Shown here one piece after another: positions 1 to 64,000 of a DNA stretch of 64,000 bases (within the stretch, counting starts at the first letter, position 1; each line of letters begins with the position of its first letter). Source of the stretch: Labrenzia sp. R4_2 (GTDB taxonomy: Bacteria; Pseudomonadota; Alphaproteobacteria; Rhizobiales; Stappiaceae). Where the stretch lies: positions 558,001 to 622,000 of the forward strand of contig NZ_JAGHRJ010000004.1 in assembly GCF_017743865.1 (NCBI RefSeq). The letters are read 5' to 3'. Both the position numbers and the translations under genes were made by a program. The notes beneath the pieces are model-generated. The model did not search any database, was not told where the DNA came from, and worked only from the letters and a program-made list of their open reading frames with translations.

Positions 1-99
1 AACACCGCAGGCCAAGCATCCAAGATCAAGAAAATCGTTACGCTGTCCGACATGGCAGCCCGCTACGAGAATGGCAGCCTGGATCCGAAGATCGCCTAA
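1..99 (+). CDS. fba: Fructose-bisphosphate aldolase class II, C-terminal end (partial)
   Basis: Only the last 32 residues are present; the gene enters from the left edge and stops at TAA 97-99. The tail reads NTAGQASKIK, then a short helix and an ending LDPKIA. This matches the C-terminus I know from class II aldolases of the CbbA/Fba subtype, which usually carry AGxASKIKP followed by MAxRYxxGxL. The enzyme cleaves fructose 1,6-bisphosphate in central carbon metabolism. A terminator hairpin follows about 40 bases on, so it probably ends its own transcript. The class is inferred from the tail alone because no catalytic residue lies in the window. Confidence 0.7.
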   Translation, partial: NTAGQASKIKKIVTLSDMAARYENGSLDPKIA

Positions 100-140
100 G
101 AACTGGCAGCATCTGGCAAGCTGGTCAGATCCAAATCTTG

Positions 141-168
141 AAAGAGGGGCCTTGCGTCCCTCTTTCGC
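141..168 (+). terminator. Rho-independent terminator after fba
   Basis: An 8-bp stem (141-148 with 158-165) has a 9-nt loop and ends in TTT. It sits 42 bases after the aldolase stop codon. Confidence 0.7.
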
Positions 169-235
169 CGTCTTTAGGGACAAGAAACAGCGGCAATGAG
201 TTGCCAGATTTAAAGATACATCAGGACAGACATTC

Positions 236-874
236 GTGAACCGACCCCGCCTATTCCTTGTGACACCGCCTGCGTTCGATACGGCAACGGTTGCAGATCA
301 GCTGAAGCAAGCTTTCACGGGCGGAGATATCGCATGTGTGATGATCTACATGCCAGGTGCGTCAACAAAAGACATTCAGGCTGCGGCAGATATTCTTGTC
401 CCGATCATCCAGGACGGCGGCGCAGCTGCTCTGGTTTATGGTGACACACAAGCGGCAGGCCGCTCCGGCGCCGATGGGGTCCATGTCGACAAGTCCCTTG
501 AGGATGTGAAACTAGCCGTGGAGAGCTTCCAGCCTGACCGGGTCGTCGGGACAGGTGGGACCAAAACGAAACATGATGCCATGGAATGGGCAGAGACCGG
601 CGTCGACTACCTGTTCTTCGGCAAGCTGGATCTGACGGAAAAAGAAACCGCCCACGACAAGACCCTGTCCGGTGCTAATTGGTGGGCGGAGCTTTTCGAG
701 ACACCTTGTGTCGCCTTGGCGGGCAACACACTTGAAACACTTGCCGAGGTGGCGGCCACTGGCGCCGACTTCGTTGCCCTGAAGGATGCTGTCTGGCATT
801 CTGAAGACATCGCCAAGACAATTTCAGATGCCAACACGGTGCTTGAAGCGCACCCGTTCCCGGAGGTTGACTGA
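236..874 (+). CDS. Thiamine phosphate synthase-like protein (ThiE/TenI family)
   Basis: A 212-residue protein of TIM-barrel type. Family signs are GADGVHV at residues 78-84 and DYLFFGKL at 124-131, which correspond to the ThiE strands carrying the phosphate and pyrimidine sites. The usual ThiE stretch GPxFxTxTK is not recognisable: GKLDLTEKETAH stands there instead. Activity as a true thiamine phosphate synthase is therefore uncertain. The start is GTG at 236 with AGGA 9 bases upstream. It lies between fba and a Sel1 protein whose start follows the stop by 7 bases. I know a ThiE-like gene beside the aldolase gene in other Rhizobiales. A TenI-like or unknown role is possible. Confidence 0.65.
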   Translation: MNRPRLFLVTPPAFDTATVADQLKQAFTGGDIACVMIYMPGASTKDIQAAADILVPIIQDGGAAALVYGDTQAAGRSGADGVHVDKSLEDVKLAVESFQPDRVVGTGGTKTKHDAMEWAETGVDYLFFGKLDLTEKETAHDKTLSGANWWAELFETPCVALAGNTLETLAEVAATGADFVALKDAVWHSEDIAKTISDANTVLEAHPFPEVD

Positions 875-881
875 CAGCCGT

Positions 882-2015
882 ATGAGAGGTCTCAAACCGG
901 CCATGGATAAACTGATCACCACCCCGGTGGTTCGGCAAACTGCAGCGGCAGCATTCGTGTCTGCAGCTTTGATTGGATTGCCCTTAGCCGCATCCGGACA
1001 AACGGAAACACCCGCGGCAGATATCTCGGCAGTTGAAGCTCCAGGCACTGCGAAACTTCCTGCACTTGTCGATGTCACGACGCGGGACAAAACCATTGCC
1101 AGCCTGATCGATTCCGGCCCCCCGTCGCTGGCCGATGAGGAAACGGCTTCCTCAGACACAGCCTACAGCGCCTTCCAGCGCGGCTGGCATTTGACCGCTT
1201 TGGCCTTGGCAACGCCGCTCGCGGAGAACGGCGACCGATCCGCGCAAGCGTTGTTGGGTGTTCTCCACGAGGCAGGGCTTGGCATCAAGCAGGACAAGGC
1301 AAAAGCTGCGGACTGGTATGGTCTTGCAGCGGCACAAGGCGACAATGGGTCTGCGCTTCAGCTCGCGCAACTATACCTGCTCGGCGATGCCATACCGCAG
1401 GACAAGGCCAAGGCAGCCGAACTCTTCGAACAAGCCGCCGAAGCAGACAACCCGTCCGCGCTCTATAATCTTGCGATCCTTTACAAGGAGGGCGAAGGGC
1501 GGCCCTACAATGAGGAAAAGGCACGGGAACTTCTCGAAGAAGCAGCTCAACTCAACGATCCTGAAGCGCAATACACACTCGCCTTGGCATATCTTGAATC
1601 CGGTGACGGTCTCAATGATCCTGGCAAAGGTGCCTTCTGGATGGGGCGCGCCGCCCGCAGAGGTCATACCTTTGCGCAGGTCTACTACGGCATCCTCCGG
1701 TTTCAGGGCCGCGGCGTAGATCCAGATGAAAGCGAAGCTGCCGATTGGTTTGAACGCGCTGCCACTGCTGGAAACCCTGTCGCCATGAACCGGCTTGCCC
1801 GGATCTATGCGTATGGCCGCGGGCGCGAGCATGACAATGCTGCGGCTGCCGGATGGCATCTTATTGCCCGGACACTCGGAGTTTCCGACCCGACACTGGA
1901 CGGCATCTTCGGGACCCTGGACGACGAGACGCTTGCTGCCGCAAGAAAGCTGGCTGAGCAGTATTCCGCGACCTTGATGGCACCATCGGACGAATCGTAC
2001 CTGAACTCTCCGTAA
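882..2015 (+). CDS. Exported Sel1-repeat (SLR/TPR-like) protein
   Basis: A 377-residue protein starting at ATG 882, with GGAGG at 861-865 inside the end of the preceding gene; ATG 903 is an alternative. The first 40 residues form a signal peptide with a basic start, an Ala/Val/Leu core and an AASGQT cleavage region. From about residue 115 onward there are repeated units of roughly 36 residues with the pattern A..LG.LY..G.G...D..KA..WY..AA, typical of Sel1 repeats. Such proteins act as periplasmic scaffolds, often in envelope or stress functions. No catalytic domain is visible. The partner is unknown. Confidence 0.75.
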   Translation: MRGLKPAMDKLITTPVVRQTAAAAFVSAALIGLPLAASGQTETPAADISAVEAPGTAKLPALVDVTTRDKTIASLIDSGPPSLADEETASSDTAYSAFQRGWHLTALALATPLAENGDRSAQALLGVLHEAGLGIKQDKAKAADWYGLAAAQGDNGSALQLAQLYLLGDAIPQDKAKAAELFEQAAEADNPSALYNLAILYKEGEGRPYNEEKARELLEEAAQLNDPEAQYTLALAYLESGDGLNDPGKGAFWMGRAARRGHTFAQVYYGILRFQGRGVDPDESEAADWFERAATAGNPVAMNRLARIYAYGRGREHDNAAAAGWHLIARTLGVSDPTLDGIFGTLDDETLAAARKLAEQYSATLMAPSDESYLNSP

Positions 2016-2172
2016 TCCTGGCAATTGCCCGACTGTTTGTGGCCGGAGCTCGCTTTTTTCCTTGAAAGAAGCGAGCATTTATGGTGGACAGGCGCAATCC
2101 ATTGTTGGCGCGGTCTATTGAACTGATTTTTGCGCCGTACAAGATCCAGACAAATCAAAAATCGGTCGTTCC

Positions 2173-2736
2173 ATGAAAATCAACGGTAACGAAATCAAGC
2201 CGGGCAACGTGCTTCAGCATCAGGAAACCCTGTGGGCCGTCGTCAAGGTTCAACACGTAAAGCCTGGCAAGGGCGGCGCATTTGCGCAGGTCGAAATGAA
2301 AAACCTGCTCGACGGTCGCAAGCTCAATGAGCGCTTCCGGTCTGAAGATAAAGTCGAGCGCGTCCGTCTTGAGCAAAAGGACTTCCAGTACCTTTACACG
2401 CAAGACGACATGCTGATCTTCATGGACACAGAGACCTACGAACAGCTGGAATTGCAAACAGAGTTTGTCGGCGATCGTGCCGCCTTCCTGCAGGACGGCA
2501 TGATGGTAACCGTGGAACTTCATGAAGAGCGCCCGATCGGTATCACTCTGCCGCAACACGTCACGCTGGAAATCAGCGAAGCCGATGCGGTCGTGAAAGG
2601 CCAGACCCAGTCTTCATCCTACAAGCCGGCGCTCATGGAAAATGGCGTTCGAGTGATGGTGCCGCCGTTCATCACCGCTGGCGAAAAAATTATCGTCGAC
2701 ACCGGTACGCTGGAATACGTGAAGCGCGCAGACTGA
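2173..2736 (+). CDS. efp: Elongation factor P
   Basis: A 187-residue protein with the three-domain EF-P layout: a KOW-like N-terminal domain, then two OB folds. EF-P binds between the P and E sites of the ribosome and relieves stalling at proline runs. The tip loop reads [10 protein letters not shown], with Lys33 at the position that is beta-lysylated by EpmA in many proteobacteria. No epmA or epmB gene lies in this window. The C-terminal half carries the family signature around [13 protein letters not shown]. Length and start agree with the family. Confidence 0.95.
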
Positions 2737-2802
2737 CGCCTCAACCAGCTGAACATCTGGCGCAGCGGATCTGCCGTTGCGCCCAACAACAAGTGAAACA
2801 AC

Positions 2803-3609
2803 ATGGCCCGCACAGCAATCCTCAACGTCATGGTTCAAGCCGCGACCAAAGCCGGTCGCAGCCTCGTCCGTGACTTCGGTGAAGTTGAAAACCTGCAGGT
2901 ATCCCGGAAAGGTCCTGGAGATTTCGTCTCGGCTGCCGACCGGAAAGCTGAGGAAATCGTGCGGTCCGAGCTGACCAAGGCCCGTCCGACCTTTGGCCTC
3001 GTTATGGAAGAAAGCGGTGAAGTTGAGGGAACGGACGGTCAGCATCGCTGGCACATTGACCCTCTCGACGGCACGACCAACTTTCTGCATGGCATTCCGA
3101 TTTTCGCTACATCCATTGCACTTGAGCGGAACGGCGAGATCGTTGCCGGTGTGATCTACAATCCGGTCATGGACGAGCTTTACACTGCCGAACGTGGTCG
3201 TGGCGCTTTTCTCAACGACCGCAGACTTCGTGTTGCGGGACGGACGGAGCTGCCAGAGATGGTGTTCGGGACCGGTTTGCCGTTCATCGGACGCGGTGAT
3301 CATGGCCGCACACTGCGCGAGCTGCGCCACATCATGCCGGAAGTGGCAGGCATTCGCCGGGCAGGCGCCGCAGCGCTTGATCTGGCTTGGACAGCATCCG
3401 GCCGGCTCGACGGCTATTGGGAGCGCGACCTCAATTCCTGGGACATTGCTGCCGGTCTGTTGATGGTCCGCGAAGCGGGCGGCTTCGTCAGCGATCTGGA
3501 CGGCAAATCCAAAATGCTGGAGACCGGCGATGTTGTGGTCGGCAATGAGGATGCCCACAAGCACCTCCTGCGCCTGCTTAAGAAAGCAGCGGCCCCGCAA
3601 CAAGCATAA
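2803..3609 (+). CDS. suhB: Inositol monophosphatase family protein (SuhB type)
   Basis: A 268-residue Mg2+-dependent phosphatase. Metal-binding motifs are all present: DFVSAAD at 40-46, EES at 69-71, DPLDGTTNF at 86-94 and WDIAAG at 213-218. Inositol-1-phosphate is the expected substrate, but family members also take other sugar phosphates or NADP. It follows efp by 66 bases and ends in a clear terminator, so it may share the efp transcript. A second family member, the HisN-like protein at 44787-45593, shows the usual split between SuhB and histidinol-phosphatase types; this one fits SuhB better. Confidence 0.88.
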   Translation: MARTAILNVMVQAATKAGRSLVRDFGEVENLQVSRKGPGDFVSAADRKAEEIVRSELTKARPTFGLVMEESGEVEGTDGQHRWHIDPLDGTTNFLHGIPIFATSIALERNGEIVAGVIYNPVMDELYTAERGRGAFLNDRRLRVAGRTELPEMVFGTGLPFIGRGDHGRTLRELRHIMPEVAGIRRAGAAALDLAWTASGRLDGYWERDLNSWDIAAGLLMVREAGGFVSDLDGKSKMLETGDVVVGNEDAHKHLLRLLKKAAAPQQA

Positions 3610-3638
3610 CACCCCACATTCACCCGCAAATGTCATTT

Positions 3639-3669
3639 ACCGGCAGCCCCATGAGGCCTGCCGGTTTTT
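3639..3669 (+). terminator. Terminator after suhB
   Basis: An 8-bp stem, ACCGGCAG (3639-3646) with CTGCCGGT (3658-3665), is followed by a T run. Confidence 0.8.
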
Positions 3670-3777
3670 GGGCTTTCCAAATTTAATTGGGGTTGCCGGG
3701 CCGATTCACGGTTTCCAAGACGTTAAAAATCACGCTATCAATCAATGACCTCTGCAGAATGGTGATTGACAGCAAAC

Positions 3778-4767
3778 ATGGCACGTGAATTTGACCCCTA
3801 CAGCTTGTCGAGCCCGAGGGCCTATCTGACGTTCATGATCATCTTTCTGGTGATCGTCGCTTTCATTGCCTTCATTCTATTTCCGCAAGTCTCAACAGCT
3901 TTCATAAGCAATCCGGGCCTCAACGGCCTGATTGTGTTTGTTGGTGCCTTTGGAGTTCTCCTCCTTTTTGGCCGTGTCATTCGTTTGTTTCCCGAAATCG
4001 CATGGGTCAACAGCTTCCGGATCGGAGATCCTGCGCTCGACACGCGGTCTCCCGTTCTGCTCGCACCAATGGCAGCCCTCCTCGGTAACAAATCCGGCGA
4101 CATGGCGCTGACCCCGACAATTGCTCGTTCCATTCTCGATTCCATCGGCATGCGCCTTGAAGAATCCCGGGAAATTTCCCGTTACCTAACCGGACTGCTG
4201 GTTTTTCTCGGTCTGCTCGGGACGTTTTGGGGCCTCTTGCAAACAGTGAGTTCGGTTGGCGCGACGATCCAGTCCTTGGATGTCGGCTCTGGCGATGCGA
4301 ATGTCATCTTTGAGGACCTAAAAGCCGGCTTGGAAGCCCCATTGTCCGGCATGGGCACTGCGTTTTCATCATCCCTCTTCGGTCTGACGGGGTCTTTGAT
4401 CCTCGGCTTTTTGGATCTGCAAGCAGGTCAGGCACAGAACCGGTTCTACAACGAACTGGAAGACTGGTTATCAACTGTCACGGATATCGATCCGGAAGAC
4501 GGTATGTTTGGCTCTGGAGACTCCCCGGGCGTCGAACAGATCCAGGCTTCGATCTCAGCCTTGCAGAAAAGCGTTGAAGAAGGCGGCAACAAAACCGCCT
4601 CCCAGGCCATGGCAAACCTTGCCGAAGGTATTCAGGGACTGGTCAAACATGTGCGCTCCGAACAGCAGATGATGCGCGACTGGGCGGAATCACAAGGCGA
4701 ACAGCAAAAGCGGATTGAGGGTCTACTGGCCTCGATCTCCGCCGCGTTCGACCGGGCGAAGGAGTAA
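3778..4767 (+). CDS. MotA/TolQ/ExbB-type proton channel family protein
   Basis: A 329-residue inner-membrane protein. Hydrophobic segments lie near residues 18-42, 52-68, 139-160 and 196-215. The last two carry GLLGTFWGLLQT and GMGTAFSSSLFGLTGSLI, the conserved pore region of the MotA/TolQ/ExbB family. The C-terminal 90 residues are charged and probably helical. ATG 3778 is chosen because GGTGATT lies just upstream; TTG 3766 is in frame as an alternative. The OmpA-type partner begins 6 bases after the stop, so the two are one operon. No flagellar or tol genes are nearby, so this is not the flagellar stator or the Tol system. Confidence 0.82.
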   Translation: MAREFDPYSLSSPRAYLTFMIIFLVIVAFIAFILFPQVSTAFISNPGLNGLIVFVGAFGVLLLFGRVIRLFPEIAWVNSFRIGDPALDTRSPVLLAPMAALLGNKSGDMALTPTIARSILDSIGMRLEESREISRYLTGLLVFLGLLGTFWGLLQTVSSVGATIQSLDVGSGDANVIFEDLKAGLEAPLSGMGTAFSSSLFGLTGSLILGFLDLQAGQAQNRFYNELEDWLSTVTDIDPEDGMFGSGDSPGVEQIQASISALQKSVEEGGNKTASQAMANLAEGIQGLVKHVRSEQQMMRDWAESQGEQQKRIEGLLASISAAFDRAKE

Positions 4768-4773
4768 TCGCGG

Positions 4774-5808
4774 ATGGCTGGCAGCCTCAGGTCGCGCCGC
4801 CGCGCCCAACAGACCGACTACTGGCCCGGCTTCGTCGATGCGATGGCCACACTCCTGTTGGTTATCATCTTCCTTTTGTCGATCTTCATGATCGCGCAGT
4901 TTTTTCTCTCGCAGCAACTGTCCGGGCGCGACACGGTTCTGAACAGGCTGAACGCCCAAATCAGTGAACTGACCGAGCTGCTCGCACTGGAACGGGCCTC
5001 CTCTGGCGAACTGGAAGACACCATTCTTGGACTTCAGGCCAGCCTCAGCAGCGCTGAAGCTGAACAGTCTCGCCTGCTGGGCCTTTTGGAAAGCAGCTCG
5101 GGAGATGCCGAGGCAGCCGGCGGCAGAGCAGCACAACTTGAGAATCTCCTCGATGATGAGCGTCAGGTCAGCCAGGAGGCATTGGCCCAGGTCGAACTGC
5201 TTAACCAGCAAATTGCGGCTCTTCGCCGTCAAATCGCAGCAGCAAACGCTGCCCTGGAAGCCTCAGAAGCCAAGGAAGCCGAAAGCCAGGCGAAGATCGC
5301 GAGCCTTGGCAGACGGCTGAACGCCGCTCTGGTGCAGCGGGTTCAAGAACTCTCGCGCTACCGTTCAGACTTTTTCGGAAGGCTGCGAGAAATCCTTTCC
5401 CAACGTTCCGACATTTCGGTTGTCGGCGACCGCTTTGTCTTCCAGTCGGAGGTGCTCTTTGATTCAGGCTCTGAGGACATCAACCCGGAAGGCCAGCAGG
5501 AACTGGACAAGCTTGCGGAGGCAATTCTCGAACTAAGCGGACAGATCCCGGATGAGATCAACTGGGTCTTGCGCGTGGATGGTCATACCGATGCCCGACC
5601 GCTTTCCGGCACTGGGCGCCTGCGCAACAACTGGGAACTGTCGGCAGCCCGTGCCATCTCGGTTGTCCGGTATCTCATTGAGAAGGGTGTCGACCCAAAA
5701 CGGCTGGTAGCTGCGGGCTTTGGCGAGTTCCAACCTCTGGAAGAAGGTGAAACGCCGGATGCTTTGGCGAAAAACCGCCGGATCGAGCTGAAACTAACCG
5801 AGCGCTAA
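4774..5808 (+). CDS. Membrane-anchored OmpA-domain peptidoglycan-binding protein (MotB-like)
   Basis: A 344-residue protein with one transmembrane helix at about 20-45. Asp22 sits at the head of that helix, as does the proton-binding Asp of MotB. A long Ala/Glu/Gln-rich coiled coil runs from about 50 to 205. An OmpA-like peptidoglycan-binding domain fills residues 225-344, with DGHTDARPL from Asp269, NWELSAARA, and a closing NRRIELKL. With the upstream channel protein it looks like a proton-driven device that pulls on or senses the cell wall. The load it drives is not shown by the neighbours. Zorya ZorAB has the same two-part logic, but no Zorya effector is present. Confidence 0.85.
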   Translation: MAGSLRSRRRAQQTDYWPGFVDAMATLLLVIIFLLSIFMIAQFFLSQQLSGRDTVLNRLNAQISELTELLALERASSGELEDTILGLQASLSSAEAEQSRLLGLLESSSGDAEAAGGRAAQLENLLDDERQVSQEALAQVELLNQQIAALRRQIAAANAALEASEAKEAESQAKIASLGRRLNAALVQRVQELSRYRSDFFGRLREILSQRSDISVVGDRFVFQSEVLFDSGSEDINPEGQQELDKLAEAILELSGQIPDEINWVLRVDGHTDARPLSGTGRLRNNWELSAARAISVVRYLIEKGVDPKRLVAAGFGEFQPLEEGETPDALAKNRRIELKLTER

Positions 5809-5869
5809 TCCGCCGGACCCTTCTCAATCTATGAAATCCGTTCTTTAAGGATAATTTCAGGAGGCAGTA

Positions 5870-6253
5870 TTGCTCAAAGGTCGCTGCGATTGCGGAAAAG
5901 TCCGGTTTGAAGTCCCGGAGGTTAGAAAAACAGTCACGATCTGCCATTGCGGGCAATGCCGCCGCTCCAGCGGGCACACTTGGGCGTCGACCCACGCCGC
6001 TTTCAAGGAATTGCAGTTTACAACTGACGAAGGCCTGACTTGGTATGAGTCATCTGATTTTGCCAAACGCGGCTTTTGCAAATTCTGCGGATCCAGCTTG
6101 TTTTACCGCATGAACACCGAAGATGGCATCGGAATAGCTGCCGGTTGCCTGGAGAGCCCGACAGGGCTGGAGATTGGCAAGCACATCTTTGTCAAAGACA
6201 AAGGTGACTACTATGACATCACCGACGATGCCCCACAAATCCAGAAATTTTAG
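5870..6253 (+). CDS. GFA (CENP-V/GFA domain) zinc protein
   Basis: A 127-residue protein of the glutathione-dependent formaldehyde-activating fold. Zinc-ligand cysteines are visible at 6 and 8 (CDCGKV), 25, 27 and 30 (CHCGQCRRSSG), and 70 and 73 (FCKFCGSS). The start is TTG 5870 after a strong AGGAGG at 5859-5864. Family members are named for S-hydroxymethylglutathione synthesis, but most small ones have no proven reaction, and no formaldehyde dehydrogenase lies near. It stands 61 bases after the OmpA-type gene and could be read through from it. Confidence 0.8.
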   Translation: MLKGRCDCGKVRFEVPEVRKTVTICHCGQCRRSSGHTWASTHAAFKELQFTTDEGLTWYESSDFAKRGFCKFCGSSLFYRMNTEDGIGIAAGCLESPTGLEIGKHIFVKDKGDYYDITDDAPQIQKF

Positions 6254-6331
6254 CCGGCGCCTCCACCTCTACGAAGGTTAGGAAGAGAGACAGACTCCGG
6301 GCCGGATTGGTTTCCGCTATTGACATGTGAA

Positions 6332-6364
6332 ACAAAAACCACCGGATGACACGTCATCCGGTGG
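6332..6364 (-). terminator. Terminator of trcR
   Basis: A 12-bp stem (6339-6350 with 6353-6364) is followed on the minus strand by a T-rich run (TTTTTGTTT). It lies 27 bases past the trcR stop. Confidence 0.85.
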
Positions 6365-6391
6365 CTCCAGAACTGTTACTGTGACAGGCGT

Positions 6392-7138
6392 TTAGAGCTT
6401 AGTTGAGCTGTCGTCGTCTGTTTCGTCGTTGCCATCTGCGTCTTTCGGAGAGTTCAGATTGGCGAACACGGCGTCGACATCGATCTCTTCTTCTTCCTCG
6501 CGCTTCGGTGCGGTATTCGGATCGAGCGAGAACGCTGCAGCAATTGCATCTTCGCTGGTGCTGTCATCAACCGACATCAACGTTTCTGCAGGCTCGCCTG
6601 CCATCGGCTGCGGTGCATTCTTCGCGGCCTTTTCAACTTCAATGTCGAGCTCAAGCTGGCTGCAGAGGCCGAGGGTCACCGGATCGGATGGCGTCAGGTT
6701 CGCGGAGTTCCAGTGGGTACGGTCGCGAATGGCGGCAATCGTCGGCTTGGTGGTCCCAACGAGACGCATGATCTGCGCGTCTTTCAATTCCGGGTGATTG
6801 CGCACCAGCCAGAGAATTGCATTCGGGCGGTCCTGACGGCGCGAAACCGGCGTGTAGCGCGGGCCTTTGCGTTTGGTTTCCGGGACAACAACCTTTGAGC
6901 CTTGCAGCTTGAGTTGGTAGTTCGGATCGTTCTGAGCACGTTCGACTTCTTCACGCGTCAACTGGCCTGTCAGAACCGGGTCCAAACCCTTGATGCCCTG
7001 GGCCGCTTCACCATCTGCAATGGCTTTCACTTCAAGCGGATGCAGCTTGCAGAATGTCGCGATCTGCGTGAAGCTCAGCGCAGTGTTGTCCACGAGCCAG
7101 ACGGCAGTTGCTTTCGGCATAAGCGGCGTGTTCGCCAT
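6392..7138 (-). CDS. trcR: Cell cycle transcriptional regulator TrcR (DUF1013)
   Basis: A 248-residue alphaproteobacterial protein recognised from its conserved N-terminal three-quarters: MANTPLMPKATAVWLVDNT, GIKGLDPVLTGQLT and WNSANLTPSDPVTLGLCSQ. The N-terminal part looks like a helix-turn-helix DNA-binding region, and the residue stretch PNAILWLVRNHPELKD..I.RLVGTTKPTI reads as a second one. The last 70 residues are acidic and probably disordered. The family is linked to cell-cycle transcription and RNA polymerase in Caulobacter-type bacteria. It has its own terminator and is transcribed alone. Confidence 0.85.
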   Translation of the reverse strand: MANTPLMPKATAVWLVDNTALSFTQIATFCKLHPLEVKAIADGEAAQGIKGLDPVLTGQLTREEVERAQNDPNYQLKLQGSKVVVPETKRKGPRYTPVSRRQDRPNAILWLVRNHPELKDAQIMRLVGTTKPTIAAIRDRTHWNSANLTPSDPVTLGLCSQLELDIEVEKAAKNAPQPMAGEPAETLMSVDDSTSEDAIAAAFSLDPNTAPKREEEEEIDVDAVFANLNSPKDADGNDETDDDSSTKL

Positions 7139-7292
7139 CGGTCAAATTCCTCTTGTCTGCTCCCCCGGCCGGCAGGTCGGAAGAGCGGTGTTCCATTTAA
7201 ATTTAATGGGAATTGGCGCGAATATAGGCTGAACGCGGCGGAAACGCAAATGATCTTGCGAACCGCCAAAGTGCCCAGGTCCGCTCGGTCTT

Positions 7293-8297
7293 CTAGGATC
7301 CGACCGTCATGACGATTTTGCCAATATGGCCAGAGCTTTCCATGCGCCGATGAGCTTCAGCAGCCTCACTTAACGGAAAGGTGGAATCGATCAAAGGTTT
7401 GATCTGGCCTGATTCGATCAATGGCCAAACCTTGGATTTCAGGCTATCGGCAATGGCAGACTTGAATGCATCATCTCTCGGCCGCAGCGTTGTACCGGTG
7501 TGCGTCAGCCGTTTCACCATGAGGCGCGAGAAATTCACGTCATGGGAAACACCGTTCAGGGTCGCGATCTGACATATCCGGCCTTCAATGGCCGCAGCTT
7601 TCCAGTTCCGCTCAACATAATCTCCGCCAACCATATCCAGGATGACATCAACACCCTGTCCGCCAGTGACCTCAAGGATGACCTTCTCGAATGCCTGTTC
7701 CCGGTAATTGATGACGTGATCGGCACCAAGGGTTTTCACCGCTTCGATCTTCTCTGATGAACCGACCGTGGTGAACACTTCAGCACCGAAGGCCTTGGCC
7801 AACTGAATCGCACATGTGCCAATTCCGGACGCCCCACCATGAACCAGAAAACGCTCGCCCTCCCGTAGACCGCAACGGTCGAAAACGTTGGTCCATACAG
7901 TGAAGAATGTTTCCGGCAGCGCCGCGGCTTTCAGCACACTCATACCCGCCGGCACCGGTAAGGCATGACCCGCTGGCACCTTACAATACTCCGCATAGCC
8001 TCCGCCCGGGCAAAGAGCTGTCACCTTGTCACCGACTGAGTGCCCATGAACGGCTGCCCCAACAGCAACCACTTCGCCGGCAACCTCAAGGCCCGGAAGG
8101 TCCGATGCGCCCTTCGGAGGCGGATAAGCGCCCATTCGCTGAAGGACATCGGGGCGGTTCACACCTGCAGCCTCAACCCGGATCAGGATATCGCCGTCGG
8201 CCACGTCCGGCAGGGCGCGCTGTTCCAAAATGAGAACCTCAGGTCCACCCGGTTCTGAAATCGCAACAACTGTCATGGTGTCCGGCAAATTCTGCAT
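7293..8297 (-). CDS. NAD(P)H-quinone oxidoreductase, zinc-free MDR family (QOR/PIG3 type)
   Basis: A 334-residue member of the medium-chain dehydrogenase/reductase superfamily. The N-terminal GroES-like domain contains AAGVNRPDVLQR and the Rossmann domain contains VHGGASGIGTCAIQLAKAFG (near 153-172), which binds NADPH. The zinc-ligand cysteines and histidines of alcohol dehydrogenases are missing, as expected for quinone reductases. It probably reduces quinones or reactive enones in the cytosol. The gene runs divergently from the DUF1192 gene at 8437. A conserved pairing of these genes is familiar to me from Rhizobiales. Confidence 0.87.
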   Translation of the reverse strand: MQNLPDTMTVVAISEPGGPEVLILEQRALPDVADGDILIRVEAAGVNRPDVLQRMGAYPPPKGASDLPGLEVAGEVVAVGAAVHGHSVGDKVTALCPGGGYAEYCKVPAGHALPVPAGMSVLKAAALPETFFTVWTNVFDRCGLREGERFLVHGGASGIGTCAIQLAKAFGAEVFTTVGSSEKIEAVKTLGADHVINYREQAFEKVILEVTGGQGVDVILDMVGGDYVERNWKAAAIEGRICQIATLNGVSHDVNFSRLMVKRLTHTGTTLRPRDDAFKSAIADSLKSKVWPLIESGQIKPLIDSTFPLSEAAEAHRRMESSGHIGKIVMTVGS

Positions 8298-8436
8298 ATG
8301 GAACTGTCCTTATGATCCAAATTGGGACATACAGCTGCGCTTGTCCCGGTTCTATGGTAAATAATGGCCGAGTTTATGAGGATCAAACACGGGTGAGCAA
8401 GATTGCCATTCGCGTAGATCCAGCAGGAGATATGAC

Positions 8437-8634
8437 ATGGGCCTCTTTGACGATGATATCCCCAAAAAGCAGGAACCGAATGTGGTTACCGTTGGCGAAG
8501 ATCTCAGCCGCTTGTCAGAGGACGAACTCCATGACCGGATCGAGGCATTAACCGCGGAAGTTAACCGTACAAGAGAGGCGCTTGAGCAACGCGGCACTAT
8601 TCGCAATGCTGCAGACGCATTCTTTCAGAAGTAA
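8437..8634 (+). CDS. DUF1192 family small protein
   Basis: A 65-residue acidic protein. It begins MGLFDDDIPKK and continues VTVGEDLSRLSEDELHDRI, the DUF1192 signature. The middle is a short helix likely to form a coiled coil, and the tail ADAFFQK resembles the family ending (SxADxFFK). AGGAGAT lies just upstream of the ATG. The function is unknown. The family is restricted to Alphaproteobacteria and often sits beside the quinone oxidoreductase and RcdA genes, as here. Confidence 0.82.
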   Translation: MGLFDDDIPKKQEPNVVTVGEDLSRLSEDELHDRIEALTAEVNRTREALEQRGTIRNAADAFFQK

Positions 8635-8754
8635 CCTTGTAACTATCTGCAAAAATTGTGAATTTATTCGAAATCGACAACCTTTATCCTTAACACCTTT
8701 AATAGATTTTTATTCATTTACCAATCATTAATCTTTCCAAATTATAAATTTACG

Positions 8755-8847
8755 CATCCAGTCATCTGGATAGGAGTGGTTCAGACCACTCTGTTTGACG
8801 CCTCCCTGTTAAAGACTTAGAGCCGCAACCGTGCGGCTCTTTTTTTT
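8755..8847 (+). ncRNA. Candidate trans-acting sRNA, CCTCCCT type (MmgR/alpha-r8-like)
   Basis: Three hairpins follow one another in a 400-base gap without a gene: 8756-8771 (6-bp stem), 8774-8791 (7-bp stem) and 8819-8840 (8-bp stem) with a run of eight T. The single-stranded linker between the second and third holds CCTCCCT and AGACTT. A TATAAA at 8743-8748 could be the -10 box; the -35 box is weak. The CCTCCCT motif can pair with ribosome-binding sites, as in several alphaproteobacterial sRNAs. The same CCTCCCT, AGACTT, GC-rich terminator order occurs in the minus-strand candidate at 44528-44614. The ends are inferred. Confidence 0.6.
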
Positions 8848-9037
8848 GCCGTTCGAGCGTAGTACTCTGCGGTAGTTCTGGTTAACGCGGCTCAAGTGAC
8901 TGCATCTGGCACACGGATTGCTGTGTGAAGGGCACACGGGCTCGCACTGTTTCAAATGTGCACACCTGACCAGAGGTGACACAAACGGGACAACAACCGC
9001 GGGCAACCAGAATAAGTAACCGAGGCGTAGTAAGCTC

Positions 9038-9580
9038 ATGACGGAAGATATCAAGACAACGGACCGCACTTCTGATGCCGTACACATCGCGCATCATCTG
9101 GCCAGCTCCGACAACTTCCAGACGCTTTTTCAGGAAGGCATGTCTCTGGTCGAAGAGACAGCGCTTTATCTTGATGGCGACGGGCGTGAAGAAGCCAAGA
9201 AGCTTCCACGTCCAGCCTCGCTGGCTTATGCAACTGAATCCATGCGCCTGACAACGCGCCTTATGCAGCTGGCTTCCTGGCTGCTGCTGCAACGCGCCGT
9301 CAACGAAGGCGAGATGTCCCGCGAACAAGCCGGTAGCGACAAGAACAAGGTCCGTCTAGACAAACTCAGCAGCGCAATGGGCGGCCCGGCCTGGGACGAC
9401 CTGCCGGAAAGCTTGCGCAATCTTGTAGAACGCTCGACCCGGCTGCAGGAGCGCGTCGTTCATCTCGACAAGATGCTCTACAGAGCTGAAGAAGCCGCAC
9501 CGCAGGAAGAAGCGAACAACGACAACCCTGTGGCATCTCAGATCAACCAGCTGCACGCCGCCTTCGGCAAAATCGGCTGA
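9038..9580 (+). CDS. rcdA: Protease adaptor protein RcdA (DUF1465)
   Basis: A 180-residue all-helical protein of the DUF1465 family, which contains Caulobacter RcdA. Helices with SMRLTTRLMQLASWLLLQRAV and GPAWDDLPESLRNLVERS carry the conserved core. RcdA works with ClpXP and the response regulator CpdR to deliver substrates such as CtrA for degradation. A CpdR homologue is present at 43052-43411, so both adaptors are in this window. The tail EEANNDNPVASQINQLHAAFGK is likely flexible. A terminator follows at once, so it is transcribed alone. Confidence 0.8.
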   Translation: MTEDIKTTDRTSDAVHIAHHLASSDNFQTLFQEGMSLVEETALYLDGDGREEAKKLPRPASLAYATESMRLTTRLMQLASWLLLQRAVNEGEMSREQAGSDKNKVRLDKLSSAMGGPAWDDLPESLRNLVERSTRLQERVVHLDKMLYRAEEAAPQEEANNDNPVASQINQLHAAFGKIG

Positions 9581-9608
9581 TAGATCGTCTTCACGTTTCT
9601 CTTCTTTT

Positions 9609-9635
9609 AAGCCGCCCATCGGGGCGGCTTTTTTT
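9609..9635 (+). terminator. Terminator of rcdA
   Basis: GCCGCCC (9611-9617) pairs with GGGCGGC (9622-9628), followed by seven T. Confidence 0.88.
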
Positions 9636-9653
9636 GTGACCAGAAAACAAGGC

Positions 9654-9682
9654 AACAAAAAAACCCGGCCTTTCGGCCGGGT
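9654..9682 (-). terminator. Terminator of rpmE
   Basis: A GACCCGGCC / GGCCGGGT hairpin on the minus strand is followed by a run of T. It lies about 30 bases beyond the rpmE stop and tail to tail with the rcdA terminator. Confidence 0.85.
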
Positions 9683-9710
9683 CTTGAACAGTCACGCTGT
9701 TGGCTTGGAT

Positions 9711-9935
9711 TTAGGAACCCAGGAAACCAGCAAACTTGTTCTTGAAGCGCGACACGCGGCCGCCCCGGTCCATCAATTGACGGTCACCACCGGTCCAAGC
9801 CGGGTGAGAAGTCGGGTCGATGTCGAGCTGCAGGGTGTCGCCTTCCGCGCCATAAGTGGAGCGGGTGGTGAATTCGGTACCATCGGTCATTACGACCTTG
9901 ATGGTGTGGTAGTCGGGATGGATATCCGCTTTCAT
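9711..9935 (-). CDS. rpmE: 50S ribosomal protein L31 (zinc-free form)
   Basis: A 74-residue L31. It opens [10 protein letters not shown], has TRSTYG and [12 protein letters not shown] in the middle and ends [10 protein letters not shown]. The four cysteines of the zinc-binding form are all absent. It sits at the edge of the large subunit and contacts the small subunit. AAGGACCGGTC lies upstream of the start. It faces rcdA tail to tail and diverges from the ABC exporter at 10254. The gene is monocistronic. Confidence 0.93.
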
Positions 9936-10253
9936 GACCGGTCCTTTCCAGCGCCTTCAAGCCATCTTTGGTCAGAATGCTATGGAGCGCAAACAAGATA
10001 AAGGGCCGCCGATCCAGTTGCGGATGCGCCCTTAGAAACATGAGGCGGGGGTATACCCCAAGGCAGCGGACAAGACAAGACCGAATTTCCCGCAATTCCG
10101 GACATTTCCGGGAATCAAATCCACTACAGCATTTCAGCGCATAACTGGCTTTAGAAACCTCCGGTTAGACCAATACGGGATTGGCATACTGCACCCGTCC
10201 AATTAAGTAGGCGGATACATAGTTTTGGAAGACCGGTTTTCGCAAGGCAACAC
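9936..10253. other. Divergent intergenic region rpmE / ABC exporter
   Basis: A stretch of 318 bases without a gene. It must hold promoters for both neighbours. TTGGCA at 10181-10186 could be the -35 box of the ABC gene, but the -10 box is unclear. An imperfect inverted repeat TTCCCG/CGGGAA lies near 10087-10114. I see nothing else. Confidence 0.35.
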
Positions 10254-12047
10254 ATGACAACAAATGCCCCCTCTGACACCAGAAGGTCTTTGCGCCCATT
10301 GACCCGGTTGCTTCCGTACCTGTTGAAGCACAAAGGCGTGGTGCTGGCCGCGCTCGCTGCCCTTTTCTCCGCCGCGATCATCACATTGGTTCTTCCCGCT
10401 GCCGTCCGGCGCATGATCGACTTTGGCTTTGGCGCAGATGATCCGGCGCTGGTCAACTCCTACTTCGCTGTGCTGATCGGTGTGGTATGCGCCCTCGCCT
10501 GCGCCAGTTCTGTCCGATACTTTCTTGTCATGTGGCTGGGAGAACGGGTCGTGGCCGAGGTCAGGGCCGATGTGTTTGCTCACATGACCCGGCTGAGCCC
10601 TTCATTTTACGACAGCGCAAAGTCGGGCGAAATCCTGTCCCGATTGACTGCAGACACAACCCAGATCAAAGCGGCCTTTGGCGCAAGCGCATCCCTGGCG
10701 ATGCGGAACACAATCATGTTCACCGGCGCCTCGGTGATGATGGTGGTCACCAGCCCCCGCTTGTCGGTCATTGTGCTCGCGGCGATCCCGGTTATCCTCA
10801 TCCCGATCATCGGGTTCGGCCGGAAGGTCAGAAAGCGCTCGCGTTTTGCGCAAGATATGCTGGCAGACGCCTCAGCCTATGCCGGGGAAATGCTCGGATC
10901 GGTTAGGACATTGCAAGCTTTCACGCACGAAAGCCGCAGCTCCGGGATCTACCGATCTGCTGTGGAAACAGCGTTCACCGCTGCCCGCCAGGCGATAACC
11001 GCCCGCGCCGCATTAACGGGATTTGCCATCCTCGTCATTGGCTCTTCCATCGTCGCTGTTCTCTGGATCGGCGCGAGTGACGTTTTTGCCGGACGCATGA
11101 CCGGCGGTGAACTTAGCCAGTTCCTTTTGTATTCAATCCTTGCCGCGGGCTCATTGGCCGCTTTGTCCGAAGTCTGGGGCGAGCTGTCACAGGCAGCTGG
11201 TGCCGCTGAACGTCTCTCCGAACTTCTGGAGATCACGCCGGAGATCCGGGCCCCTCTAAATCCCATCCCCCTGCCGGACACACCACGGGGTGAAATTCGT
11301 TTCGAGGACGTTTCATTCGCCTACCAAGCAGCAGGCAATCTACCCGTGGTGCAGGATCTGACCTTGACCATTGCTCCGGGAGAGAAAGTTGCGGTTGTTG
11401 GCCCCTCGGGCGCCGGCAAAAGCACGCTTTTCAGTCTGCTGATGCGCTTTTATGACCCGACATCCGGAGCCATTCGAATGAATGGCGTGGAACTGCGTGA
11501 CCTCGACCCAGATGAACTTCGGCGCAACATCGCGCTGGTGCCGCAGGACACCGCTGTATTCGGCGCCAGCATCGCAGAGAACATTGCCTATGGCCTTCCC
11601 GATGCAAAACGTCAGGACATCATCAAAGCAGCCACGGCCGCCCTTGCTTCCCCATTCATCGAAACCATGACAAATGGCTACGACACACTCGTCGGCGAAC
11701 GCGGCATCACCTTGTCGGGCGGGCAACGCCAACGAATTGCAATTGCCCGTGCCGTGTTGAAACAGGCTCCTGTGCTGTTGCTTGACGAAGCAACCAGCGC
11801 CTTGGATGCCGAAAGCGAACAACTCGTCCAAAAGGCTTTGGATCAACTGATGGAAGGGCGAACAACCCTGATCATTGCCCACCGGTTGGCTACGGTGCTG
11901 AAAGCGGATCGTATCATCGTCATGGACGAGGGCCGGATCGTTGAAACCGGGACACATGAGCAGCTGAGTGCGGCTGGCGGGCTTTATGCGAAACTCGCCA
12001 AATTGCAATTTGGCACCGTGAAGGAGCCGGAGCCGTCCGAACTCTGA
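10254..12047 (+). CDS. ABC exporter, fused permease and ATPase (MsbA/HlyB-like half-transporter)
   Basis: A 597-residue half-transporter. Residues 1-325 form the six-helix type IV exporter domain. The nucleotide-binding domain follows, with Walker A GPSGAGKST at 383-391, signature LSGGQ at 487-491 and Walker B VLLLDEATSA just after. The Q-loop VPQDTAVFGAS and switch AHRLATV are intact, so it should be active as a dimer. The cargo may be lipid or drug; nothing nearby decides it. It is a lone gene and ends within 30 bases of the converging exported protein at 12076. Confidence 0.88.
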   Translation: MTTNAPSDTRRSLRPLTRLLPYLLKHKGVVLAALAALFSAAIITLVLPAAVRRMIDFGFGADDPALVNSYFAVLIGVVCALACASSVRYFLVMWLGERVVAEVRADVFAHMTRLSPSFYDSAKSGEILSRLTADTTQIKAAFGASASLAMRNTIMFTGASVMMVVTSPRLSVIVLAAIPVILIPIIGFGRKVRKRSRFAQDMLADASAYAGEMLGSVRTLQAFTHESRSSGIYRSAVETAFTAARQAITARAALTGFAILVIGSSIVAVLWIGASDVFAGRMTGGELSQFLLYSILAAGSLAALSEVWGELSQAAGAAERLSELLEITPEIRAPLNPIPLPDTPRGEIRFEDVSFAYQAAGNLPVVQDLTLTIAPGEKVAVVGPSGAGKSTLFSLLMRFYDPTSGAIRMNGVELRDLDPDELRRNIALVPQDTAVFGASIAENIAYGLPDAKRQDIIKAATAALASPFIETMTNGYDTLVGERGITLSGGQRQRIAIARAVLKQAPVLLLDEATSALDAESEQLVQKALDQLMEGRTTLIIAHRLATVLKADRIIVMDEGRIVETGTHEQLSAAGGLYAKLAKLQFGTVKEPEPSEL

Positions 12048-12075
12048 GGGCGCAGTCCACAATCTGCATTGCCGA

Positions 12076-12480
12076 TTACTGAATAGATAGATCGAGATTG
12101 TAGCCAACAGTCTTGCCGGCATCCCGATCATTACCCAATAGATACACACGGATTGTGTAGACACCGGTTTCCGTCAAATCGATGGTCGTGCTGTTGCCAT
12201 TGATTGAGCTGTTGTAGACAGCCACGCCATCACTGCCCGGCGGCAGAACATTAAAATAAACGGTTCCGGTGCCGTTCGTGCCCGAAACCGTCAACTCTGC
12301 GAACATCTCCTGCCCGGCTGCAACATCAAGACGGTAATCGAAAAACTCGTCACCGATGATTGCTCCGCTTACCATGGCGCCGTAATTGCCAGGGGCGAAT
12401 TTCACATCAGAAGTGTTCTGTGCTGTTGCTGGCCACACAAGAAGCATGGACCAGACACACCACCAAAGAAGCTGTCTCAT
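12076..12480 (-). CDS. Small exported beta-rich protein of unknown function
   Basis: A 134-residue protein starting at ATG 12480, with GGGAGG 6 bases upstream. The first 20 residues are a signal peptide (LLWWCVWSMLLVWPATAQ). The rest is rich in Gly, Thr and Asn and looks like a single beta sandwich, with DYRLDVAAGQEMFAELTVSG and TGVYTIRVYLLGND. This resembles pre-peptidase C-terminal (PPC) domains, which help secreted enzymes bind substrates. No enzyme domain is attached. The PPC link is my inference from pattern. It is probably periplasmic. Confidence 0.6.
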   Translation of the reverse strand: MRQLLWWCVWSMLLVWPATAQNTSDVKFAPGNYGAMVSGAIIGDEFFDYRLDVAAGQEMFAELTVSGTNGTGTVYFNVLPPGSDGVAVYNSSINGNSTTIDLTETGVYTIRVYLLGNDRDAGKTVGYNLDLSIQ

Positions 12481-12591
12481 ATTTGCCTCCCCTCCCAAAG
12501 CGCTGGCACTTCTGTCACACCGAGCAAAGCGAACGCTCTCTTGACATGAAGACGCACCAACGCGGTGAAGTAAAGGCGGATGCTTCGAGAC

Positions 12592-13383
12592 TCAGTCGTC
12601 TTCTGGAACGGCCACGGTGTAATTCAACGGCATCCGGCCACCATCTGCAAAAATTGTCTGACCCGTGACGTAACCGGCATCTTCAGAAGCAAGGAAGGCC
12701 GCTACACCTGCAATTTCTGATGGCTCCCCGATACGCAGCATTGGCGTGCGGGACATGATCCGGTTCTTTGCAGCCGGGTCGCTGTTCACGGAGGCAAGCA
12801 TCTCGGTCATGATCGAGCCGGGCCCGATCGCATTGACGCGGATACCATACTTCGCAAGAGACAGAGCCGTCGTTTTGGTCAGCTGTGTCATCCCGCCTTT
12901 GGAGACGCAATATGGGATCTGGTTCGGGATCGCGACCACGGAGTTGATCGATGACATGTTGATGATGCAGCCAGGATCCCCGCCATTGTCGACTTTTTCG
13001 ACCATATGCCGGGCAACAGCCTGCGAACACAGGAAGGCCCCTTTCAGGTTGATCGACAGGACCTTGTCAAAATCGTCTTCTTCCAGGTCAAGGAATTCGG
13101 CGCCGACAACAATGCCGGCATTGTTGACCAGAACATCAATGTCGCCATAGGCGTTCAGCGTTTCGGCAACCAAGTTGCGGACGTCCAACCGCTCCGCAAC
13201 ATTACAATGGATGTACATGGCAGTGCCGAGGCCACTGAGATCTTCAACAGCCGCTTCGCCAGCCTCATCATCAACGTCGGCAATCACAACCTTTGCGCCG
13301 TCCATGACAAAACGCTTGGCAACAGCAAAACCGATACCTCGGGCTGCGCCAGTTACGATGGCGACTTTATTTTCTAAAGACAC
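12592..13383 (-). CDS. Short-chain dehydrogenase/reductase (SDR family)
   Basis: A 263-residue classical SDR. It has the cofactor motif TGAARGIG near residue 12, NNAG, the catalytic Ser in NMSSIN and the YxxxK pair in PYCVSKGG. The ending VTGQTIFADGG is also typical. GTG 13383 is chosen because GAGG lies 7 bases upstream; GTG 13395 would add four residues but has no clear ribosome site. The Asp after the second strand (VIADVDD) favours NAD+ over NADP+. The substrate is unknown. It lies downstream of prpE with a GC-rich hairpin between them. Confidence 0.83.
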   Translation of the reverse strand: MSLENKVAIVTGAARGIGFAVAKRFVMDGAKVVIADVDDEAGEAAVEDLSGLGTAMYIHCNVAERLDVRNLVAETLNAYGDIDVLVNNAGIVVGAEFLDLEEDDFDKVLSINLKGAFLCSQAVARHMVEKVDNGGDPGCIINMSSINSVVAIPNQIPYCVSKGGMTQLTKTTALSLAKYGIRVNAIGPGSIMTEMLASVNSDPAAKNRIMSRTPMLRIGEPSEIAGVAAFLASEDAGYVTGQTIFADGGRMPLNYTVAVPEDD

Positions 13384-13422
13384 GGAAAACCTCACGGCTG
13401 TGCTAACAAAAACACCGCCGCA

Positions 13423-13452
13423 AATGCGACGGGCCGCTTCGCGGCGGCCCGA
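13423..13452 (-). terminator. Possible terminator or processing hairpin after prpE
   Basis: A GGGCCGCCGC-type stem with a GAAG loop lies about 65 bases past the prpE stop. The T run is not adjacent, so it is weak as a terminator. Confidence 0.4.
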
Positions 13453-13518
13453 CCATAAGTCCGAAAATTACGTCTGTCGATGCCTCTGGCACACCTCCAG
13501 TTGCGTCACCTTTCCCGC

Positions 13519-15426
13519 TTATGCGGAAATCCCATGTGATTTTAGGGCGTCGGTGATTTCATCGAGGATTGCCGGGTCGTCAATCGTTGCCGGCATCTTG
13601 TACTCTTCGCCGTCGGCGATTTGACGCATCGTCCCGCGCAGGATCTTGCCAGACCGGGTCTTTGGCAATCGGTCAACCGTAATGGCGATTTTGAAGGCCG
13701 CAACAGGGCCGATTTTTTCGCGCACCAGCTTGATCAGTTCTTTTTCGATATCCGCATGATCACGATCGACACCGGCTTTCAGAACAACAAAGCCGCAAGG
13801 CAGCTGACCTTTCAGTTTGTCGGCTATCCCGATCACCGCACATTCAGCAACATCCTGATGGGTGGCAAGCACTTCTTCCATTCCGCCAGTCGACAAGCGG
13901 TGCCCAGCAACGTTGATGATGTCGTCAGTCCGCGCCATGATTGACAGATACCCGTCATCATCAATCACGCCAGCATCCGCGGTCTTGTAGTACCCCGGAA
14001 ACTCGGCGAGGTAAGCATCAAAGAAACGCTTGTCTGCATTCCAGAGAGTCGGCAGCGCGCCAGGAGGCAACGGCAGTTTTACGACGATGTTGCCCAAAGT
14101 GTTTGCTTCCAGAGGGTGTCCCGCATCATCCAGGATCTGGACGTCATATCCGGGCATGGGAACGGTGGGTGAGCCCGGCTTGACCGGAAGCGCCCCGAGC
14201 CCGAGCGGGTTGCCAACGATGCACCAACCCGTCTCTGTCTGCCACCAGTGGTCAATGACAGGCACCTGCAACTGATCAATCGCCCAGTTCACCGTCTCCG
14301 GATCGGCGCGCTCTCCTGCAAGGAACAAAGAGCGGTAGGTCGACAGATCGTATTTCTTGATCAGTTCACCGTTCGGGTCTTCCTTACGAATCGCGCGGAA
14401 CGCAGTTGGTGCTGTGAAAAGTGACGCGACGCTGTGTTCAGAGATCACACGCCAGAAGGTACCTGCATCCGGCGTTCCCACAGGTTTGCCCTCAAAAACA
14501 ATTGTAGTGCAGCCGTGAAGAAGCGGTGCGTACGCGATGTAACTGTGGCCCACGACCCACCCCACGTCTGACGCTGCCCAGAAAACTTCGCCGGGCTGAA
14601 TGTCATAGAGGTTTGACATGGACCACTTGAGCGCGACCATATGGCCGCCATTGTCACGGACCACGCCCTTCGGCTGCCCGGTGGTGCCTGAAGTGTAGAG
14701 AATATAGAGCGGATCGGTCGCCTTGACCGGCACCGGCGGCACACGGCGGCCAGCAGCAATCGCATCTTCCATCAGCTTGCCAAGATCATGGTCCCTGCCC
14801 TCTACCAGCGAGGCAATCTCTGCCTCACGTTGATAGACGAACACGCTGTCCGGCTTGTGCGTGGACAGTTCAATTGCTTCGTCAATCAGCGGCTTGTAGG
14901 AAATGACCCTTCCCGGTTCGATCCCGCAGGACGCTGCGATAATCGTTTTCGGGGTTGCATCATTGATCCGGGTGGCAAGTTCATTGGCCGCAAAGCCACC
15001 AAACACCACAGAGTGGATCACGCCAAGACGTGCGCAGGCCAGCATCGCCATGACCGCTTGCGGGATCATAGGCATGTAAATAATTGCCCGATCCCCCTTT
15101 TCCAGTCCGTTGTCCTGAAGGACCGCCGACAGCGCTTCAACCTCTTCCAGCAGCTCAGCGTATGTATAAGTTGCTTGAGCTCCAGTGATCGGGCTGTCGT
15201 ATATCAGCGCCGGCTGGCCGGGCCGGCCGCGCTCCACATGACGGTCCAGGCAATTGTAGCAGGTATTGCATTCCCAATCCGGAAACCAGCGGCCAAATTG
15301 ACCTTGATCGGGATCGAAGACCTTGTCTGTCGTGCTAATCCAGTCAATCTCGGAAGCGGCATTTTTCCAAAACCCCATCGGATCGGAATGCCAGCCTTGA
15401 TAAACGTCATGATACCGGCTTGCCAT
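13519..15426 (-). CDS. prpE: Propionyl-CoA synthetase
   Basis: A 635-residue acyl-CoA synthetase of the ANL superfamily. ATG 15426 is chosen because GGGAGGAAG lies 5 bases upstream. The opening ASRYHDVYQGWHSDPMGFW is typical of PrpE. The adenylate P-loop is YTSGTTGQPKGV, and Lys in PKTRSGKILR near residue 590 is the catalytic lysine that is often acetylated. The reaction joins propionate and CoA using ATP, feeding methylcitrate or methylmalonyl pathways. Acetyl-CoA synthetase is the main alternative, but the N-terminus fits PrpE better. No prp genes are nearby. Confidence 0.87.
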   Translation of the reverse strand: MASRYHDVYQGWHSDPMGFWKNAASEIDWISTTDKVFDPDQGQFGRWFPDWECNTCYNCLDRHVERGRPGQPALIYDSPITGAQATYTYAELLEEVEALSAVLQDNGLEKGDRAIIYMPMIPQAVMAMLACARLGVIHSVVFGGFAANELATRINDATPKTIIAASCGIEPGRVISYKPLIDEAIELSTHKPDSVFVYQREAEIASLVEGRDHDLGKLMEDAIAAGRRVPPVPVKATDPLYILYTSGTTGQPKGVVRDNGGHMVALKWSMSNLYDIQPGEVFWAASDVGWVVGHSYIAYAPLLHGCTTIVFEGKPVGTPDAGTFWRVISEHSVASLFTAPTAFRAIRKEDPNGELIKKYDLSTYRSLFLAGERADPETVNWAIDQLQVPVIDHWWQTETGWCIVGNPLGLGALPVKPGSPTVPMPGYDVQILDDAGHPLEANTLGNIVVKLPLPPGALPTLWNADKRFFDAYLAEFPGYYKTADAGVIDDDGYLSIMARTDDIINVAGHRLSTGGMEEVLATHQDVAECAVIGIADKLKGQLPCGFVVLKAGVDRDHADIEKELIKLVREKIGPVAAFKIAITVDRLPKTRSGKILRGTMRQIADGEEYKMPATIDDPAILDEITDALKSHGISA

Positions 15427-15593
15427 CGTCTTCCTCCCAAACAGCAGCACTCATCGATTTTCGCGAGTGTGTTGCAAGTATGGTTTGAAAAGCAAGTGTC
15501 ACTGACTTAGCAATTCGATGAGCGGACCTTTACGTAATCCCTCCGTCGTGCTTGTTTGCAGCGCCTTTTCCCACGTCATAACAGTGATTTTTG

Positions 15594-16358
15594 ATGCTTC
15601 TCATCACCGACCCCTGGTTCTATGCAGCTGCTGTCCCTGCCGTCATCTGCGTCGGCTTGTCAAAGGGAGGGTTCGGTGGAACGTTCGCCATGCTTGGGGT
15701 TCCCATCATGTCGTTGGTGATTTCGCCGCTTCAGGCCGCCGGGATCATGTTGCCGATCCTGCTGGTGATGGATGCCGTTGCGTTGATGGCTTACAAAGGC
15801 AAAGCAGATTGGCGCAGCCTGGCTATTTTGCTTCCGGCAGCAATGGTCGGGATCGGTATCGGCTGGGGCACGGCTGCCTACGTGAATGATACATTCGTCA
15901 CGCTGATGATCGGGGTGATCTCTCTGGCGTTTGTCGCCGACTATGTGTTCAAACGCAGAAAAGAGGCCGCAGCCCTTGGCCACAACATACCGAAAGGGTC
16001 TTTCTGGGGAGCAGTCGCCGGTTTTACCAGCTTCATCAGTCACACCGGTGGCCCGCCATTTCAGATGTATACGCTGCCTCTGAAACTCGCACCGATGTTG
16101 TTCGCCGGGACAGCGGTGATGTTCTTTGCCACCGTGAACGCGGTAAAGGTCATCCCATATTTCTTTCTCGGGCAATTTGATACGACGAACTTAACCACAT
16201 CAGCGGTTCTGTTCCCGGTCGCACTGGTTGCTACGCTGGCCGGTGTGCGTCTTGTCCGCATCATCAAGGCGGAAACGTTTTACACCATCATCTATGTTGT
16301 CATGGGCCTGATCGGCGCAAAATTGACGTATGACGGGCTCGCTGGACTGCTTGCCTGA
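15594..16358 (+). CDS. Sulfite exporter TauE/SafE family permease
   Basis: A 254-residue inner-membrane protein with about eight hydrophobic helices arranged as two similar halves. Each half begins with a Gly/Pro-rich stretch: GLSKGGFGGTFAMLGVPIM and AGFTSFISHTGGPPFQMY. These are the hallmarks of the TauE/SafE/DUF81 family, which moves sulfite, sulfoacetate or other organic anions. It diverges from prpE and is followed 87 bases later by an acyl-CoA synthetase on the same strand. An organic-acid cargo linked to those enzymes is possible but unproven. Confidence 0.82.
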   Translation: MLLITDPWFYAAAVPAVICVGLSKGGFGGTFAMLGVPIMSLVISPLQAAGIMLPILLVMDAVALMAYKGKADWRSLAILLPAAMVGIGIGWGTAAYVNDTFVTLMIGVISLAFVADYVFKRRKEAAALGHNIPKGSFWGAVAGFTSFISHTGGPPFQMYTLPLKLAPMLFAGTAVMFFATVNAVKVIPYFFLGQFDTTNLTTSAVLFPVALVATLAGVRLVRIIKAETFYTIIYVVMGLIGAKLTYDGLAGLLA

Positions 16359-16445
16359 CCGCAGTACCACAAACGCCCTTTGTTGCATTGCTCCCAAAGA
16401 CTTTTCCGGCTTTGATACCGGGCAAAGACGATTGGGAGGAAAATC

Positions 16446-18077
16446 ATGGACGCGACAGTTAGCCCCTTTGCCAAAGGACTGGACAAGACTGACGCTAACT
16501 ATGCAGCGCTGAGCCCCTTAAGCTTCTTGGCGCGGGCCGCAGATGTGTTTCCAGATCACACCGCGATCATTCATGGCAAACAGCGGACAGATTATCGGAC
16601 ATTCTACCAGCGCTCGAAACAACTGGCATCCGCACTGAGCAATCACGGCATTGGTAAAGAAGACACTGTCAGCGTGATGCTGTCCAATGTTCCGCCGATG
16701 CTTGAGGCCCACTATGGTGTGCCGATGACGAAAGCTGTCTTGCACTCCCTCAACACACGGCTTGATGCAGCGATCATCGCGTTCCAGCTCGATCACGCCA
16801 ACTGCAAGGTGCTGATTACGGATCGCGAATATGCGCCCGTCATCAAGGAAGCGCTCGAACTGGCCACCGTCAAACCGACCGTGATCGATTATTCAGACCC
16901 CGAATTCCCGCAGGATGGCGAGCGTTTAGGGTCACTGGATTATGAAGATTTCCTTCAATCCGGGGACCCGGATTTCGCCTGGTCGCTCCCTGATGATGAA
17001 TGGGATGCCATCACGCTGAACTACACGTCCGGCACCACAGGAAATCCCAAAGGTGTCGTGTACCACCACCGCGGCGCTTATCTGCTGGCCCAAGCAAACG
17101 TGATCACCGCTTCGATGGCCAAGCATCCTGTCTATCTTTGGACATTGCCCATGTTCCATTGCAATGGTTGGTGTTTTCCCTGGTCCCTATCCGTTGTCGC
17201 CGGAACGCATGTTTGTTTGCGTTGGGTCCGGCCAAAAGCCATGTGGGATCTGATCGCGGATGAAGGCGTGACACACTTGTGCGGTGCGCCGATTATCATG
17301 TCGACACTGCTAAATGCCGGCGACGACAAACGCGATCTGGACCGCGAAGTCGAGTTTTTCACCGCCGCAGCGCCCCCGCCGGAAAGCGTTCTGGCAGCAA
17401 TGAAAACGGCCGGGTTCAACGTAACCCATCTCTATGGATTGACCGAGGTCTACGGCCCAGCGGTGGTCAATGACTGGAAAGGTGAATGGGATTCGCTGCC
17501 TCTTGAACAACAAGCTCAAAAGAAAGCGCGGCAGGGTGTCCGCTACGTTGCGCTCGAAGATCTGACGGTTCTTAACCCGGAGACCATGGAACCGGTTCCC
17601 GCTGATGGGCAGACCATTGGGGAGGTGATGTTCCGCGGCAATGTCGTGATGAAAGGGTATCTGAAAAACCCGGAGGCGACGGATGAAGCCTTTAAGGGCG
17701 GCTGGTTCCATTCCGGCGATCTCGGTGTGATGCACCCAGACGGCTATATCCAATTGAAGGACCGGTCCAAGGACATCATCATTTCGGGCGGGGAAAACAT
17801 CTCCTCCATCGAGGTCGAAGATGTCCTTTACAAACACCCGGACGTTCAGGCCGCGGCAGTCGTTGCTCGCCCGGACGAAAAATGGGGCGAGACCCCCTGT
17901 GCATTCGTCGAACTGAAATCTGGGTCAGACACGACAGAGACCGACCTGATGGCCTTTTGCAAAGAACATCTGGCAAGCTTCAAGTCTCCGAAGACGATTG
18001 TCTTCTGCGACCTGCCTAAAACATCGACCGGTAAAATCCAGAAGTTTACCCTCCGGGAGCAAGCCAAAGCCCTCTAA
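16446..18077 (+). CDS. Acyl-CoA synthetase (fatty-acyl or methylmercaptopropionyl type)
   Basis: A 543-residue ANL-superfamily ligase with a strong GGGAGG site before the ATG. Adenylation motifs are NYTSGTTGNPKGVVYHHRG (near residue 194), YGLTEVYGP, and WFHSGDLGVMHPDGY followed by DRSKDIIISGGENIS. The catalytic lysine is in PKTSTGKIQK near the end. The motif FHCNGWCFPW is typical of the medium/long-chain group that also contains DmdB of marine bacteria, which activates methylmercaptopropionate from DMSP. The sequence alone does not separate the two. It is the second acyl-CoA ligase within 5 kb. Confidence 0.83.
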   Translation: MDATVSPFAKGLDKTDANYAALSPLSFLARAADVFPDHTAIIHGKQRTDYRTFYQRSKQLASALSNHGIGKEDTVSVMLSNVPPMLEAHYGVPMTKAVLHSLNTRLDAAIIAFQLDHANCKVLITDREYAPVIKEALELATVKPTVIDYSDPEFPQDGERLGSLDYEDFLQSGDPDFAWSLPDDEWDAITLNYTSGTTGNPKGVVYHHRGAYLLAQANVITASMAKHPVYLWTLPMFHCNGWCFPWSLSVVAGTHVCLRWVRPKAMWDLIADEGVTHLCGAPIIMSTLLNAGDDKRDLDREVEFFTAAAPPPESVLAAMKTAGFNVTHLYGLTEVYGPAVVNDWKGEWDSLPLEQQAQKKARQGVRYVALEDLTVLNPETMEPVPADGQTIGEVMFRGNVVMKGYLKNPEATDEAFKGGWFHSGDLGVMHPDGYIQLKDRSKDIIISGGENISSIEVEDVLYKHPDVQAAAVVARPDEKWGETPCAFVELKSGSDTTETDLMAFCKEHLASFKSPKTIVFCDLPKTSTGKIQKFTLREQAKAL

Positions 18078-18097
18078 GAAGTTCATCTCCATGAATA

Positions 18098-18125
18098 AAA
18101 AACGCCGCGCAGATGGCGCGGCGTT
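18098..18125 (-). terminator. Terminator of the YdcH-like gene
   Basis: A 10-bp stem (18101-18110 with 18116-18125) is followed on the minus strand by TTTTTTATT. It may also slow plus-strand transcription from the synthetase gene. Confidence 0.85.
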
Positions 18126-18147
18126 GAATTTCCCGAATTCCGTGCGA

Positions 18148-18327
18148 TCAGTGGATCGTTACATCTTTTCGTATTCGCTCAATCTCATCCTTGATCTTGA
18201 GTTTTTGCCGTTTCATGTCAGCCAATTTCAGGGAGTCCGTACTCGGATGTAACAGAGCGTCTTCGATCTTGCGTTCCATTTCCGCATGGCGGCGCTCAAG
18301 TTCTGCGAGATGTGACTGCATTGACAT
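18148..18327 (-). CDS. YdcH-like small coiled-coil protein (DUF465)
   Basis: A 59-residue protein starting at ATG 18327 after a perfect AGGAGG. It is almost all helix: SHLAELERRHAEMERKIEDA, then a loop LHPSTDSLKL, then MKRQKLKIKDEIERIRKD. The paired helices and K-L-K-I-K-D-E pattern are typical of DUF465/YdcH proteins. Function is unknown. A second member starts 348 bases away on the opposite strand, so the two form a divergent pair upstream of purEK. Confidence 0.8.
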   Translation of the reverse strand: MSMQSHLAELERRHAEMERKIEDALLHPSTDSLKLADMKRQKLKIKDEIERIRKDVTIH

Positions 18328-18675
18328 GGATAAACCTCCTGTCTGTTGGCTCAACGAAAGCATCGTGCCACACATTTTCAGGCGTTGTCGATTGCAGATT
18401 CTGCATACCGGAACCATTTTGCCGTCGTAGAACGGGTTCTCGCCACTATCCTTTAGAATTCCTAAATTCCGGCACATACTTAAGACACTAAAAACTATCG
18501 GTTTTTGATCATGACAGATTTGCCATCTCAGAAATTACGGCACACAAGAAAAAGTAGTTCGAAGGGCCCGGGCCCAATCCTTCGGTGAATAAACAGCAAA
18601 AACTGATGCTGTCTTGCCCGTACACCCAAAAATGGACTAGGACTAGGGACTGGTTCTGGGGGATTGAAGGCACGA
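18328..18675. other. Divergent intergenic region between two YdcH-like genes
   Basis: A stretch of 348 bases without a gene, richer in A+T than its surroundings. It contains a perfect GC-only palindrome GGGCCCGGGCCC at 18564-18575. Promoters for both genes must lie here, but I cannot place their boxes with confidence. Confidence 0.4.
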
Positions 18676-18873
18676 ATGGATACTGAGGCTTTGCGGGTGG
18701 AGCTTGCGCAGCTCCGTCAGGAACACAGGGATCTCGACGTCGCCGTAGAGGCATTGGCGGCCACGTCCAATCACGACGCTCTTCAACTTCAGCGCTTGAA
18801 GAAAAAGAAACTGATGATCAAGGACCGGATCATGGTTTTGGAAGATCAGCTGCGCCCCGACATTATTGCCTAA
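18676..18873 (+). CDS. YdcH-like small coiled-coil protein (DUF465), second copy
   Basis: A 65-residue helical protein starting at ATG 18676 with GAAGG 5 bases upstream; TTG 18664 is a less likely start. It has the same two-helix form as the divergent copy: RVELAQLRQEHRDLDVAVEA, then LQRLKKKKLMIKDRIMVLED. The copies differ strongly in sequence, which suggests an old duplication. Function is unknown. It stands 135 bases upstream of purE on the same strand. Confidence 0.78.
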   Translation: MDTEALRVELAQLRQEHRDLDVAVEALAATSNHDALQLQRLKKKKLMIKDRIMVLEDQLRPDIIA

Positions 18874-19008
18874 TCTCGACACGTCAGTGCCAAACAGCCC
18901 TGCTTAACAGAGCTCCTTGATGTTTCGTCTGCATTGATGCTTGCGAAGCAGCGCTCCGTGCCTATACTCCGCGGCTCTTCCGGCCTCCCGCAACACTTGG
19001 AGTAGAGA

Positions 19009-19503
19009 ATGGCGCAGGCAGACGTTGCAATTATTATGGGCAGTCAGTCCGACTGGCCGACCATGAAACACGCTGCCGACACGCTTGCCGAGCTTGGCAT
19101 CTCCTTTGAAGCGCGCATTGTTTCCGCGCACCGGACGCCAGACCGCATGTATGAATTTGCCAAGGGCGCCAAGGCCGAAGGTTTCAAGGTTATCATCGCT
19201 GGCGCTGGCGGTGCGGCTCACCTGCCCGGCATGACCGCAGCTTTAACACCTCTGCCCGTTTTCGGCGTTCCGGTCGAAAGCCGTGCGCTTTCCGGGGAGG
19301 ATAGCCTCCTGTCGATTGTACAGATGCCCGGCGGCATCCCGGTTGGCACCTTGGCAATCGGCAAGGCCGGAGCGACCAACGCGGCATTGTTGGCAGGCGC
19401 GGTCCTGGCCCTCAACAATTCTGATATCGAAGAAGCTCTCGACACGTACCGGGCCGGGCGTACTGCCGCAGTCGCAGAATACCCAGTCGACGACACCAAT
19501 TAA
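19009..19503 (+). CDS. purE: N5-carboxyaminoimidazole ribonucleotide mutase
   Basis: A 164-residue class I PurE. The substrate loop [12 protein letters not shown] begins at residue 6, and the catalytic region [13 protein letters not shown] follows. [12 protein letters not shown] and [29 protein letters not shown] are the conserved central motifs. It moves the carboxyl group of N5-CAIR to carbon 4 to give CAIR in purine synthesis. purK follows after 24 bases, so the two enzymes that act in sequence share one transcript. GGAGTAGAG lies just upstream of the ATG. Confidence 0.95.
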
Positions 19504-19527
19504 TCACCAGACGCAGGATAGGCTGCC

Positions 19528-20622
19528 ATGAGCGCTTCCATTCGCCTTCAACCCGGTGACACGATCGGAATTCTTGGCGGCGGCCAGTTGGGCCGCATGC
19601 TGGCTCAGTCGGCTGCCAGCATGGGCCTCAAAACACACATTTTCTGTCCTGACCAGAACAGCCCTGCGTTTGATGTCAGCGCCCAACACACGATCGCAGC
19701 TTATGAGGACACAGCGGCGCTGGAAGCATTTGCTGATGCCGTGTCCGTCGTAACCTACGAGTTTGAAAATGTCCCTGGGCCCACCGCGCAGCATCTTGCG
19801 GGCAAGGTCCCGGTTCGCCCCGGCGTCCGTGCTCTTGAAGTTTCCCAGGATCGTCTGTTTGAGAAAGAATTCCTTAAAAAATCAGGTGTGGCGATTGCTG
19901 ATTTTGCAGATATCACCTCGCAAGCGGATGTCAAAACAGCCGCTCAAGACTTTGGCGGCCAAGGCGTCTTGAAAACCCGGCGGTTCGGATATGACGGCAA
20001 AGGCCAGACCATGATCCGTTCGCCTGAGGATATTGGCGGTGCATTCGAACGGATTGGCGGTTCTCCTGCGGTTCTGGAAGCCCTGATCGACTTTGACTGT
20101 GAAGTCTCAGTCATCGTCGCACGGGACTTGGACGGCAACAGCGCAAGTTATGACATTGCGCGAAATCATCATGAAAACCACATCCTCAAGACATCAACGG
20201 TTCCGGCTGGCGTCTCTGAGCAAACGCTGAAGGCAGCGCGGGAGATGGCCGAACGGATTGTCTCAAGTCTCGACTATGTTGGCGTGATGGGCGTTGAGAT
20301 GTTCCTTGTTCGCGACGGCGGCGGGGAGAAACTGTTGGTCAATGAGATTGCACCGCGCGTTCACAATTCGGGTCATTGGACCCAGGACGCGTGTTTGACG
20401 TCCCAGTTTGATCAACACATTCGTGCGGTTGCCGGTTGGCCGCTTGGCCCGGCAGACCGGCATTCTGATGCCGTCATGGAAAACCTCATCGGGCGCGATG
20501 CAGAAGACTGGCATGGCATTCTCAAAGACCCGGCGGCTCAACTGCACCTTTATGGCAAGGCCGAAATCAGGGATGGCCGCAAGATGGGGCATGTGAACCG
20601 GATCTCTCCAAAGACCCGCTGA
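19528..20622 (+). CDS. purK: N5-carboxyaminoimidazole ribonucleotide synthase
   Basis: A 364-residue ATP-grasp enzyme that makes N5-CAIR from AIR, bicarbonate and ATP. The N-terminal domain starts with IGILGGGQLGRMLAQSAASMG. The ATP-grasp core carries GGQGVLKTRRFGYDGKGQ and the metal-binding NEIAPRVHNSGHWTQDAC near residue 268. It pairs with purE immediately upstream. The stop TGA at 20620-20622 directly abuts the stop of the converging MATE gene, with no terminator between them. Confidence 0.95.
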   Translation: MSASIRLQPGDTIGILGGGQLGRMLAQSAASMGLKTHIFCPDQNSPAFDVSAQHTIAAYEDTAALEAFADAVSVVTYEFENVPGPTAQHLAGKVPVRPGVRALEVSQDRLFEKEFLKKSGVAIADFADITSQADVKTAAQDFGGQGVLKTRRFGYDGKGQTMIRSPEDIGGAFERIGGSPAVLEALIDFDCEVSVIVARDLDGNSASYDIARNHHENHILKTSTVPAGVSEQTLKAAREMAERIVSSLDYVGVMGVEMFLVRDGGGEKLLVNEIAPRVHNSGHWTQDACLTSQFDQHIRAVAGWPLGPADRHSDAVMENLIGRDAEDWHGILKDPAAQLHLYGKAEIRDGRKMGHVNRISPKTR

Positions 20623-22023
20623 TCAATTGCGCTGAAGCAATCCGAGTCTTTCCCGGCGGGCAAAGCGGACGTTGGACAAGATCGCGACCGACAAGAGGCC
20701 GCCAGCAAGACCGCACCAGACCCCGACACCGCCCCAGTCGGCCAAAAATCCGAGGCCAAGCGAGAGGCTGATCCCGATGACCCAGTAGCCGAAGAGGGCG
20801 TAAAACAGTGGAATGGTCGTGTCTCCCAGTCCACGCAGGTTGTTGACGCCTATGATCTGACCGCCATCGGCCAGCTGAAAGAGTGCTGCAACAAGAAGGA
20901 AAGACACGCCGTAGGCGAGCACTTCTTGCGACTGCGGGTCGCTGAGGTCCAGATAAAACCCAACAAGTGTCTCCGGCACGGTCCAGAACAGAACCGCGAA
21001 CGCCCCCATAAAGGTCATCGTCACGCCGAGCGCCGTCCACCCGGCACGGCCAACACCTTCTTTGTCGCCGCGCCCGTCAGCCAAGCTCACCCGGGTCATC
21101 GCAGCAACAGACAAGCCAACGGGGACCATGAACGTCAGGGAGGCGATCTGCAACGCGATGCCATGACCGGCAAGCGGTATTGTGCCCAACCATCCGATCA
21201 TGATTGCAGATGCAGCGAACAATGATCCTTCAGCCACAATCGTGACCGCGATTGGCGTTCCCAACCGAACGATCTGGAAGAAAACGGGCCAGTCCGACCG
21301 CCAAATTCGGCCGAGGATGTGATACCGCCGCAGTCTCGGATGATAGAGCGCGTAAAAAAGCAGAAACAGGAACGTTGTCGTTGCGCTGAAAACGGAGGCA
21401 ATACCCGCACCTATCAATTCCAAACGCGGAAAGCCGAACTCACCGAAGATCAGAACGTAATCAAGGGCGGCATTGACCAAGGCTCCGGCAATCGTTGCCC
21501 ACAGGACGACCTGTGTACGTTCCATCACGGTCAAGAAGCCGCGCACGGCCATGATCAGAAGCGCCGGCAACATGGTCCATTGCAAGACGCCCATGTAAAT
21601 GCCGGCGAGCCGGGCAAGTTCCGGATCCTGACCGAAGAGCAAGAGCAATTCTTCGGTGAAAAAAAGAAGCACCCAGATCGGCAGGCAGTACAGAACCGAA
21701 ACCCAAAATCCCATCCGGACCGCGCGGCGAAGATCCCGCGGTTGCCGCCGCCCCCGGGCACGGGCTGCAAGGGGAATCACCGCCTGAAGAAGTCCCATGC
21801 CGAAAAACCAGAGCAGCATGTAAAAATTGAAAGCCAATACCGACGCGGCCAGCTCTTCGGCGCCCAACCGGCCGATCATCAATACATCAGTTGTGTTGAT
21901 AGCCATTTGCGCCAACTGCGCACCAGCCAAGGGCAACCCAAGCGAAAGGGTTGGCAGAATATCGCTCTGCCACAAGGATTGTTTTGTCGTCGAATCAGGA
22001 GCCCCTGCAGCGCGCTGCGCCAT
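20623..22023 (-). CDS. MATE family efflux transporter
   Basis: A 466-residue inner-membrane protein with about twelve helices in two similar halves. Family motifs include the opening LGLPLAGAQLAQMAINTTDVLMIGRLG and the second-half equivalent near GTPIAVTIVAEGSLFAASAIMIGWLG. NorM-type members export cationic drugs in exchange for Na+ or H+. It is a lone gene. Its stop codon touches that of purK. Confidence 0.88.
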   Translation of the reverse strand: MAQRAAGAPDSTTKQSLWQSDILPTLSLGLPLAGAQLAQMAINTTDVLMIGRLGAEELAASVLAFNFYMLLWFFGMGLLQAVIPLAARARGRRQPRDLRRAVRMGFWVSVLYCLPIWVLLFFTEELLLLFGQDPELARLAGIYMGVLQWTMLPALLIMAVRGFLTVMERTQVVLWATIAGALVNAALDYVLIFGEFGFPRLELIGAGIASVFSATTTFLFLLFYALYHPRLRRYHILGRIWRSDWPVFFQIVRLGTPIAVTIVAEGSLFAASAIMIGWLGTIPLAGHGIALQIASLTFMVPVGLSVAAMTRVSLADGRGDKEGVGRAGWTALGVTMTFMGAFAVLFWTVPETLVGFYLDLSDPQSQEVLAYGVSFLLVAALFQLADGGQIIGVNNLRGLGDTTIPLFYALFGYWVIGISLSLGLGFLADWGGVGVWCGLAGGLLSVAILSNVRFARRERLGLLQRN

Positions 22024-22376
22024 TCGTCACTCCAAAGCATGGGCGGGAATTGAAAAACCACCTCTACTCGTCTAACTCACCGGTGTCCACCACGTTTCCG
22101 CCCTTGCTGGGGCGCATGGAAATGACCAAATCACGGATTTGAGCCATTTCTTTTTCAAATCACTGTGGACTCAATCCCCGGCCTCTGGTAAACACCCGGC
22201 TCAAAGTGAGCGACGCGTCAGCGGCGATCCAGTTTCTGTACACTAGTGGATGCACTCTTGCGTTGACTGCATGTTGTTCAGAGCAGTCTCAAGTTCGTTT
22301 GACGAAACCTCGCTTCAATCATGGTCTTAATTCGCTGCGGAATTGACCGTAGCATATTGAAAACGGGAAAAAACGC

Positions 22377-22604
22377 GTGCAGGTTCTGGTTCGCGACAAC
22401 AATGTCGATCAAGCGCTGAAGGCGCTCAAGAAAAAGATGCAGCGCGAAGGCATCTTCCGTGAAATGAAGCTTCGCGGTCACTTCGAAAAGCCGTCTGAGA
22501 AAAAAGCGCGTGAGAAAGCCGAAGCTATCCGCCGCGCTCGCAAGCTGGCTCGCAAGCGGGCTCAGCGCGAAGGTCTTCTGCCAGGCAAATCCGCTCGCCG
22601 CTAA
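22377..22604 (+). CDS. rpsU: 30S ribosomal protein S21
   Basis: A 75-residue basic protein starting with [23 protein letters not shown], then [18 protein letters not shown] and a Lys/Arg-rich tail. S21 joins the 30S subunit late and helps initiation at Shine-Dalgarno sites. The length is that of the longer alphaproteobacterial form. It stands alone, with about 350 bases to the divergent MATE gene and a terminator after it. No strong AGGAGG site is visible before the GTG. Confidence 0.95.
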
Positions 22605-22661
22605 TCCCGGCTTGAGCGTGCTGCTGGCAGCAAGCTTTCAGCAAACCATATCTGCCGAGAG

Positions 22662-22687
22662 GCCGGCCGTAAGATCGGTCGGCTTTT
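22662..22687 (+). terminator. Terminator of rpsU
   Basis: An 8-bp GCCGGCCG stem with one G-U pair is followed by TTTTT. Confidence 0.75.
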
Positions 22688-22765
22688 TGGCGTTTGTCGG
22701 GGATACCCGCTCCGCCGTGGATGGCAGCGGACTTAAGAGCCATATTACCGCCTAATTGGAGGCAG

Positions 22766-23629
22766 ATGAACGGCATGTCCATTGGCTTGACTAAGATGAG
22801 TTCCATGCGCCGGATCAGGAATTTTCTGCCACACGCCGCCCTTTTCGGGATGGTCACGCTCCTGGGAGCTTGCCAGGGCAGCGGGGTCTATCAAGGTGTG
22901 CCGGTCAACTCGTCTGCAGGGTCTTCGACGAACATCGCCTCCCTGACATCCGTGATTGAAGCCAACCCGTCTGATGCCAACGCTTACAGCACACGTGGCA
23001 TTGCCTACGGCCAGGCGGGAAAACTCGACAATGCGATCGAAGACTTCAATCGGGCCCTGCAACTCAATCCGCAGTCTTTCCAGACATACGCCAACCGGGC
23101 TTTGGTCTACCGCCGGATGGGCCAAAACGACCTGGCCATTTCCGACTACACACGGGCGATCAACATCAAGCCGGACTATGACGTCGCTTATGTCGGCCGC
23201 GGGAACATCTACCGTCAGCAGGGCAACTTTACAGCGGCTTTGAACGACTTCAACTCCGTGATTTCACGGGACAGCAGTGATGCTCGAGCGTTCTATAACC
23301 GCGGGCTAATCTATCAGGCGCAGAACCAGAACCCGCGCGCCATCGAAGATTTTGCAACAGCGATCGGCCTTAACCCGAAAGCCAGCGCGCCTTACATTGC
23401 CCGCGGCATTTCCTATCTCGCTGTCAACGATCCGAATGCAGCGTTCTCTGACCTATCCATGGCGGTCAATTTGGACCGCGATTCGTCCGTTGCCTGGGCA
23501 AACCGGGGGCTTGCATTGGAGATGCTTGATAAGCCAAAAGATGCGCGGCGCAATTTTACCCGCGCGATGACCCTCGACAATTCGAACCAGATAGCACGAG
23601 ACGGGTTGCGCCGGGTGGGCGGCGCATAA
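22766..23629 (+). CDS. TPR-repeat lipoprotein
   Basis: A 287-residue protein with GGAGG 3 bases before ATG 22766. A signal peptide ends in the lipobox LGAC with Cys36, so it is probably lipid-anchored. About six tetratricopeptide repeats follow from residue 55, each with A...RG..Y...G....A..DF..A..L.P. It resembles NlpI-type scaffolds that organise peptidoglycan enzymes or outer-membrane complexes. No enzymatic part is seen. ATGs at residues 4, 11 and 14 are possible alternative starts. Confidence 0.8.
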   Translation: MNGMSIGLTKMSSMRRIRNFLPHAALFGMVTLLGACQGSGVYQGVPVNSSAGSSTNIASLTSVIEANPSDANAYSTRGIAYGQAGKLDNAIEDFNRALQLNPQSFQTYANRALVYRRMGQNDLAISDYTRAINIKPDYDVAYVGRGNIYRQQGNFTAALNDFNSVISRDSSDARAFYNRGLIYQAQNQNPRAIEDFATAIGLNPKASAPYIARGISYLAVNDPNAAFSDLSMAVNLDRDSSVAWANRGLALEMLDKPKDARRNFTRAMTLDNSNQIARDGLRRVGGA

Positions 23630-23731
23630 CCGGCCGACGCATCTTAGCTCCTTTCTGATTGACCGGTCTCAAGGCGATCAATCGCAGAAACAATAGAGTG
23701 CCACCGTCTCCATTAGAATTCGGAGAGGTCA

Positions 23732-24325
23732 ATGGCTATCGCAAAACGTATCGTGATTTTAGACGGGCACCCGGACCCTGTTCCTAACCATCTGTGCCAC
23801 GCCCTTTCGGAAAGCTATCGAAACGGCGCTGTCGAAGCTGGTCACGATGCAACGTTAATTCGAATTGCCGATCTGGATTTCCCGATCCTCCAAACACCGT
23901 CCGACTTTCAAAACCAGCCAACACCAGTCCCTTTGCATCCGGCCAGAGATCTCCTCCTGGCTGCGGACCATGTTGTGCTGGTGTATCCCCTTTGGCTCGG
24001 CACGTTGCCCGCCTACACGAAAGCCTTTCTGGAACAGATATTCCATTACGACACCGCCTTTGAGCGCGGTGCGGATGACGCTTGGCCTAAAGGGAAAATG
24101 AAGGGAAAGTCAGCACGAATTGTCGTGACGATGGGGATGCCCTCGCTCTTCTACCGCCTGTGGTACCGGGCCCATAGCCTGAAAAGCCTTGAGCGTAACA
24201 TCTTTCGCTTCATCGGATTTTCGCACGTCAGGTCAACGCTATTCGGAATGGTTGAAGCTGCAGACGACACCAAAATCTCGAGCTGGAAACGAAAAATGAG
24301 TACCCTCGGACAAAAAGCTGCTTAG
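23732..24325 (+). CDS. NAD(P)H dehydrogenase (quinone) family, flavodoxin-like fold
   Basis: A 197-residue FMN/FAD-type flavoprotein. The N-terminal strand-loop RIVILDGHPDP resembles the phosphate loop of KefF/NQO1-type enzymes. HVVLVYPLWLGTLPAYTKAFLEQIFHY in the middle carries the PLWxG...AxLK/FxE motif of that family. It likely reduces quinones or electrophiles in the cytosol. GGAGAGG precedes the ATG. An 11-bp imperfect inverted repeat lies upstream at 23652-23690 and could be an operator or a terminator of the previous gene. Confidence 0.75.
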   Translation: MAIAKRIVILDGHPDPVPNHLCHALSESYRNGAVEAGHDATLIRIADLDFPILQTPSDFQNQPTPVPLHPARDLLLAADHVVLVYPLWLGTLPAYTKAFLEQIFHYDTAFERGADDAWPKGKMKGKSARIVVTMGMPSLFYRLWYRAHSLKSLERNIFRFIGFSHVRSTLFGMVEAADDTKISSWKRKMSTLGQKAA

Positions 24326-24338
24326 GGTATTTTGGAGT

Positions 24339-25010
24339 TCAAAACTCACAGAAAGCATCGAACGTGACGCGTTCTCCGCCGGTTGGGTGATGCAAGGTCA
24401 GACTTTCTGCATGCAAGCGCAAACGCGGCGAAACTGAAAGCGCGTCGCCAGTCGCATAAAACCGGTCACCAACAATCGGATGGCCGAGTGACAGCATGTG
24501 AACACGCAGCTGATGAGACCGGCCGGTAAACGGGAAAAGCCGAACACGCGTGGTCCGCTCGTTCCGCGCAATCACCTGCCATCTGGTCAAGGCCGGCTTG
24601 CCGTGTTCAAAGCTCACCATTTGCTTTGGGCGGTTCGGCCAGTCACAGATAAGCGGCAGATCGATTTCTCCGGCATCCTTCTCAATTTGACCCCAGACCT
24701 CTGCCACGTAGGTCTTTTCCGTTTTCCGCCGCTCAAACTGAAGACCAAGGTGTCGGTGAGCCTGAGCATTCATGGCTAGCACCATGACACCGGAGGTATC
24801 CATATCCAGCCGATGGACGATCCGCGCCTCTGCATAGGTTTGCCGCGCGCGGGCCTCGATGCAATCAGAGTGCTCCAGGGCCTTACCTGGGACACTCAGC
24901 AGTCCGCTTGGCTTATCAACCACCAAAAGATCCGCATCCACGTGGAGAACGGTCAAAAACGGCTCTCTCGGCGGATCGTAGACAAAAGAAGCTGGGGCGG
25001 ATTGGTTCAT
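24339..25010 (-). CDS. RNA pseudouridine synthase, RluA family
   Basis: A 223-residue enzyme that converts uridine to pseudouridine in rRNA or tRNA. The catalytic Asp is in VHRLDMDTSGVMV. Later motifs are KTYVAEVWGQ, and FPFTGRSHQLRVHMLSLGHPIVGDRFY. The length fits RluA itself, which acts on 23S rRNA U746 and tRNA U32 in E. coli, but the target here is inferred. No S4 domain is present. It ends 14 bases from the converging reductase gene at 24325. Confidence 0.85.
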   Translation of the reverse strand: MNQSAPASFVYDPPREPFLTVLHVDADLLVVDKPSGLLSVPGKALEHSDCIEARARQTYAEARIVHRLDMDTSGVMVLAMNAQAHRHLGLQFERRKTEKTYVAEVWGQIEKDAGEIDLPLICDWPNRPKQMVSFEHGKPALTRWQVIARNERTTRVRLFPFTGRSHQLRVHMLSLGHPIVGDRFYATGDALSVSPRLRLHAESLTLHHPTGGERVTFDAFCEF

Positions 25011-25032
25011 GCCCGGCTTATAGCGGGTTTTG

Positions 25033-25067
25033 CCAAAAACAAAAGGCGCGGCAAGTGCCGCGCCTTT
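25033..25067 (-). terminator. Terminator of the pnt operon
   Basis: An 11-bp stem (25042-25052 with 25057-25067) is followed on the minus strand by TTGTTTTT. It is 26 bases beyond the pntB stop. Confidence 0.85.
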
Positions 25068-25092
25068 CAGAACCCAAACCAGATGAAACCGA

Positions 25093-26487
25093 TCAAAGTG
25101 CCTTGACGATTTCCTCGGTCATTTTCTTGGCATCGCCGAACAGCATCATCGTGCGGTCATTGAAGAAGAGCTCGTTCTGAATGCCCGCGTAACCGGAGGC
25201 CATGCCACGCTTGACGAAGAGGACGGTGCCCGCCTTGTCAACATCCAGGATCGGCATACCGTAAATCGGTGATTGCGGATCATCGCGAGCAGCCGGGTTG
25301 GTCACATCGTTCGCCCCGATCACGTAGACAACATCTGCCTGCGCAAACTCGGAGTTGATGTCCTCCAACTCGAACACTTCATCATACGGAACGTTCGCTT
25401 CGGCAAGGAGCACGTTCATATGACCCGGCATGCGGCCCGCAACAGGGTGGATGGCGTATTTGACTTCAACGCCCTCCTCCTTGAGCTGATCCGCCAACTC
25501 GCGCAGCGAGTGCTGCGCCTGAGCCACGGCCATACCGTAACCTGGAACAATGATCACCTTGGACGCGTTCTTCATGATGAAGGCTGCATCGTCCGCAGCA
25601 CCCTGTTTGACAGGACGCTCTTCGCCGCCATCACCGCCAGTGGCAGCTGTTTCGCCGCCGAAGCCCCCAAGGATAACGGAAATGAACGACCGGTTCATGC
25701 CCTTACACATGATGTAGGACAGGATCGCACCGGAGGAGCCCACCAGCGCACCAGTGATGATCAGCGCCATGTTGGACACCGTGAAACCAATACCGGCCGC
25801 GGCCCATCCGGAATAGGAGTTCAGCATGGACACGACCACCGGCATGTCCGCGCCGCCGATCGGTATAATGATCAGGACGCCGAAGATGAACGCTACGATC
25901 ACCAAGGCCCAGAACACTGTCATGCTTTCCGAGCCGACCAGAATGATCGTCAGAACCACCATTCCAACTGCCAGTGCGATATTGATGGCATGCCGCATCG
26001 GCAACATGATCGGCTTGCCGGACATGCGGCCGTCAAGTTTCAAGAAGGCGATAACCGACCCGGTGAAGGTGATCGCACCAATTGCCGCGCCAATGGACGC
26101 TTCAACCATGGCCGAGGTGTAGATCTGACCCGGCGCGCCGATCCCGAATGCGCCGGGCGCATAGAGCGCACTGGCCGCAACGAACACCGCCGCAAGACCA
26201 ACCAGCGAGTGAAAGGCTGCCACAAGCTGCGGCATGGCCGTCATCGGGATACGCTGCGCGATATAGGCACCGAGGCCGCCACCGACACCGACACCGATCA
26301 CGATCAGGAAGAACGATCCCGCGGTCAGGCCCGTTGCGAACAACGTTGTCAGAACCGCGATGGCCATCCCGACCATACCGTAAGTGTTGCCCTGACGGGA
26401 GGTCTCCGGGCTGGACAGGCCGCGAAGGGCCATGATGAACAAGACTGCGGATATGAGGTAGAGAACCGCCGTAAGATTAGCTGACAT
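25093..26487 (-). CDS. pntB: NAD(P) transhydrogenase subunit beta
   Basis: A 464-residue membrane protein that binds NADP(H) and couples hydride transfer to proton flow. About nine transmembrane helices fill the first 270 residues (membrane domain). A linker GGDGGEERPVKQGAADD leads to the soluble domain III. That domain has VIIVPGYGMAVAQAQH for NADP binding and VYVIGANDVTNPAARDD, then GYAGIQNELFFND, all typical. The stop lies close to a strong terminator. It is the last gene of the operon that runs from the aa3-like subunit through pntA. Confidence 0.95.
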   Translation of the reverse strand: MSANLTAVLYLISAVLFIMALRGLSSPETSRQGNTYGMVGMAIAVLTTLFATGLTAGSFFLIVIGVGVGGGLGAYIAQRIPMTAMPQLVAAFHSLVGLAAVFVAASALYAPGAFGIGAPGQIYTSAMVEASIGAAIGAITFTGSVIAFLKLDGRMSGKPIMLPMRHAINIALAVGMVVLTIILVGSESMTVFWALVIVAFIFGVLIIIPIGGADMPVVVSMLNSYSGWAAAGIGFTVSNMALIITGALVGSSGAILSYIMCKGMNRSFISVILGGFGGETAATGGDGGEERPVKQGAADDAAFIMKNASKVIIVPGYGMAVAQAQHSLRELADQLKEEGVEVKYAIHPVAGRMPGHMNVLLAEANVPYDEVFELEDINSEFAQADVVYVIGANDVTNPAARDDPQSPIYGMPILDVDKAGTVLFVKRGMASGYAGIQNELFFNDRTMMLFGDAKKMTEEIVKAL

Positions 26488-26499
26488 GGGTTCGGCCTC

Positions 26500-26970
26500 C
26501 TATCGCTGCTTTTTCTTGTACATTGCAAGCATTCGGCTGGTCACGAGGAACCCGCCAAATATGTTCACGCTAGCAAGGACAAGGGCCAGGAATCCAAAGA
26601 CCCGCGCCATGTAGGCGCCATCGCTTTGGGTCAGGTCAACACCAACTGCCAGCAATGCACCGACGACGATAACCGAAGAAATCGCGTTGGTGACCGCCAT
26701 AAGCGGCGTGTGCAGAGCCGGTGTTACCGACCAAACCACGTAATATCCGACAAAGATCGCCAGGACGAAGACCGAGAACAGAAACACAAACGGTTCGATT
26801 GCACTCGTTGATGCTGCTTGAACGGCAACATCGGCAGCTCCGCCTGCGATCTGATCCACATAACTCTGAGCTGCCGTGGCAGCTTCCTGCGCATTGGACG
26901 CGGCTTCCCTGGCTGCTTCCGCGGCCGCTTCTGCGCGTTCCAAGGCTTCGGTTTGAGACAAGTCGCTCAT
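26500..26970 (-). CDS. pntAB: NAD(P) transhydrogenase subunit alpha, membrane part
   Basis: A 156-residue protein equal to the C-terminal part of E. coli PntA, as a separate gene. The first 50 residues are an Ala/Glu-rich helix ([20 protein letters not shown]). Three or four transmembrane helices follow, with [20 protein letters not shown] as the conserved core. ATG 26970 is chosen because GGGGGAG lies upstream; the preceding GTG is in frame. The next gene, pntB, starts 12 bases after the stop. The split form is the one known from Rhodospirillum and Rhizobiales. Confidence 0.9.
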
Positions 26971-26981
26971 CACTCTCCCCC

Positions 26982-28121
26982 TTAGCTTTCCGCAGGAGCG
27001 AAGGCGGGATGAACCACCTTGCCATCGCGGGTCAATACAGTCGCCTGCAGCAGCTCGTCCTCGAAATCAGGTTTCAAGGCCTTGGCTTCCTTGTCGATCA
27101 TGGTCTCAAGGAATGCGATCAGGTTCTTGGCGTAAAGGGCCGAGGCGGACGCACCGATGCGACCTGCCATGTTCAGGTGACCGACCACCTTGACGCCCGC
27201 GACCGTTGCTACCTTGCCAGGTTTGGCTCCTTCCACGTTACCGCCGCGCTCAACTGCAAGATCGACAACGACAGCGCCTGGACGCATGCTCTCCAGCATC
27301 GCTTTACTAACCAGCTGCGGTGCCGGACGACCGGGGATCAACGCTGTTGTGATCACTATGTCCTGCTTGGCGATATGAGACGCAACGAGTTCAGCCTGCT
27401 TCTTCTGGTACTCTTCGGACATCTGCTTCGCATATCCGCCAGCAGTTTCCGCCTGCTTGAACTCTTCGTCTTCAACGGCAACAAACTTTGCACCGAGAGA
27501 TTCAACCTGCTCCTTGGCAGCTGGCCGAACGTCTGTTGCAGTGACGACAGCACCCAGGCGCCGCGCGGTCGCAATCGCCTGAAGACCGGCAACGCCAGCG
27601 CCCATAACGAAGACACGCGCCGCGGGAACAGTTCCTGCTGCGGTCATCATCATCGGCATGGCGCGATCATACTCGGCCGCTCCTTCAACGACGGCTTGAT
27701 AACCTGCCAGGTTGGCTTGGGAGGAAAGGACGTCCATGACTTGCGCACGGGTGATGCGCGGCATGAACTCCATTGCGAAGGCGGTGATGCCGGCTTTCGC
27801 CATGGCCTCAACGTCCTTCTCGTTGCCATAAGGATCCATGGACGCCAGAACGAGCGCGCCTTTTTTCATGGCTCCGAGCTCATCTGCGGATGGGCGGCGG
27901 ACTTTCAACACCACGTCGGCGTCGCCAACCGTTGATGCATAGTCGGCCGCGATTTCCGCGCCAGCGTCTTTGTAATCCTGGTCGGGAATACGCGAAAGCT
28001 TGCCGGCGTCCTTCTCAACAACCACGGTTGCGCCGAAGCCGATCAGCTTTTTGATCGTGTCAGGCGTGGCGGACACACGTGTTTCAACCGCGTCGGTTTC
28101 GCGCGGTACAGCAATTTTCAT
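26982..28121 (-). CDS. pntA: NAD(P) transhydrogenase subunit alpha, NAD-binding part
   Basis: A 379-residue soluble subunit that binds NAD(H). It starts [20 protein letters not shown], as do other PntA and alanine dehydrogenases. The Rossmann motif is [20 protein letters not shown], and the RQD-loop equivalent is present near [16 protein letters not shown]. With PntAB and PntB it forms the proton-pumping enzyme that supplies NADPH. The gap to pntAB is 11 bases. A short gene for an aa3-type subunit IV protein precedes it. Confidence 0.95.
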
Positions 28122-28182
28122 ATACCCCTCCCCAGGATTTGCGGCCCCGGGATCCGGGGCCAGAGCGTATGTCAGGTAAGGC

Positions 28183-28464
28183 TTAGACCAGCAGGATGCA
28201 CAGAACGCCGGTCAGAGCAAATACGACTGTTGGCGGGACCCATCCCTTTTCGCCCAGCGCCATGCCGATGCCAGAGGCCAAAAGCGTCGCGATGAGCATC
28301 AACCAACCGAAGACAACAGCAGAGGTGCCACCGAAGGCAAACAGGATCAGGCAAAGAACAATGTTCAAAACCGCGACGGTGCCGATCTTGGAGAAGTTGA
28401 TGAACCCCTCGTAAGTGCTCTCGTGCGTTTCGTAGTCCATTGCCGGTGCAGTTTCGTCAGACAT
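28183..28464 (-). CDS. aa3-type cytochrome c oxidase subunit IV-like protein
   Basis: A 93-residue protein starting at ATG 28464 after TTTGGGGGACTTT; an in-frame TTG lies 12 bases earlier. The first 30 residues are acidic and polar (DYETHESTYEGFINFSKIG), the known bacterial subunit IV pattern. Three hydrophobic stretches follow, where the original small subunit IV has only one. The NAD(P) transhydrogenase genes follow 61 bases downstream. I know this small gene next to pntA in other alphaproteobacteria, where its role is unclear. It is probably an inner-membrane protein and may help the transhydrogenase rather than an oxidase. Confidence 0.75.
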   Translation of the reverse strand: MSDETAPAMDYETHESTYEGFINFSKIGTVAVLNIVLCLILFAFGGTSAVVFGWLMLIATLLASGIGMALGEKGWVPPTVVFALTGVLCILLV

Positions 28465-28554
28465 AAAGTCCCCCAAATAAATTCCTCATTCAGTGGTCTT
28501 CCTTACAATAAACCCTTGCCGCTCGGCAATCTTTTGCATTGCAAATTCGAAGGA

Positions 28555-28585
28555 AGCATAGCAGCAATTCCGTTTACGTAAACGG
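28555..28585 (-). promoter_or_regulatory. Palindromic operator on the predicted promoter of the pnt operon
   Basis: A perfect 16-bp palindrome CCGTTTACGTAAACGG lies at 28570-28585. On the minus strand TTTACG (28582-28577) and TATGCT (28560-28555), 16 bases apart, make a fair sigma-70 promoter, so the palindrome covers the -35 box. Start of transcription would be near 28548, about 85 bases before the subunit IV start codon. Repression by a dimeric regulator is inferred; its identity is unknown. Confidence 0.55.
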
Positions 28586-28641
28586 GATGCATATCCGACT
28601 TTCGAGTTAAACCTGCAGGCTAAAGGTGATAGGGACCACGC

Positions 28642-30021
28642 CTAAGCAGCCCGTCCAGCCTCAACAAGGCCCGCAGCTTCAAGCGCAGTTTCCTGCCGAT
28701 TGCGAACTGTACTCGCTTCAAATCCGTCAATTTGCTCATTGAACAGTTGAAAGAAATTCAACTTTGCCCGCAGGTGCAAAAAGACACCACCCAGGCCGAT
28801 TGCGGCCCTGTCCATGAAAACGAACTCCTGCGGCACTGTGACAGGGCCGAGTTCTTTCAGCGCAGAGTGCACCCTGAACGCTTCCTTCCGGCCGTATTCA
28901 GCCGCCGAAACGCCATCTGCGATCGATCGGACACGATCCGTGAGAAGCGGACCGTAAATAAAGCGGGCCCAGATGTTCAGGACCTCAATGACTTCCTTCT
29001 TCAGGTTTTGAAATCCCCAGCGTTCGTATGCGGCAACCACACGGTCATTATCCTCTTCCAAAAGCCCTTTGTAGAGTTCAACAACGCCCTCGACAAAAGC
29101 TTCAGGGAAGATTCGGATGCAGCCATAGTCCAGAAGGTTGATCCCGGAGGGCACGCCCTCTTCCTCAAACACCGTGTAATTGCCCAAATGTGGATCACCA
29201 TGGATCACACCGTAATGGCTGAAAGGATGCCACCATGCGTGAAACATGGTCTTTGCCAACCGATTTCGATCCTCTTGATCATGCTCTTTGAAATCAAGTA
29301 ATGGCCGCCCGCGCAGCCAGTTCATCGTCAAGAGCCGCTTAGTCGACAGATCCGGCACAACGTCGGGAACACGGATATGCGGCGTATCCTCGAGGATCTG
29401 CTTGTAGAGCCCGATGTGCCCGGCCTCGCGGCCATAGTCGAGCTCCTCGCGAACGCGGGCACTGATTTCTTTCGCAATCTCGCTGGTATCAATTGCCGGC
29501 TTCATACGCCGGTGTAGTGAAAACAGCATTTGCAGTTGCTTGAGATCAGCCTCTACTGCGGATGCCATATCCGGATACTGAAGTTTACAGGCCAGAACAC
29601 GGCCGTCGTGTCCAGCGGCGCGATGCACTTGGCCAAGCGATGCGGCAGCAGCCGGTTCGCGCTCAAAACTTTCAAAACGTTTTTCCCATCCAGCACCAAG
29701 CTCAGCCCGCATGCGCCGTTTGACAAACGCCCATCCCATAGGGGGCGCACTGGCCTGGAGCTTGGCAAGTTCGGTGGTGTATTCCGGCGGCAATGCATCG
29801 GGGATCGTGGATAGAAGTTGCGCCACCTTCATCAGCGGACCTTTGAGCCCTCCCAAGGCAGCAGCCAGTTCGGAAGCATTCTTGCCATTGTCGAGATCCA
29901 TGCCCAGCAGTTTCGCGCCGGCAACCTTGGCAGCAATGCCACCAACGTTGGTGCCGACCCGCGCATATCGGCCCATACGTGCGCTGAAGCGGTTGCTTTC
30001 CCGATCCTTGTCCTGAGGCAT
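28642..30021 (-). CDS. ABC1/AarF/UbiB-type atypical kinase family protein
   Basis: A 459-residue protein of the ABC1 (ADCK/UbiB) kinase-like family. The hallmark KxGQ segment is here LKGPLMKVAQLLS. The Ala-rich nucleotide loop is AAAASLGQVHRA, the catalytic loop is VIHGDPHLGNYTV, and the metal-binding LLDYGCIRIF replaces the usual DFG. Family members support ubiquinone synthesis or lipid handling. It lacks the C-terminal membrane helices of true UbiB. It ends about 165 bases before the pnt promoter region and is probably transcribed alone. Confidence 0.82.
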   Translation of the reverse strand: MPQDKDRESNRFSARMGRYARVGTNVGGIAAKVAGAKLLGMDLDNGKNASELAAALGGLKGPLMKVAQLLSTIPDALPPEYTTELAKLQASAPPMGWAFVKRRMRAELGAGWEKRFESFEREPAAAASLGQVHRAAGHDGRVLACKLQYPDMASAVEADLKQLQMLFSLHRRMKPAIDTSEIAKEISARVREELDYGREAGHIGLYKQILEDTPHIRVPDVVPDLSTKRLLTMNWLRGRPLLDFKEHDQEDRNRLAKTMFHAWWHPFSHYGVIHGDPHLGNYTVFEEEGVPSGINLLDYGCIRIFPEAFVEGVVELYKGLLEEDNDRVVAAYERWGFQNLKKEVIEVLNIWARFIYGPLLTDRVRSIADGVSAAEYGRKEAFRVHSALKELGPVTVPQEFVFMDRAAIGLGGVFLHLRAKLNFFQLFNEQIDGFEASTVRNRQETALEAAGLVEAGRAA

Positions 30022-30120
30022 GTGCCCAGATGCTCCTTACCGAACGAAACGTTTCTATTGACCGGTACATATAAAATTGCCCGCCAACTTCCAGTCCAGA
30101 GGCTCAGAAACGACGATCTG

Positions 30121-31035
30121 TCACATCACTCCAGCTTCAGAAGTGGAGAGTTCGGTGAGCGTGCGTGCCAGTTCATCCCGCGCATTGGCCAAACCTTTGT
30201 ATTGCAGCTGGTCCGGATCCAGCGCCATCAACTGCGTTCTGAGTTGCCCGGCCAACTGCCCCCGCTCTGGATGTCCCTCCAATGCGCGCAATGGATCATG
30301 ATGGATTTTGATCGTGAAGATAATGTCCCCACTTCCCGGCAAACGGCGCAGAGTTTGCCGTTCAACTCTAAGGAAGAGGCGCGACAGGGCCGGCTCGCCA
30401 TCCCGCATATCGATGCGATGGGGCTTTGGATTGTAGAGCTCATCATCCGGGTAAATCGACCAGTTGAAGCGGCACACAAATTGGCCCACCTTCAGGTTCT
30501 CGAAGAGGCGAGCGACCATTAGGCCCATGCGCGCGCCGTTAAAACCCGGGACCGTCTCGTGAATTGCACTCATGGATTTCGAGAACTTCTCGGCCAATGA
30601 CCAGGAAGACGGAAAACTCAGGCTGGCCGCCGCCAACCTGTAGCCGTCCGGTCCCGGACGCATCAGAACCAAATCTTCTTGGACAAGGCGCGCGGCTGTC
30701 AGAAGGGCTGGCTCGTTGGAAAGGTCGACGACCGGCCCTCGATCCGCAATCACCACACGACCAGCCTGAAACTTGTGGGTCTTGCCGTGATACTGCTTCA
30801 GGTTTTCAACGATAAGCGCAAGCACTTCCCGCTGCGCCTCTTCCGTGCCGTCCTCAGCGCGGAAAACAGCATCACGGCGTTCGGATACCAAGCGGTCCTT
30901 TTCAGCGAGATGCGGGACAAGGAAAGCATCCGGCTCGAGCCATTCCCCTTCGTCGATCGGCTTTAGACCGACGGTGAATGGATGGCTGGAGCCGTCATAC
31001 GGGGTATGCTGAAACCGGAAAACTTCCTTGGACAT
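30121..31035 (-). CDS. Heme-dependent oxidative N-demethylase family protein (DUF3445)
   Basis: A 304-residue protein starting at ATG 31035; starting further up would overlap pepF. It matches DUF3445 in length and in motifs such as FRFQHTPYDGSSHPFTVGLKPI, LSFPSSWSLAEKFSKSMSAIHETVPGF and LFLRVERQTLRRLP. The studied alpha subunit of the dimethylamine N-demethylase (HODM) of Pseudomonas mendocina is in this family. It is a heme enzyme that works with a ferredoxin reductase subunit. No such partner is next to it here. It follows pepF with a 16-base gap, so the two are probably co-transcribed. Confidence 0.75.
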   Translation of the reverse strand: MSKEVFRFQHTPYDGSSHPFTVGLKPIDEGEWLEPDAFLVPHLAEKDRLVSERRDAVFRAEDGTEEAQREVLALIVENLKQYHGKTHKFQAGRVVIADRGPVVDLSNEPALLTAARLVQEDLVLMRPGPDGYRLAAASLSFPSSWSLAEKFSKSMSAIHETVPGFNGARMGLMVARLFENLKVGQFVCRFNWSIYPDDELYNPKPHRIDMRDGEPALSRLFLRVERQTLRRLPGSGDIIFTIKIHHDPLRALEGHPERGQLAGQLRTQLMALDPDQLQYKGLANARDELARTLTELSTSEAGVM

Positions 31036-31051
31036 CAAAGCAGACCGTTGC

Positions 31052-32878
31052 TTAGGCCTGATCCAGAGTTTCCAGCTCATCGATCAAACGTTCGATGACG
31101 GACAGACCTTTCTTCCAGAAATCAGGATCGGTTGCATCGAGACCAAATGGCTTCAACAGTTCGGAATGATGCTTGGTGCCTCCAGCTTTCAGGAGATCGA
31201 AATACTTTTCCTGAAACCCAGTCTCAGCTTCCTCGTAAACCGCATAAAGCGAGTTCACGAGGCAATCCCCGAAGGCGTAGGCATAGACATAAAACGGTGA
31301 GTGAATGAAATGCGGGATATAAGTCCAGAAAGTCTCATAACCTTCATTGAGCTTGATGGCCGGGCCAAGGCTCTCACCCTGCACTGACAGCCAGAGTTCT
31401 CCGATCTTGTCCGCGGTCAGCTCACCATTACGCCGCTCCGTGTGAACCTTTCGCTCAAAAGTGTAAAATGCGATTTGCCGGACGACCGTGTTGATCATGT
31501 CCTCTGCCTTGGAGGCGAGCATGACTTTCTTGGTTTTTGGGTTTTCCGCTTTCGCAAGGAGAGATTTGAAAGTCAGCATCTCTCCAAACACACTCGCGGT
31601 TTCAGCAAGTGTCAGAGGGGTTGGCGCCATGAGCGGACCATTCGGACCGGCGAGCACCTGGTGAACGCCATGGCCGAGTTCATGAGCAAGGGTCATGACA
31701 TCCCGAACTTTGCCCTGGTAATTGACCAGAACGTACGGATGCGCGCTTGGCACTGTTGGATGGGCAAAGGCGCCTGGCGCCTTGCCGGACCGCGCCGGGG
31801 CATCAATCCACCCCTTGTCGAAGAACCAGCTCGCGATCTCCGCCATATCTGGTGAGAACTTGTTGTAGGCAGAAAGCACGGTGTCCTTGGCTTCAACCCA
31901 AGGAATGATCCGCGTATCGGCATCGGGAAGCGGAGCGTTTCGGTCCCAGGTGTTGAGTTGATCAACACCAAGCCACTTTGCCTTGAGTTTGTAGTACCGG
32001 TGCGAAAGCCGCGGATAGGCCTCCCGGACTGCGGATACCATTGCGTCAACGACTTCACGCTCGACACGATTGGCCAGGTGCCGGCTATCGGCAATATCGG
32101 AGAAATTCCGCCATCGGTCGGAAATCTCCTTATCCTTGGCCAAGGTGTTTGTGATCAGTGCAAAGGTGCTGAGATTCTTGGAAAACGTCTCGGTGAGCGC
32201 CTTTGAGGCTTCTTCCCGCCTTTCAGGTGAAGGGTCGGTCAACAAATTCAGGGTCTGCTCGACCGGCAGCTCTTCGCCTGCAACATTGAAGGTCAACCGC
32301 GCCATCGTCTCATCGAAAAGGCGGTTCCAGGCACTGCTGCCAGTGACCGACTTTTCATGAAAAAGCTGCTCGACCCGGTCTTCCAGCTGGTACGGCTTGT
32401 CCTTGCGAAGATCCTCGATCCAGGGCCGGTAGTGGGAGAGATGTGCATCCTCCAACGCGGCATCGACCACAGCATCCTCGATCCGGTTCAGTTCCAGGCT
32501 GAAAAACAGCAAATGCGAGCTTGCCGTCGTGATTTGCTCTTGAACATCGCCATAGAACTTTTGCGCAGCCGCGTCTGTTGTGTTGCCTGCATATACCAAT
32601 CCGGCAAAAGAGATCAGGCGGCCCATGAGGTCTTCCAGATCTTCATATGCGCGAACGGCTGTCACCAAAGCCGCAACATTATTTGCCGCCAAATCAGCGA
32701 GCCGTCCCTTGTAGGACGCCTCGAATGTTTTTGCGCGATCGAGCGCTTCTTTTAGATCAGAGGTGACTTTGGGTGCGTCGACGGACGGATAGAGGTCCGT
32801 CAGATCCCAGACGGGGAGTTCGCCAAGCTCTGCTGTCCCTGAGGCGGCAGGCGCAAAATTTGGGCTCAAAAAGGGCAT
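31052..32878 (-). CDS. pepF: Oligoendopeptidase F (M3 family)
   Basis: A 608-residue zinc metallopeptidase. The active-site HExxH is HELGH at residues 399-403, in the longer motif MTLAHELGHGVHQVLAG. The N-terminal half carries the typical helix-rich M3B region with DRAKTFEASYKG and GLVYAGNTTDAAAQ. It cleaves short peptides (roughly 7-17 residues) in the cytosol. No signal peptide is seen. It diverges from the sigma-54 activator at 33068 and probably shares its transcript with the DUF3445 gene downstream. Confidence 0.92.
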   Translation of the reverse strand: MPFLSPNFAPAASGTAELGELPVWDLTDLYPSVDAPKVTSDLKEALDRAKTFEASYKGRLADLAANNVAALVTAVRAYEDLEDLMGRLISFAGLVYAGNTTDAAAQKFYGDVQEQITTASSHLLFFSLELNRIEDAVVDAALEDAHLSHYRPWIEDLRKDKPYQLEDRVEQLFHEKSVTGSSAWNRLFDETMARLTFNVAGEELPVEQTLNLLTDPSPERREEASKALTETFSKNLSTFALITNTLAKDKEISDRWRNFSDIADSRHLANRVEREVVDAMVSAVREAYPRLSHRYYKLKAKWLGVDQLNTWDRNAPLPDADTRIIPWVEAKDTVLSAYNKFSPDMAEIASWFFDKGWIDAPARSGKAPGAFAHPTVPSAHPYVLVNYQGKVRDVMTLAHELGHGVHQVLAGPNGPLMAPTPLTLAETASVFGEMLTFKSLLAKAENPKTKKVMLASKAEDMINTVVRQIAFYTFERKVHTERRNGELTADKIGELWLSVQGESLGPAIKLNEGYETFWTYIPHFIHSPFYVYAYAFGDCLVNSLYAVYEEAETGFQEKYFDLLKAGGTKHHSELLKPFGLDATDPDFWKKGLSVIERLIDELETLDQA

Positions 32879-33067
32879 TTCATACTCCGGAAAACGGCGG
32901 AACGATTGGTTGCTCCGGTGGGATATTTAGAGAATTTGTAGGCCGTAGCCACCTGTAGCTGCAATCGAAAAACAGCATCTTTTTTCAATTGGACTGGAGA
33001 ATTTGTTTACCGCTTTACGACCAGAATGGCCCGAAACGAGACACCTTGACGAGTTCGAAGGCACCTG

Positions 33068-34630
33068 ATGCAAGCACTCAGCGGCAAAATTCTCATTGTT
33101 GACGACGATCCAATTCAGCGCCGGCTCCTGCAGGAAGCCGTGCACAAATTTGGTTACAGATCCAAAACTGCCGAAAACGGCGCGGAAGCTGTGCGGATCA
33201 TGACCGGCCCAGAAGCCAGCGAAATCGATCTGATCATCCTCGATATGGTGATGCCGGAACTTGACGGTCTCGGCGTGCTGGAGCGCCTGCGCTCAGACAA
33301 GATTTCCACTCCCGTGATCGTTCAAACAGCTCATGGCGGCATCGACACGGTTGTTTCGGTGATGAATGCCGGTGCACAGGATTTTGCAGTAAAGCCGGTC
33401 GCGCCTGAGCGGTTGAATGTCTCGATCCGAAACCTTCTGAAAACGTCCGCCCTGGAAGGTGAAATCACCCGGATCCAGAAGAAGGCTTCCGGGACCCTGA
33501 CCTTTGCCGACATCATCACCCATTCACCGGCAATGGAGAGGGTGATTAATCTGGGCAAGCGGGCTGCTGCCTCCAACATTCCCATCCTAATCGAAGGGGA
33601 GAGCGGTGTTGGTAAGGAAATGATCGCAAGCGCGATCCAAGGATCCAGTGACCGCAAGTCAAAGCCGTTGATCACGGTCAACTGCGGTGCCATCCCCGAC
33701 AATTTGGTGGAATCAATCCTTTTCGGCCACGAGAAAGGCGCTTTCACTGGAGCAGTCGACAAGCATGTCGGCAAATTTCAGGAAGCACATGGCGGCACCC
33801 TTTTTCTAGATGAAGTGGGTGAATTGCCACAAGATGTGCAGGTCAAGCTGCTCCGCGCCATACAGGAAAACGAGATTGATCCGATCGGGTCTCGCCGGCC
33901 GGTCAAAGTGGATTTCAGACTCATCTCTGCAACGAATCGCAGACTCATTGATCAAGTCAAAGACGGCGCGTTCCGTGAAGACCTTTACTACCGCCTGAAT
34001 GTTTTCCCCATTTGGATCCCGCCATTGCGAGACCGCCGGGAAGACATCCCAGCGCTCGTGCGGCATTTCCTGGCACGCTTTGCGGCTGAAGAAGGTAAGC
34101 CCCAAGTGTCCGGTGTTGCCCAAGACGCATTGGCCATGCTGCAGGAGTACGCTTGGCCCGGCAACATTCGGCAATTGCAGAACACCGTCTTCCGGGCCGT
34201 TGTCTTGTGTGATGGAGCTCAACTGACCATCGACGATTTTCCGCAAGTTGCAGCCGCAATCGAGTACCCTGGCAGCCAGTCCGGCGTTGTCCACCCAAGC
34301 GCTTCAGCTCCATTTGCCGCAGGTCCGCAAGACCCGGCTGCTAGTGCACCGCCGCCACCTGCCCAACAAGGTGCGCCGACAGCAACGACCACCTCAACAC
34401 CCGCCGGATTTGAAGGCTCAGCACCCTTTGGCTTCATGCGGAACCTCGACCCAGAAGGACATGTCAGAAAACTGACTGATATTGAAGAAGAGCTGATCAG
34501 GGCCGCCATCAAACACTATTCTGGGCGTATGACAGAAGTTGCCAAGCGGCTGGGCATTGGCCGCTCCACCCTCTATCGCAAGCTCAAAGAATACGGTTTG
34601 GACGATGGTGGCACGGATGCAGCTGCCTAA
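33068..34630 (+). CDS. Sigma-54-dependent response regulator (NtrC family, orphan)
   Basis: A 520-residue protein with three domains. The receiver (5-125) has the phospho-acceptor Asp59 in LIILDMVMPELDG and Lys109 in AVKP. The AAA+ domain (about 145-385) has Walker A GESGVGKE at 177-184, GAFTGA at 224-229 for contact with sigma-54, and GGTLFLDEVGELP as Walker B. A Pro/Ala-rich linker of about 70 residues leads to a Fis-type helix-turn-helix ending in MTEVAKRLGIGRSTLYRKLKEYGL. No histidine kinase lies beside it. Its targets are unknown; DUF882 follows 247 bases later. Confidence 0.9.
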   Translation: MQALSGKILIVDDDPIQRRLLQEAVHKFGYRSKTAENGAEAVRIMTGPEASEIDLIILDMVMPELDGLGVLERLRSDKISTPVIVQTAHGGIDTVVSVMNAGAQDFAVKPVAPERLNVSIRNLLKTSALEGEITRIQKKASGTLTFADIITHSPAMERVINLGKRAAASNIPILIEGESGVGKEMIASAIQGSSDRKSKPLITVNCGAIPDNLVESILFGHEKGAFTGAVDKHVGKFQEAHGGTLFLDEVGELPQDVQVKLLRAIQENEIDPIGSRRPVKVDFRLISATNRRLIDQVKDGAFREDLYYRLNVFPIWIPPLRDRREDIPALVRHFLARFAAEEGKPQVSGVAQDALAMLQEYAWPGNIRQLQNTVFRAVVLCDGAQLTIDDFPQVAAAIEYPGSQSGVVHPSASAPFAAGPQDPAASAPPPPAQQGAPTATTTSTPAGFEGSAPFGFMRNLDPEGHVRKLTDIEEELIRAAIKHYSGRMTEVAKRLGIGRSTLYRKLKEYGLDDGGTDAAA

Positions 34631-34653
34631 TTTCCGGACACTTTAAGACGCCT

Positions 34654-34674
34654 ACTCGGCTTTGGCCGATTTTT
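34654..34674 (+). terminator. Weak terminator after the sigma-54 activator
   Basis: A 5-bp stem TCGGC/GCCGA (34656-34660 with 34665-34669) is followed by TTTTT. Confidence 0.4.
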
Positions 34675-34877
34675 GGACACATTCGGGCGGTACGGGATGC
34701 CCTTGGGTTATTGCGCGCAATCCGTTGCGGATAACCGCCCAACAAGTTGCAATATTACCACGATTTCTGCAGAACTGAGATTAGGGTAAAAACTTCTTAA
34801 CCTGCGGCATGTAAAACTCGGGTTCTGCTGGGGAGCACGGGATGGGTGCAAGCCACCACAAAACGGCGGGATAGAAA

Positions 34878-36674
34878 TTGCGTAAACGGTCTGTTGGTTT
34901 CGACGCCGTCGCCTGGATGATACGCGCCGCGATTTCAGCGGCAGCGATCGTGGCGTTTGCCATGACATTTGCAGGCACGGTTCAAGCAGAAACCAGAACC
35001 TTGAAACTATATAACACGCATACCAAAGAGCGTGTTTCGATCACTTTCAAGAAGAACGGCCGGTATATTCCGTCCGGTCTGCGGGAAGCCAATCGGTTTC
35101 TGCGCGACTGGCGGCGCAACGAAATCACAAAAATTGATCCAGAACTGCTCGACCTTGTTTGGGAAGTCTACCAAAAGGTACGAGCCAGAGATTACATTCA
35201 CGTTGTATCCAGCTACCGGTCGCCTGCAACGAACAACATGTTGCGCAAGCGCTCCAAGGGCGTTGCCAGAAACAGCCAGCACACGCTCGGCAAAGCCATG
35301 GATTTCTATATTCCTGGCGTGAACATCAGAAAGCTGCGTGAAACCGGCTTGCGTAAGCAAGTTGGCGGTGTCGGATATTATCCGCGCTCGGGATCACCAT
35401 TTGTCCATCTGGATACAGGCAGCGTTCGCCATTGGCCGAAGATGAGCCGGTCGCAGCTTGCTCGGGTATTCCCGAACGGCAAGACTTTACATATCCCCTC
35501 CGACGGCAAGCCGATGAAGGGCTACAAAATCGCCCTTGCAGAATCTAAATCAGGCCGGCGGAGTTCAACACGGCCGACCATTGTCGCATCAAACGACACA
35601 TCTGCTGCTCGGAACATCAATGATCGGGATCAAGGCGCACGGACGCTTACGACCCGGAACCAGAGTGTCCGCAGTACACCAGCACCAACGCCTCCGGCAA
35701 ATGTTACGCGTGAAGCGCCTGAGGGCGGTGGTAATTTGTTTGCGAGCCTGTTTGGTGGCGGCGAGCGCACTGGAAACTCCGATGCAACCCGGCCCGGCGC
35801 GGTTGGCGGTCGCCAGACGGCATCACAGGCTGAGACAGTCTCTCCGGTCATAGCCAATCCTCCTGTGCCTACTCGCAAGATCGTAGACACGCCTGAGGAG
35901 GCTCCCGTCATTGCAGTGGCAAGTTCAGCTCCAGAGTTGAAGCCAATCGACGAGCAGCCGGTCCAAATTGCAAGCGCGGCATCTGTTCCAACACCCGCGC
36001 CCAACACGCTCGATGGTCAACGGGCAGCTTTGGATGCCGGCCAGCCTGCGGCTGCAAGCGAACCGCTCGACGCACGGTTCCAGATTGCAAGGGCTCCGGC
36101 ACAAAAGCCAGCAGCGAGCCTCCAAGCAGCTGCGCAAGCCGCAGCAGAGAAAATCAGTGGCTCTGAGGGAACAACGGTTGACGATCCGGTGGCGGCAATT
36201 GCTGCTGCAACGGGAACTGCAATCCCGTCACCAGCCCCTGCCCCGCGCTCAGATACCACACTTGCCTATGCATCGGCGGCACCGACACCGCCCGAGTTGA
36301 CACGGTCACTACGGCCTGGAACCGCCACGAACCAACAAGCTGCAGCGCCACGTCCAACGGCTGCACCAGCAGCGGCCGCAACGCGGCCATCGGTATCCGG
36401 GCGCATTCCGAAAGACCAGATTGTTGATCCACTTGCTGGATTCGCGAGCCTGCCGGATCGGTCCGAACCGCTTCTGCTGACTGGCGCAGGCACTGCCCGC
36501 CACCAGACTTTTGCGTGGCTGAGCCATCCCAATCAACGGCAACTGAACAATGTGATGAAGCCGGGTAACAGGTTCGTAGCTGCAAGCTTTCAGCAAGATC
36601 CTTACGGCAATCTGCGCACCGACCGATTTGACGGACCTGCGATCGTGGTGCTGCCTGTCCGGTTTGCCAGATAG
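34878..36674 (+). CDS. Exported DUF882 / M15-type peptidase with long disordered tail
   Basis: A 598-residue protein. The first 37 residues are a signal peptide (ending GTVQAETR). The catalytic domain (40-220) matches DUF882/YcbK, with zinc ligands His135 and Asp142 in SQHTLGKAMDFYIP and His177 in PFVHLDTG; VSSYRSPATN precedes. Such enzymes cut peptidoglycan peptide cross-links (MepK type in E. coli). The remaining 380 residues are rich in Ala, Pro and Thr and seem disordered. TTG 34878 fits the GGCGGGA ribosome site; ATG 34917 is an alternative. It has no clear operon partner. Confidence 0.82.
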   Translation: MRKRSVGFDAVAWMIRAAISAAAIVAFAMTFAGTVQAETRTLKLYNTHTKERVSITFKKNGRYIPSGLREANRFLRDWRRNEITKIDPELLDLVWEVYQKVRARDYIHVVSSYRSPATNNMLRKRSKGVARNSQHTLGKAMDFYIPGVNIRKLRETGLRKQVGGVGYYPRSGSPFVHLDTGSVRHWPKMSRSQLARVFPNGKTLHIPSDGKPMKGYKIALAESKSGRRSSTRPTIVASNDTSAARNINDRDQGARTLTTRNQSVRSTPAPTPPANVTREAPEGGGNLFASLFGGGERTGNSDATRPGAVGGRQTASQAETVSPVIANPPVPTRKIVDTPEEAPVIAVASSAPELKPIDEQPVQIASAASVPTPAPNTLDGQRAALDAGQPAAASEPLDARFQIARAPAQKPAASLQAAAQAAAEKISGSEGTTVDDPVAAIAAATGTAIPSPAPAPRSDTTLAYASAAPTPPELTRSLRPGTATNQQAAAPRPTAAPAAAATRPSVSGRIPKDQIVDPLAGFASLPDRSEPLLLTGAGTARHQTFAWLSHPNQRQLNNVMKPGNRFVAASFQQDPYGNLRTDRFDGPAIVVLPVRFAR

Positions 36675-36699
36675 CGACATTTCAGAACGCAGTGATATC

Positions 36700-36732
36700 A
36701 AAAAAAACGCCGGGCCAACTGCCCGGCGTTTT
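36700..36732. terminator. Bidirectional terminator between DUF882 and gapR
   Basis: A 10-bp stem AACGCCGGGC (36706-36715) / GCCCGGCGTT (36721-36730) is flanked by A-rich sequence on the left and T-rich on the right. It can end both converging transcripts. Confidence 0.88.
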
Positions 36733-36749
36733 CAGTTTCGGTAATCAGC

Positions 36750-37016
36750 TCAGCCCTCGGAAGGCCCAGGCCCTGCCATGCCGAGCGCGTGCAGGTAGAG
36801 GTCGAGCACAGCTTCTTCTTCCTCGCGCTCATGCGGCTGCTTCTTGCGAAGAGAGACAACCTTGCGCAGAATTTTGACGTCATAGCCATTGCCCTTGGCT
36901 TCGGCGTAAACGTCCTTGATGTCATCCGAGATGACCTTCTTTTCTTCTTCCAGACGTTCAATACGTTCAATGAAGGCGCGCAGCTGGTCTGCGGCCACTC
37001 CACCCGGATCGGACAT
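36750..37016 (-). CDS. gapR: GapR-type nucleoid-associated protein (DUF2312)
   Basis: An 88-residue basic and acidic helical protein. It matches DUF2312 closely: [23 protein letters not shown], then [23 protein letters not shown] and [23 protein letters not shown]. Caulobacter GapR forms dimers that clamp overtwisted, AT-rich DNA and supports replication with topoisomerases. The start at 37016 gives the family length. It lies downstream of DUF1244 and the small ORF at 37035, and ends in a bidirectional terminator. Confidence 0.87.
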
Positions 37017-37034
37017 TCGAGTGTTTCTCCTTGG

Positions 37035-37181
37035 CTAGTTGTGTTCTTCTTCTGCGATCACGTCACGGACGGTGCCACAACACCAGTCCACGTTAATTCC
37101 GGCCGGTGCCGTGCCAGACTTCAAGACGCACGTCAAGCGGACCAGACCAAAGCCCTCAATGCTCAGGCTTGTTTTTGTCAA
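37035..37181 (-). CDS. Small ORF overlapping the end of DUF1244 (possible 48-aa protein)
   Basis: A possible protein of 48 residues read from TTG 37181, overlapping the last bases of the DUF1244 gene and stopping 18 bases before the gapR start. The reading is protein-like: GFGLVRLTCVLKSGTAP, then GINVDWCCGTVRDVIAEEEH. It has two adjacent Cys, and third codon positions are mostly G or C. The start is doubtful since only TTG or CTG is available. I do not recognise the family. Translational coupling to DUF1244 is possible. Confidence 0.4.
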   Translation of the reverse strand: MTKTSLSIEGFGLVRLTCVLKSGTAPAGINVDWCCGTVRDVIAEEEHN

Positions 37182-37452
37182 AAGCGGCTTTCTGCTCAGC
37201 TGTGGCCTCGGTTTGATACTTTGCCTTCCAGTCACCGTAGGGCATGCCGTAAACGATCTCGCGAGCTGCGTCCTTGTCCAGGTTCATGTCCTTTTCGGCA
37301 GCCGCATCCGCATACCAATTGGACAGGCAATTGCGGCAAAAGCCTGCAAGGTTCATCATGTCAATGTTCTGAACATCGGTCCGGCCACGCAGATGCTCGA
37401 CCAACCGACGGAAAACGGCAGCCTCCAGCTCAATTTTCGTTTGATCATCCAT
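37156..37452 (-). CDS. DUF1244 family protein
   Basis: A 98-residue protein starting at ATG 37452 with GAGGGAGATG upstream. It contains MNLAGFCRNCLSNWYADAA and REIVYGMPYGDWKAKYQ, the DUF1244 core, which includes two cysteines in FCRNC that could hold metal. Function is unknown. The gene lies between the N-formylglutamate amidohydrolase and gapR on the same strand. This order is familiar to me from Rhizobiales and suggests one transcript. Confidence 0.83.
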   Translation of the reverse strand: MDDQTKIELEAAVFRRLVEHLRGRTDVQNIDMMNLAGFCRNCLSNWYADAAAEKDMNLDKDAAREIVYGMPYGDWKAKYQTEATAEQKAAFDKNKPEH

Positions 37453-37491
37453 CAACTCATCTCCCTCAAGTCTGCTCCTGAAACCGAGCGG

Positions 37492-38301
37492 TCATTTGTT
37501 GTCACATCGCGAAACATAGTGCCGAACCTGACGGCATTCCGATGATTGTGCGAGTTCTTTCAGTATAGGCTCCAACCGATCGGCCCACTCCAACGCCCCC
37601 CGGGTATCTCCGATCAGGTCTTGCCGGATCTCTAGAAGAGCCTGAGACAGGCCCCGCTTGGTTGCGTGCCGATACATCGTGTCGTTTTCAAGGGCACCGT
37701 CGTAAGGCTCGTTGTCTCCGACAACCAGATCGGCTTGTGCCCTCAAACCAGCCAGCATGGGATCGACAGCGCGCGGGTCGCTGTCCCAGAGCACCGTAAC
37801 ATGCCAAGGTCTCGGGACGCCCCGCCAGACTGGCGTGAAACTATGGATCGAAATGATCACCGGCGCCAACGCAACCGCCATCATCCGATCCAGCGTTGCA
37901 TCGATCAGGTCATGATACGGCTTGTGAAAAAGATCAATCCGCCGCCGCCTCTCGGTGGCATCAACTCCCGCATTCCCAGGGACAACGGCACCGTCCGACA
38001 AGCGCATGATTAGGGTCGGATCATCTTCGCCCCGATTGGGATCAATCAACAGTCTTGAGAATGTCGACAAGCAAGCCGGAGCATTGAGACGCCGGGCCAG
38101 TTCCAACGTGACCGCCCGAGCTCCGATATCGTAGCCGATGTGCCGCTCAAACTGAGCGGCAGGGACCCCAAGATCGCCATACTCATCCGGGACCGTATTC
38201 CGCGCATGGTCACACAAGAGCAGGATGCCTGCGGTCTCGTCACCATGAACATATTCATACGGCTGAAAAGACGTGTCCGGCATTGGGACAGGATCGGTCA
38301 T
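37492..38301 (-). CDS. N-formylglutamate amidohydrolase family protein (first copy)
   Basis: A 269-residue protein of the FGase family, which removes formyl groups from N-formyl-L-glutamate or related compounds. It has LLLCDHARNTVPDEYGDLG, FERHIGYDIGA with a metal-binding His, IDPNRG, and IISIHSFTPVWRG, with two more His. No histidine-degradation genes lie near, and a second family member is at 43587. The other member is longer and differs clearly. The true substrate of either is unknown. It probably shares a transcript with DUF1244 and gapR. Confidence 0.8.
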   Translation of the reverse strand: MTDPVPMPDTSFQPYEYVHGDETAGILLLCDHARNTVPDEYGDLGVPAAQFERHIGYDIGARAVTLELARRLNAPACLSTFSRLLIDPNRGEDDPTLIMRLSDGAVVPGNAGVDATERRRRIDLFHKPYHDLIDATLDRMMAVALAPVIISIHSFTPVWRGVPRPWHVTVLWDSDPRAVDPMLAGLRAQADLVVGDNEPYDGALENDTMYRHATKRGLSQALLEIRQDLIGDTRGALEWADRLEPILKELAQSSECRQVRHYVSRCDNK

Positions 38302-38687
38302 CGTGGTCTTCTTGATTGCTAATGCAGCTGTGGAGGCAGGGCGCCAGATTTACGACAAAGGCTCAGCGGAACCAAGCCCAATTCCAACGACAGCCGCTTA
38401 TATGGGCCCGAATCGTGAAAAATCAGCCCGTTAGATGATCGCAGCTGCCAGCAATCAACAACCCAGGTTTTTGATGTGGATGAAAGTGTTTGGTTACCCT
38501 TTTTTGACGGCTAACGGCTACCCACGGAGATACGGTCATGTTCCCGCCCCAATTATAACTTCATAGGGTAGCTTGGTTTCATCTGGGTGGGCCCAAGAGA
38601 TGGAAGCGATGGATGTCAAGGGGTTTTCCTCCCGCACATATCTTGTTAACGACGTTGACAAGACACTTCTGTCCACGCAAAAAGCCA
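38302..38687. other. Divergent intergenic region before DUF1036-pyk
   Basis: A stretch of about 386 bases without a gene. It includes TATAAC at 38557-38562 and TTGACA at 38655-38660 as possible promoter pieces, but no convincing -35/-10 pair. I see no terminator hairpin, repeat or small gene. Confidence 0.35.
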
Positions 38688-39209
38688 ATGTCTGTAAAGC
38701 AGCAAAGTGAACGACTGCGTATGTTAGAGGTAGGGGAACGGCACCGGGGCTGGTCGCAAACGTGGATGCGTGCATCCATCCAGACCTTCTGCGCCTTAAG
38801 TCTGGCCGTCTTCCTGAACACCATTTTCAGCGACAACGCACACGCTGATCTCCGTCTATGCAACAAGACGGACAGCCAGGTTGGTGTGGCTATTGGATAC
38901 AAGGACAAGTCCGACTGGATCACTGAAGGTTGGTGGAACCTTGCGTCCAACAGCTGTGAAACACTGGTCCCCGGCGCTTTGGTGTCACGCTACTATTACA
39001 TCTATGCGGTGGATTACGATCAATTCGGCGAATGGGGCGGTCGCGCATTCATGTGCACCCGGGAAAAAGAGTTCACTATTCGCGGAATTGAAGATTGTGT
39101 TGCTCGGGGATTCGAGCGGACAGGCTTTTTTGAAATCGACACGGGAGAACAAAGCAGCTGGACAGTCCAGCTCACAGAACCCGTGCAACAAGGGACAGGT
39201 GGGCGATGA
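38688..39209 (+). CDS. Exported DUF1036 family protein
   Basis: A 173-residue protein. From about residue 27 it has a signal-like segment (MRASIQTFCALSLAVFLNTI, cut near DNAHA). The mature part holds DLRLCNKTDSQVGVAIGYKD, ITEGWWNLASNSCETLVPGAL and YYYIYAVDYDQFGEW, the DUF1036 signature, with four Cys likely to form disulfides. The start is uncertain among ATG 38688, 38721 and 38766, since none has a strong ribosome site. Its stop overlaps the pyk start in ATGA, so the two are coupled. Function is unknown. Confidence 0.8.
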   Translation: MSVKQQSERLRMLEVGERHRGWSQTWMRASIQTFCALSLAVFLNTIFSDNAHADLRLCNKTDSQVGVAIGYKDKSDWITEGWWNLASNSCETLVPGALVSRYYYIYAVDYDQFGEWGGRAFMCTREKEFTIRGIEDCVARGFERTGFFEIDTGEQSSWTVQLTEPVQQGTGGR

Positions 39210-40642
39210 GGCGAAACCGACGAGTTAAAATTCTCGCAACTCTCGGACCCTCCTCCTCAGAACAAGACATCATCGAAAAATTGTATGTAGCTGGTGCTGA
39301 TGTGTTTCGCATCAACATGAGCCATACCGATCATGATCGTCTCAAGATGCTGGTTAGCCGCATCCGTGCTGTGGAGGAAGTAACAGGAAGACCGATTGGG
39401 ATTCTTGCCGACTTACAGGGACCAAAACTGCGCGTAGGCACATTCGGCGATGGCCCGGTGATGCTTGAAAACGGCGCAGTCTTTACATTGGACGCAGACA
39501 CATCGGCAGGCGATGTCAATCGTGTCCACCTTCCTCACCCCGAAATCCTAAAGGCTCTGGAACCCGGCCACCGGCTGCTTCTTGACGATGGCAAGATCCA
39601 GCTGCGCGTGACAGAATCGTCTCCGACGAAAGCTCAGACCGAAGTTATCGTCGGCGGTAAGCTCTCTGACCGGAAAGGCGTTAGCGTCCCAGACTCTGAA
39701 ATCGCGACCAGCGCGATGACGGAAAAGGACCACAAGGATCTGATTGCCGCGCTTGAGCAGAATGTAGACTGGGTTGCCCTGTCCTTCGTTCAACGCCCGG
39801 ACGATCTTGCAGAAGTGCGCAAAATCACCCGCGGCCGCGCCGGTGTACTTGCAAAGATTGAAAAGCCGCAAGCGATTGGTCGCCTTGATGAAATCATCGA
39901 GCTGTCAGACGCGATCATGGTGGCTCGTGGCGATCTTGGCGTTGAAATGCCGCTGGAACAGGTTCCGGGTCTGCAAAAGCGGATCACACGCGCCTGCCGG
40001 CGCGCAGGCAAGCCCGTGGTCATCGCAACCCAAATGCTTGAGTCCATGATCACCGCACCGGTACCAACCCGTGCAGAGGTTTCTGACGTGGCGACTGCCG
40101 TCTTTGAAGGCGCTGACGCAGTCATGCTCTCCGCGGAATCGGCAGCGGGCGACTTTCCGATCGAGGCCGTGTCTACAATGGACCGGATCGCTCAACAGGT
40201 GGAACAGGATCCGAACTACCGGACCATCATCTACGCCCAGCGTACCGAACCGGAAGCGACCGGTTCTGATGCGATCTCTGCGGCGGCACGCCAAATTGCG
40301 GAAACGCTTAATCTGGCTGCAGTGGTTTGCTACACGACATCCGGCGCCACGGGTTTGCGCGCTTCGCGGGAACGCCCGTCCAGCCCGATCATCGTATTGT
40401 CACCCGTCATGGCAACGGCCCGTCGGCTGTCGCTCGGTTGGGGTCTCCACTGTGTGGTCAGCGAAGACGCTGCCAACGAAGAGGATATGATCGATCGCGC
40501 CTGCCGGATTTCTCATTCTGAAGGATGGGCAAAACCGGGTCAGCGGATCATCATTACGGCCGGCGTCCCGTTCGGCACACCAGGATCCACTAATATGTTG
40601 CGGATTGCGTTTGTCGGCACAGACGGCCAGGGTGGCATTTGA
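39206..40642 (+). CDS. pyk: Pyruvate kinase
   Basis: A 478-residue enzyme that makes pyruvate and ATP from phosphoenolpyruvate and ADP. Early motifs are KILATLGPSS and VFRINMSH, followed by ILADLQGPKLRVG. The active-site signature is GVLAKIEKPQAI with its catalytic Lys, then IMVARGDLGVE and VIATQMLESM. AVMLSAESAAGDFP and a C-terminal regulatory domain follow. The length is normal. It overlaps the upstream DUF1036 gene by 4 bases and ends in a strong terminator. Confidence 0.95.
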   Translation: MRRNRRVKILATLGPSSSEQDIIEKLYVAGADVFRINMSHTDHDRLKMLVSRIRAVEEVTGRPIGILADLQGPKLRVGTFGDGPVMLENGAVFTLDADTSAGDVNRVHLPHPEILKALEPGHRLLLDDGKIQLRVTESSPTKAQTEVIVGGKLSDRKGVSVPDSEIATSAMTEKDHKDLIAALEQNVDWVALSFVQRPDDLAEVRKITRGRAGVLAKIEKPQAIGRLDEIIELSDAIMVARGDLGVEMPLEQVPGLQKRITRACRRAGKPVVIATQMLESMITAPVPTRAEVSDVATAVFEGADAVMLSAESAAGDFPIEAVSTMDRIAQQVEQDPNYRTIIYAQRTEPEATGSDAISAAARQIAETLNLAAVVCYTTSGATGLRASRERPSSPIIVLSPVMATARRLSLGWGLHCVVSEDAANEEDMIDRACRISHSEGWAKPGQRIIITAGVPFGTPGSTNMLRIAFVGTDGQGGI

Positions 40643-40667
40643 CGATCTAATCGGTTGAAATTTCCAG

Positions 40668-40695
40668 AAGGGCGGCAACTGGCCGCCCTTTTTTA
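40668..40695 (+). terminator. Terminator of pyk
   Basis: GGGCGGC (40670-40676) pairs with GCCGCCC, followed by six T. Its end overlaps the last bases of the converging hydrolase gene. Confidence 0.85.
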
Positions 40696-41676
40696 TGCGC
40701 TGCTCCGGCAATCCAATACGCCTGCCCTCCCGACACGGAGAACAAGCTGGTCCAAAGCCTCGACAATCGCATCCGTTCGGGTGTGATGCGGCATGTGCCC
40801 CGCCCCCTCCAAAACCACAAGCTCGGCATTTGGAAGATCGCGCAGCAAACCTTCGCTGTGAATAGATGGCCACACAACCGTGTCTTCCGTGCCGGTTAAG
40901 ATGACAGTGGGCTGCTCCAGATCACCATAGTCCTTGGACTGCGCTATCACGTGAGGCTTCAAACGAGCGATATCCATGGCATTAGAACGGAACGCGTCCG
41001 GCAAAAAGAGCAAAGGCAATCGTGTTGCCTGATTATAGTTCTCTGGCTGCGGCTCTGGATGAAAAACGTGCCGGATGGACCGAGGCGCCAAATACTCGGC
41101 AACAGGAAGCGTCAAGATCCGGCAGAACAACCACCCGATTACCGGCGCCGCTGCCACATGATTGTACCATGCGACACCGCCAGGCCAAGGATGTGTTGCA
41201 GGCGCTAAAAACGCCAAACCGCATATTCGGTCCGGCGCCCTCAGCCCAAGTGCAGCGGTGACAGACGCGCCGAGTGAGTGTCCGATGGCAATACACCGAT
41301 CAATGCCCAATTCGCGAAGCAGTCCGTCAATCAGCTCCGCCTGACGCGCGGGCGAGTTCTTTCCGTCCGGGATCGTACCGGAAAAACCCAAACCGGGCCG
41401 GTCCACAAACAGCAGCGGATAACGCCCTTTCAGCGGCTTTAGAAACGCGAGTTGAGAATCATAGGCATTTCCGCTTGCACCATGCAGGAAGACCAAGGTC
41501 GGCGTATCGGGACAGGCGTTTTCCGCTGGGAAAAAATGATAGTGGAGTAGGACACCGTCCACGGTGCACATTTCTCCATCAGGTCGGATCGAGCGTCTGA
41601 TCTGATGAAACCGCAAGGCCGAGTAACCGGCAAGCGACGCGAGTACTACAAGGATTGCGAGCAGAACTGAGAGCAT
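40693..41676 (-). CDS. Alpha/beta hydrolase with N-terminal membrane anchor
   Basis: A 327-residue hydrolase. Residues 1-22 form a hydrophobic segment that could anchor it in the membrane or act as a signal. The fold shows LVFLHGASGNAYD as oxyanion region, nucleophile Ser134 in IGHSLGAS, an Asp in ILTGTEDTVVW and a His in LEGAGHMPHH. Ester, lipid or C-C bond substrates are possible. It lies tail to tail with pyk, whose terminator overlaps its last codons. Confidence 0.83.
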   Translation of the reverse strand: MLSVLLAILVVLASLAGYSALRFHQIRRSIRPDGEMCTVDGVLLHYHFFPAENACPDTPTLVFLHGASGNAYDSQLAFLKPLKGRYPLLFVDRPGLGFSGTIPDGKNSPARQAELIDGLLRELGIDRCIAIGHSLGASVTAALGLRAPDRICGLAFLAPATHPWPGGVAWYNHVAAAPVIGWLFCRILTLPVAEYLAPRSIRHVFHPEPQPENYNQATRLPLLFLPDAFRSNAMDIARLKPHVIAQSKDYGDLEQPTVILTGTEDTVVWPSIHSEGLLRDLPNAELVVLEGAGHMPHHTRTDAIVEALDQLVLRVGRAGVLDCRSSA

Positions 41677-41747
41677 GTTGAGGGACTGAAACCGTATAGT
41701 TGGAACGCGTCATACAGGTTAAGTGGCGCAGGATTTGCGCGTTTCCA

Positions 41748-42410
41748 TCAAACGGGTTCGCCCTCTGCTTCCTTTTCCAGAGATTCGACCGCTTCACTTG
41801 CGTTTTCGAGACCTGGATGGATTTTCAATGCCCGCCGGAACGTGGACAGCGCTTGCTCTTCAAACCCCAATCGGCGCTGGATGATCGCAAGGCCTGAAAG
41901 TGCACCCCAATGCCGGGGTTCCAAAGCCAAGGTCCGCTCAATATCGACAAGTGACTTACCGAAGTCTTCCTTCATGTAATGCACGGTCGCCCTGCGGTTC
42001 CACCCTTCAGCAAAGGACGGCTCAAGGACGACAACGACGTCGAGAAGATCAAGTGCAAGCCCGTGATCCTCGGCCTGGATGGCGCGCCCAGCGCGCGCCA
42101 TTAACAGATCGACAGTATCAGAGCCCGAGTCCATCCAAATGCGCCGGATGTCGCGTGCAACGCGTTGGCGCGCAGCCGGATCTTCAGCACCTGCGAGATC
42201 TTCATAAAGACTATCCAGCTTGGATAGAGTTTCGCCAGGGTCGGTTTCTTCCACGACCACCTGCCCGCCTTCGTCTGGCTCTGCATCCGGCAAGGCATCA
42301 AAATCATCAATAGAGGGCGCGTCCGTCTCTGGACCGAGATCAGGCACCGGTTGGGCAAGACCCACAACCGGAGACAGAAAAAGAAAGGTGGCAAACACAA
42401 AAATCCGCAT
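41748..42410 (-). CDS. Exported TPR-repeat protein
   Basis: A 220-residue protein with a signal peptide (MRIFVFATFLFLSPVVGLAQ). An acidic stretch of about 40 residues follows, then about three tetratricopeptide-like repeats from residue 100, with HGLALDLLDVVVVLEPSFAEGWNRRATVHY and SLVDIERTLALEPRHWGALSGLA. The final part is Glu-rich. It likely acts as a periplasmic scaffold. The neighbours do not suggest a partner. Confidence 0.75.
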   Translation of the reverse strand: MRIFVFATFLFLSPVVGLAQPVPDLGPETDAPSIDDFDALPDAEPDEGGQVVVEETDPGETLSKLDSLYEDLAGAEDPAARQRVARDIRRIWMDSGSDTVDLLMARAGRAIQAEDHGLALDLLDVVVVLEPSFAEGWNRRATVHYMKEDFGKSLVDIERTLALEPRHWGALSGLAIIQRRLGFEEQALSTFRRALKIHPGLENASEAVESLEKEAEGEPV

Positions 42411-42535
42411 ACAACGATTATGGGTCGTTGAATGCGGCGGTCAATCCCGAAAACTCACACGTTCACACAAACGCGAATTGAGCACATTGTGATCCAGCGC
42501 CTTTCTAAGGCGAGCATCAGACAATGTCTGTTGCG

Positions 42536-42558
42536 TGACGCTGCCAAAAGCAGCGTCA
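42536..42558 (-). terminator. Hairpin after rpmJ
   Basis: TGACGCTG (42536-42543) and CAGCGTCA (42551-42558) form a stem 7 bases past the rpmJ stop on the minus strand. There is no T run, so termination is uncertain. Confidence 0.4.
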
Positions 42559-42564
42559 GAACAC

Positions 42565-42690
42565 TCAGCCCTGACGTGCCTTGAAGCGCGGGTTTTTCTT
42601 GTTGATGATGTAAACGCGGCCCTTACGGCGGACCATGCGGTTTTCCCGGTGACGGGTCATCAACGCTTTGAGCGAATTCTTGATCTTCAT
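42565..42690 (-). CDS. rpmJ: 50S ribosomal protein L36 (zinc-free form)
   Basis: A 41-residue basic protein: [14 protein letters not shown], then [21 protein letters not shown]. This is the YkgO-type L36 without the CxxC zinc motif, and it is the usual form in Alphaproteobacteria. GGGGAC lies 5 bases before the ATG. It is a separate transcript near tRNA-Val. L31 in this window is zinc-free too. Confidence 0.93.
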
Positions 42691-42842
42691 GTCATTGTCC
42701 CCGTGGGGTCGTCTGTTTAGCTTCAAACCAAATGAGCGCCCAAGGCGCTCATTCTTCTCAGTCATTTTTGCCGGAAGTCGCTGCAGATATCTGCGCGAGT
42801 CTTCCAAGCTAGAGCGCGTCACAAATTTGATCTGCGCAATAA

Positions 42843-42917
42843 TGGTGGGCGTGACAGGGATTGAACCTGTGACCCCTTCGATGTCAACGAAGTGCTCTCC
42901 CGCTGAGCTACACGCCC
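42843..42917 (-). tRNA. tRNA-Val (anticodon GAC)
   Basis: A cloverleaf is read from the minus strand. The acceptor stem GGGCGTG pairs with CACGCCC, the D-arm is AGCTCAGCGGGAGAGC, the anticodon arm CTTCG-TTGACAT-CGAAG has GAC, and the T-arm contains GGTTCAATCC. CCA is encoded. GAC reads GUC and GUU valine codons. Confidence 0.95.
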
Positions 42918-43051
42918 GAATTTCTTCGGCCATCGGCGCCCCAACGCCGTGGTGGGGTGCGATATAGCGGGGATCCAAAGTCTGTGCAACCCCCTTTTAA
43001 CCGAACTGTCAAAAATTCCTTTTTCGCTCTTCAGCCTGTTGAAAATGCCGA

Positions 43052-43411
43052 TCAGGCAGCGAGCATTCGCTCCACTTCCTGCACCAAGTCCTTGAGGTGG
43101 AAGGGCTTTGAAAGAACCTTTGCATCCTTCGGCGCATCCGATTCAGGATTGAGCGCAACGGCTGCAAATCCGGTTATGAACATCACCTTCAGATCAGGGT
43201 CGAGCTGTGTTGCACGCCGCGCGAGCTCAATGCCGTCCATCTCCGGCATCACAATATCGGTCAGGAGCAGTGAAAACGGTTCTTCGCGCAGTCTCTCATA
43301 CGCGCTTTTGCCGTTATCAAATGACACGACGTCATACCCGGCATTTTCCAGAGCCTTCGCCAGGAACCGGCGCATGTCGTTATCGTCTTCGGCAAGCAGG
43401 ATACGCGGCAT
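43052..43411 (-). CDS. cpdR: Response regulator CpdR (ClpXP adaptor)
   Basis: A 119-residue single-domain receiver. PRILLAEDD starts the acidic pocket, phospho-acceptor Asp52 is in LLTDIVMPEMDG, and VMFITGFAAVAL plus VLSKPFHLKDLV complete it. The stretch from LLTDIVMPEMDGIELA to SKPFHL is nearly identical to Caulobacter CpdR as I know it. Unphosphorylated CpdR primes ClpXP and helps RcdA. TTG 43420 has a better-spaced AAGGA, so the protein may begin three residues earlier. The ending LAA may serve as a protease signal. Confidence 0.88.
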   Translation of the reverse strand: MPRILLAEDDNDMRRFLAKALENAGYDVVSFDNGKSAYERLREEPFSLLLTDIVMPEMDGIELARRATQLDPDLKVMFITGFAAVALNPESDAPKDAKVLSKPFHLKDLVQEVERMLAA

Positions 43412-43586
43412 AGTTTGCAACCAATTTCCTTCGCATTACGGAGCGTTCAAGTCTTTCGCCGGTTATAGCTCGAAATCAACAGAAAGATAGGGTGAATTGG
43501 TTCTCCTAAGCTTTTGCGCGCTCGACTGTGGACTGCGTGTTGATTCCTTGGCACGATAGGCGATCGCCGCAAACGGGACACACATA

Positions 43587-44507
43587 TTGACAAGTTCAAC
43601 GCCCAGCGCCCCAAACAGCCAGTTCGAAGTCGACTTCAACGGCTTTCCTGCATTTGATGTGTTGTCCCCTGCTGATCAACGGCTGCCATTTGTTTTCAAC
43701 TCTCCTCATTCGGGCCGTCAGTATCCAGAGAGTTTCCTGGCTGCCTCACGGCTTGATGCGCGCTCGATCCGGCGGTCCGAAGATGCTTATGTGGACGAGC
43801 TCTTTTCGCATGTGGTGCCACTTGGTGCCCCCATGCTGCGGGCACACTTTCCGCGCGCTTATCTGGATGTGAACCGGGAACCTTATGAGCTCGATCCGAA
43901 GATGTATGACGGCCGACTGCCGTCTTACGCAAACATCCGCTCAATCCGTGTAGCTGGTGGCCTTGGAACCGTCGCGCGCATTGTCAGCGAAAACCACGAG
44001 ATCTATCGGCACAGGCTGCCTGTTGAAGAAGCGCTCAACCGCATCGAGACGATCTATAAGCCCTACCACTCAACACTGAGGCGTCTGCTGGCGCAAACGC
44101 ACGTGACATTTGGGCATGCGGTCTTGATTGACTGCCACTCAATGCCGTCAACAGTGAAATGTCAGACCACAGATACACGGCCCGATTTCATTCTAGGTGA
44201 TCGCTACGGCACCAGCTGCAACAGCGACCTCACCGACTTTGCGTTTGAAACATTGCGGAGCAAAGGATACAGCGTGAGCCGCAATAAACCGTATGCGGGC
44301 GGCTTTATAACGGAGCATTACGGCCGACCGTCAAGCGGACTGCATGCTCTTCAAATTGAAATCAATCGCGGCCTTTACATGGACGAAGCGACCCATGAGC
44401 CGACGGCCCATTTCGGACAATTGTTCCACGATCTGAAAGACTTCGTCCGGGAGTTGACCGCAATGCCGGACGCCGGTCTCGTCGCGGATCCAATCGCGGC
44501 CGAATAA
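43587..44507 (+). CDS. N-formylglutamate amidohydrolase family protein (second copy)
   Basis: A 306-residue FGase-family hydrolase read from TTG 43587 with GGGA upstream. Key stretches are PFVFNSPHSGRQYPESFLA, DAYVDELF, ARAYLDVNREPYELD (with Arg and Asn/Arg), and GHAVLIDCHSMPS with His. HYGRPSSGLHALQIEINRGLYM completes the site. This copy is like the proteins annotated beside cpdR in Rhizobiales. It diverges from cpdR. Substrate is inferred from family only. Confidence 0.83.
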   Translation: MTSSTPSAPNSQFEVDFNGFPAFDVLSPADQRLPFVFNSPHSGRQYPESFLAASRLDARSIRRSEDAYVDELFSHVVPLGAPMLRAHFPRAYLDVNREPYELDPKMYDGRLPSYANIRSIRVAGGLGTVARIVSENHEIYRHRLPVEEALNRIETIYKPYHSTLRRLLAQTHVTFGHAVLIDCHSMPSTVKCQTTDTRPDFILGDRYGTSCNSDLTDFAFETLRSKGYSVSRNKPYAGGFITEHYGRPSSGLHALQIEINRGLYMDEATHEPTAHFGQLFHDLKDFVRELTAMPDAGLVADPIAAE

Positions 44508-44527
44508 TCCCTGAATTAAATCGAATT

Positions 44528-44614
44528 AAAAAAAAGGCCGCACTCGAATGAGGCGGCCGAAGTCTAGGGAGGAAACGCCCAAGGAGGGCGGTACGACAGA
44601 AAGCTCTATCGCAC
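44528..44614 (-). ncRNA. Candidate MmgR/alpha-r8-type trans-acting sRNA
   Basis: On the minus strand a short hairpin (44576-44590, loop TCCTT) leads to the unpaired decamer TTTCCTCCCT (44575-44566), then AGACTT, then a strong terminator (GGCCGC/GCGGCC at 44536-44558) with a run of eight T. I recall this decamer as the hallmark of the alpha-r8/MmgR family of Rhizobiales sRNAs. The reported length is 70-90 bases, close to what is seen here. TTGCAT and GATCTT 17 bases apart form a weak promoter placing the start near 44614. Both neighbours are on the other strand, so the terminator has no other use. Confidence 0.7.
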
Positions 44615-44786
44615 CGCAATAAGATCGCACTGCACCGCACAAAATGCAACCCCAACAGCGGTTGTTTCATGCTCAAAATATGAGCATCAATTCAGGTATT
44701 CCGAATTCTTTTTTTGCAAATCAAGTTATAAGACAGCCACCTGCGGTCGTTATGACCGAAAAGAGACACATCCGACTGGAGGCCAT

Positions 44787-45593
44787 ATGTCCATGCCGCT
44801 CGCTGCCAGCGCAAACCCGCTGGCTCCATTTCTCGATCGCCTGGCGGACGCTTCCAGCGCTGCAATTATGCCGCACTTCCGGCAAGGCTTCTCGATCGAC
44901 AACAAGTTGGAAAGCGGTTTCGACCCAGTCACAATCGCCGACAAGAACGGCGAAACAGCCATGCGGGCTCTGATCAACGAACATTACCCTGACCACGGCA
45001 TCCTGGGGGAAGAACATGGACCAGAGAACCTTGATTCTGATCATGTTTGGGTCTTGGACCCGATTGATGGCACACGGGCCTTTATTACCGGCCTTCCAAC
45101 TTGGGGATCTCTGATCGGCCTCCGGTCAAATGGCAAACCCAGCCTTGGCATGATGGTCCAGCCTTACATTGGCGAGCGCTACAGCGGGGATTGTGAACGC
45201 GCCTGGTATCATGGGCCTCTCGGCCAAAAAGATCTGAAAACGCGGGCCTGCACATCGCTCGACAGCGCGACCTTGTTTACGACAACACCCGCGCTTTTTA
45301 ACGCCAGCGAACGGCCGGTCTTTGATCGACTGGAGGCAGAGGCACAGCTGACACGATACGGAACGGATTGTTACGCTTATTGCATGGTGGCAGCAGGTCA
45401 CGGCGACGCTGTCATTGAATCCGGGCTACAGGCCTATGACATCGTTGCACTTGTGCCGATCATCGAAGGCGCTGGCGGGGTTGTCACGACCTGGACAGGC
45501 GGCTCACCGGCAGATGGCGGCCAGATCGTTGCATCCGGCGATAAGCGCCTCCACGACATCTTGTTGACCGAACTGGCGAAGGCTGCCTTGTGA
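44787..45593 (+). CDS. hisN: Histidinol-phosphatase, inositol monophosphatase family (HisN)
   Basis: A 268-residue Mg2+-dependent phosphatase. The metal site is formed by GEE at 74-76, DPIDGTRAF at 91-99 and AYDIVALVPIIEGAGG near 216. The RAF after DPIDGT and the GLPTWGSLIGL segment fit the HisN type, which removes phosphate from histidinol phosphate. No other his gene is nearby. GGAGGCC sits just before the ATG. A SuhB-type relative is at 2803-3609. Confidence 0.83.
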   Translation: MSMPLAASANPLAPFLDRLADASSAAIMPHFRQGFSIDNKLESGFDPVTIADKNGETAMRALINEHYPDHGILGEEHGPENLDSDHVWVLDPIDGTRAFITGLPTWGSLIGLRSNGKPSLGMMVQPYIGERYSGDCERAWYHGPLGQKDLKTRACTSLDSATLFTTTPALFNASERPVFDRLEAEAQLTRYGTDCYAYCMVAAGHGDAVIESGLQAYDIVALVPIIEGAGGVVTTWTGGSPADGGQIVASGDKRLHDILLTELAKAAL

Positions 45594-45635
45594 CGTCTGT
45601 CTCAAAAATTCGGCCAGGCGCCGTATCACTGACAC

Positions 45636-46715
45636 TCAATCCGCGCCCACCTGGTCCAACACCAAATCTGCTTCCAATCCTGGCACAAACGCGTCAAATG
45701 CCGCCCAGACCTGATCCCGGTATCTGTCGGCTTCCATAAGAAGCTCGTGTTCCGCGCCCGAGATCTCGATATACGAAGCATTTTTTGTACGGGAGACAAA
45801 CTCCTCAATTGCAGGCGTCGAAACAATTCTATCCCGACCAGCGCCTAGTATAAGGCACGGCAGTCGCATTTCAGGTCCGGCGCGGCGCTGACGCATCGAC
45901 TTCATGGCCGTGGCGGCTGCGTTCAGCCAGCTCATCGTCGGCGATCCAATACCGATTTCCGGGTGCTCTTCCACAACCTTGGAAAACCTGCGATAGCGCT
46001 GACGGTCAGTTGTCTGGCGGTTTTCTTCGAATGGGAGCGTAAGCTTCCCGTTTCCACCTGGAACGTAGAGCCGGCCCAAAAAGGTCCAGGCGCAAAATCG
46101 AGCAAGGCCAAAACCGAGTGTCTCGGTCAACCGGGAAGTGGAGGGGCGGGTCGCCCTGAGTTGAGGTCTTCCAAACAGCCCCAAAGTCAAAATGCGGAGC
46201 AGCTTTCGCAAACCGGCTGTCAGATCGCTCTCCCAATCCCTTGGTGCGATCGCCAGGAGCGGCGCCGTAATAACCGCACGGTCCAACATCGTCCGCAGTC
46301 GCTGTGAACATGACATCAAAATGAGGCCACCCGTTGAGTGCGCCAGCGCAAAATGCGGCCCCGGGTAGGTTGCAAGGGAAACGTTTTTCAAGATCGCCAG
46401 CAAATCCTGCTGATATCTTTTGAAATTCGTGACGTGTCCCCGCGCCGGGCTTCGGGTCAAACGCGTCGAACCGCCCTGCCCGCGCCAATCGAACGCAACA
46501 ACAGCATATCCGCGCGAACGCAAGTCGGAGACAACTTCATAGTATTTTTCGATAAACTCAGCTCGTCCCTGGAGGATGGTCACAGTGCCCCGACACGACT
46601 TGCCCGGCGCAGCAGGCCAATGCGCATAGCGCAGCTTGACCCGGCCATTCATCTCCAGAAACCCGGAAACGGCCCCATCCGGGATCGGATTATCCTTGGT
46701 GTCAATCAGGCTCAT
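45636..46715 (-). CDS. Alpha/beta hydrolase, lysophospholipase/monoacylglycerol lipase-like
   Basis: A 359-residue hydrolase of the Hydrolase_4 (PldB) type. Family motifs are VTILQGRAEFIEKYYEVV, AFDWRGQGGSTR and nucleophile Ser127 in ALAHSTGG. The later Asp is in LGAGRDRIVS and His in SGAEHELLME. These enzymes release fatty acids from monoglycerides or lysolipids. It has no signal peptide. Its end is 43 bases from the end of hisN on the other strand. Confidence 0.85.
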   Translation of the reverse strand: MSLIDTKDNPIPDGAVSGFLEMNGRVKLRYAHWPAAPGKSCRGTVTILQGRAEFIEKYYEVVSDLRSRGYAVVAFDWRGQGGSTRLTRSPARGHVTNFKRYQQDLLAILKNVSLATYPGPHFALAHSTGGLILMSCSQRLRTMLDRAVITAPLLAIAPRDWESDLTAGLRKLLRILTLGLFGRPQLRATRPSTSRLTETLGFGLARFCAWTFLGRLYVPGGNGKLTLPFEENRQTTDRQRYRRFSKVVEEHPEIGIGSPTMSWLNAAATAMKSMRQRRAGPEMRLPCLILGAGRDRIVSTPAIEEFVSRTKNASYIEISGAEHELLMEADRYRDQVWAAFDAFVPGLEADLVLDQVGAD

Positions 46716-46821
46716 CTTGATCCGATTCGCTTGTCGCAGCGATCAGTGATAGCCGCCTGAGCCCCAGCTCTCAATATACTTTGAGCCGGCCCCGCAGGAC
46801 CGGCTCCAAAAGTGACCAGAA

Positions 46822-47247
46822 TTACCAACGGCTGTGCCAGTTGTACCGTGGGCCCAGAGGGCGGCTGCGCACGATATCTGCATTGCGGGAATCGACAACG
46901 AGTCTGACAGGAAAACCACGCCAGCCACGTGCTTTGATGATGTACATCGGGCCGCGGCGATCAATGATTTTGATCCGGTGAAACCCGCGATGGCGCAAGC
47001 TGCGGCGAATTTGCCTCGGCCCCAACTCGTATTGATGCCGACCGTGCCCACGGTCCCAACCGCGTCCTGGCCCTCCGCGGTGATCAACTGTCATCGTCAT
47101 GCCGCTGACTACCGGTGCTTTTGCCCCTAAACCTGAGACAGGAACAGCCTGCGCTTGCGTTGCTGCACCGGCGGCCAACAGCAAAACCGCTCCTGCAATC
47201 GGGGCAGACGCTTTCGTGGAAATGCGCTTCATGAGTGACATCGACAT
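46822..47247 (-). CDS. Small exported basic protein of unknown function
   Basis: A 141-residue protein starting at ATG 47247 with AGGAG 8 bases upstream; later ATGs are in frame. A signal peptide of about 35 residues (GAVLLLAAGAATQAQA) is followed by a Gly/Arg/His-rich middle. The C-terminus, QIRRSLRHRGFHRIKIIDRR to IVRSRPLG, has alternating residues that recall a PepSY-like domain. I do not recognise a family with certainty. It diverges from hsp20. A GC-rich hairpin at about 46783-46806 follows the stop. Confidence 0.65.
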   Translation of the reverse strand: MSMSLMKRISTKASAPIAGAVLLLAAGAATQAQAVPVSGLGAKAPVVSGMTMTVDHRGGPGRGWDRGHGRHQYELGPRQIRRSLRHRGFHRIKIIDRRGPMYIIKARGWRGFPVRLVVDSRNADIVRSRPLGPRYNWHSRW

Positions 47248-47376
47248 TGTGTGATCTCCTTGTTCCGCCAGCCCCGTGCTGGCGATACCCGGAGAATGCC
47301 GAAGAGCGTTTGAACGGGACCGGAAGGCCTTATTCATCTTCAGTTCATCGCCGATGTTACCGCTTGTCCACGACCT

Positions 47377-47406
47377 CTTGAATTCAAAATTCAGAATTCC
47401 CATCTC
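47377..47406 (+). promoter_or_regulatory. RpoH (sigma-32)-type promoter of hsp20
   Basis: CTTGAA at 47377-47382 and CCCATCTC at 47399-47406 are separated by 16 bases. Both fit the heat-shock consensus. Transcription would start near 47412 and give a leader of about 105 bases. Confidence 0.6.
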
Positions 47407-47411
47407 GATCA

Positions 47412-47517
47412 ATGCAGGCGCCAAAACGGGTCTGCGCAGCATTCCAGTCTCGCCAATGATGGGGGACAGGAGATCGCAAAAATCAGAAGTAACAGTTGCT
47501 CAAAGAGAGGACAGACT
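47412..47517 (+). promoter_or_regulatory. ROSE-like RNA thermometer leader of hsp20
   Basis: The predicted leader of about 105 bases ends in TTGCT (47496-47500), a 7-base loop and AGGA (47508-47511) 6 bases before the ATG. In ROSE elements U(U/C)GCU pairs with the Shine-Dalgarno AGGA and melts on heating. The helix extends by a G-C pair and a C-G pair with mismatches, as in short thermometers. No experiment supports this copy. Confidence 0.55.
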
Positions 47518-47964
47518 ATGCGTCACTTCGACTTTACCCCACTTCACCGTTCCACAATCGGTTTTGACCGCCTTTTTTCAATGCTGGATGCAGCTGGCAA
47601 TGAAGCTCCCAGCTATCCGCCGTACAACATCGAGCGGACCGGCGAAAACTCCTACCGGATTACCATGGCTGTTGCAGGCTTCAGCGATGCGGAACTCTCC
47701 GTTGAAGCAAAAGAACACGTTCTGACCATCAAGGGTGAAAAAGCAGAAGAAGCTGCTGATCGCGAAATCCTGTATCGCGGCATTGCATCCCGGACGTTCG
47801 AACGCCGCTTCCAGATCGCGGAATACGTCCGCGTTGACGGTGCGAGCCTCGAAAACGGTCTCCTTCACGTCGACCTGGTCCGTGAACTGCCCGAGGCCAT
47901 GAAACCCCGCAAGATCGAGATCACATCCGGCGGGACCAAACAGATTGAAAGCACCGCTCACTAA
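47518..47964 (+). CDS. Small heat shock protein (Hsp20/alpha-crystallin, IbpA type)
   Basis: A 148-residue holdase chaperone. The N-terminal arm is LHRSTIGFDRLFSMLD, as in class A rhizobial sHsps. The alpha-crystallin domain (about 36-128) contains SYRITMAVAGFSDAELSV and ends in the conserved GLLHVDL motif. It keeps denatured proteins soluble for DnaK and ClpB. The upstream region has an RpoH-type promoter and a ROSE-like leader. A GC-rich hairpin follows the stop. Confidence 0.92.
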   Translation: MRHFDFTPLHRSTIGFDRLFSMLDAAGNEAPSYPPYNIERTGENSYRITMAVAGFSDAELSVEAKEHVLTIKGEKAEEAADREILYRGIASRTFERRFQIAEYVRVDGASLENGLLHVDLVRELPEAMKPRKIEITSGGTKQIESTAH

Positions 47965-47997
47965 CCGGCAGCTTCTCCCCTGAGCTGAAGCGGTGCG

Positions 47998-48022
47998 GAG
48001 GCGCCTGTCAAACAGGCGCCTC
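47998..48022 (+). terminator. Terminator after hsp20
   Basis: An 11-bp stem of GAGGCGCCTGT and its complement with a 3-4 base loop is followed by CTCTT, a short T-poor tail. It may also serve the converging ltaE gene. Confidence 0.55.
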
Positions 48023-48042
48023 TCTTCATATCTAGCGCAGCC

Positions 48043-49101
48043 TCAAGATATCTCCGACAGCGCACCCAAGAACGCTGCCACGTCGTCTTCGGTCGTTGCA
48101 AAGCTGCAGACCATGCGTAAGCAAACTTCATCCGCCTGCGGAGCGTGGTCCTCTGGCAGATCTTTCGCCGGCCATTCGTAAATTTTTGCGCCTTTGGCTT
48201 CCAGTTGCTCGAACTGTCGACGCTTCAGGATTGGAAACAGCTCATTGGCTTCAACAGGCCAGGCTGTTCTTCCACCAGCAGACCGAATGCCTTCGGCAAG
48301 TCTTAGTGCCATCGCGTTGGCGTGTGCTGCCGTATCCAGCCAGCTGTCTTCACTGAAATATCCATCAAACTGAGAAGCCACAAACCGGCTCTTGGAAAAA
48401 AGATGCCCGCCGCGCTTACGGAAATACTCAAATCCCTTGGCAGCTTCCAGATCGAAGAAGACGACCGCTTCCGCGCACCAGCACCCATTTTTAGTGGCAC
48501 CAAAGGAAAGAACATCCACCCCGGACTTCCAGGTCATGTCGGCGGGTGAACATCCAAGCGTTGCGAGCGCGTTTGCAAAACGAGCGCCGTCCATGTGCAA
48601 GGGAACGGACCGGGAAGCAGCGACGTTCTTGATCGCAGCAATCTCTGTCAGCGTGTAGACTGTTCCGCTTTCGGTCGCCTGGCTGATCGAGACACTTGCG
48701 ACCTGACCATGATGTACAACGCCATCGGGGAAAGCGGACATGGCTTCGATCAAGCCGCTTGCGTCAAATTTACCATTTGGCCCAGAAACACTGACCAGCT
48801 TGCCGCCGCTGGTCATGAACTCCGGACAATTGCACTCATCGACCTGAATGTGCGAATCGCGGTGGCAAAAAATGGCGCCGCCCGGTTTTCCGTAAGCCGC
48901 AAGGGCGAGCGAGTTTGCGGCCGTCCCTGTTGCCACAAAAAAAACTGCGACTTCCCGTTCAAACAGCTCGTTGAACTTTTTGGAAACGCTTTCGGTGAGA
49001 GAGTCACCGCCGTAAGCCGGCGCATGACCACTATTATGGCGGGTCAGCGCCGACATCACCGCCGGAGCTGCACCCGCCCAATTGTCACTGGCAAAATTCA
49101 T
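48043..49101 (-). CDS. ltaE: Low-specificity L-threonine aldolase
   Basis: A 352-residue pyridoxal phosphate enzyme that splits threonine to glycine and acetaldehyde. It starts MNFASDNWAGAAPAVM, as do other bacterial members. The cofactor Lys204 is in SFGATKNGC, and Asp171 in LHMDGARFANAL holds the PLP ring. The start codon is directly preceded by a GC-rich hairpin (8-bp stem 49102-49126) with no Shine-Dalgarno site visible. It follows the bufferin operon by 45 bases and could be read through from it. Confidence 0.88.
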   Translation of the reverse strand: MNFASDNWAGAAPAVMSALTRHNSGHAPAYGGDSLTESVSKKFNELFEREVAVFFVATGTAANSLALAAYGKPGGAIFCHRDSHIQVDECNCPEFMTSGGKLVSVSGPNGKFDASGLIEAMSAFPDGVVHHGQVASVSISQATESGTVYTLTEIAAIKNVAASRSVPLHMDGARFANALATLGCSPADMTWKSGVDVLSFGATKNGCWCAEAVVFFDLEAAKGFEYFRKRGGHLFSKSRFVASQFDGYFSEDSWLDTAAHANAMALRLAEGIRSAGGRTAWPVEANELFPILKRRQFEQLEAKGAKIYEWPAKDLPEDHAPQADEVCLRMVCSFATTEDDVAAFLGALSEIS

Positions 49102-49146
49102 GGGGCCGTTAAATCACCACGGCCCCAACCGGGCAACCACTATTTC

Positions 49147-49734
49147 CTAGTAGTACATTTCCCGCTTGCGGTACTGGACACCCAGTAGCGCATCGAGCGA
49201 AATCAAACCCGGTCCTTTTAAAGTCGGCACCAGAAGCAGGAAGATCCACAGCAGCCGATCATCCGCAATAATCGCGTAAGGATCTCCGTCAAACAGCGCC
49301 CCGATTGTCTTGGCATCGGCCCCATGACCCGTGATGTCGACATAAGTCATGACAATAATGAAGACGATCATGCCAAGGCTCGCCGCGCGGGTGAAAAGGC
49401 CAACAACAACAAGCACCGGCAGGATGAACTCGCCCCAAGTTCCGAGAAGGACAATCAGTCCATATGGAAAAAAGGCGATCTGGCTGGTGTCATAGCTGAC
49501 CTGCTCCATCATGGCCGGCAGCATTTGGGCATATGCGCCAGCCGTCGGCGTGAAGATGTTCATGATGTTGCCGCCAATTTTTGTGAGCGCCGAGTTCCAG
49601 AAAAACTGGAACAGCACAGCAGCAAAAATAAGCCGGGAGGCAAGACCCAAAAACCAGCCTTCAGTCAGCCGCTCAATTGCGCCGAACACCAACGTGTAAA
49701 GCCTTACAAAAAAACCAATAACCATCCGCTTCAT
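49147..49734 (-). CDS. bufD: DoxX family membrane protein of the bufferin operon
   Basis: A 195-residue inner-membrane protein starting at ATG 49734 after GAGGCT. Five hydrophobic segments are visible, with LASRLIFAAVLFQFFWNS, GEFILPVLVVVGLFTRAAS and LLWIFLLLVPTLKGPG. These match the DoxX/DoxD family. It follows bufC by 32 bases. In known bufferin loci a DoxX protein is often the last gene; its role is not settled, and redox or export support has been proposed. The symbol follows that usage and is provisional. Confidence 0.8.
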   Translation of the reverse strand: MKRMVIGFFVRLYTLVFGAIERLTEGWFLGLASRLIFAAVLFQFFWNSALTKIGGNIMNIFTPTAGAYAQMLPAMMEQVSYDTSQIAFFPYGLIVLLGTWGEFILPVLVVVGLFTRAASLGMIVFIIVMTYVDITGHGADAKTIGALFDGDPYAIIADDRLLWIFLLLVPTLKGPGLISLDALLGVQYRKREMYY

Positions 49735-49766
49735 AGCCTCTTTTGTTGTTTCTAGCCGGATCCCGC

Positions 49767-50558
49767 TTAGGCGGGTTCTTTGGTCTGCAAACCGGCAAGA
49801 GCCCCATTTGATAGAAAGTTCGACAAACAATCAGCCAGTGTAAAACCGCTGTCTATTTCAAGTGCCGTTTCAGCCGCTTCCCCCAACGTTGCCCCAGAAA
49901 AAACTGCGCCACCGAACGTGGCATGGCTTGGTTCCAAAACCCGGACATCGACATCAAACTCTGGCCGGACGATCAGCACGGGCTGGGCAACAGAGAGATC
50001 GATCTGCGATTGCTCTCCATCTTTGAACCGATTGACCTTCACGAGATCCCAGATCGGCCACTCTGAAGCCACGATCGTTGCGGCGGGGTGGCGCTGAAAT
50101 CTCACGCCTCCAAGATCTGTGGGCGGGATCGTCGCTAGAGCGGCCGGATCAAAAACTTCACAGTCTTTCGCATGGTAGGATTGAAGCCAAGCCCATTCCA
50201 GGCGCGCCACATCTTCCAGATAAGGATAGGCCTTCAGCGGCGGGAATGCGCCAAGAAAACTTGGAAACTCTTCTCCATACCAGATCAGGACAGGGTTTGA
50301 CGGCTGATGTTCTGCGACAAACGCACGGGCCAAAGCCGCAAAATATTCGTCACCGAGGAGCGCTTTGATAGTCGGATAGGTCTCGCCCAGCGCCTCACAA
50401 AGGCTGACGATGACATTGTTCCTATAAACATTGAAGCGTTTCACGTCCGGCAGTCCATCGGGTCCGACAGCGCCTTCGGGTGTCCCGAGTTCCGGATTGA
50501 TGAGAGCGTCGCCAAAGTCAGCTGCGGAGAGCCTTGGCAGTGCAAACACTTGTGCCAT
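49767..50558 (-). CDS. bufC: BufC-type partner protein (DUF2063)
   Basis: A 263-residue protein with an N-terminal DUF2063 domain (about 10-100), read from KRFNVYRNNVIVSLCEALGETYP and YFAALARAFVAEHQPSNPVL. The rest has ARLEWAWLQSYHA and a beta-rich domain resembling MbnC/BufC. It likely recruits the precursor to the MNIO enzyme encoded just before it. Only one base separates the bufB stop from its ATG, so they are tightly coupled. No metal site is expected. Names follow the bufferin literature. Confidence 0.82.
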   Translation of the reverse strand: MAQVFALPRLSAADFGDALINPELGTPEGAVGPDGLPDVKRFNVYRNNVIVSLCEALGETYPTIKALLGDEYFAALARAFVAEHQPSNPVLIWYGEEFPSFLGAFPPLKAYPYLEDVARLEWAWLQSYHAKDCEVFDPAALATIPPTDLGGVRFQRHPAATIVASEWPIWDLVKVNRFKDGEQSQIDLSVAQPVLIVRPEFDVDVRVLEPSHATFGGAVFSGATLGEAAETALEIDSGFTLADCLSNFLSNGALAGLQTKEPA

Positions 50559-50559
50559 G

Positions 50560-51456
50560 TCAGCTGACCGCCTTCAGGTCTGCGTTTTCGGCACGACGCA
50601 GGATTTCCTGCGCAGCATCTGCTTCACGAAGCAAAACGGGCCATGCAGGAACATCATTGTCCCATTCAATCAATGTCGGCAGGGCGCCGTGCATTCCAAT
50701 CACGTCTTTGTAGAGAGCCCAAACAGCATCATCGACGGCGCGGTCATGCGCATCAATCAACAGCGGACGTCCCGCCTCGTCCATATCCGGAGCATGGCCT
50801 CCAAGATGTATCTCACCGACATATTGCATGGGAAATTCGTCCAGGTAAGCGGCCGGCGACTGTTCCTGGTTAGTACAGGACACGTAGACGTTGTTGACGT
50901 CGAGCAGCAGACCACACCCTGTCCGGCGAGTGATCTCTATAAGGAAATCCAACTCACTGAAGGTGCTCTGAGCATAGGCAATGTAAGTGGACGGGTTCTC
51001 CAAGAGCATCTGCCGCCCCATCACATCTTGAACTTCATCGATGTGATCGCACACGCGTATGAGAGTTGCCTGGTCGTATGGAACCGGCAAGAGGTCATTA
51101 TAGTAGGTCGTCTCGTGTGTAGACCAGGCCAGGTGTTCAGAGAACAGACCGGGCTCATAGCGTTTGTTCAACTCCGCGAGCCGAGCCAGGTGATCTTTGT
51201 TGAGCGGGTTTTCGCCGCCAATGGACAGACCAACCCCGTGAAGCGATAGCGGATAGATGTCGCGAATTGCCGTGAGTTGTTGATGCGGCCGCCCTCCGGA
51301 GCCCATATAGTTTTCCGCGTGAACTTCGAAAAAACCGATGTCCGGGTGGCTTTGAAGAATGTCGGCGACATGCTCCGCTTTCAAACCAGCGCCGGGCCGG
51401 TTCGGAACGGCCGCCTGAGTGCCAAAAGCAGAAACGGGTTGCTCGTCGGACCGCAT
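50560..51456 (-). CDS. bufB: MNIO family enzyme, bufferin maturase BufB (DUF692)
   Basis: A 298-residue TIM-barrel oxidase of the multinuclear non-heme iron family. Metal ligands are visible: Glu48 in VHAENYMG, His73 in SLHGVGLS, His108 in SEHLAW, Glu153 in LLENPSTY, Asp186 in [11 protein letters not shown], His217 in [10 protein letters not shown], His237 in DAHDRA and Glu264 in LIEWDND. MbnB and BufB turn cysteines into heterocycles in RiPP precursors. Its likely substrate is bufA just upstream. ATG 51456 with GGAG upstream is chosen over 51501. It is the second gene of the operon. Confidence 0.88.
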
Positions 51457-51486
51457 GGCAAGCTCCAGACCTTGAACTACGGTGTG

Positions 51487-51512
51487 AGGCGGGCGGCGCA
51501 AACCGCCAGCCT
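51487..51512 (-). promoter_or_regulatory. Hairpin between bufA and bufB
   Basis: An imperfect stem (AGGC and GGCGG with their complements, one mismatch) lies in the 101-base gap. It could stabilise the bufA message or weaken read-through to bufB. This is inference from position and pairing. Confidence 0.4.
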
Positions 51513-51557
51513 GAGTTCGTATGATCGCCCGTTAATGGCCGATCCGAATTCTTCCAA

Positions 51558-51863
51558 TTACGCTTCCGGAAGGTCGCGAGACAATTCCGTCAAGGACCCC
51601 TTGCGGCCATCCGGCAATTCCATTGATACGCATGTGCCTTTCGGAACCAGCGTCCAAGCGTTGCCTTGGTAGTCAACGGTTGAAGAACCGGCACACGTCG
51701 TGCCCGGACCGGCTTTACAATCGTTTTGGCCTTTCAGGGAAACACCATAGCATTTCTCTTTGGCTTGAGCATGGGCCGGTGTCGAAGTGGTCGCCGAAAG
51801 ACCTGCAATTGCAGTGGCAACGGCGCCAGCAACAACTGCTGCAGACATAGCCTTGTTTTTCAT
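51558..51863 (-). CDS. bufA: Bufferin precursor peptide BufA1 (DUF2282)
   Basis: A 101-residue exported precursor. The first 33 residues form a Sec-type signal peptide ([15 protein letters not shown], cut near AHA). The mature core has four cysteines, Cys38, Cys49, Cys57 and Cys78, in [27 protein letters not shown] and PKGTC. This spacing is that of DUF2282 bufferins. In Caulobacter the inner two cysteines become thiooxazoles and the product binds copper. AGAGGAG lies 6 bases before the ATG. It is the first gene of a four-gene operon. Confidence 0.88.
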
Positions 51864-51905
51864 ATCAAACTCCTCTGGTCAAAAAATCAGCGCAGCAACC
51901 ATGAT

Positions 51906-51933
51906 GCCGTATAAGTGCTGCTACACCCGTTAC
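51906..51933 (-). promoter_or_regulatory. Possible ECF-type promoter of the bufferin operon
   Basis: On the minus strand GTAACG (51933-51928) and TACGGC (51911-51906) are 16 bases apart. GTAAC is the -35 form known for SigF of Caulobacter, which controls bufferin genes. The -10 box matches poorly. The start would be about 35 bases before bufA. Confidence 0.3.
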
Positions 51934-52058
51934 ATGGCCGGATTGGCGTTCAATGGGAAATCAAACGCCTGTGACACTGCTGCGAGCTGTCACCTACCTT
52001 AGACTATTAAACGAAAGATTCTTACTCAAACCCAACTCAACGCGACGTTTCCGGACGA

Positions 52059-52088
52059 TTGGCACTTTACGTACGAAACAATTATAAT
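52059..52088 (+). promoter_or_regulatory. Sigma-70 promoter upstream of gltB
   Basis: TTGGCA (52059-52064) and a perfect TATAAT (52083-52088) are 18 bases apart. The next gene on the strand is gltB, which gives a leader of about 370 bases. Confidence 0.65.
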
Positions 52089-52094
52089 AGCGAC

Positions 52095-52463
52095 AAAGAA
52101 ACACACTTGCTCCTTGCAATGAAATCTGTCATGTTCCGGCCGCTTGGAATAGGACAGGCATACTGTCCTTTTGAGGTAAGGGAAACACCACCGGACCGCC
52201 GGTCGTGATAAATGTAAGATCCAAGCAGCCGCTTGCTCGGTCCGGGGAGGGCCTCCAGCAAGATGAGGCGATTGTGTTTCAACAGCGCTAACTGGCGCTG
52301 CGGCAATGCGACGGTTTGCCAGAACAAGCCGCTGCAGTAAGTACATCGACAGAGCCGGGGCAAAAGCCAGGGTTCACCGAGCCGCACTCTTGATGGAATG
52401 CGACCCGAACGGAACCCGACGCTCCAAACCACGGCTAACACTGGGGTAACAGTGAGGGCGCAC
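52095..52463 (+). promoter_or_regulatory. Long structured leader of gltB, possible attenuator
   Basis: The leader contains AGGACAG-GCATA-CTGTCC followed by TTTT (52151-52172), a terminator-like hairpin early in the leader. A second good hairpin is CAGCGC-TAACT-GGCGCTG near 52283-52300. It matches no riboswitch I can name, and it could carry a separate small RNA. Confidence 0.4.
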
Positions 52464-55400
52464 ATGACGAAGACAGAGCTGACGACCAGCACAGCCATGC
52501 AAGCAGGCCAGACGGAGACAAACGCCGTGACAGCCACGACACTTGCCGATCGACTGGGCACGGCCGCCGACAAAGGGCTCTACAATCCGTCGCGCGAACA
52601 CGATGCCTGCGGTGTTGGTTTTGTTGCGCACATGAAGGGCGCAAAATCCCACAAGATCGTTGCAGATGGACTGCAGGTTCTGGAGAACCTCACGCACCGC
52701 GGCGCAGTTGGTGCAGATCCGCTCATGGGCGACGGCGCCGGCATGCTGGTTCAAATCCCGCACGGGTTCTTCGAAGCCGAGATGTCTGCCGCTGGCACAC
52801 CGCTTCCGGAATTCGGCGGCTATGGCGTGGGCTTTATATTCTTGCCACAGGACGATGTCCTGCGTGCCAAGTGCGAAGAAATCGTAGAGCGGGTCATCAA
52901 AGCCGAAGGACAAGAGTTGATTGGCTGGCGCGATGTGCCGGTCGACAACGCGTCCCTTTCCAAAGCTCCAGACATCGCAGCCACCGAGCCGGTGTCCCGT
53001 CAGGTCTTCATCAAACGCTCTAATGGCGAGGATCAGGATGCGTTCGAGCGCCGGCTTTATGTTCTGCGCAAGGTGATCTCCAATACGGTGCGCGCGGAAA
53101 CAGATGCGGTCACCAAGGGCTTCTACATCGTCTCGCTGTCGAGCCAGACCATTGTCTACAAGGGCATGTTCCTCGCCTATCAGCTTGGTGCTTATTACAG
53201 CGACCTGAAGGATGAGCGGTTCACCTCTGCTCTCGCACTGGTTCACCAGCGTTTCTCGACCAACACGTTTCCGTCCTGGGACCTCTCCCACCCCTACCGG
53301 ATGGTGGCCCATAACGGCGAAATCAACACGCTCCGCGGCAACGTCAATTGGATGGCTGCCCGCCAGGCATCTGTTTCATCCGCGCTGCTGGGAGACGACA
53401 TCTCGAAGCTCTGGCCGATTTCCTATGAGGGACAATCAGACACAGCCTGTTTCGACAATGCGCTCGAATTCTTGGTGATGGGCGGTTACTCGCTCGCACA
53501 TGCTGCGATGATGCTGATCCCGGAGGCTTGGGCCGGTAACCCGCTGATGGATGACAATCGCCGTGCCTTTTACGAGTACCACGCTGCATTGATGGAGCCA
53601 TGGGACGGCCCGGCCGCCGTTGCTTTCACCGATGGCCGTCAGATCGGTGCGACGCTTGACCGGAACGGTCTGCGCCCGGCCCGCTACATTGTGACTGAGG
53701 ACGACTTCGTCATCATGTCATCTGAAGTTGGCGTTCTTCCAGTTGAAGAAGAAAAGATCGTCCAGAAATGGCGCCTGCAACCGGGCAAGATGCTGCTTAT
53801 CGACCTGGAAGAAGGCCGGATCGTCTCTGACGACGAAATCAAGCGCCAGTTGTCCACGGCCAACCCATATAAAGACTGGCTGCACAAGACACAGATCGTT
53901 CTGGAAGATCTGCCGGGCGTCCGCCAGATGGCCCCTGTCGCAGGGGAAAGCCTGCTCGACCGTCAGCAGGCCTTTGGCTACACCCAGGAAGACATCAAGC
54001 TTTTGATGACCCCGATGGCAACAGTCGGTCAGGAAGCCATTGGCTCCATGGGCACCGACACGCCAATCTCGGCGCTGTCAGACAAATCAAAGCTGCTTTA
54101 CACCTACTTCAAACAGAACTTCGCTCAGGTCACCAACCCGCCGATCGACCCGATCCGTGAGGAACTGGTGATGAGCCTGGTCTCGTTCATCGGACCGCGC
54201 CCGAACTTGTTTGACCTGAAAGGTCTGTCGACGTCCAAACGCCTGGAAGTCCGTCAGCCAATTCTGACCAACGAAGATCTGGAAAAAATCCGGGTAATCG
54301 GCGACATCGCCGACAATCAGTTCTCGGCCAAAACTCTGGACATCACCTACAACGCCGACAAAGGCGCTGAAGGTATGGAAGGCGCATTGGCCGAACTCTG
54401 CGAGCGTGCAGAAAAAGCAGTGCTCGACGGCTACAACATTATCATCTTGTCGGATCGCATGATCAACCGCTCGCGGATTGCGATCCCGGCCCTTTTGGCA
54501 ACGGCTGCCGTCCATCATCACCTGATCCGCAAAGGCCTGCGCACATCTGTCGGCTTGGTCGTTGAAACCGGTGAAGCCCGTGAAGTGCACCATTTCTGTG
54601 TTCTTGCTGGTTTTGGTGCCGAAGCGATCAACCCGTATCTTGCCTTCGAAACCCTTCTTTCCATGCACATGGAGATGGACTTCCCGGAGGAAGTTGACCA
54701 ATACGAAGTCGTCGAGCGCTACATCAAGTCGATCGACAAGGGCATCTTGAAGGTCATGTCCAAGATGGGAATTTCGACCTACCAGTCCTATTGCGGCGCC
54801 CAGATCTTTGACGCGGTTGGTCTCTCCTCTGAATTCGTCGAGAAGTACTTCTTCGGCACGGCGACCATGATCGAAGGCATTGGCCTGAGTGAAGTTGCCC
54901 AGGAGACCGTTCAGCGCCATTCCGAGGCGTTCGGCGATGTTGCAATTCTGCGCCGATCGCTGGATGTTGGCGGCGAATACGCTTACCGGATCCGCGGCGA
55001 AAACCACATGTGGACGCCAGATTCCATTGCCAACCTGCAGCATGCTGTCCGCTCCAAGCTTCCGGACATGTACCGGACGTTCGCAAAAGAAGTGAATCAG
55101 GAAAGCGGACGCTTCGCGATCCGTGGCCATTTTCGGATCAAAAATGCAGAGGAAATCGGCCGATCCGAAATCGACATCTCCAAGGTTGAGCCCGCTGAGA
55201 ACATCGTCAAGCGGTTCGTCACCGGGGCAATGTCGTTCGGGTCGATTTCGAAAGAAGCCCATTCCAGCCTTGCCGTCGCCATGAACAAGATTGGCGGCAA
55301 GTCCAACACCGGTGAAGGCGGCGAAGAGCCAGAACGTTTCAATCCGCTCCCCGATGGCACCATGAACCCGCAACGGTCTGCCATCAAGCAGGTTGCCTCG

Positions 55401-57197
55401 GGACGTTTCGGCGTGACCACCGAATATCTGGTTAACTCCGACATGATCCAGATTAAGGTTGCTCAGGGCGCAAAGCCTGGCGAAGGCGGGCAGTTGCCGG
55501 GCCACAAGGTTGACGCGGTCATCGCAAAAGTCCGCCACTCGACCCCGGGCGTTGGCCTCATCTCGCCTCCCCCGCACCACGACATCTATTCCATCGAAGA
55601 TCTGGCACAGCTGATCTACGACCTGAAAAACGTAAATCCGGTCGCGGACATCTCGGTGAAGCTAGTCTCCGAGGTCGGCGTCGGGACTGTGGCCGCAGGC
55701 GTTGCCAAGGCACGGGCAGACCACATCACCATTTCAGGCTTTGACGGCGGCACCGGTGCATCACCGCTGACCTCGCTCAAGCATGCCGGCTCTCCGTGGG
55801 AAATCGGTCTTGCAGAGACCCAGCAAACCCTCGTTCTGAACGGCTTGCGCTCACGCGTTGCCCTGCAGGTTGATGGCGGGCTTCGCACGGGCCGTGACGT
55901 GATCATCGGCGCTCTGCTGGGCGCGGACGAATTCGGCTTCTCAACCGCCCCTCTGATCGCGGCCGGCTGCCTGATGATGCGCAAATGCCACCTGAACACT
56001 TGTCCGGTCGGCATTGCGACGCAGGATCCGGTTCTGCGCAAGCGCTTCAAGGGCACGCCGGAACACGTCATCAACTACTTCTTCTTCGTCGCCGAAGAAG
56101 TCCGTGAACTGATGGCATCTCTCGGCGTTGAAAAACTCGATGACCTCATTGGCCGCTCCGGCTTCCTCGACAAGGAAGCCGCGCTCGATCACTGGAAAGC
56201 CAACGGCCTTGATTTCTCCCGGATCTTCTTCCAGCCGGACGCAAAGCCGGAAGAAACCCGTTGGACGGAGCGTCAAGAGCACCCAATCGTCGACATTCTC
56301 GACCGTCGCTTGATTGAAGCTGCCCAACACACGCTGGACACCAAGGAACCGTCGACAATCGAAGAGACCATCTGTTCGGTGGACCGGTCGGTTGGTGCCA
56401 TGCTGTCTGGCGAGATTGCCAAGCGCTACGGCAACAAAGGCCTGAAGAAACCGGACACACTGACAGTCAAACTCAAGGGAACAGCGGGTCAGGCGTTTGG
56501 CGCGTTCGTCGCCAAAGGTGTCACAATGGACCTGGAAGGCGATGCCAACGATTACGTCGGCAAAGGTCTGTCAGGCGGCAAGATCATTGTCCGCCCGCCG
56601 GAAAACACCCGGATCGTTGCCGAAGACTCCATCATTGTCGGCAACACCGTGCTTTATGGTGCAACCGAGGGCGAATGCTACTTCCGCGGCGTTGCAGGTG
56701 AGCGGTTCGCGGTCCGCAACTCCGGTGCGGTTGCTGTTGTTGAAGGCGTCGGAGATCACGGTTGTGAATACATGACCGGTGGTGTCGTCGTCGTGATTGG
56801 TCAGACAGGGCGGAACTTCGCAGCTGGCATGTCCGGCGGCATCGCCTACGTTCTCGATGAGGATGGAACCTTCGGATCCCGTTGTAACCTGGCAATGGTT
56901 GAACTTGAGCCAGTCACTGAAGAAGATGATCTGCTTGAGAAGCTGCATCACCATGGCGGTGACATTGAGCACAAGGGCCGTGTGGATCTTTCCTGCGACA
57001 TGACCCGTCATGATGATGAACGCCTGCGGCAGATGCTGACCAAGCACAAGGAGCTGACCGGCTCGACCAAGGCAGCAGCGATCCTGGACGATTGGGCCAC
57101 TTACCGGCCGAAATTCGTGAAGGTCATGCCGGTCGAGTACCGCCGTGCATTGCGGGAAATGGAAGAGCAACGCCTCGGCATGGTCGCGGCGGAGTAA
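52464..57197 (+). CDS. gltB: Glutamate synthase (NADPH) large subunit
   Basis: A 1577-residue enzyme that transfers glutamine amide nitrogen to 2-oxoglutarate. ATG 52464 has GAGGG 5 bases upstream. The amidotransferase nucleophile is Cys49 in HDACGVGF, exposed after removal of a 48-residue propeptide. The FMN domain has [10 protein letters not shown] and [18 protein letters not shown]. The 3Fe-4S cysteines are in [17 protein letters not shown]. The C-terminal GxGxG beta helix ends near residue 1500. It forms GOGAT with gltD 86 bases downstream. Nitrogen control is likely, but no binding site is evident. Confidence 0.95.
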
Positions 57198-57283
57198 CCG
57201 GCACATTGAACAAAATGGCTCTCGGCCGCTGATCGCGGCCGATTGCAGCCACCTTGAGGACGCACAAATTTGAGGAGGTCGCC

Positions 57284-58717
57284 TTGGGCAAGGTAACCGG
57301 TTTTTTGGAAATCGATCGTCAGGAACAGAAGTACCAACCAGCTTCTGACCGCATTCGCCATTTCCGCGAATTCACGATCCCGCTCAACGATCAGGAAGTC
57401 GCCAACCAAGCGGCACGTTGTATGGACTGCGGCATCCCGTTCTGCCATGGACCAAGCGGGTGTCCGGTCAACAACCAGATCCCGGACTGGAATGATCTGG
57501 TCTTTCAGGGCGACTGGGACATCGCGCTGCGCAACCTGCACTCGACCAACAACTTTCCGGAATTTACCGGACGGATCTGCCCGGCCCCATGCGAAGAAGC
57601 CTGCACGCTGAACCTTGAAGACATTCCGGTCAACATCAAGAGCATTGAGCAGGCAATCGCCGACAAGGGCTGGGAAGAAGGTTGGATAGCACCGGAACCG
57701 TCCGCCACGAAGACAGGCAAGGCTGTTGCCATCATCGGTTCAGGCCCCGCGGGGATGGCCGCGGCCCAGCAACTCGCCCGGGCAGGCCATACGGTCCACG
57801 TCTATGAACGGGAGCCCAAGGCCGGCGGTCTGCTGCGCTACGGCATTCCGGACTTCAAGATGGAAAAGCACTTCATCGACCGCCGTGTCAAACAGATGGA
57901 GGGCGAGGGTGTCACTTTCCACTACAACGTCGATGTCGGCGTAACGGTCAGCATGGACGAGCTTACCGAGCGCCACGATGCTGTAATCTTGTGCGCCGGT
58001 GCTGAACGTCCGCGCGATCCTGGCGTTGAAGGCATGGACCTTCAGGGCTGCCATTGGGCAATGGACTACCTAGTTCAACAGAACCGCCGCGTTGGCGGCG
58101 AACCGGAAGGCGATGAAGCTCCGATCTGGGCCGGCGGCAAACATGTTGTCGTCATTGGCGGCGGTGATACCGCATCCGACTGTGTTGGAACTGCATTCCG
58201 TCAGGGTGCGCTGTCGGTTACTCAGCTGGACATTCGGCCGATCCCGCCTCTGAAAGAAGACAAGCTGACAATCTGGCCTTACTGGCCAACCAAGTTCCGC
58301 ACATCCTCTTCTCAGGCAGAAGGCGCAGAGCGCGAGTTTTCTGCTGCAACGCTCGGTTTGGTCGCAGACGAGGATGGTGTTGTGACCGGCGTGAAATGCG
58401 CGCGTGTCGACGAGAAGCGCAAGCCGATCGAAGGCACGGAATTCATCCTGCGTGCCGATCTGGTCTTTGCAGCGATCGGATTTTCCGGACCACGCCTGGA
58501 CACCTACATCGCACAGGCCGGTGAGAAACTCGAACTGGATGGCCGCACCAACGTCAAGGCCAACACTGACGACTATAAAACGTCGATCGACAAGGTGTTT
58601 GCAGCGGGCGATGTTCGCAAAGGGCAGTCGCTGGTCGTCTGGGCAATCCGTGAGGGCCGCCAGGCAGCGCGCGCGGTAGACGAGTACTTGACCGGGTCAA
58701 GCGACCTGCCGCGCTGA
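57284..58717 (+). CDS. gltD: Glutamate synthase (NADPH) small subunit
   Basis: A 477-residue flavoprotein that passes electrons from NADPH to GltB. The TTG start at 57284 follows a perfect GAGGAGG and gives the usual opening [13 protein letters not shown]. Iron-sulfur cysteines are in [11 protein letters not shown] and [12 protein letters not shown]. The FAD site is [13 protein letters not shown] and the NADPH site is [18 protein letters not shown] and the final [14 protein letters not shown] are also typical. A terminator ends the operon. Confidence 0.95.
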
Positions 58718-58740
58718 TCGAAATACGTCAAACGACATGC

Positions 58741-58770
58741 AAAAGCCGCCGGATCTCCGGCGGCTTTTTT
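58741..58770 (+). terminator. Terminator of gltBD
   Basis: AAAGCCGCCGG pairs with CCGGCGGCTTT, followed by a run of T. It may also end the converging DUF459 transcript. Confidence 0.88.
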
Positions 58771-58807
58771 GTTACGTTGAGATGTACATCTGACCCGGAA
58801 CAGAAAC

Positions 58808-59992
58808 TCATGTGTCTCCGGCTTCCGCCTCTATCAAGGAGGACACGCTGTCGTTCCCGATCATGCGCGGATCATCAACACGCCCGGACACCGGCGCCAG
58901 CGGCTCGCCTTCAACGAAGAACCGGTAGGCCGTGCTGCTGGTGTCAATTTCGGCATCGTCCTCACCGCCAAGCAAAAAACCTTCAGGTGATGTTGTCCGG
59001 CCCGTCAACACGATGAAATTGGGGTCATCCTCGACACCTTCGAACGCCAGTCCACCATAGCCGCCAAGAAGACGCGACAACTCGCGTTCGACAAAAAACG
59101 CAACTTTTCGGTACCCAGCCCAGGTAAACGCGATCCGGTCATTGGTCCGAAGGCGGGTGTTCTTACCGTCCACATCGGGACCAAAGGATGTGTAGGCGCC
59201 ATCCTCTGAGAGGAAGATATCCCACAAATCAACATATCGGACACGCCGCTCTTCCGCTGCCCCGGCAAAGATAGAGTTCAGTTGGGTGAAATCGCCATTG
59301 AGAAGTTCATCATTGGTGGGCGGCAACCCTACCCAGACAATTGGAAGCTTCTCCTGCCGAACACTGCGAACCAGCGCCATGACCTTGTTTCGATAGGTTT
59401 CGACCCATTCCGCCGTCATATACTCGACGGGCGGTTCGCCTGGAAACTCTGCGTCCCGGTCACGCCATCCCATCATCACGACAACAGCTTTGACATCCGC
59501 GCCCCGAATACGGGAGAGCGTACGTGTCGCCCAGTCCGGCGGCTCTGCACCTGCAAAACCCTCCCGGTCTTCGGTGATTTCCTCAACCTTAATATTTGGT
59601 TGTTGGGCCAGCGTAAATCGCAGACCATCGGCCACACCCCGAGCCATTCGGTCTCCGACCACAAGGATCAGACCGGCGTCGGGGTCTTTTTCCATTTCCT
59701 CAAAGCGCGGCGGGAGGCCGGCAGGCCGGACCACTTTTGGAGCTTGCTGAACTGGAGCTTGCCGTTTTTTCTCACGGCCACCACCAAACAAACGCTGAAT
59801 TGGGGCGAACGGGTTGAAGCCCCGAAATCCATTATTCTGAGCAAGCACTATCGGCTCTTCAGCTATGGCCTCTCTTTTAAACCAGCCAGTTGGCTCAGCC
59901 GGACAAACAAGAAGTGCCAGGGCAATTGCGAACGGCAACGCAGATGGCCGAGCCATCTGCGTCAAACGACGAAGTGAAGTTTTGAAAGCCAC
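58808..59992 (-). CDS. DUF459 (SGNH-like) exported protein
   Basis: A 394-residue protein with an N-terminal hydrophobic segment (residues 18-32) and a Pro/Lys-rich linker. The catalytic-like core (105-310) is SGNH/GDSL type: the usual GDS is GDRM at 113-116, so the nucleophilic Ser is replaced by Arg115. The later GWRDRD, WVGLPP and TWAGYRKVAFF parts fit DUF459. The family commonly shows unusual residues at this site. It may bind sugar or peptidoglycan without cutting. It follows the MltB gene by 37 bases, so it is likely co-transcribed. Confidence 0.75.
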   Translation of the reverse strand: MAFKTSLRRLTQMARPSALPFAIALALLVCPAEPTGWFKREAIAEEPIVLAQNNGFRGFNPFAPIQRLFGGGREKKRQAPVQQAPKVVRPAGLPPRFEEMEKDPDAGLILVVGDRMARGVADGLRFTLAQQPNIKVEEITEDREGFAGAEPPDWATRTLSRIRGADVKAVVVMMGWRDRDAEFPGEPPVEYMTAEWVETYRNKVMALVRSVRQEKLPIVWVGLPPTNDELLNGDFTQLNSIFAGAAEERRVRYVDLWDIFLSEDGAYTSFGPDVDGKNTRLRTNDRIAFTWAGYRKVAFFVERELSRLLGGYGGLAFEGVEDDPNFIVLTGRTTSPEGFLLGGEDDAEIDTSSTAYRFFVEGEPLAPVSGRVDDPRMIGNDSVSSLIEAEAGDT

Positions 59993-60029
59993 TGTTCGCG
60001 TCCCGACACCGATCCGTGTTCAGGTCAGT

Positions 60030-61316
60030 TTAGCGGCCTGTTTTCATGTGCGCCAGCAAAACAACTGACGGATGCCCATCCGGCACCATCCCTTTTGACC
60101 GCTGATAGGCCCGGATACCCCGGCGTGTGGCCGGGCCGACTTTGCCGTCGGCAGCCCCAACAGAAAAGCCCTTCTGGTTCAAAAGCGCCTGCAACTCGGT
60201 CGTTTCAGACCGTGTTAGAGGAAGATGTTCCTTCGACCAGTTTCCGGCCAGAGGTCCACCACCAATAATACGATCCGCCAGATGGCCAACTGCCAGGGCA
60301 TAAGCCGTTGCGTTGTTGTACCGCTTGATTACGTAAAAATTGCGCAACATCAGAAAGGCGGGGCCGGAGGCGCCGGCCGGCAAGACAAGGATGCCGTTGT
60401 CGGATGGGCGCGGAAACCCGCGGCCATTGACCCGGCGGATGCCATAACGCTGCCATTCACCGAGTGTGAGTGTCTTCTCACCATCGGCAAGATTGTAGTC
60501 AAAACCGTTCGGGAGCTGAACTTCATAGCCCCAGGTTTTGCCTGTCTGCCAGCCATGGCGTTTCAAATAGTAAGCGGTGGACGCTAGAGCATCCGGAATG
60601 GAGGTCCAGATATCCCGCTTTCCATCACCGTTGTAATCCGCCGAATAGGCTTTCCAGCTGGACGGCATGAATTGGGTATGCCCCATCGCTCCTGCCCAGG
60701 AGCCCTCCATATCGGAAAACTTAACATGTCCGGCCTGAACAATCGCAAGTGCCGTTACGAGTTCTTTGCGCCAGAAGTCTGTCCGCCTCGGCGCGGCATA
60801 AGCCAGCGTCGCAAGCGCCTGAATAACGTTGTGACGACCCATGAAGCCGCCATAGTTGGTTTCCATGCCCCAAATGGCGAGCACGGCCTCACGGTCGACA
60901 CCGTAGCGGGCTTCGATTTGGCGCAGGACACCATCGTACTCGATCAGAAGCTCACGGCCCTTTTCGACACGGGTATCGGAAACTGCGCTATCGAGGTATT
61001 CCCAAATCGGCTTTACGAACTCCGACTGCTTGCTCATCAGGCGGATCGTATCGTTGTCGGGCTGCATGCCCGTGAAGACCGCATTGTAGGTCTGGGCGGT
61101 GATGCCAGCAGACCGGGCTGTCGGCCAGAAATCCTTGATAAAGCGGGTAAAACCGGGATCCGACGCCCCACCGCTCGTAGCGAAGGCAGTACTGGCACTT
61201 AGACTGCCAACCGCAATAACAAGCGCTCGTAGGCTGTTACGCAGCACTGGTTTGAAGGAAAAAACCGAAGGCATTCCGCCGATCACACGTGTCGTTTGCC
61301 GAAAAATATCCCGCAT
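60030..61316 (-). CDS. Lytic murein transglycosylase (MltB family)
   Basis: A 428-residue exported enzyme. A signal peptide covers the first 47 residues (ending STAFATS). The SLT_2 domain (55-345) has catalytic Glu152 in WGMETNYGG, GAMGHTQFMPSSW, and NGDGKRDIWTS. A peptidoglycan-binding repeat with LLNQKGFSVGAADGKVGPATRRGIRAYQ closes the protein. It cuts glycan strands to 1,6-anhydro ends. GGAGG precedes the ATG. DUF459 follows on the same strand. Confidence 0.88.
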   Translation of the reverse strand: MRDIFRQTTRVIGGMPSVFSFKPVLRNSLRALVIAVGSLSASTAFATSGGASDPGFTRFIKDFWPTARSAGITAQTYNAVFTGMQPDNDTIRLMSKQSEFVKPIWEYLDSAVSDTRVEKGRELLIEYDGVLRQIEARYGVDREAVLAIWGMETNYGGFMGRHNVIQALATLAYAAPRRTDFWRKELVTALAIVQAGHVKFSDMEGSWAGAMGHTQFMPSSWKAYSADYNGDGKRDIWTSIPDALASTAYYLKRHGWQTGKTWGYEVQLPNGFDYNLADGEKTLTLGEWQRYGIRRVNGRGFPRPSDNGILVLPAGASGPAFLMLRNFYVIKRYNNATAYALAVGHLADRIIGGGPLAGNWSKEHLPLTRSETTELQALLNQKGFSVGAADGKVGPATRRGIRAYQRSKGMVPDGHPSVVLLAHMKTGR

Positions 61317-61389
61317 ACGGGCCTCCTAATGCCCTAACCGTAGTGTCGCCCCGCCTCGTCCAAATGATCTGTTTTTGGTTACTGTGTAG

Positions 61390-62862
61390 TTAATGCCGGA
61401 AACGAAGGCCGGCTTCAATGGCGTTTTCGGTGTAATCACCACCGTCTTGGGAACTCTCAAAGCGGCGATGAATGTAATTTGCAGTGAGCGCAACGTTTTG
61501 CGTCAACGCGTATGTCATTCCACCAAAACCGGTCAGCGTGTTTTCCTCGATCGAAACACCTTCATATGTCCGATAACTGTAACCAAGCCCAGCCTCGCCT
61601 ACCCACCGGTCGCTGAAGGCATGCGCAAGCCGAAGATCTCCCGAGTAGATAATGGAACCGCTGGCATTGTCGATGTCCGTTGCATCAAAACTCGTTCCAA
61701 CGCCAGCTGTGACCGTTGTCAGGCGGCTGGGCGACCAGACCAGCGATCCGTCAATCACAAGTCCCGACAGATTTTTCAAACGGCTGTCTTCAATGTCTTC
61801 CAAACGCCAACCGGCGCTGACTTCACCGACGAGTTTTGGGCCGGCCGCAATGGCAAGACCGCCACGAAGCTCATACCCGTCTGCATCCCGGATTTCGCAG
61901 ATACTGTCGCTGCAGGTTTGATCGAACCGGCGGAAAAGGAGCGAGCCTTGAGCAAACGGTGACAACGAGCCTCCGGCGTTGCTGCCGAGCCTCAAACTCG
62001 CGGAATAGACTGTGTTGTCACGCCCGCTCTCGATGGTGCTATCTGAATCATAGACCCTGCGATCTGCGCCAACGGCTGCAGTCGCAGCAAGAAGACCGAC
62101 ATTGCGCGTGACACCGAGATCGATATTGCCTTCATGGATGAAAGTGTCATTCCCGAGCGACTCGGCGCTCCCATCTTCCTCCCGGCTAATGCCGTAGCTG
62201 ATGTCCGCATCAACCCGTGTTGCTTCGGTTATATCGAGACGCAGGCCCGCAGCGGCGGACCCGAAAATGTCATCGTCGTCCGGATTTCCAGGATAACCGA
62301 TGTAACTGCCGCGCAAGGAGGCATCAAACTGGTGCCGGACCCAATCCGAAGTCAGAGAAATGTCCGGGGCGATTCTGTAAAGACTGCCCGGACCACCTGT
62401 TGCTGATCTTGAGGTGTTGTCGGTATAGCCAGCGGTGACAGTCAATTGCGGTGTCAAAATGAACGAGCCGAGGCGAATCCCGTCTGGCGCATCGAACGTG
62501 GTGTCACCGCCAAAGACAGTATCGTCGATTCCGCCCTGAGCGAGAGGGACGGCACGCGTTACGGCAGTTATCCTGTCGGAGAATGGCCTCACCGGCTGAA
62601 CACGTCCGGCTGCACCGAGTCCCGTTGATCCATCCTCTTCTTCCGCGATATTGACGGAAGGCCGCAGAGCAAAAACGTTTGATTGTGTCGGGTTCACACC
62701 TGCCGGCGTTTCTGCTTCTTCCCGGCCATCATCATCTGCAGCATTGACACGTCCAGGAACATCCGAACCACGCAGACCCGGCACCGCCGTCTGAGCGAAC
62801 GACGGTTCCGCAAGCGCCAGGCTAAGCGCGAAACAGATGATGCATGTTAAAAAACGGGTCAT
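61390..62862 (-). CDS. Outer membrane beta-barrel protein
   Basis: A 490-residue protein. Signal peptide is residues 1-23 (FALSLALAEPSFAQ). A low-complexity region of about 100 residues precedes a barrel that starts near GSFILTPQLTVTAGYTDNTSR. About 18 amphipathic strands follow, with alternating aromatic and small residues, and the C-terminus ends in RFRH. It resembles BBP2_2-type barrels linked to polysaccharide export or to biofilm matrix. Two Cys in QTCSDSICEI may form a disulfide. It lies head to head with kdsD, which makes the LPS precursor arabinose 5-phosphate. Confidence 0.72.
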   Translation of the reverse strand: MTRFLTCIICFALSLALAEPSFAQTAVPGLRGSDVPGRVNAADDDGREEAETPAGVNPTQSNVFALRPSVNIAEEEDGSTGLGAAGRVQPVRPFSDRITAVTRAVPLAQGGIDDTVFGGDTTFDAPDGIRLGSFILTPQLTVTAGYTDNTSRSATGGPGSLYRIAPDISLTSDWVRHQFDASLRGSYIGYPGNPDDDDIFGSAAAGLRLDITEATRVDADISYGISREEDGSAESLGNDTFIHEGNIDLGVTRNVGLLAATAAVGADRRVYDSDSTIESGRDNTVYSASLRLGSNAGGSLSPFAQGSLLFRRFDQTCSDSICEIRDADGYELRGGLAIAAGPKLVGEVSAGWRLEDIEDSRLKNLSGLVIDGSLVWSPSRLTTVTAGVGTSFDATDIDNASGSIIYSGDLRLAHAFSDRWVGEAGLGYSYRTYEGVSIEENTLTGFGGMTYALTQNVALTANYIHRRFESSQDGGDYTENAIEAGLRFRH

Positions 62863-63054
62863 TCACAGCCAGAAAGCGGTCAGATTATACCCGCCCAACC
62901 TGACGAAGGATGGTTAATGCTTCGTTTCCATATTGCAAAATGCCAACGCTGATTAACCATAGCTGCTGGATATGGACATAAAATAAACAGGTTCTTGAAC
63001 GAAAGCCTGCGGTGGCCTAATTCTAGCGCCGAAAAACAAGAAAGACCGCGATCC
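62863..63054. promoter_or_regulatory. Divergent promoter region with two TTAACCAT sites
   Basis: Two inverted copies of TTAACCAT (62910-62917 on the minus strand and 62953-62960 on the plus strand) are 35 bases apart. TTAACCAT is a known CtrA half-site form. No full TTAA-N7-TTAA box is present. CtrA control is inference. Confidence 0.35.
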
Positions 63055-64000
63055 ATGACCAGCCCAGCTCAAGACCCCAACACTTCGGAAAGCTCAGAGC
63101 TGCACATGGAGTATATCGTTTCAGCTGAGCGAGCCCTGGAAACCGAGATGGCTGGGCTGAGCGCATTGCGGGTGGCTCTGAAAGATGGGCTGGCGGCGCC
63201 TTTCCAGAAAGCCTGCAGTCTGATCCAAGGCATTTCCGGGCGTGTCATTGTCTCGGGCATCGGCAAGAGCGGTCATATCGGGACCAAGATCGCGGCAAGC
63301 CTTGCCTCCACAGGGACGCCTGCGTTCTTCGTCCATGCCACAGAGGCAAGTCACGGCGATCTCGGGATGATTACGCAAGACGACGTTGTCCTTGCGTTGT
63401 CCTGGTCCGGTGAAACACAGGAACTTGCCAGCCTTGTGGCCTACACACGGCGCTTCAAGGTGCCTCTCGTAGCCATCACATCACGGCAGGACAGCACGCT
63501 CGGCAAGGCCGCGGACATTATTCTAAAGCTGCCAAGTGTGGCTGAAGCCTGCCCGCACGGGCTGGCACCAACAACATCTGCTCTGGTACAGCTTGCCCTC
63601 GGCGATGCTTTGACGGTAGCGCTTCTCGAGGGGCGCGGGTTTACTGTTCAAGACTATAAGGTCTTTCACCCTGGCGGCCGCCTCGGCGCCAGCCTCAAAA
63701 CAGCAAAAGACATCATGCATCTTGGTGAGTCGCTTCCACTTGTCCCGGCAGCTACACCCATGACCGATGGTATTGTTGTCATGTCACAAAAAGGTTTTGG
63801 CGTCCTCGGTGTCGTAGACGAGTTGAACCAGTTGATGGGCATCATCACCGATGGTGATTTGCGCCGCCATGTGACATCCAACCTTCTGGAAAAAACGGCT
63901 GGTGACATCATGACACGCGGGCCGAAGACTGTGCATCCGGGGACACTTTCCGCCTCAATCCTGGAACTCCTGAACAGTTCCTCAATCACGACTGTTTTTG
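63055..64000 (+). CDS. kdsD: KpsF/GutQ family arabinose-5-phosphate isomerase (partial)
   Basis: Only the first 315 residues are present; the gene runs off the right edge. ATG 63055 has a weak AAGAAAG site upstream. The SIS domain (about 30-200) has VSGIGKSGHIGTKIAASLAS near 67-86 and ALSWSGETQELA. Two CBS repeats begin near 215, with DIMHLGESLPLVP and GIITDGDLRRHV. It converts ribulose 5-phosphate to arabinose 5-phosphate for Kdo synthesis in LPS. A capsule-linked KpsF copy is possible. The length fits a complete protein of about 330 residues. Confidence 0.9.
   Translation, partial: MTSPAQDPNTSESSELHMEYIVSAERALETEMAGLSALRVALKDGLAAPFQKACSLIQGISGRVIVSGIGKSGHIGTKIAASLASTGTPAFFVHATEASHGDLGMITQDDVVLALSWSGETQELASLVAYTRRFKVPLVAITSRQDSTLGKAADIILKLPSVAEACPHGLAPTTSALVQLALGDALTVALLEGRGFTVQDYKVFHPGGRLGASLKTAKDIMHLGESLPLVPAATPMTDGIVVMSQKGFGVLGVVDELNQLMGIITDGDLRRHVTSNLLEKTAGDIMTRGPKTVHPGTLSASILELLNSSSITTVF

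Follow-up and report, generated by a model that had tools for sequence, protein, structure and literature searches.

Four neighbouring genes on the minus strand of a 64,000-nucleotide stretch of Labrenzia sp. R4_2 (the window) raise two questions: whether they constitute a bufferin operon, and whether such an operon would be controlled in this organism as it is in Caulobacter. A preliminary description had read them as a complete bufferin operon. We retrieved all four genes, each scoring above the cut-off of its Pfam family:

51558-51863, minus strand: bufA, 101 aa, Buf1 (DUF2282) precursor; PF10048, 88.3 bits (cut-off 22.4)
50560-51456 from the ATG, minus strand: bufB, 298 aa, MNIO maturase; PF05114, 345.5 bits (cut-off 25)
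49767-50558, minus strand: bufC, 263 aa, DUF2063 with a C-terminal RRE-like domain; PF09836, 88.9 bits (cut-off 27.2)
49147-49734, minus strand: bufD/doxX, 195 aa, DoxX-family membrane protein; PF07681, 26.1 bits, a narrow margin above the cut-off of 23.6

All four reading frames are intact and follow each other in the order bufA, bufB, bufC and doxX, with 101 bases between the first two, a single base (50559) between bufB and bufC, and 32 bases between bufC and doxX. The longest frame of bufB has an alternative start, a TTG at 51501. Profile searches of the organism's own genome (5.66 Mb) revealed bufA as its sole DUF2282 gene and bufB as its sole MNIO gene.

The precursor has cysteines at positions 38, 49, 57 and 78. 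These are invariant in the 31 sequences aligned, and all 106 BufA frames in the loci retrieved from relatives match the pattern C-[YF]G...DC...C...C. Its N-terminus looks Sec-like by eye in the alignment, with a positive start, a hydrophobic stretch, an A-x-A motif and the letters PAHA-QA. The BufA2 model NF050166 is the only bufferin-precursor model of NCBIfam that matches BufA, at 23.9 bits against a cut-off of 60, a shortfall that is expected for a Buf1 precursor. This score and the count of four cysteines, where BufA2 has 6 or 12, do not fit the Buf2 type. The predicted structure of BufA is poor (pLDDT 68.5), and we discarded its fold as evidence.

BufB scores 378.9 against the NCBIfam model NF050167, "MNIO family bufferin maturase" (MNIO_BufB, cut-off 310), and stays under the cut-offs of the models for HvfB (222 of 360), MbnB (42 of 325), ApyH and ChrH. 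It matches the structure 3bww (E = 1.1e-37). Replacement of the site-3 residues N175, D242 or H244 kills HvfB (PMC13419390); through the 3bww alignment these correspond to N188, D235 and H237 of BufB, all three of which are kept. BufB had been credited with all of its metal ligands, and this holds for site 3, the only one of the three sites that was mapped. For BufC, a search of the PDB by sequence alone gave no match. Its AlphaFold2 model, built from 31 sequences, is confident (pLDDT 91.9) and in Foldseek resembles TglHI chain 8hci_A (E = 1.2e-6) and Neisseria NGO1945 3dee (E = 3.8e-5), with TM scores of 0.5-0.6. Both structures are named for MNIO partner proteins in passages of the landscape paper (PMC12452194). 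Judging from the model, BufC is a type-1 partner, DUF2063 with an RRE-fold domain, and resembles the TglI-type partner. A DoxX gene, as present in this cluster, is a frequent but not universal feature of Buf1 operons. Given the family scores, the four cysteines, the fold of BufC and the kept HvfB-equivalent residues, membership in the Buf1 type is well supported: the window holds a standard operon of a known family, and the families, cysteine pattern and gene order bear out the earlier assignment.

The place of the operon beside gltB had been called unexpected, which the comparison of genomes contradicts. The gltB gene adjoins the operon in all 36 genus loci fetched, namely 21 of 21 in one set (L011-L019 and L021-L032) and 15 of 15 Roseibium or Labrenzia loci in another (L033-L043, L045, L047, L049 and L082), two sets that may overlap in species. 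It is also the neighbour in several distant Hyphomicrobiales, adjoining the operon in Stappia, Breoghania, Methyloceanibacter and an Afifellaceae assembly, and accompanying it with an interposed threonine-aldolase-like gene in Peteryoungia, Salaquimonas, Nitratireductor and two other assemblies. Genes for Hsp20 and an S33 hydrolase are often found downstream in these gltB-linked loci. Exactly one MNIO gene is present in each of the 37 genomes of the genus (the organism's own included), and one or more in 52 of the 61 genomes searched. Since the gene is single in every genus genome searched and the gltB neighbourhood is shared, gene content and order indicate that the buf gene set is a resident of the genus and no insertion. 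Among the named relatives in the matches listed, the closest BufB (92% identical) comes from an uncultured Labrenzia assembly, and those of Roseibium and Labrenzia strains come next.

Do the gltB-linked operons form a group of their own? Our comparison comprised 81 rows, the window's own locus (L001) and the best 80 matches to its BufB (L033-L112), so that the fractions obtained from it are not a census. We call a locus gltB-linked if gltB is matched within it, with flanks of up to 5 kb, and short contigs may conceal the gene. The SigF-pattern and tree analyses used 76 loci (L061, L076, L083, L092 and L095 were left out, having no BufB frame by our start rule), the analysis of the element core 79 (L084 and L094, without a bufA match, were left out), hairpin folding 71, and the shuffle z-scores 64, with gaps of 40-180 nt. 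The gltB-linked loci of Stappiaceae and other Hyphomicrobiales (L034-L049, L055, L065, L074, L079, L082, L087, L096, L101 and L103, in part) have the neighbourhood seen in the window, with gltB and genes for a threonine-aldolase-like protein, Hsp20 and an S33 hydrolase, and mostly share with it the RDLP tail of BufA and the upstream element TTGATTTCC. Their surrounding gene order varies, with the threonine-aldolase gene before or after buf, and four of the 26 (L046, L065, L087 and L103) are without a match to the window's DoxX. The tail, 13 protein letters long in the window protein, follows the form GSL..L.RDLP in 24 of 26 gltB-linked BufA versus 7 of 50 others among the best BufB matches (76 loci), as scored by a regular expression that counts the RDIP of L112 as without; most BufA that are without it finish in TPNGxGSLTP-like tails. 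On the BufB tree, where deep branches are weak, the gltB-linked label needs 6 changes, at least 3 of them forced by well-supported branches. The tree thus does not uphold these operons as one clade. We claim no single origin for them, and they make a loose class only.

The second question concerns control. In Caulobacter, both operons require SigF, acting at a GTAACC-N16-CGAA promoter with NrsF as negative regulator (PMC3511200); copper induces them in every condition, as it does few other genes, and a strain mutated in sigF is sensitive to the metal (PMC8224329). In Sinorhizobium, the operon is upregulated through a TGTAAC...CGAA promoter when RpoE7 is overexpressed (PMC6180224). We searched for both parts of the Caulobacter switch, NrsF with a profile and the promoter with a pattern. 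NrsF (PF06532) was found in none of the 37 genus genomes, the organism's own included, and in 5 of all 61 genomes searched, while the Caulobacter positive control was detected. No GTAACC-N16-CGAA promoter lies within 330 nt upstream of the window's bufA. With a loosened form of the pattern, 0 of 26 gltB-linked loci versus 23 of 50 unlinked ones have a match upstream of bufA (76 loci, best BufB matches). A TGTAAC at about -80 of bufA was considered as a SigF/ECF16 promoter and rejected: neither its spacing nor its -10 fits, and the aligned relatives do not keep it. Because the SigF switch was not found here, the copper evidence from Caulobacter is not simply transferable as far as regulation is concerned. 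From these searches we infer that transcription would use another regulator instead of SigF and NrsF.

A candidate site for such a regulator lies in the divergent gap between bufA and gltB, which also holds a promoter-like sequence outside the operon:

51956-51975, minus strand: candidate promoter/operator GTCACAGGCGTTTGATTTCC, about 95-112 nt upstream of bufA
52059-52088, plus strand: sigma-70-like promoter TTGGCA-18-TATAAT, presumably that of the divergent gltB

The second sequence has 11 of 12 matches, although the 2 promoter matches in the stretch are no excess over shuffles (1.7), and its TATAAT block is seen when 22 upstream regions, taken from the genus and from Stappia, are aligned. 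In the same alignment, the block GTCAC-N3-CGTTTGATTTCC, about 110-120 nt ahead of bufA, is conserved amid variable sequence. One site with at most one mismatch is present in 42 of 45 genus genomes; in the 34 of these 42 where the position of the MNIO gene was mapped, it precedes bufB by a few hundred bases. Of the three exceptions, G014 has a site with two mismatches at buf, and G013 and G022 have none in the list. Among the best BufB matches, 19 of 26 gltB-linked loci have the core TTGATTTCC no more than 250 nt from bufA, versus 1 of 53 others. The core is present in 14 of 16 Roseibium loci and in 5 of 10 other gltB-linked ones, and absent from the remaining 2 and 5, respectively.

We claim no regulon for this element: in the organism's own genome, the 17-base pattern with up to three mismatches gives 12 sites, the same number as the reversed-pattern control (12). 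Across the 45 genus genomes, up to two mismatches gave 67 sites (42 with none or one, 25 with two) versus 16 control sites; one of the 25 two-mismatch sites is the buf site of G014. The string TTGATTTCCNANTGA with one mismatch has 6 sites against 2 in the control, and the bufA site alone is exact; the unannotated frames beside the other five suggested nothing. In Caulobacter, msrP is a partner gene under SigF, and neither of the two Oxidored_molyb genes in the organism's own genome has an exact TTGATTTCC at its locus. In the window a perfect GGCGTT/AACGCC inverted repeat flanks the element; relatives do not keep it, and we rejected it. The spacing TTGA-N7-TTGA within the element perhaps marks a site for an OmpR-type response regulator. 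We tentatively propose, at somewhat less than even odds, that the gltB-linked Hyphomicrobiales operons are a regulatory class of their own, in which a dedicated regulator, perhaps of the OmpR type and reading the TTGA-N7-TTGA repeat, acts at a single genomic GTCAC-N3-CGTTTGATTTCC site and replaces SigF and NrsF, and in which BufA has a class-specific RDLP tail.

The gap between bufA and bufB contains a second candidate control feature:

51487-51512, minus strand: GC-rich hairpin, candidate mRNA stabiliser or attenuator, with no T-run after it

A strong hairpin (best local fold of -12 kcal/mol or lower) occurs in this gap in 61 of 71 loci, gltB-linked or not. Compared with dinucleotide shuffles, the gap folds have a median z of -2.1 (33 of 64 at z of -2 or lower), compared with +0.1 for stretches of matching length upstream of bufA (7 of 64). 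The window's own gap is only mildly stable (z = -1.73, with 13 of 200 shuffles equally stable). In an alignment of 15 Roseibium gaps, a two-sided change is seen in at least one sequence for 6 of 8 consensus pairs, but with a small covariation term (-0.52 kcal/mol) and with one row or more apparently out of register. We rejected an intrinsic terminator after bufA, as the hairpin has no T-run and none is predicted there. An Rfam search of positions 48000-53000 gave no match, and the passages from PMC12452194 and PMC12668002 contain no mention of a hairpin or stem-loop. The hairpin is likely a stabiliser that yields more precursor than enzyme.

Could the element and the hairpin have nothing to do with the bufferin? 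The element lies within the divergent gltB-bufA gap, its distance to both genes is fixed in Roseibium, and intergenic hairpins are common in bacteria, so both features might belong to gltB, or reflect DNA structure or repeats with no bearing on how the bufferin is expressed. The five loci in which the threonine-aldolase gene separates the two neighbours argue against ownership by gltB: the core stays by bufA in three of them, is there with one mismatch in another and is missing from the last, whereas none of the five has it in the gap on the gltB side. The contrast in median z between the bufA-bufB gap and the region upstream of bufA (64 loci each) speaks against an unrelated hairpin, and we regard this explanation as unlikely. 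A decayed or unused copy of the genes is extremely improbable. Its precedent would be a Microbulbifer MNIO cluster that was silent under its authors' conditions (PMC12538549), but the four frames here are intact, the catalytic-site residues are kept, and the gene is single-copy in all 37 genus genomes.

The operon could also be a bufferin operon in build but serve another stress (oxidative, other metals, or gold and silver as in gig operons), copper being secondary in Roseibium. The same Caulobacter regulon responds to chromate and cadmium (PMC3511200, PMC8224329), fusions with MerC suggest other metals (PMC12452194), the SigF switch was not found here, and the conserved Microbulbifer cluster went undetected in proteomes with added copper (PMC12538549). 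The Microbulbifer precursor, however, is of a different, repeat type (PMC12538549), and the precursor, enzyme and partner of the window agree with the copper-binding Buf1 type in every feature tested, which makes this explanation quite improbable. We retain, as very probable, the reading of bufABCD as an operon for a periplasmic copper-binding Buf1 bufferin, including the proposed control without SigF and the role of the hairpin.

Thiooxazole chemistry, export and copper buffering would operate here by analogy with known systems. According to a figure legend in PMC12452194, modification in Buf1 proteins falls on the central cysteines and a disulphide joins the outer two, so that here the modified pair would be Cys49 and Cys57 and the disulphide pair Cys38 and Cys78. 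Under the proposed mechanism, BufA would be made with a Sec signal peptide doubling as recognition leader, and the BufB-BufC pair would oxidise the two central cysteines to 5-thiooxazoles in the cytoplasm. Modified BufA would then leave via Sec, the disulphide would form, and the thiooxazoles would bind copper in the periplasm; DoxX would play an auxiliary part in the membrane. Transcription would respond to another regulator at the element, and the hairpin after bufA would raise the precursor over the enzyme.

The buf1 operon of Caulobacter (CC3254-CC3257, CCNA_03363-03366) has the DUF2282-DUF692-DUF2063-DoxX order and domains seen here (PMC3511200, PMC8224329), but is driven by SigF at GTAACC-N16-CGAA with NrsF, neither of which was found in the window's organism. 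Sinorhizobium SMb20530-SMb20527, targets of RpoE7/ECF16 in a related order of bacteria, include a DUF692 and DUF2063 operon (PMC6180224); it lies beside rpoE7 and has an RpoE7-dependent promoter, whereas the window's operon is gltB-linked and has another element. Oxazolin HvfABC, fontiphorin FonABC and methanobactin likewise pair an MNIO enzyme with a partner, and the first two make 5-thiooxazoles too (PMC12668002, PMC13419390), but their precursors differ, with EGKCG or Lys-Cys repeats, or the leader-peptide MbnA. The preliminary description considered such operons unstudied in this type of organism. Among the papers listed, none deals with a Roseibium bufferin, but MNIO/DUF2063 clusters with Cys-rich precursors have been noted in marine Pseudovibrio and Ruegeria (PMC12538549), and the Sinorhizobium operon has been mapped as a target of RpoE7 (PMC6180224).

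Bufferins number in thousands (PMC12452194), so one more operon changes little, and that a marine genus keeps a single-copy buf gene set in 37 of 37 genomes searched is of minor significance. The peptide kind and the operon are already known from many bacteria; what is new here is modest, namely the missing SigF switch and the bufA-specific element. Control that differs from the alphaproteobacterial models with mapped promoters that we found would show that the peptide is wired to more than one sensor, and the conserved element offers a concrete bait for that sensor. If the gltB-linked operons are indeed a separate regulatory class, the signal to which their bufferin responds may differ from the one known in Caulobacter.

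Two features of the compared operons, drawn from the 80 loci of relatives that best matched the window's BufB plus the window's own locus, concern bufA, and a third feature lies in the surrounding neighbourhood:

51487-51512, minus strand, GC-rich hairpin in the bufA-bufB gap, also in gaps of the relatives (L033-L112)
51561-51600, minus strand, BufA C-terminal end with the RDLP tail (GSL..L.RDLP), the window's example
46822-47442, minus strand, 206-aa frame rich in arginine and histidine, between the hydrolase and Hsp20 genes

The RDLP tail ends 24 of the 26 gltB-linked BufA, whereas it is found in 7/50 of the others. The hairpin is present in 61 of 71 loci, in gltB-linked and SigF-type operons alike, mostly with no T-run.

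In nine loci (L054, L056, L069, L070, L073, L076, L081, L094 and L099) the bufB-bufC distance exceeds the usual by ~1 kb, leaving room for a candidate inserted gene. The 'adjamnio-VI' genes of PMC12452194 exemplify such an insertion.

The 206-aa frame matched nothing in Pfam and NCBIfam, but tblastn retrieved matches (33-58% identity) at the same position in Roseibium loci. The Roseibium order is gltB, bufABCD, threonine-aldolase-like, Hsp20, hydrolase, whereas in five relatives (L079, L087, L096, L101, L103) it is gltB, threonine-aldolase-like, bufABC, Hsp20, hydrolase. This difference is a small rearrangement within an otherwise conserved neighbourhood.
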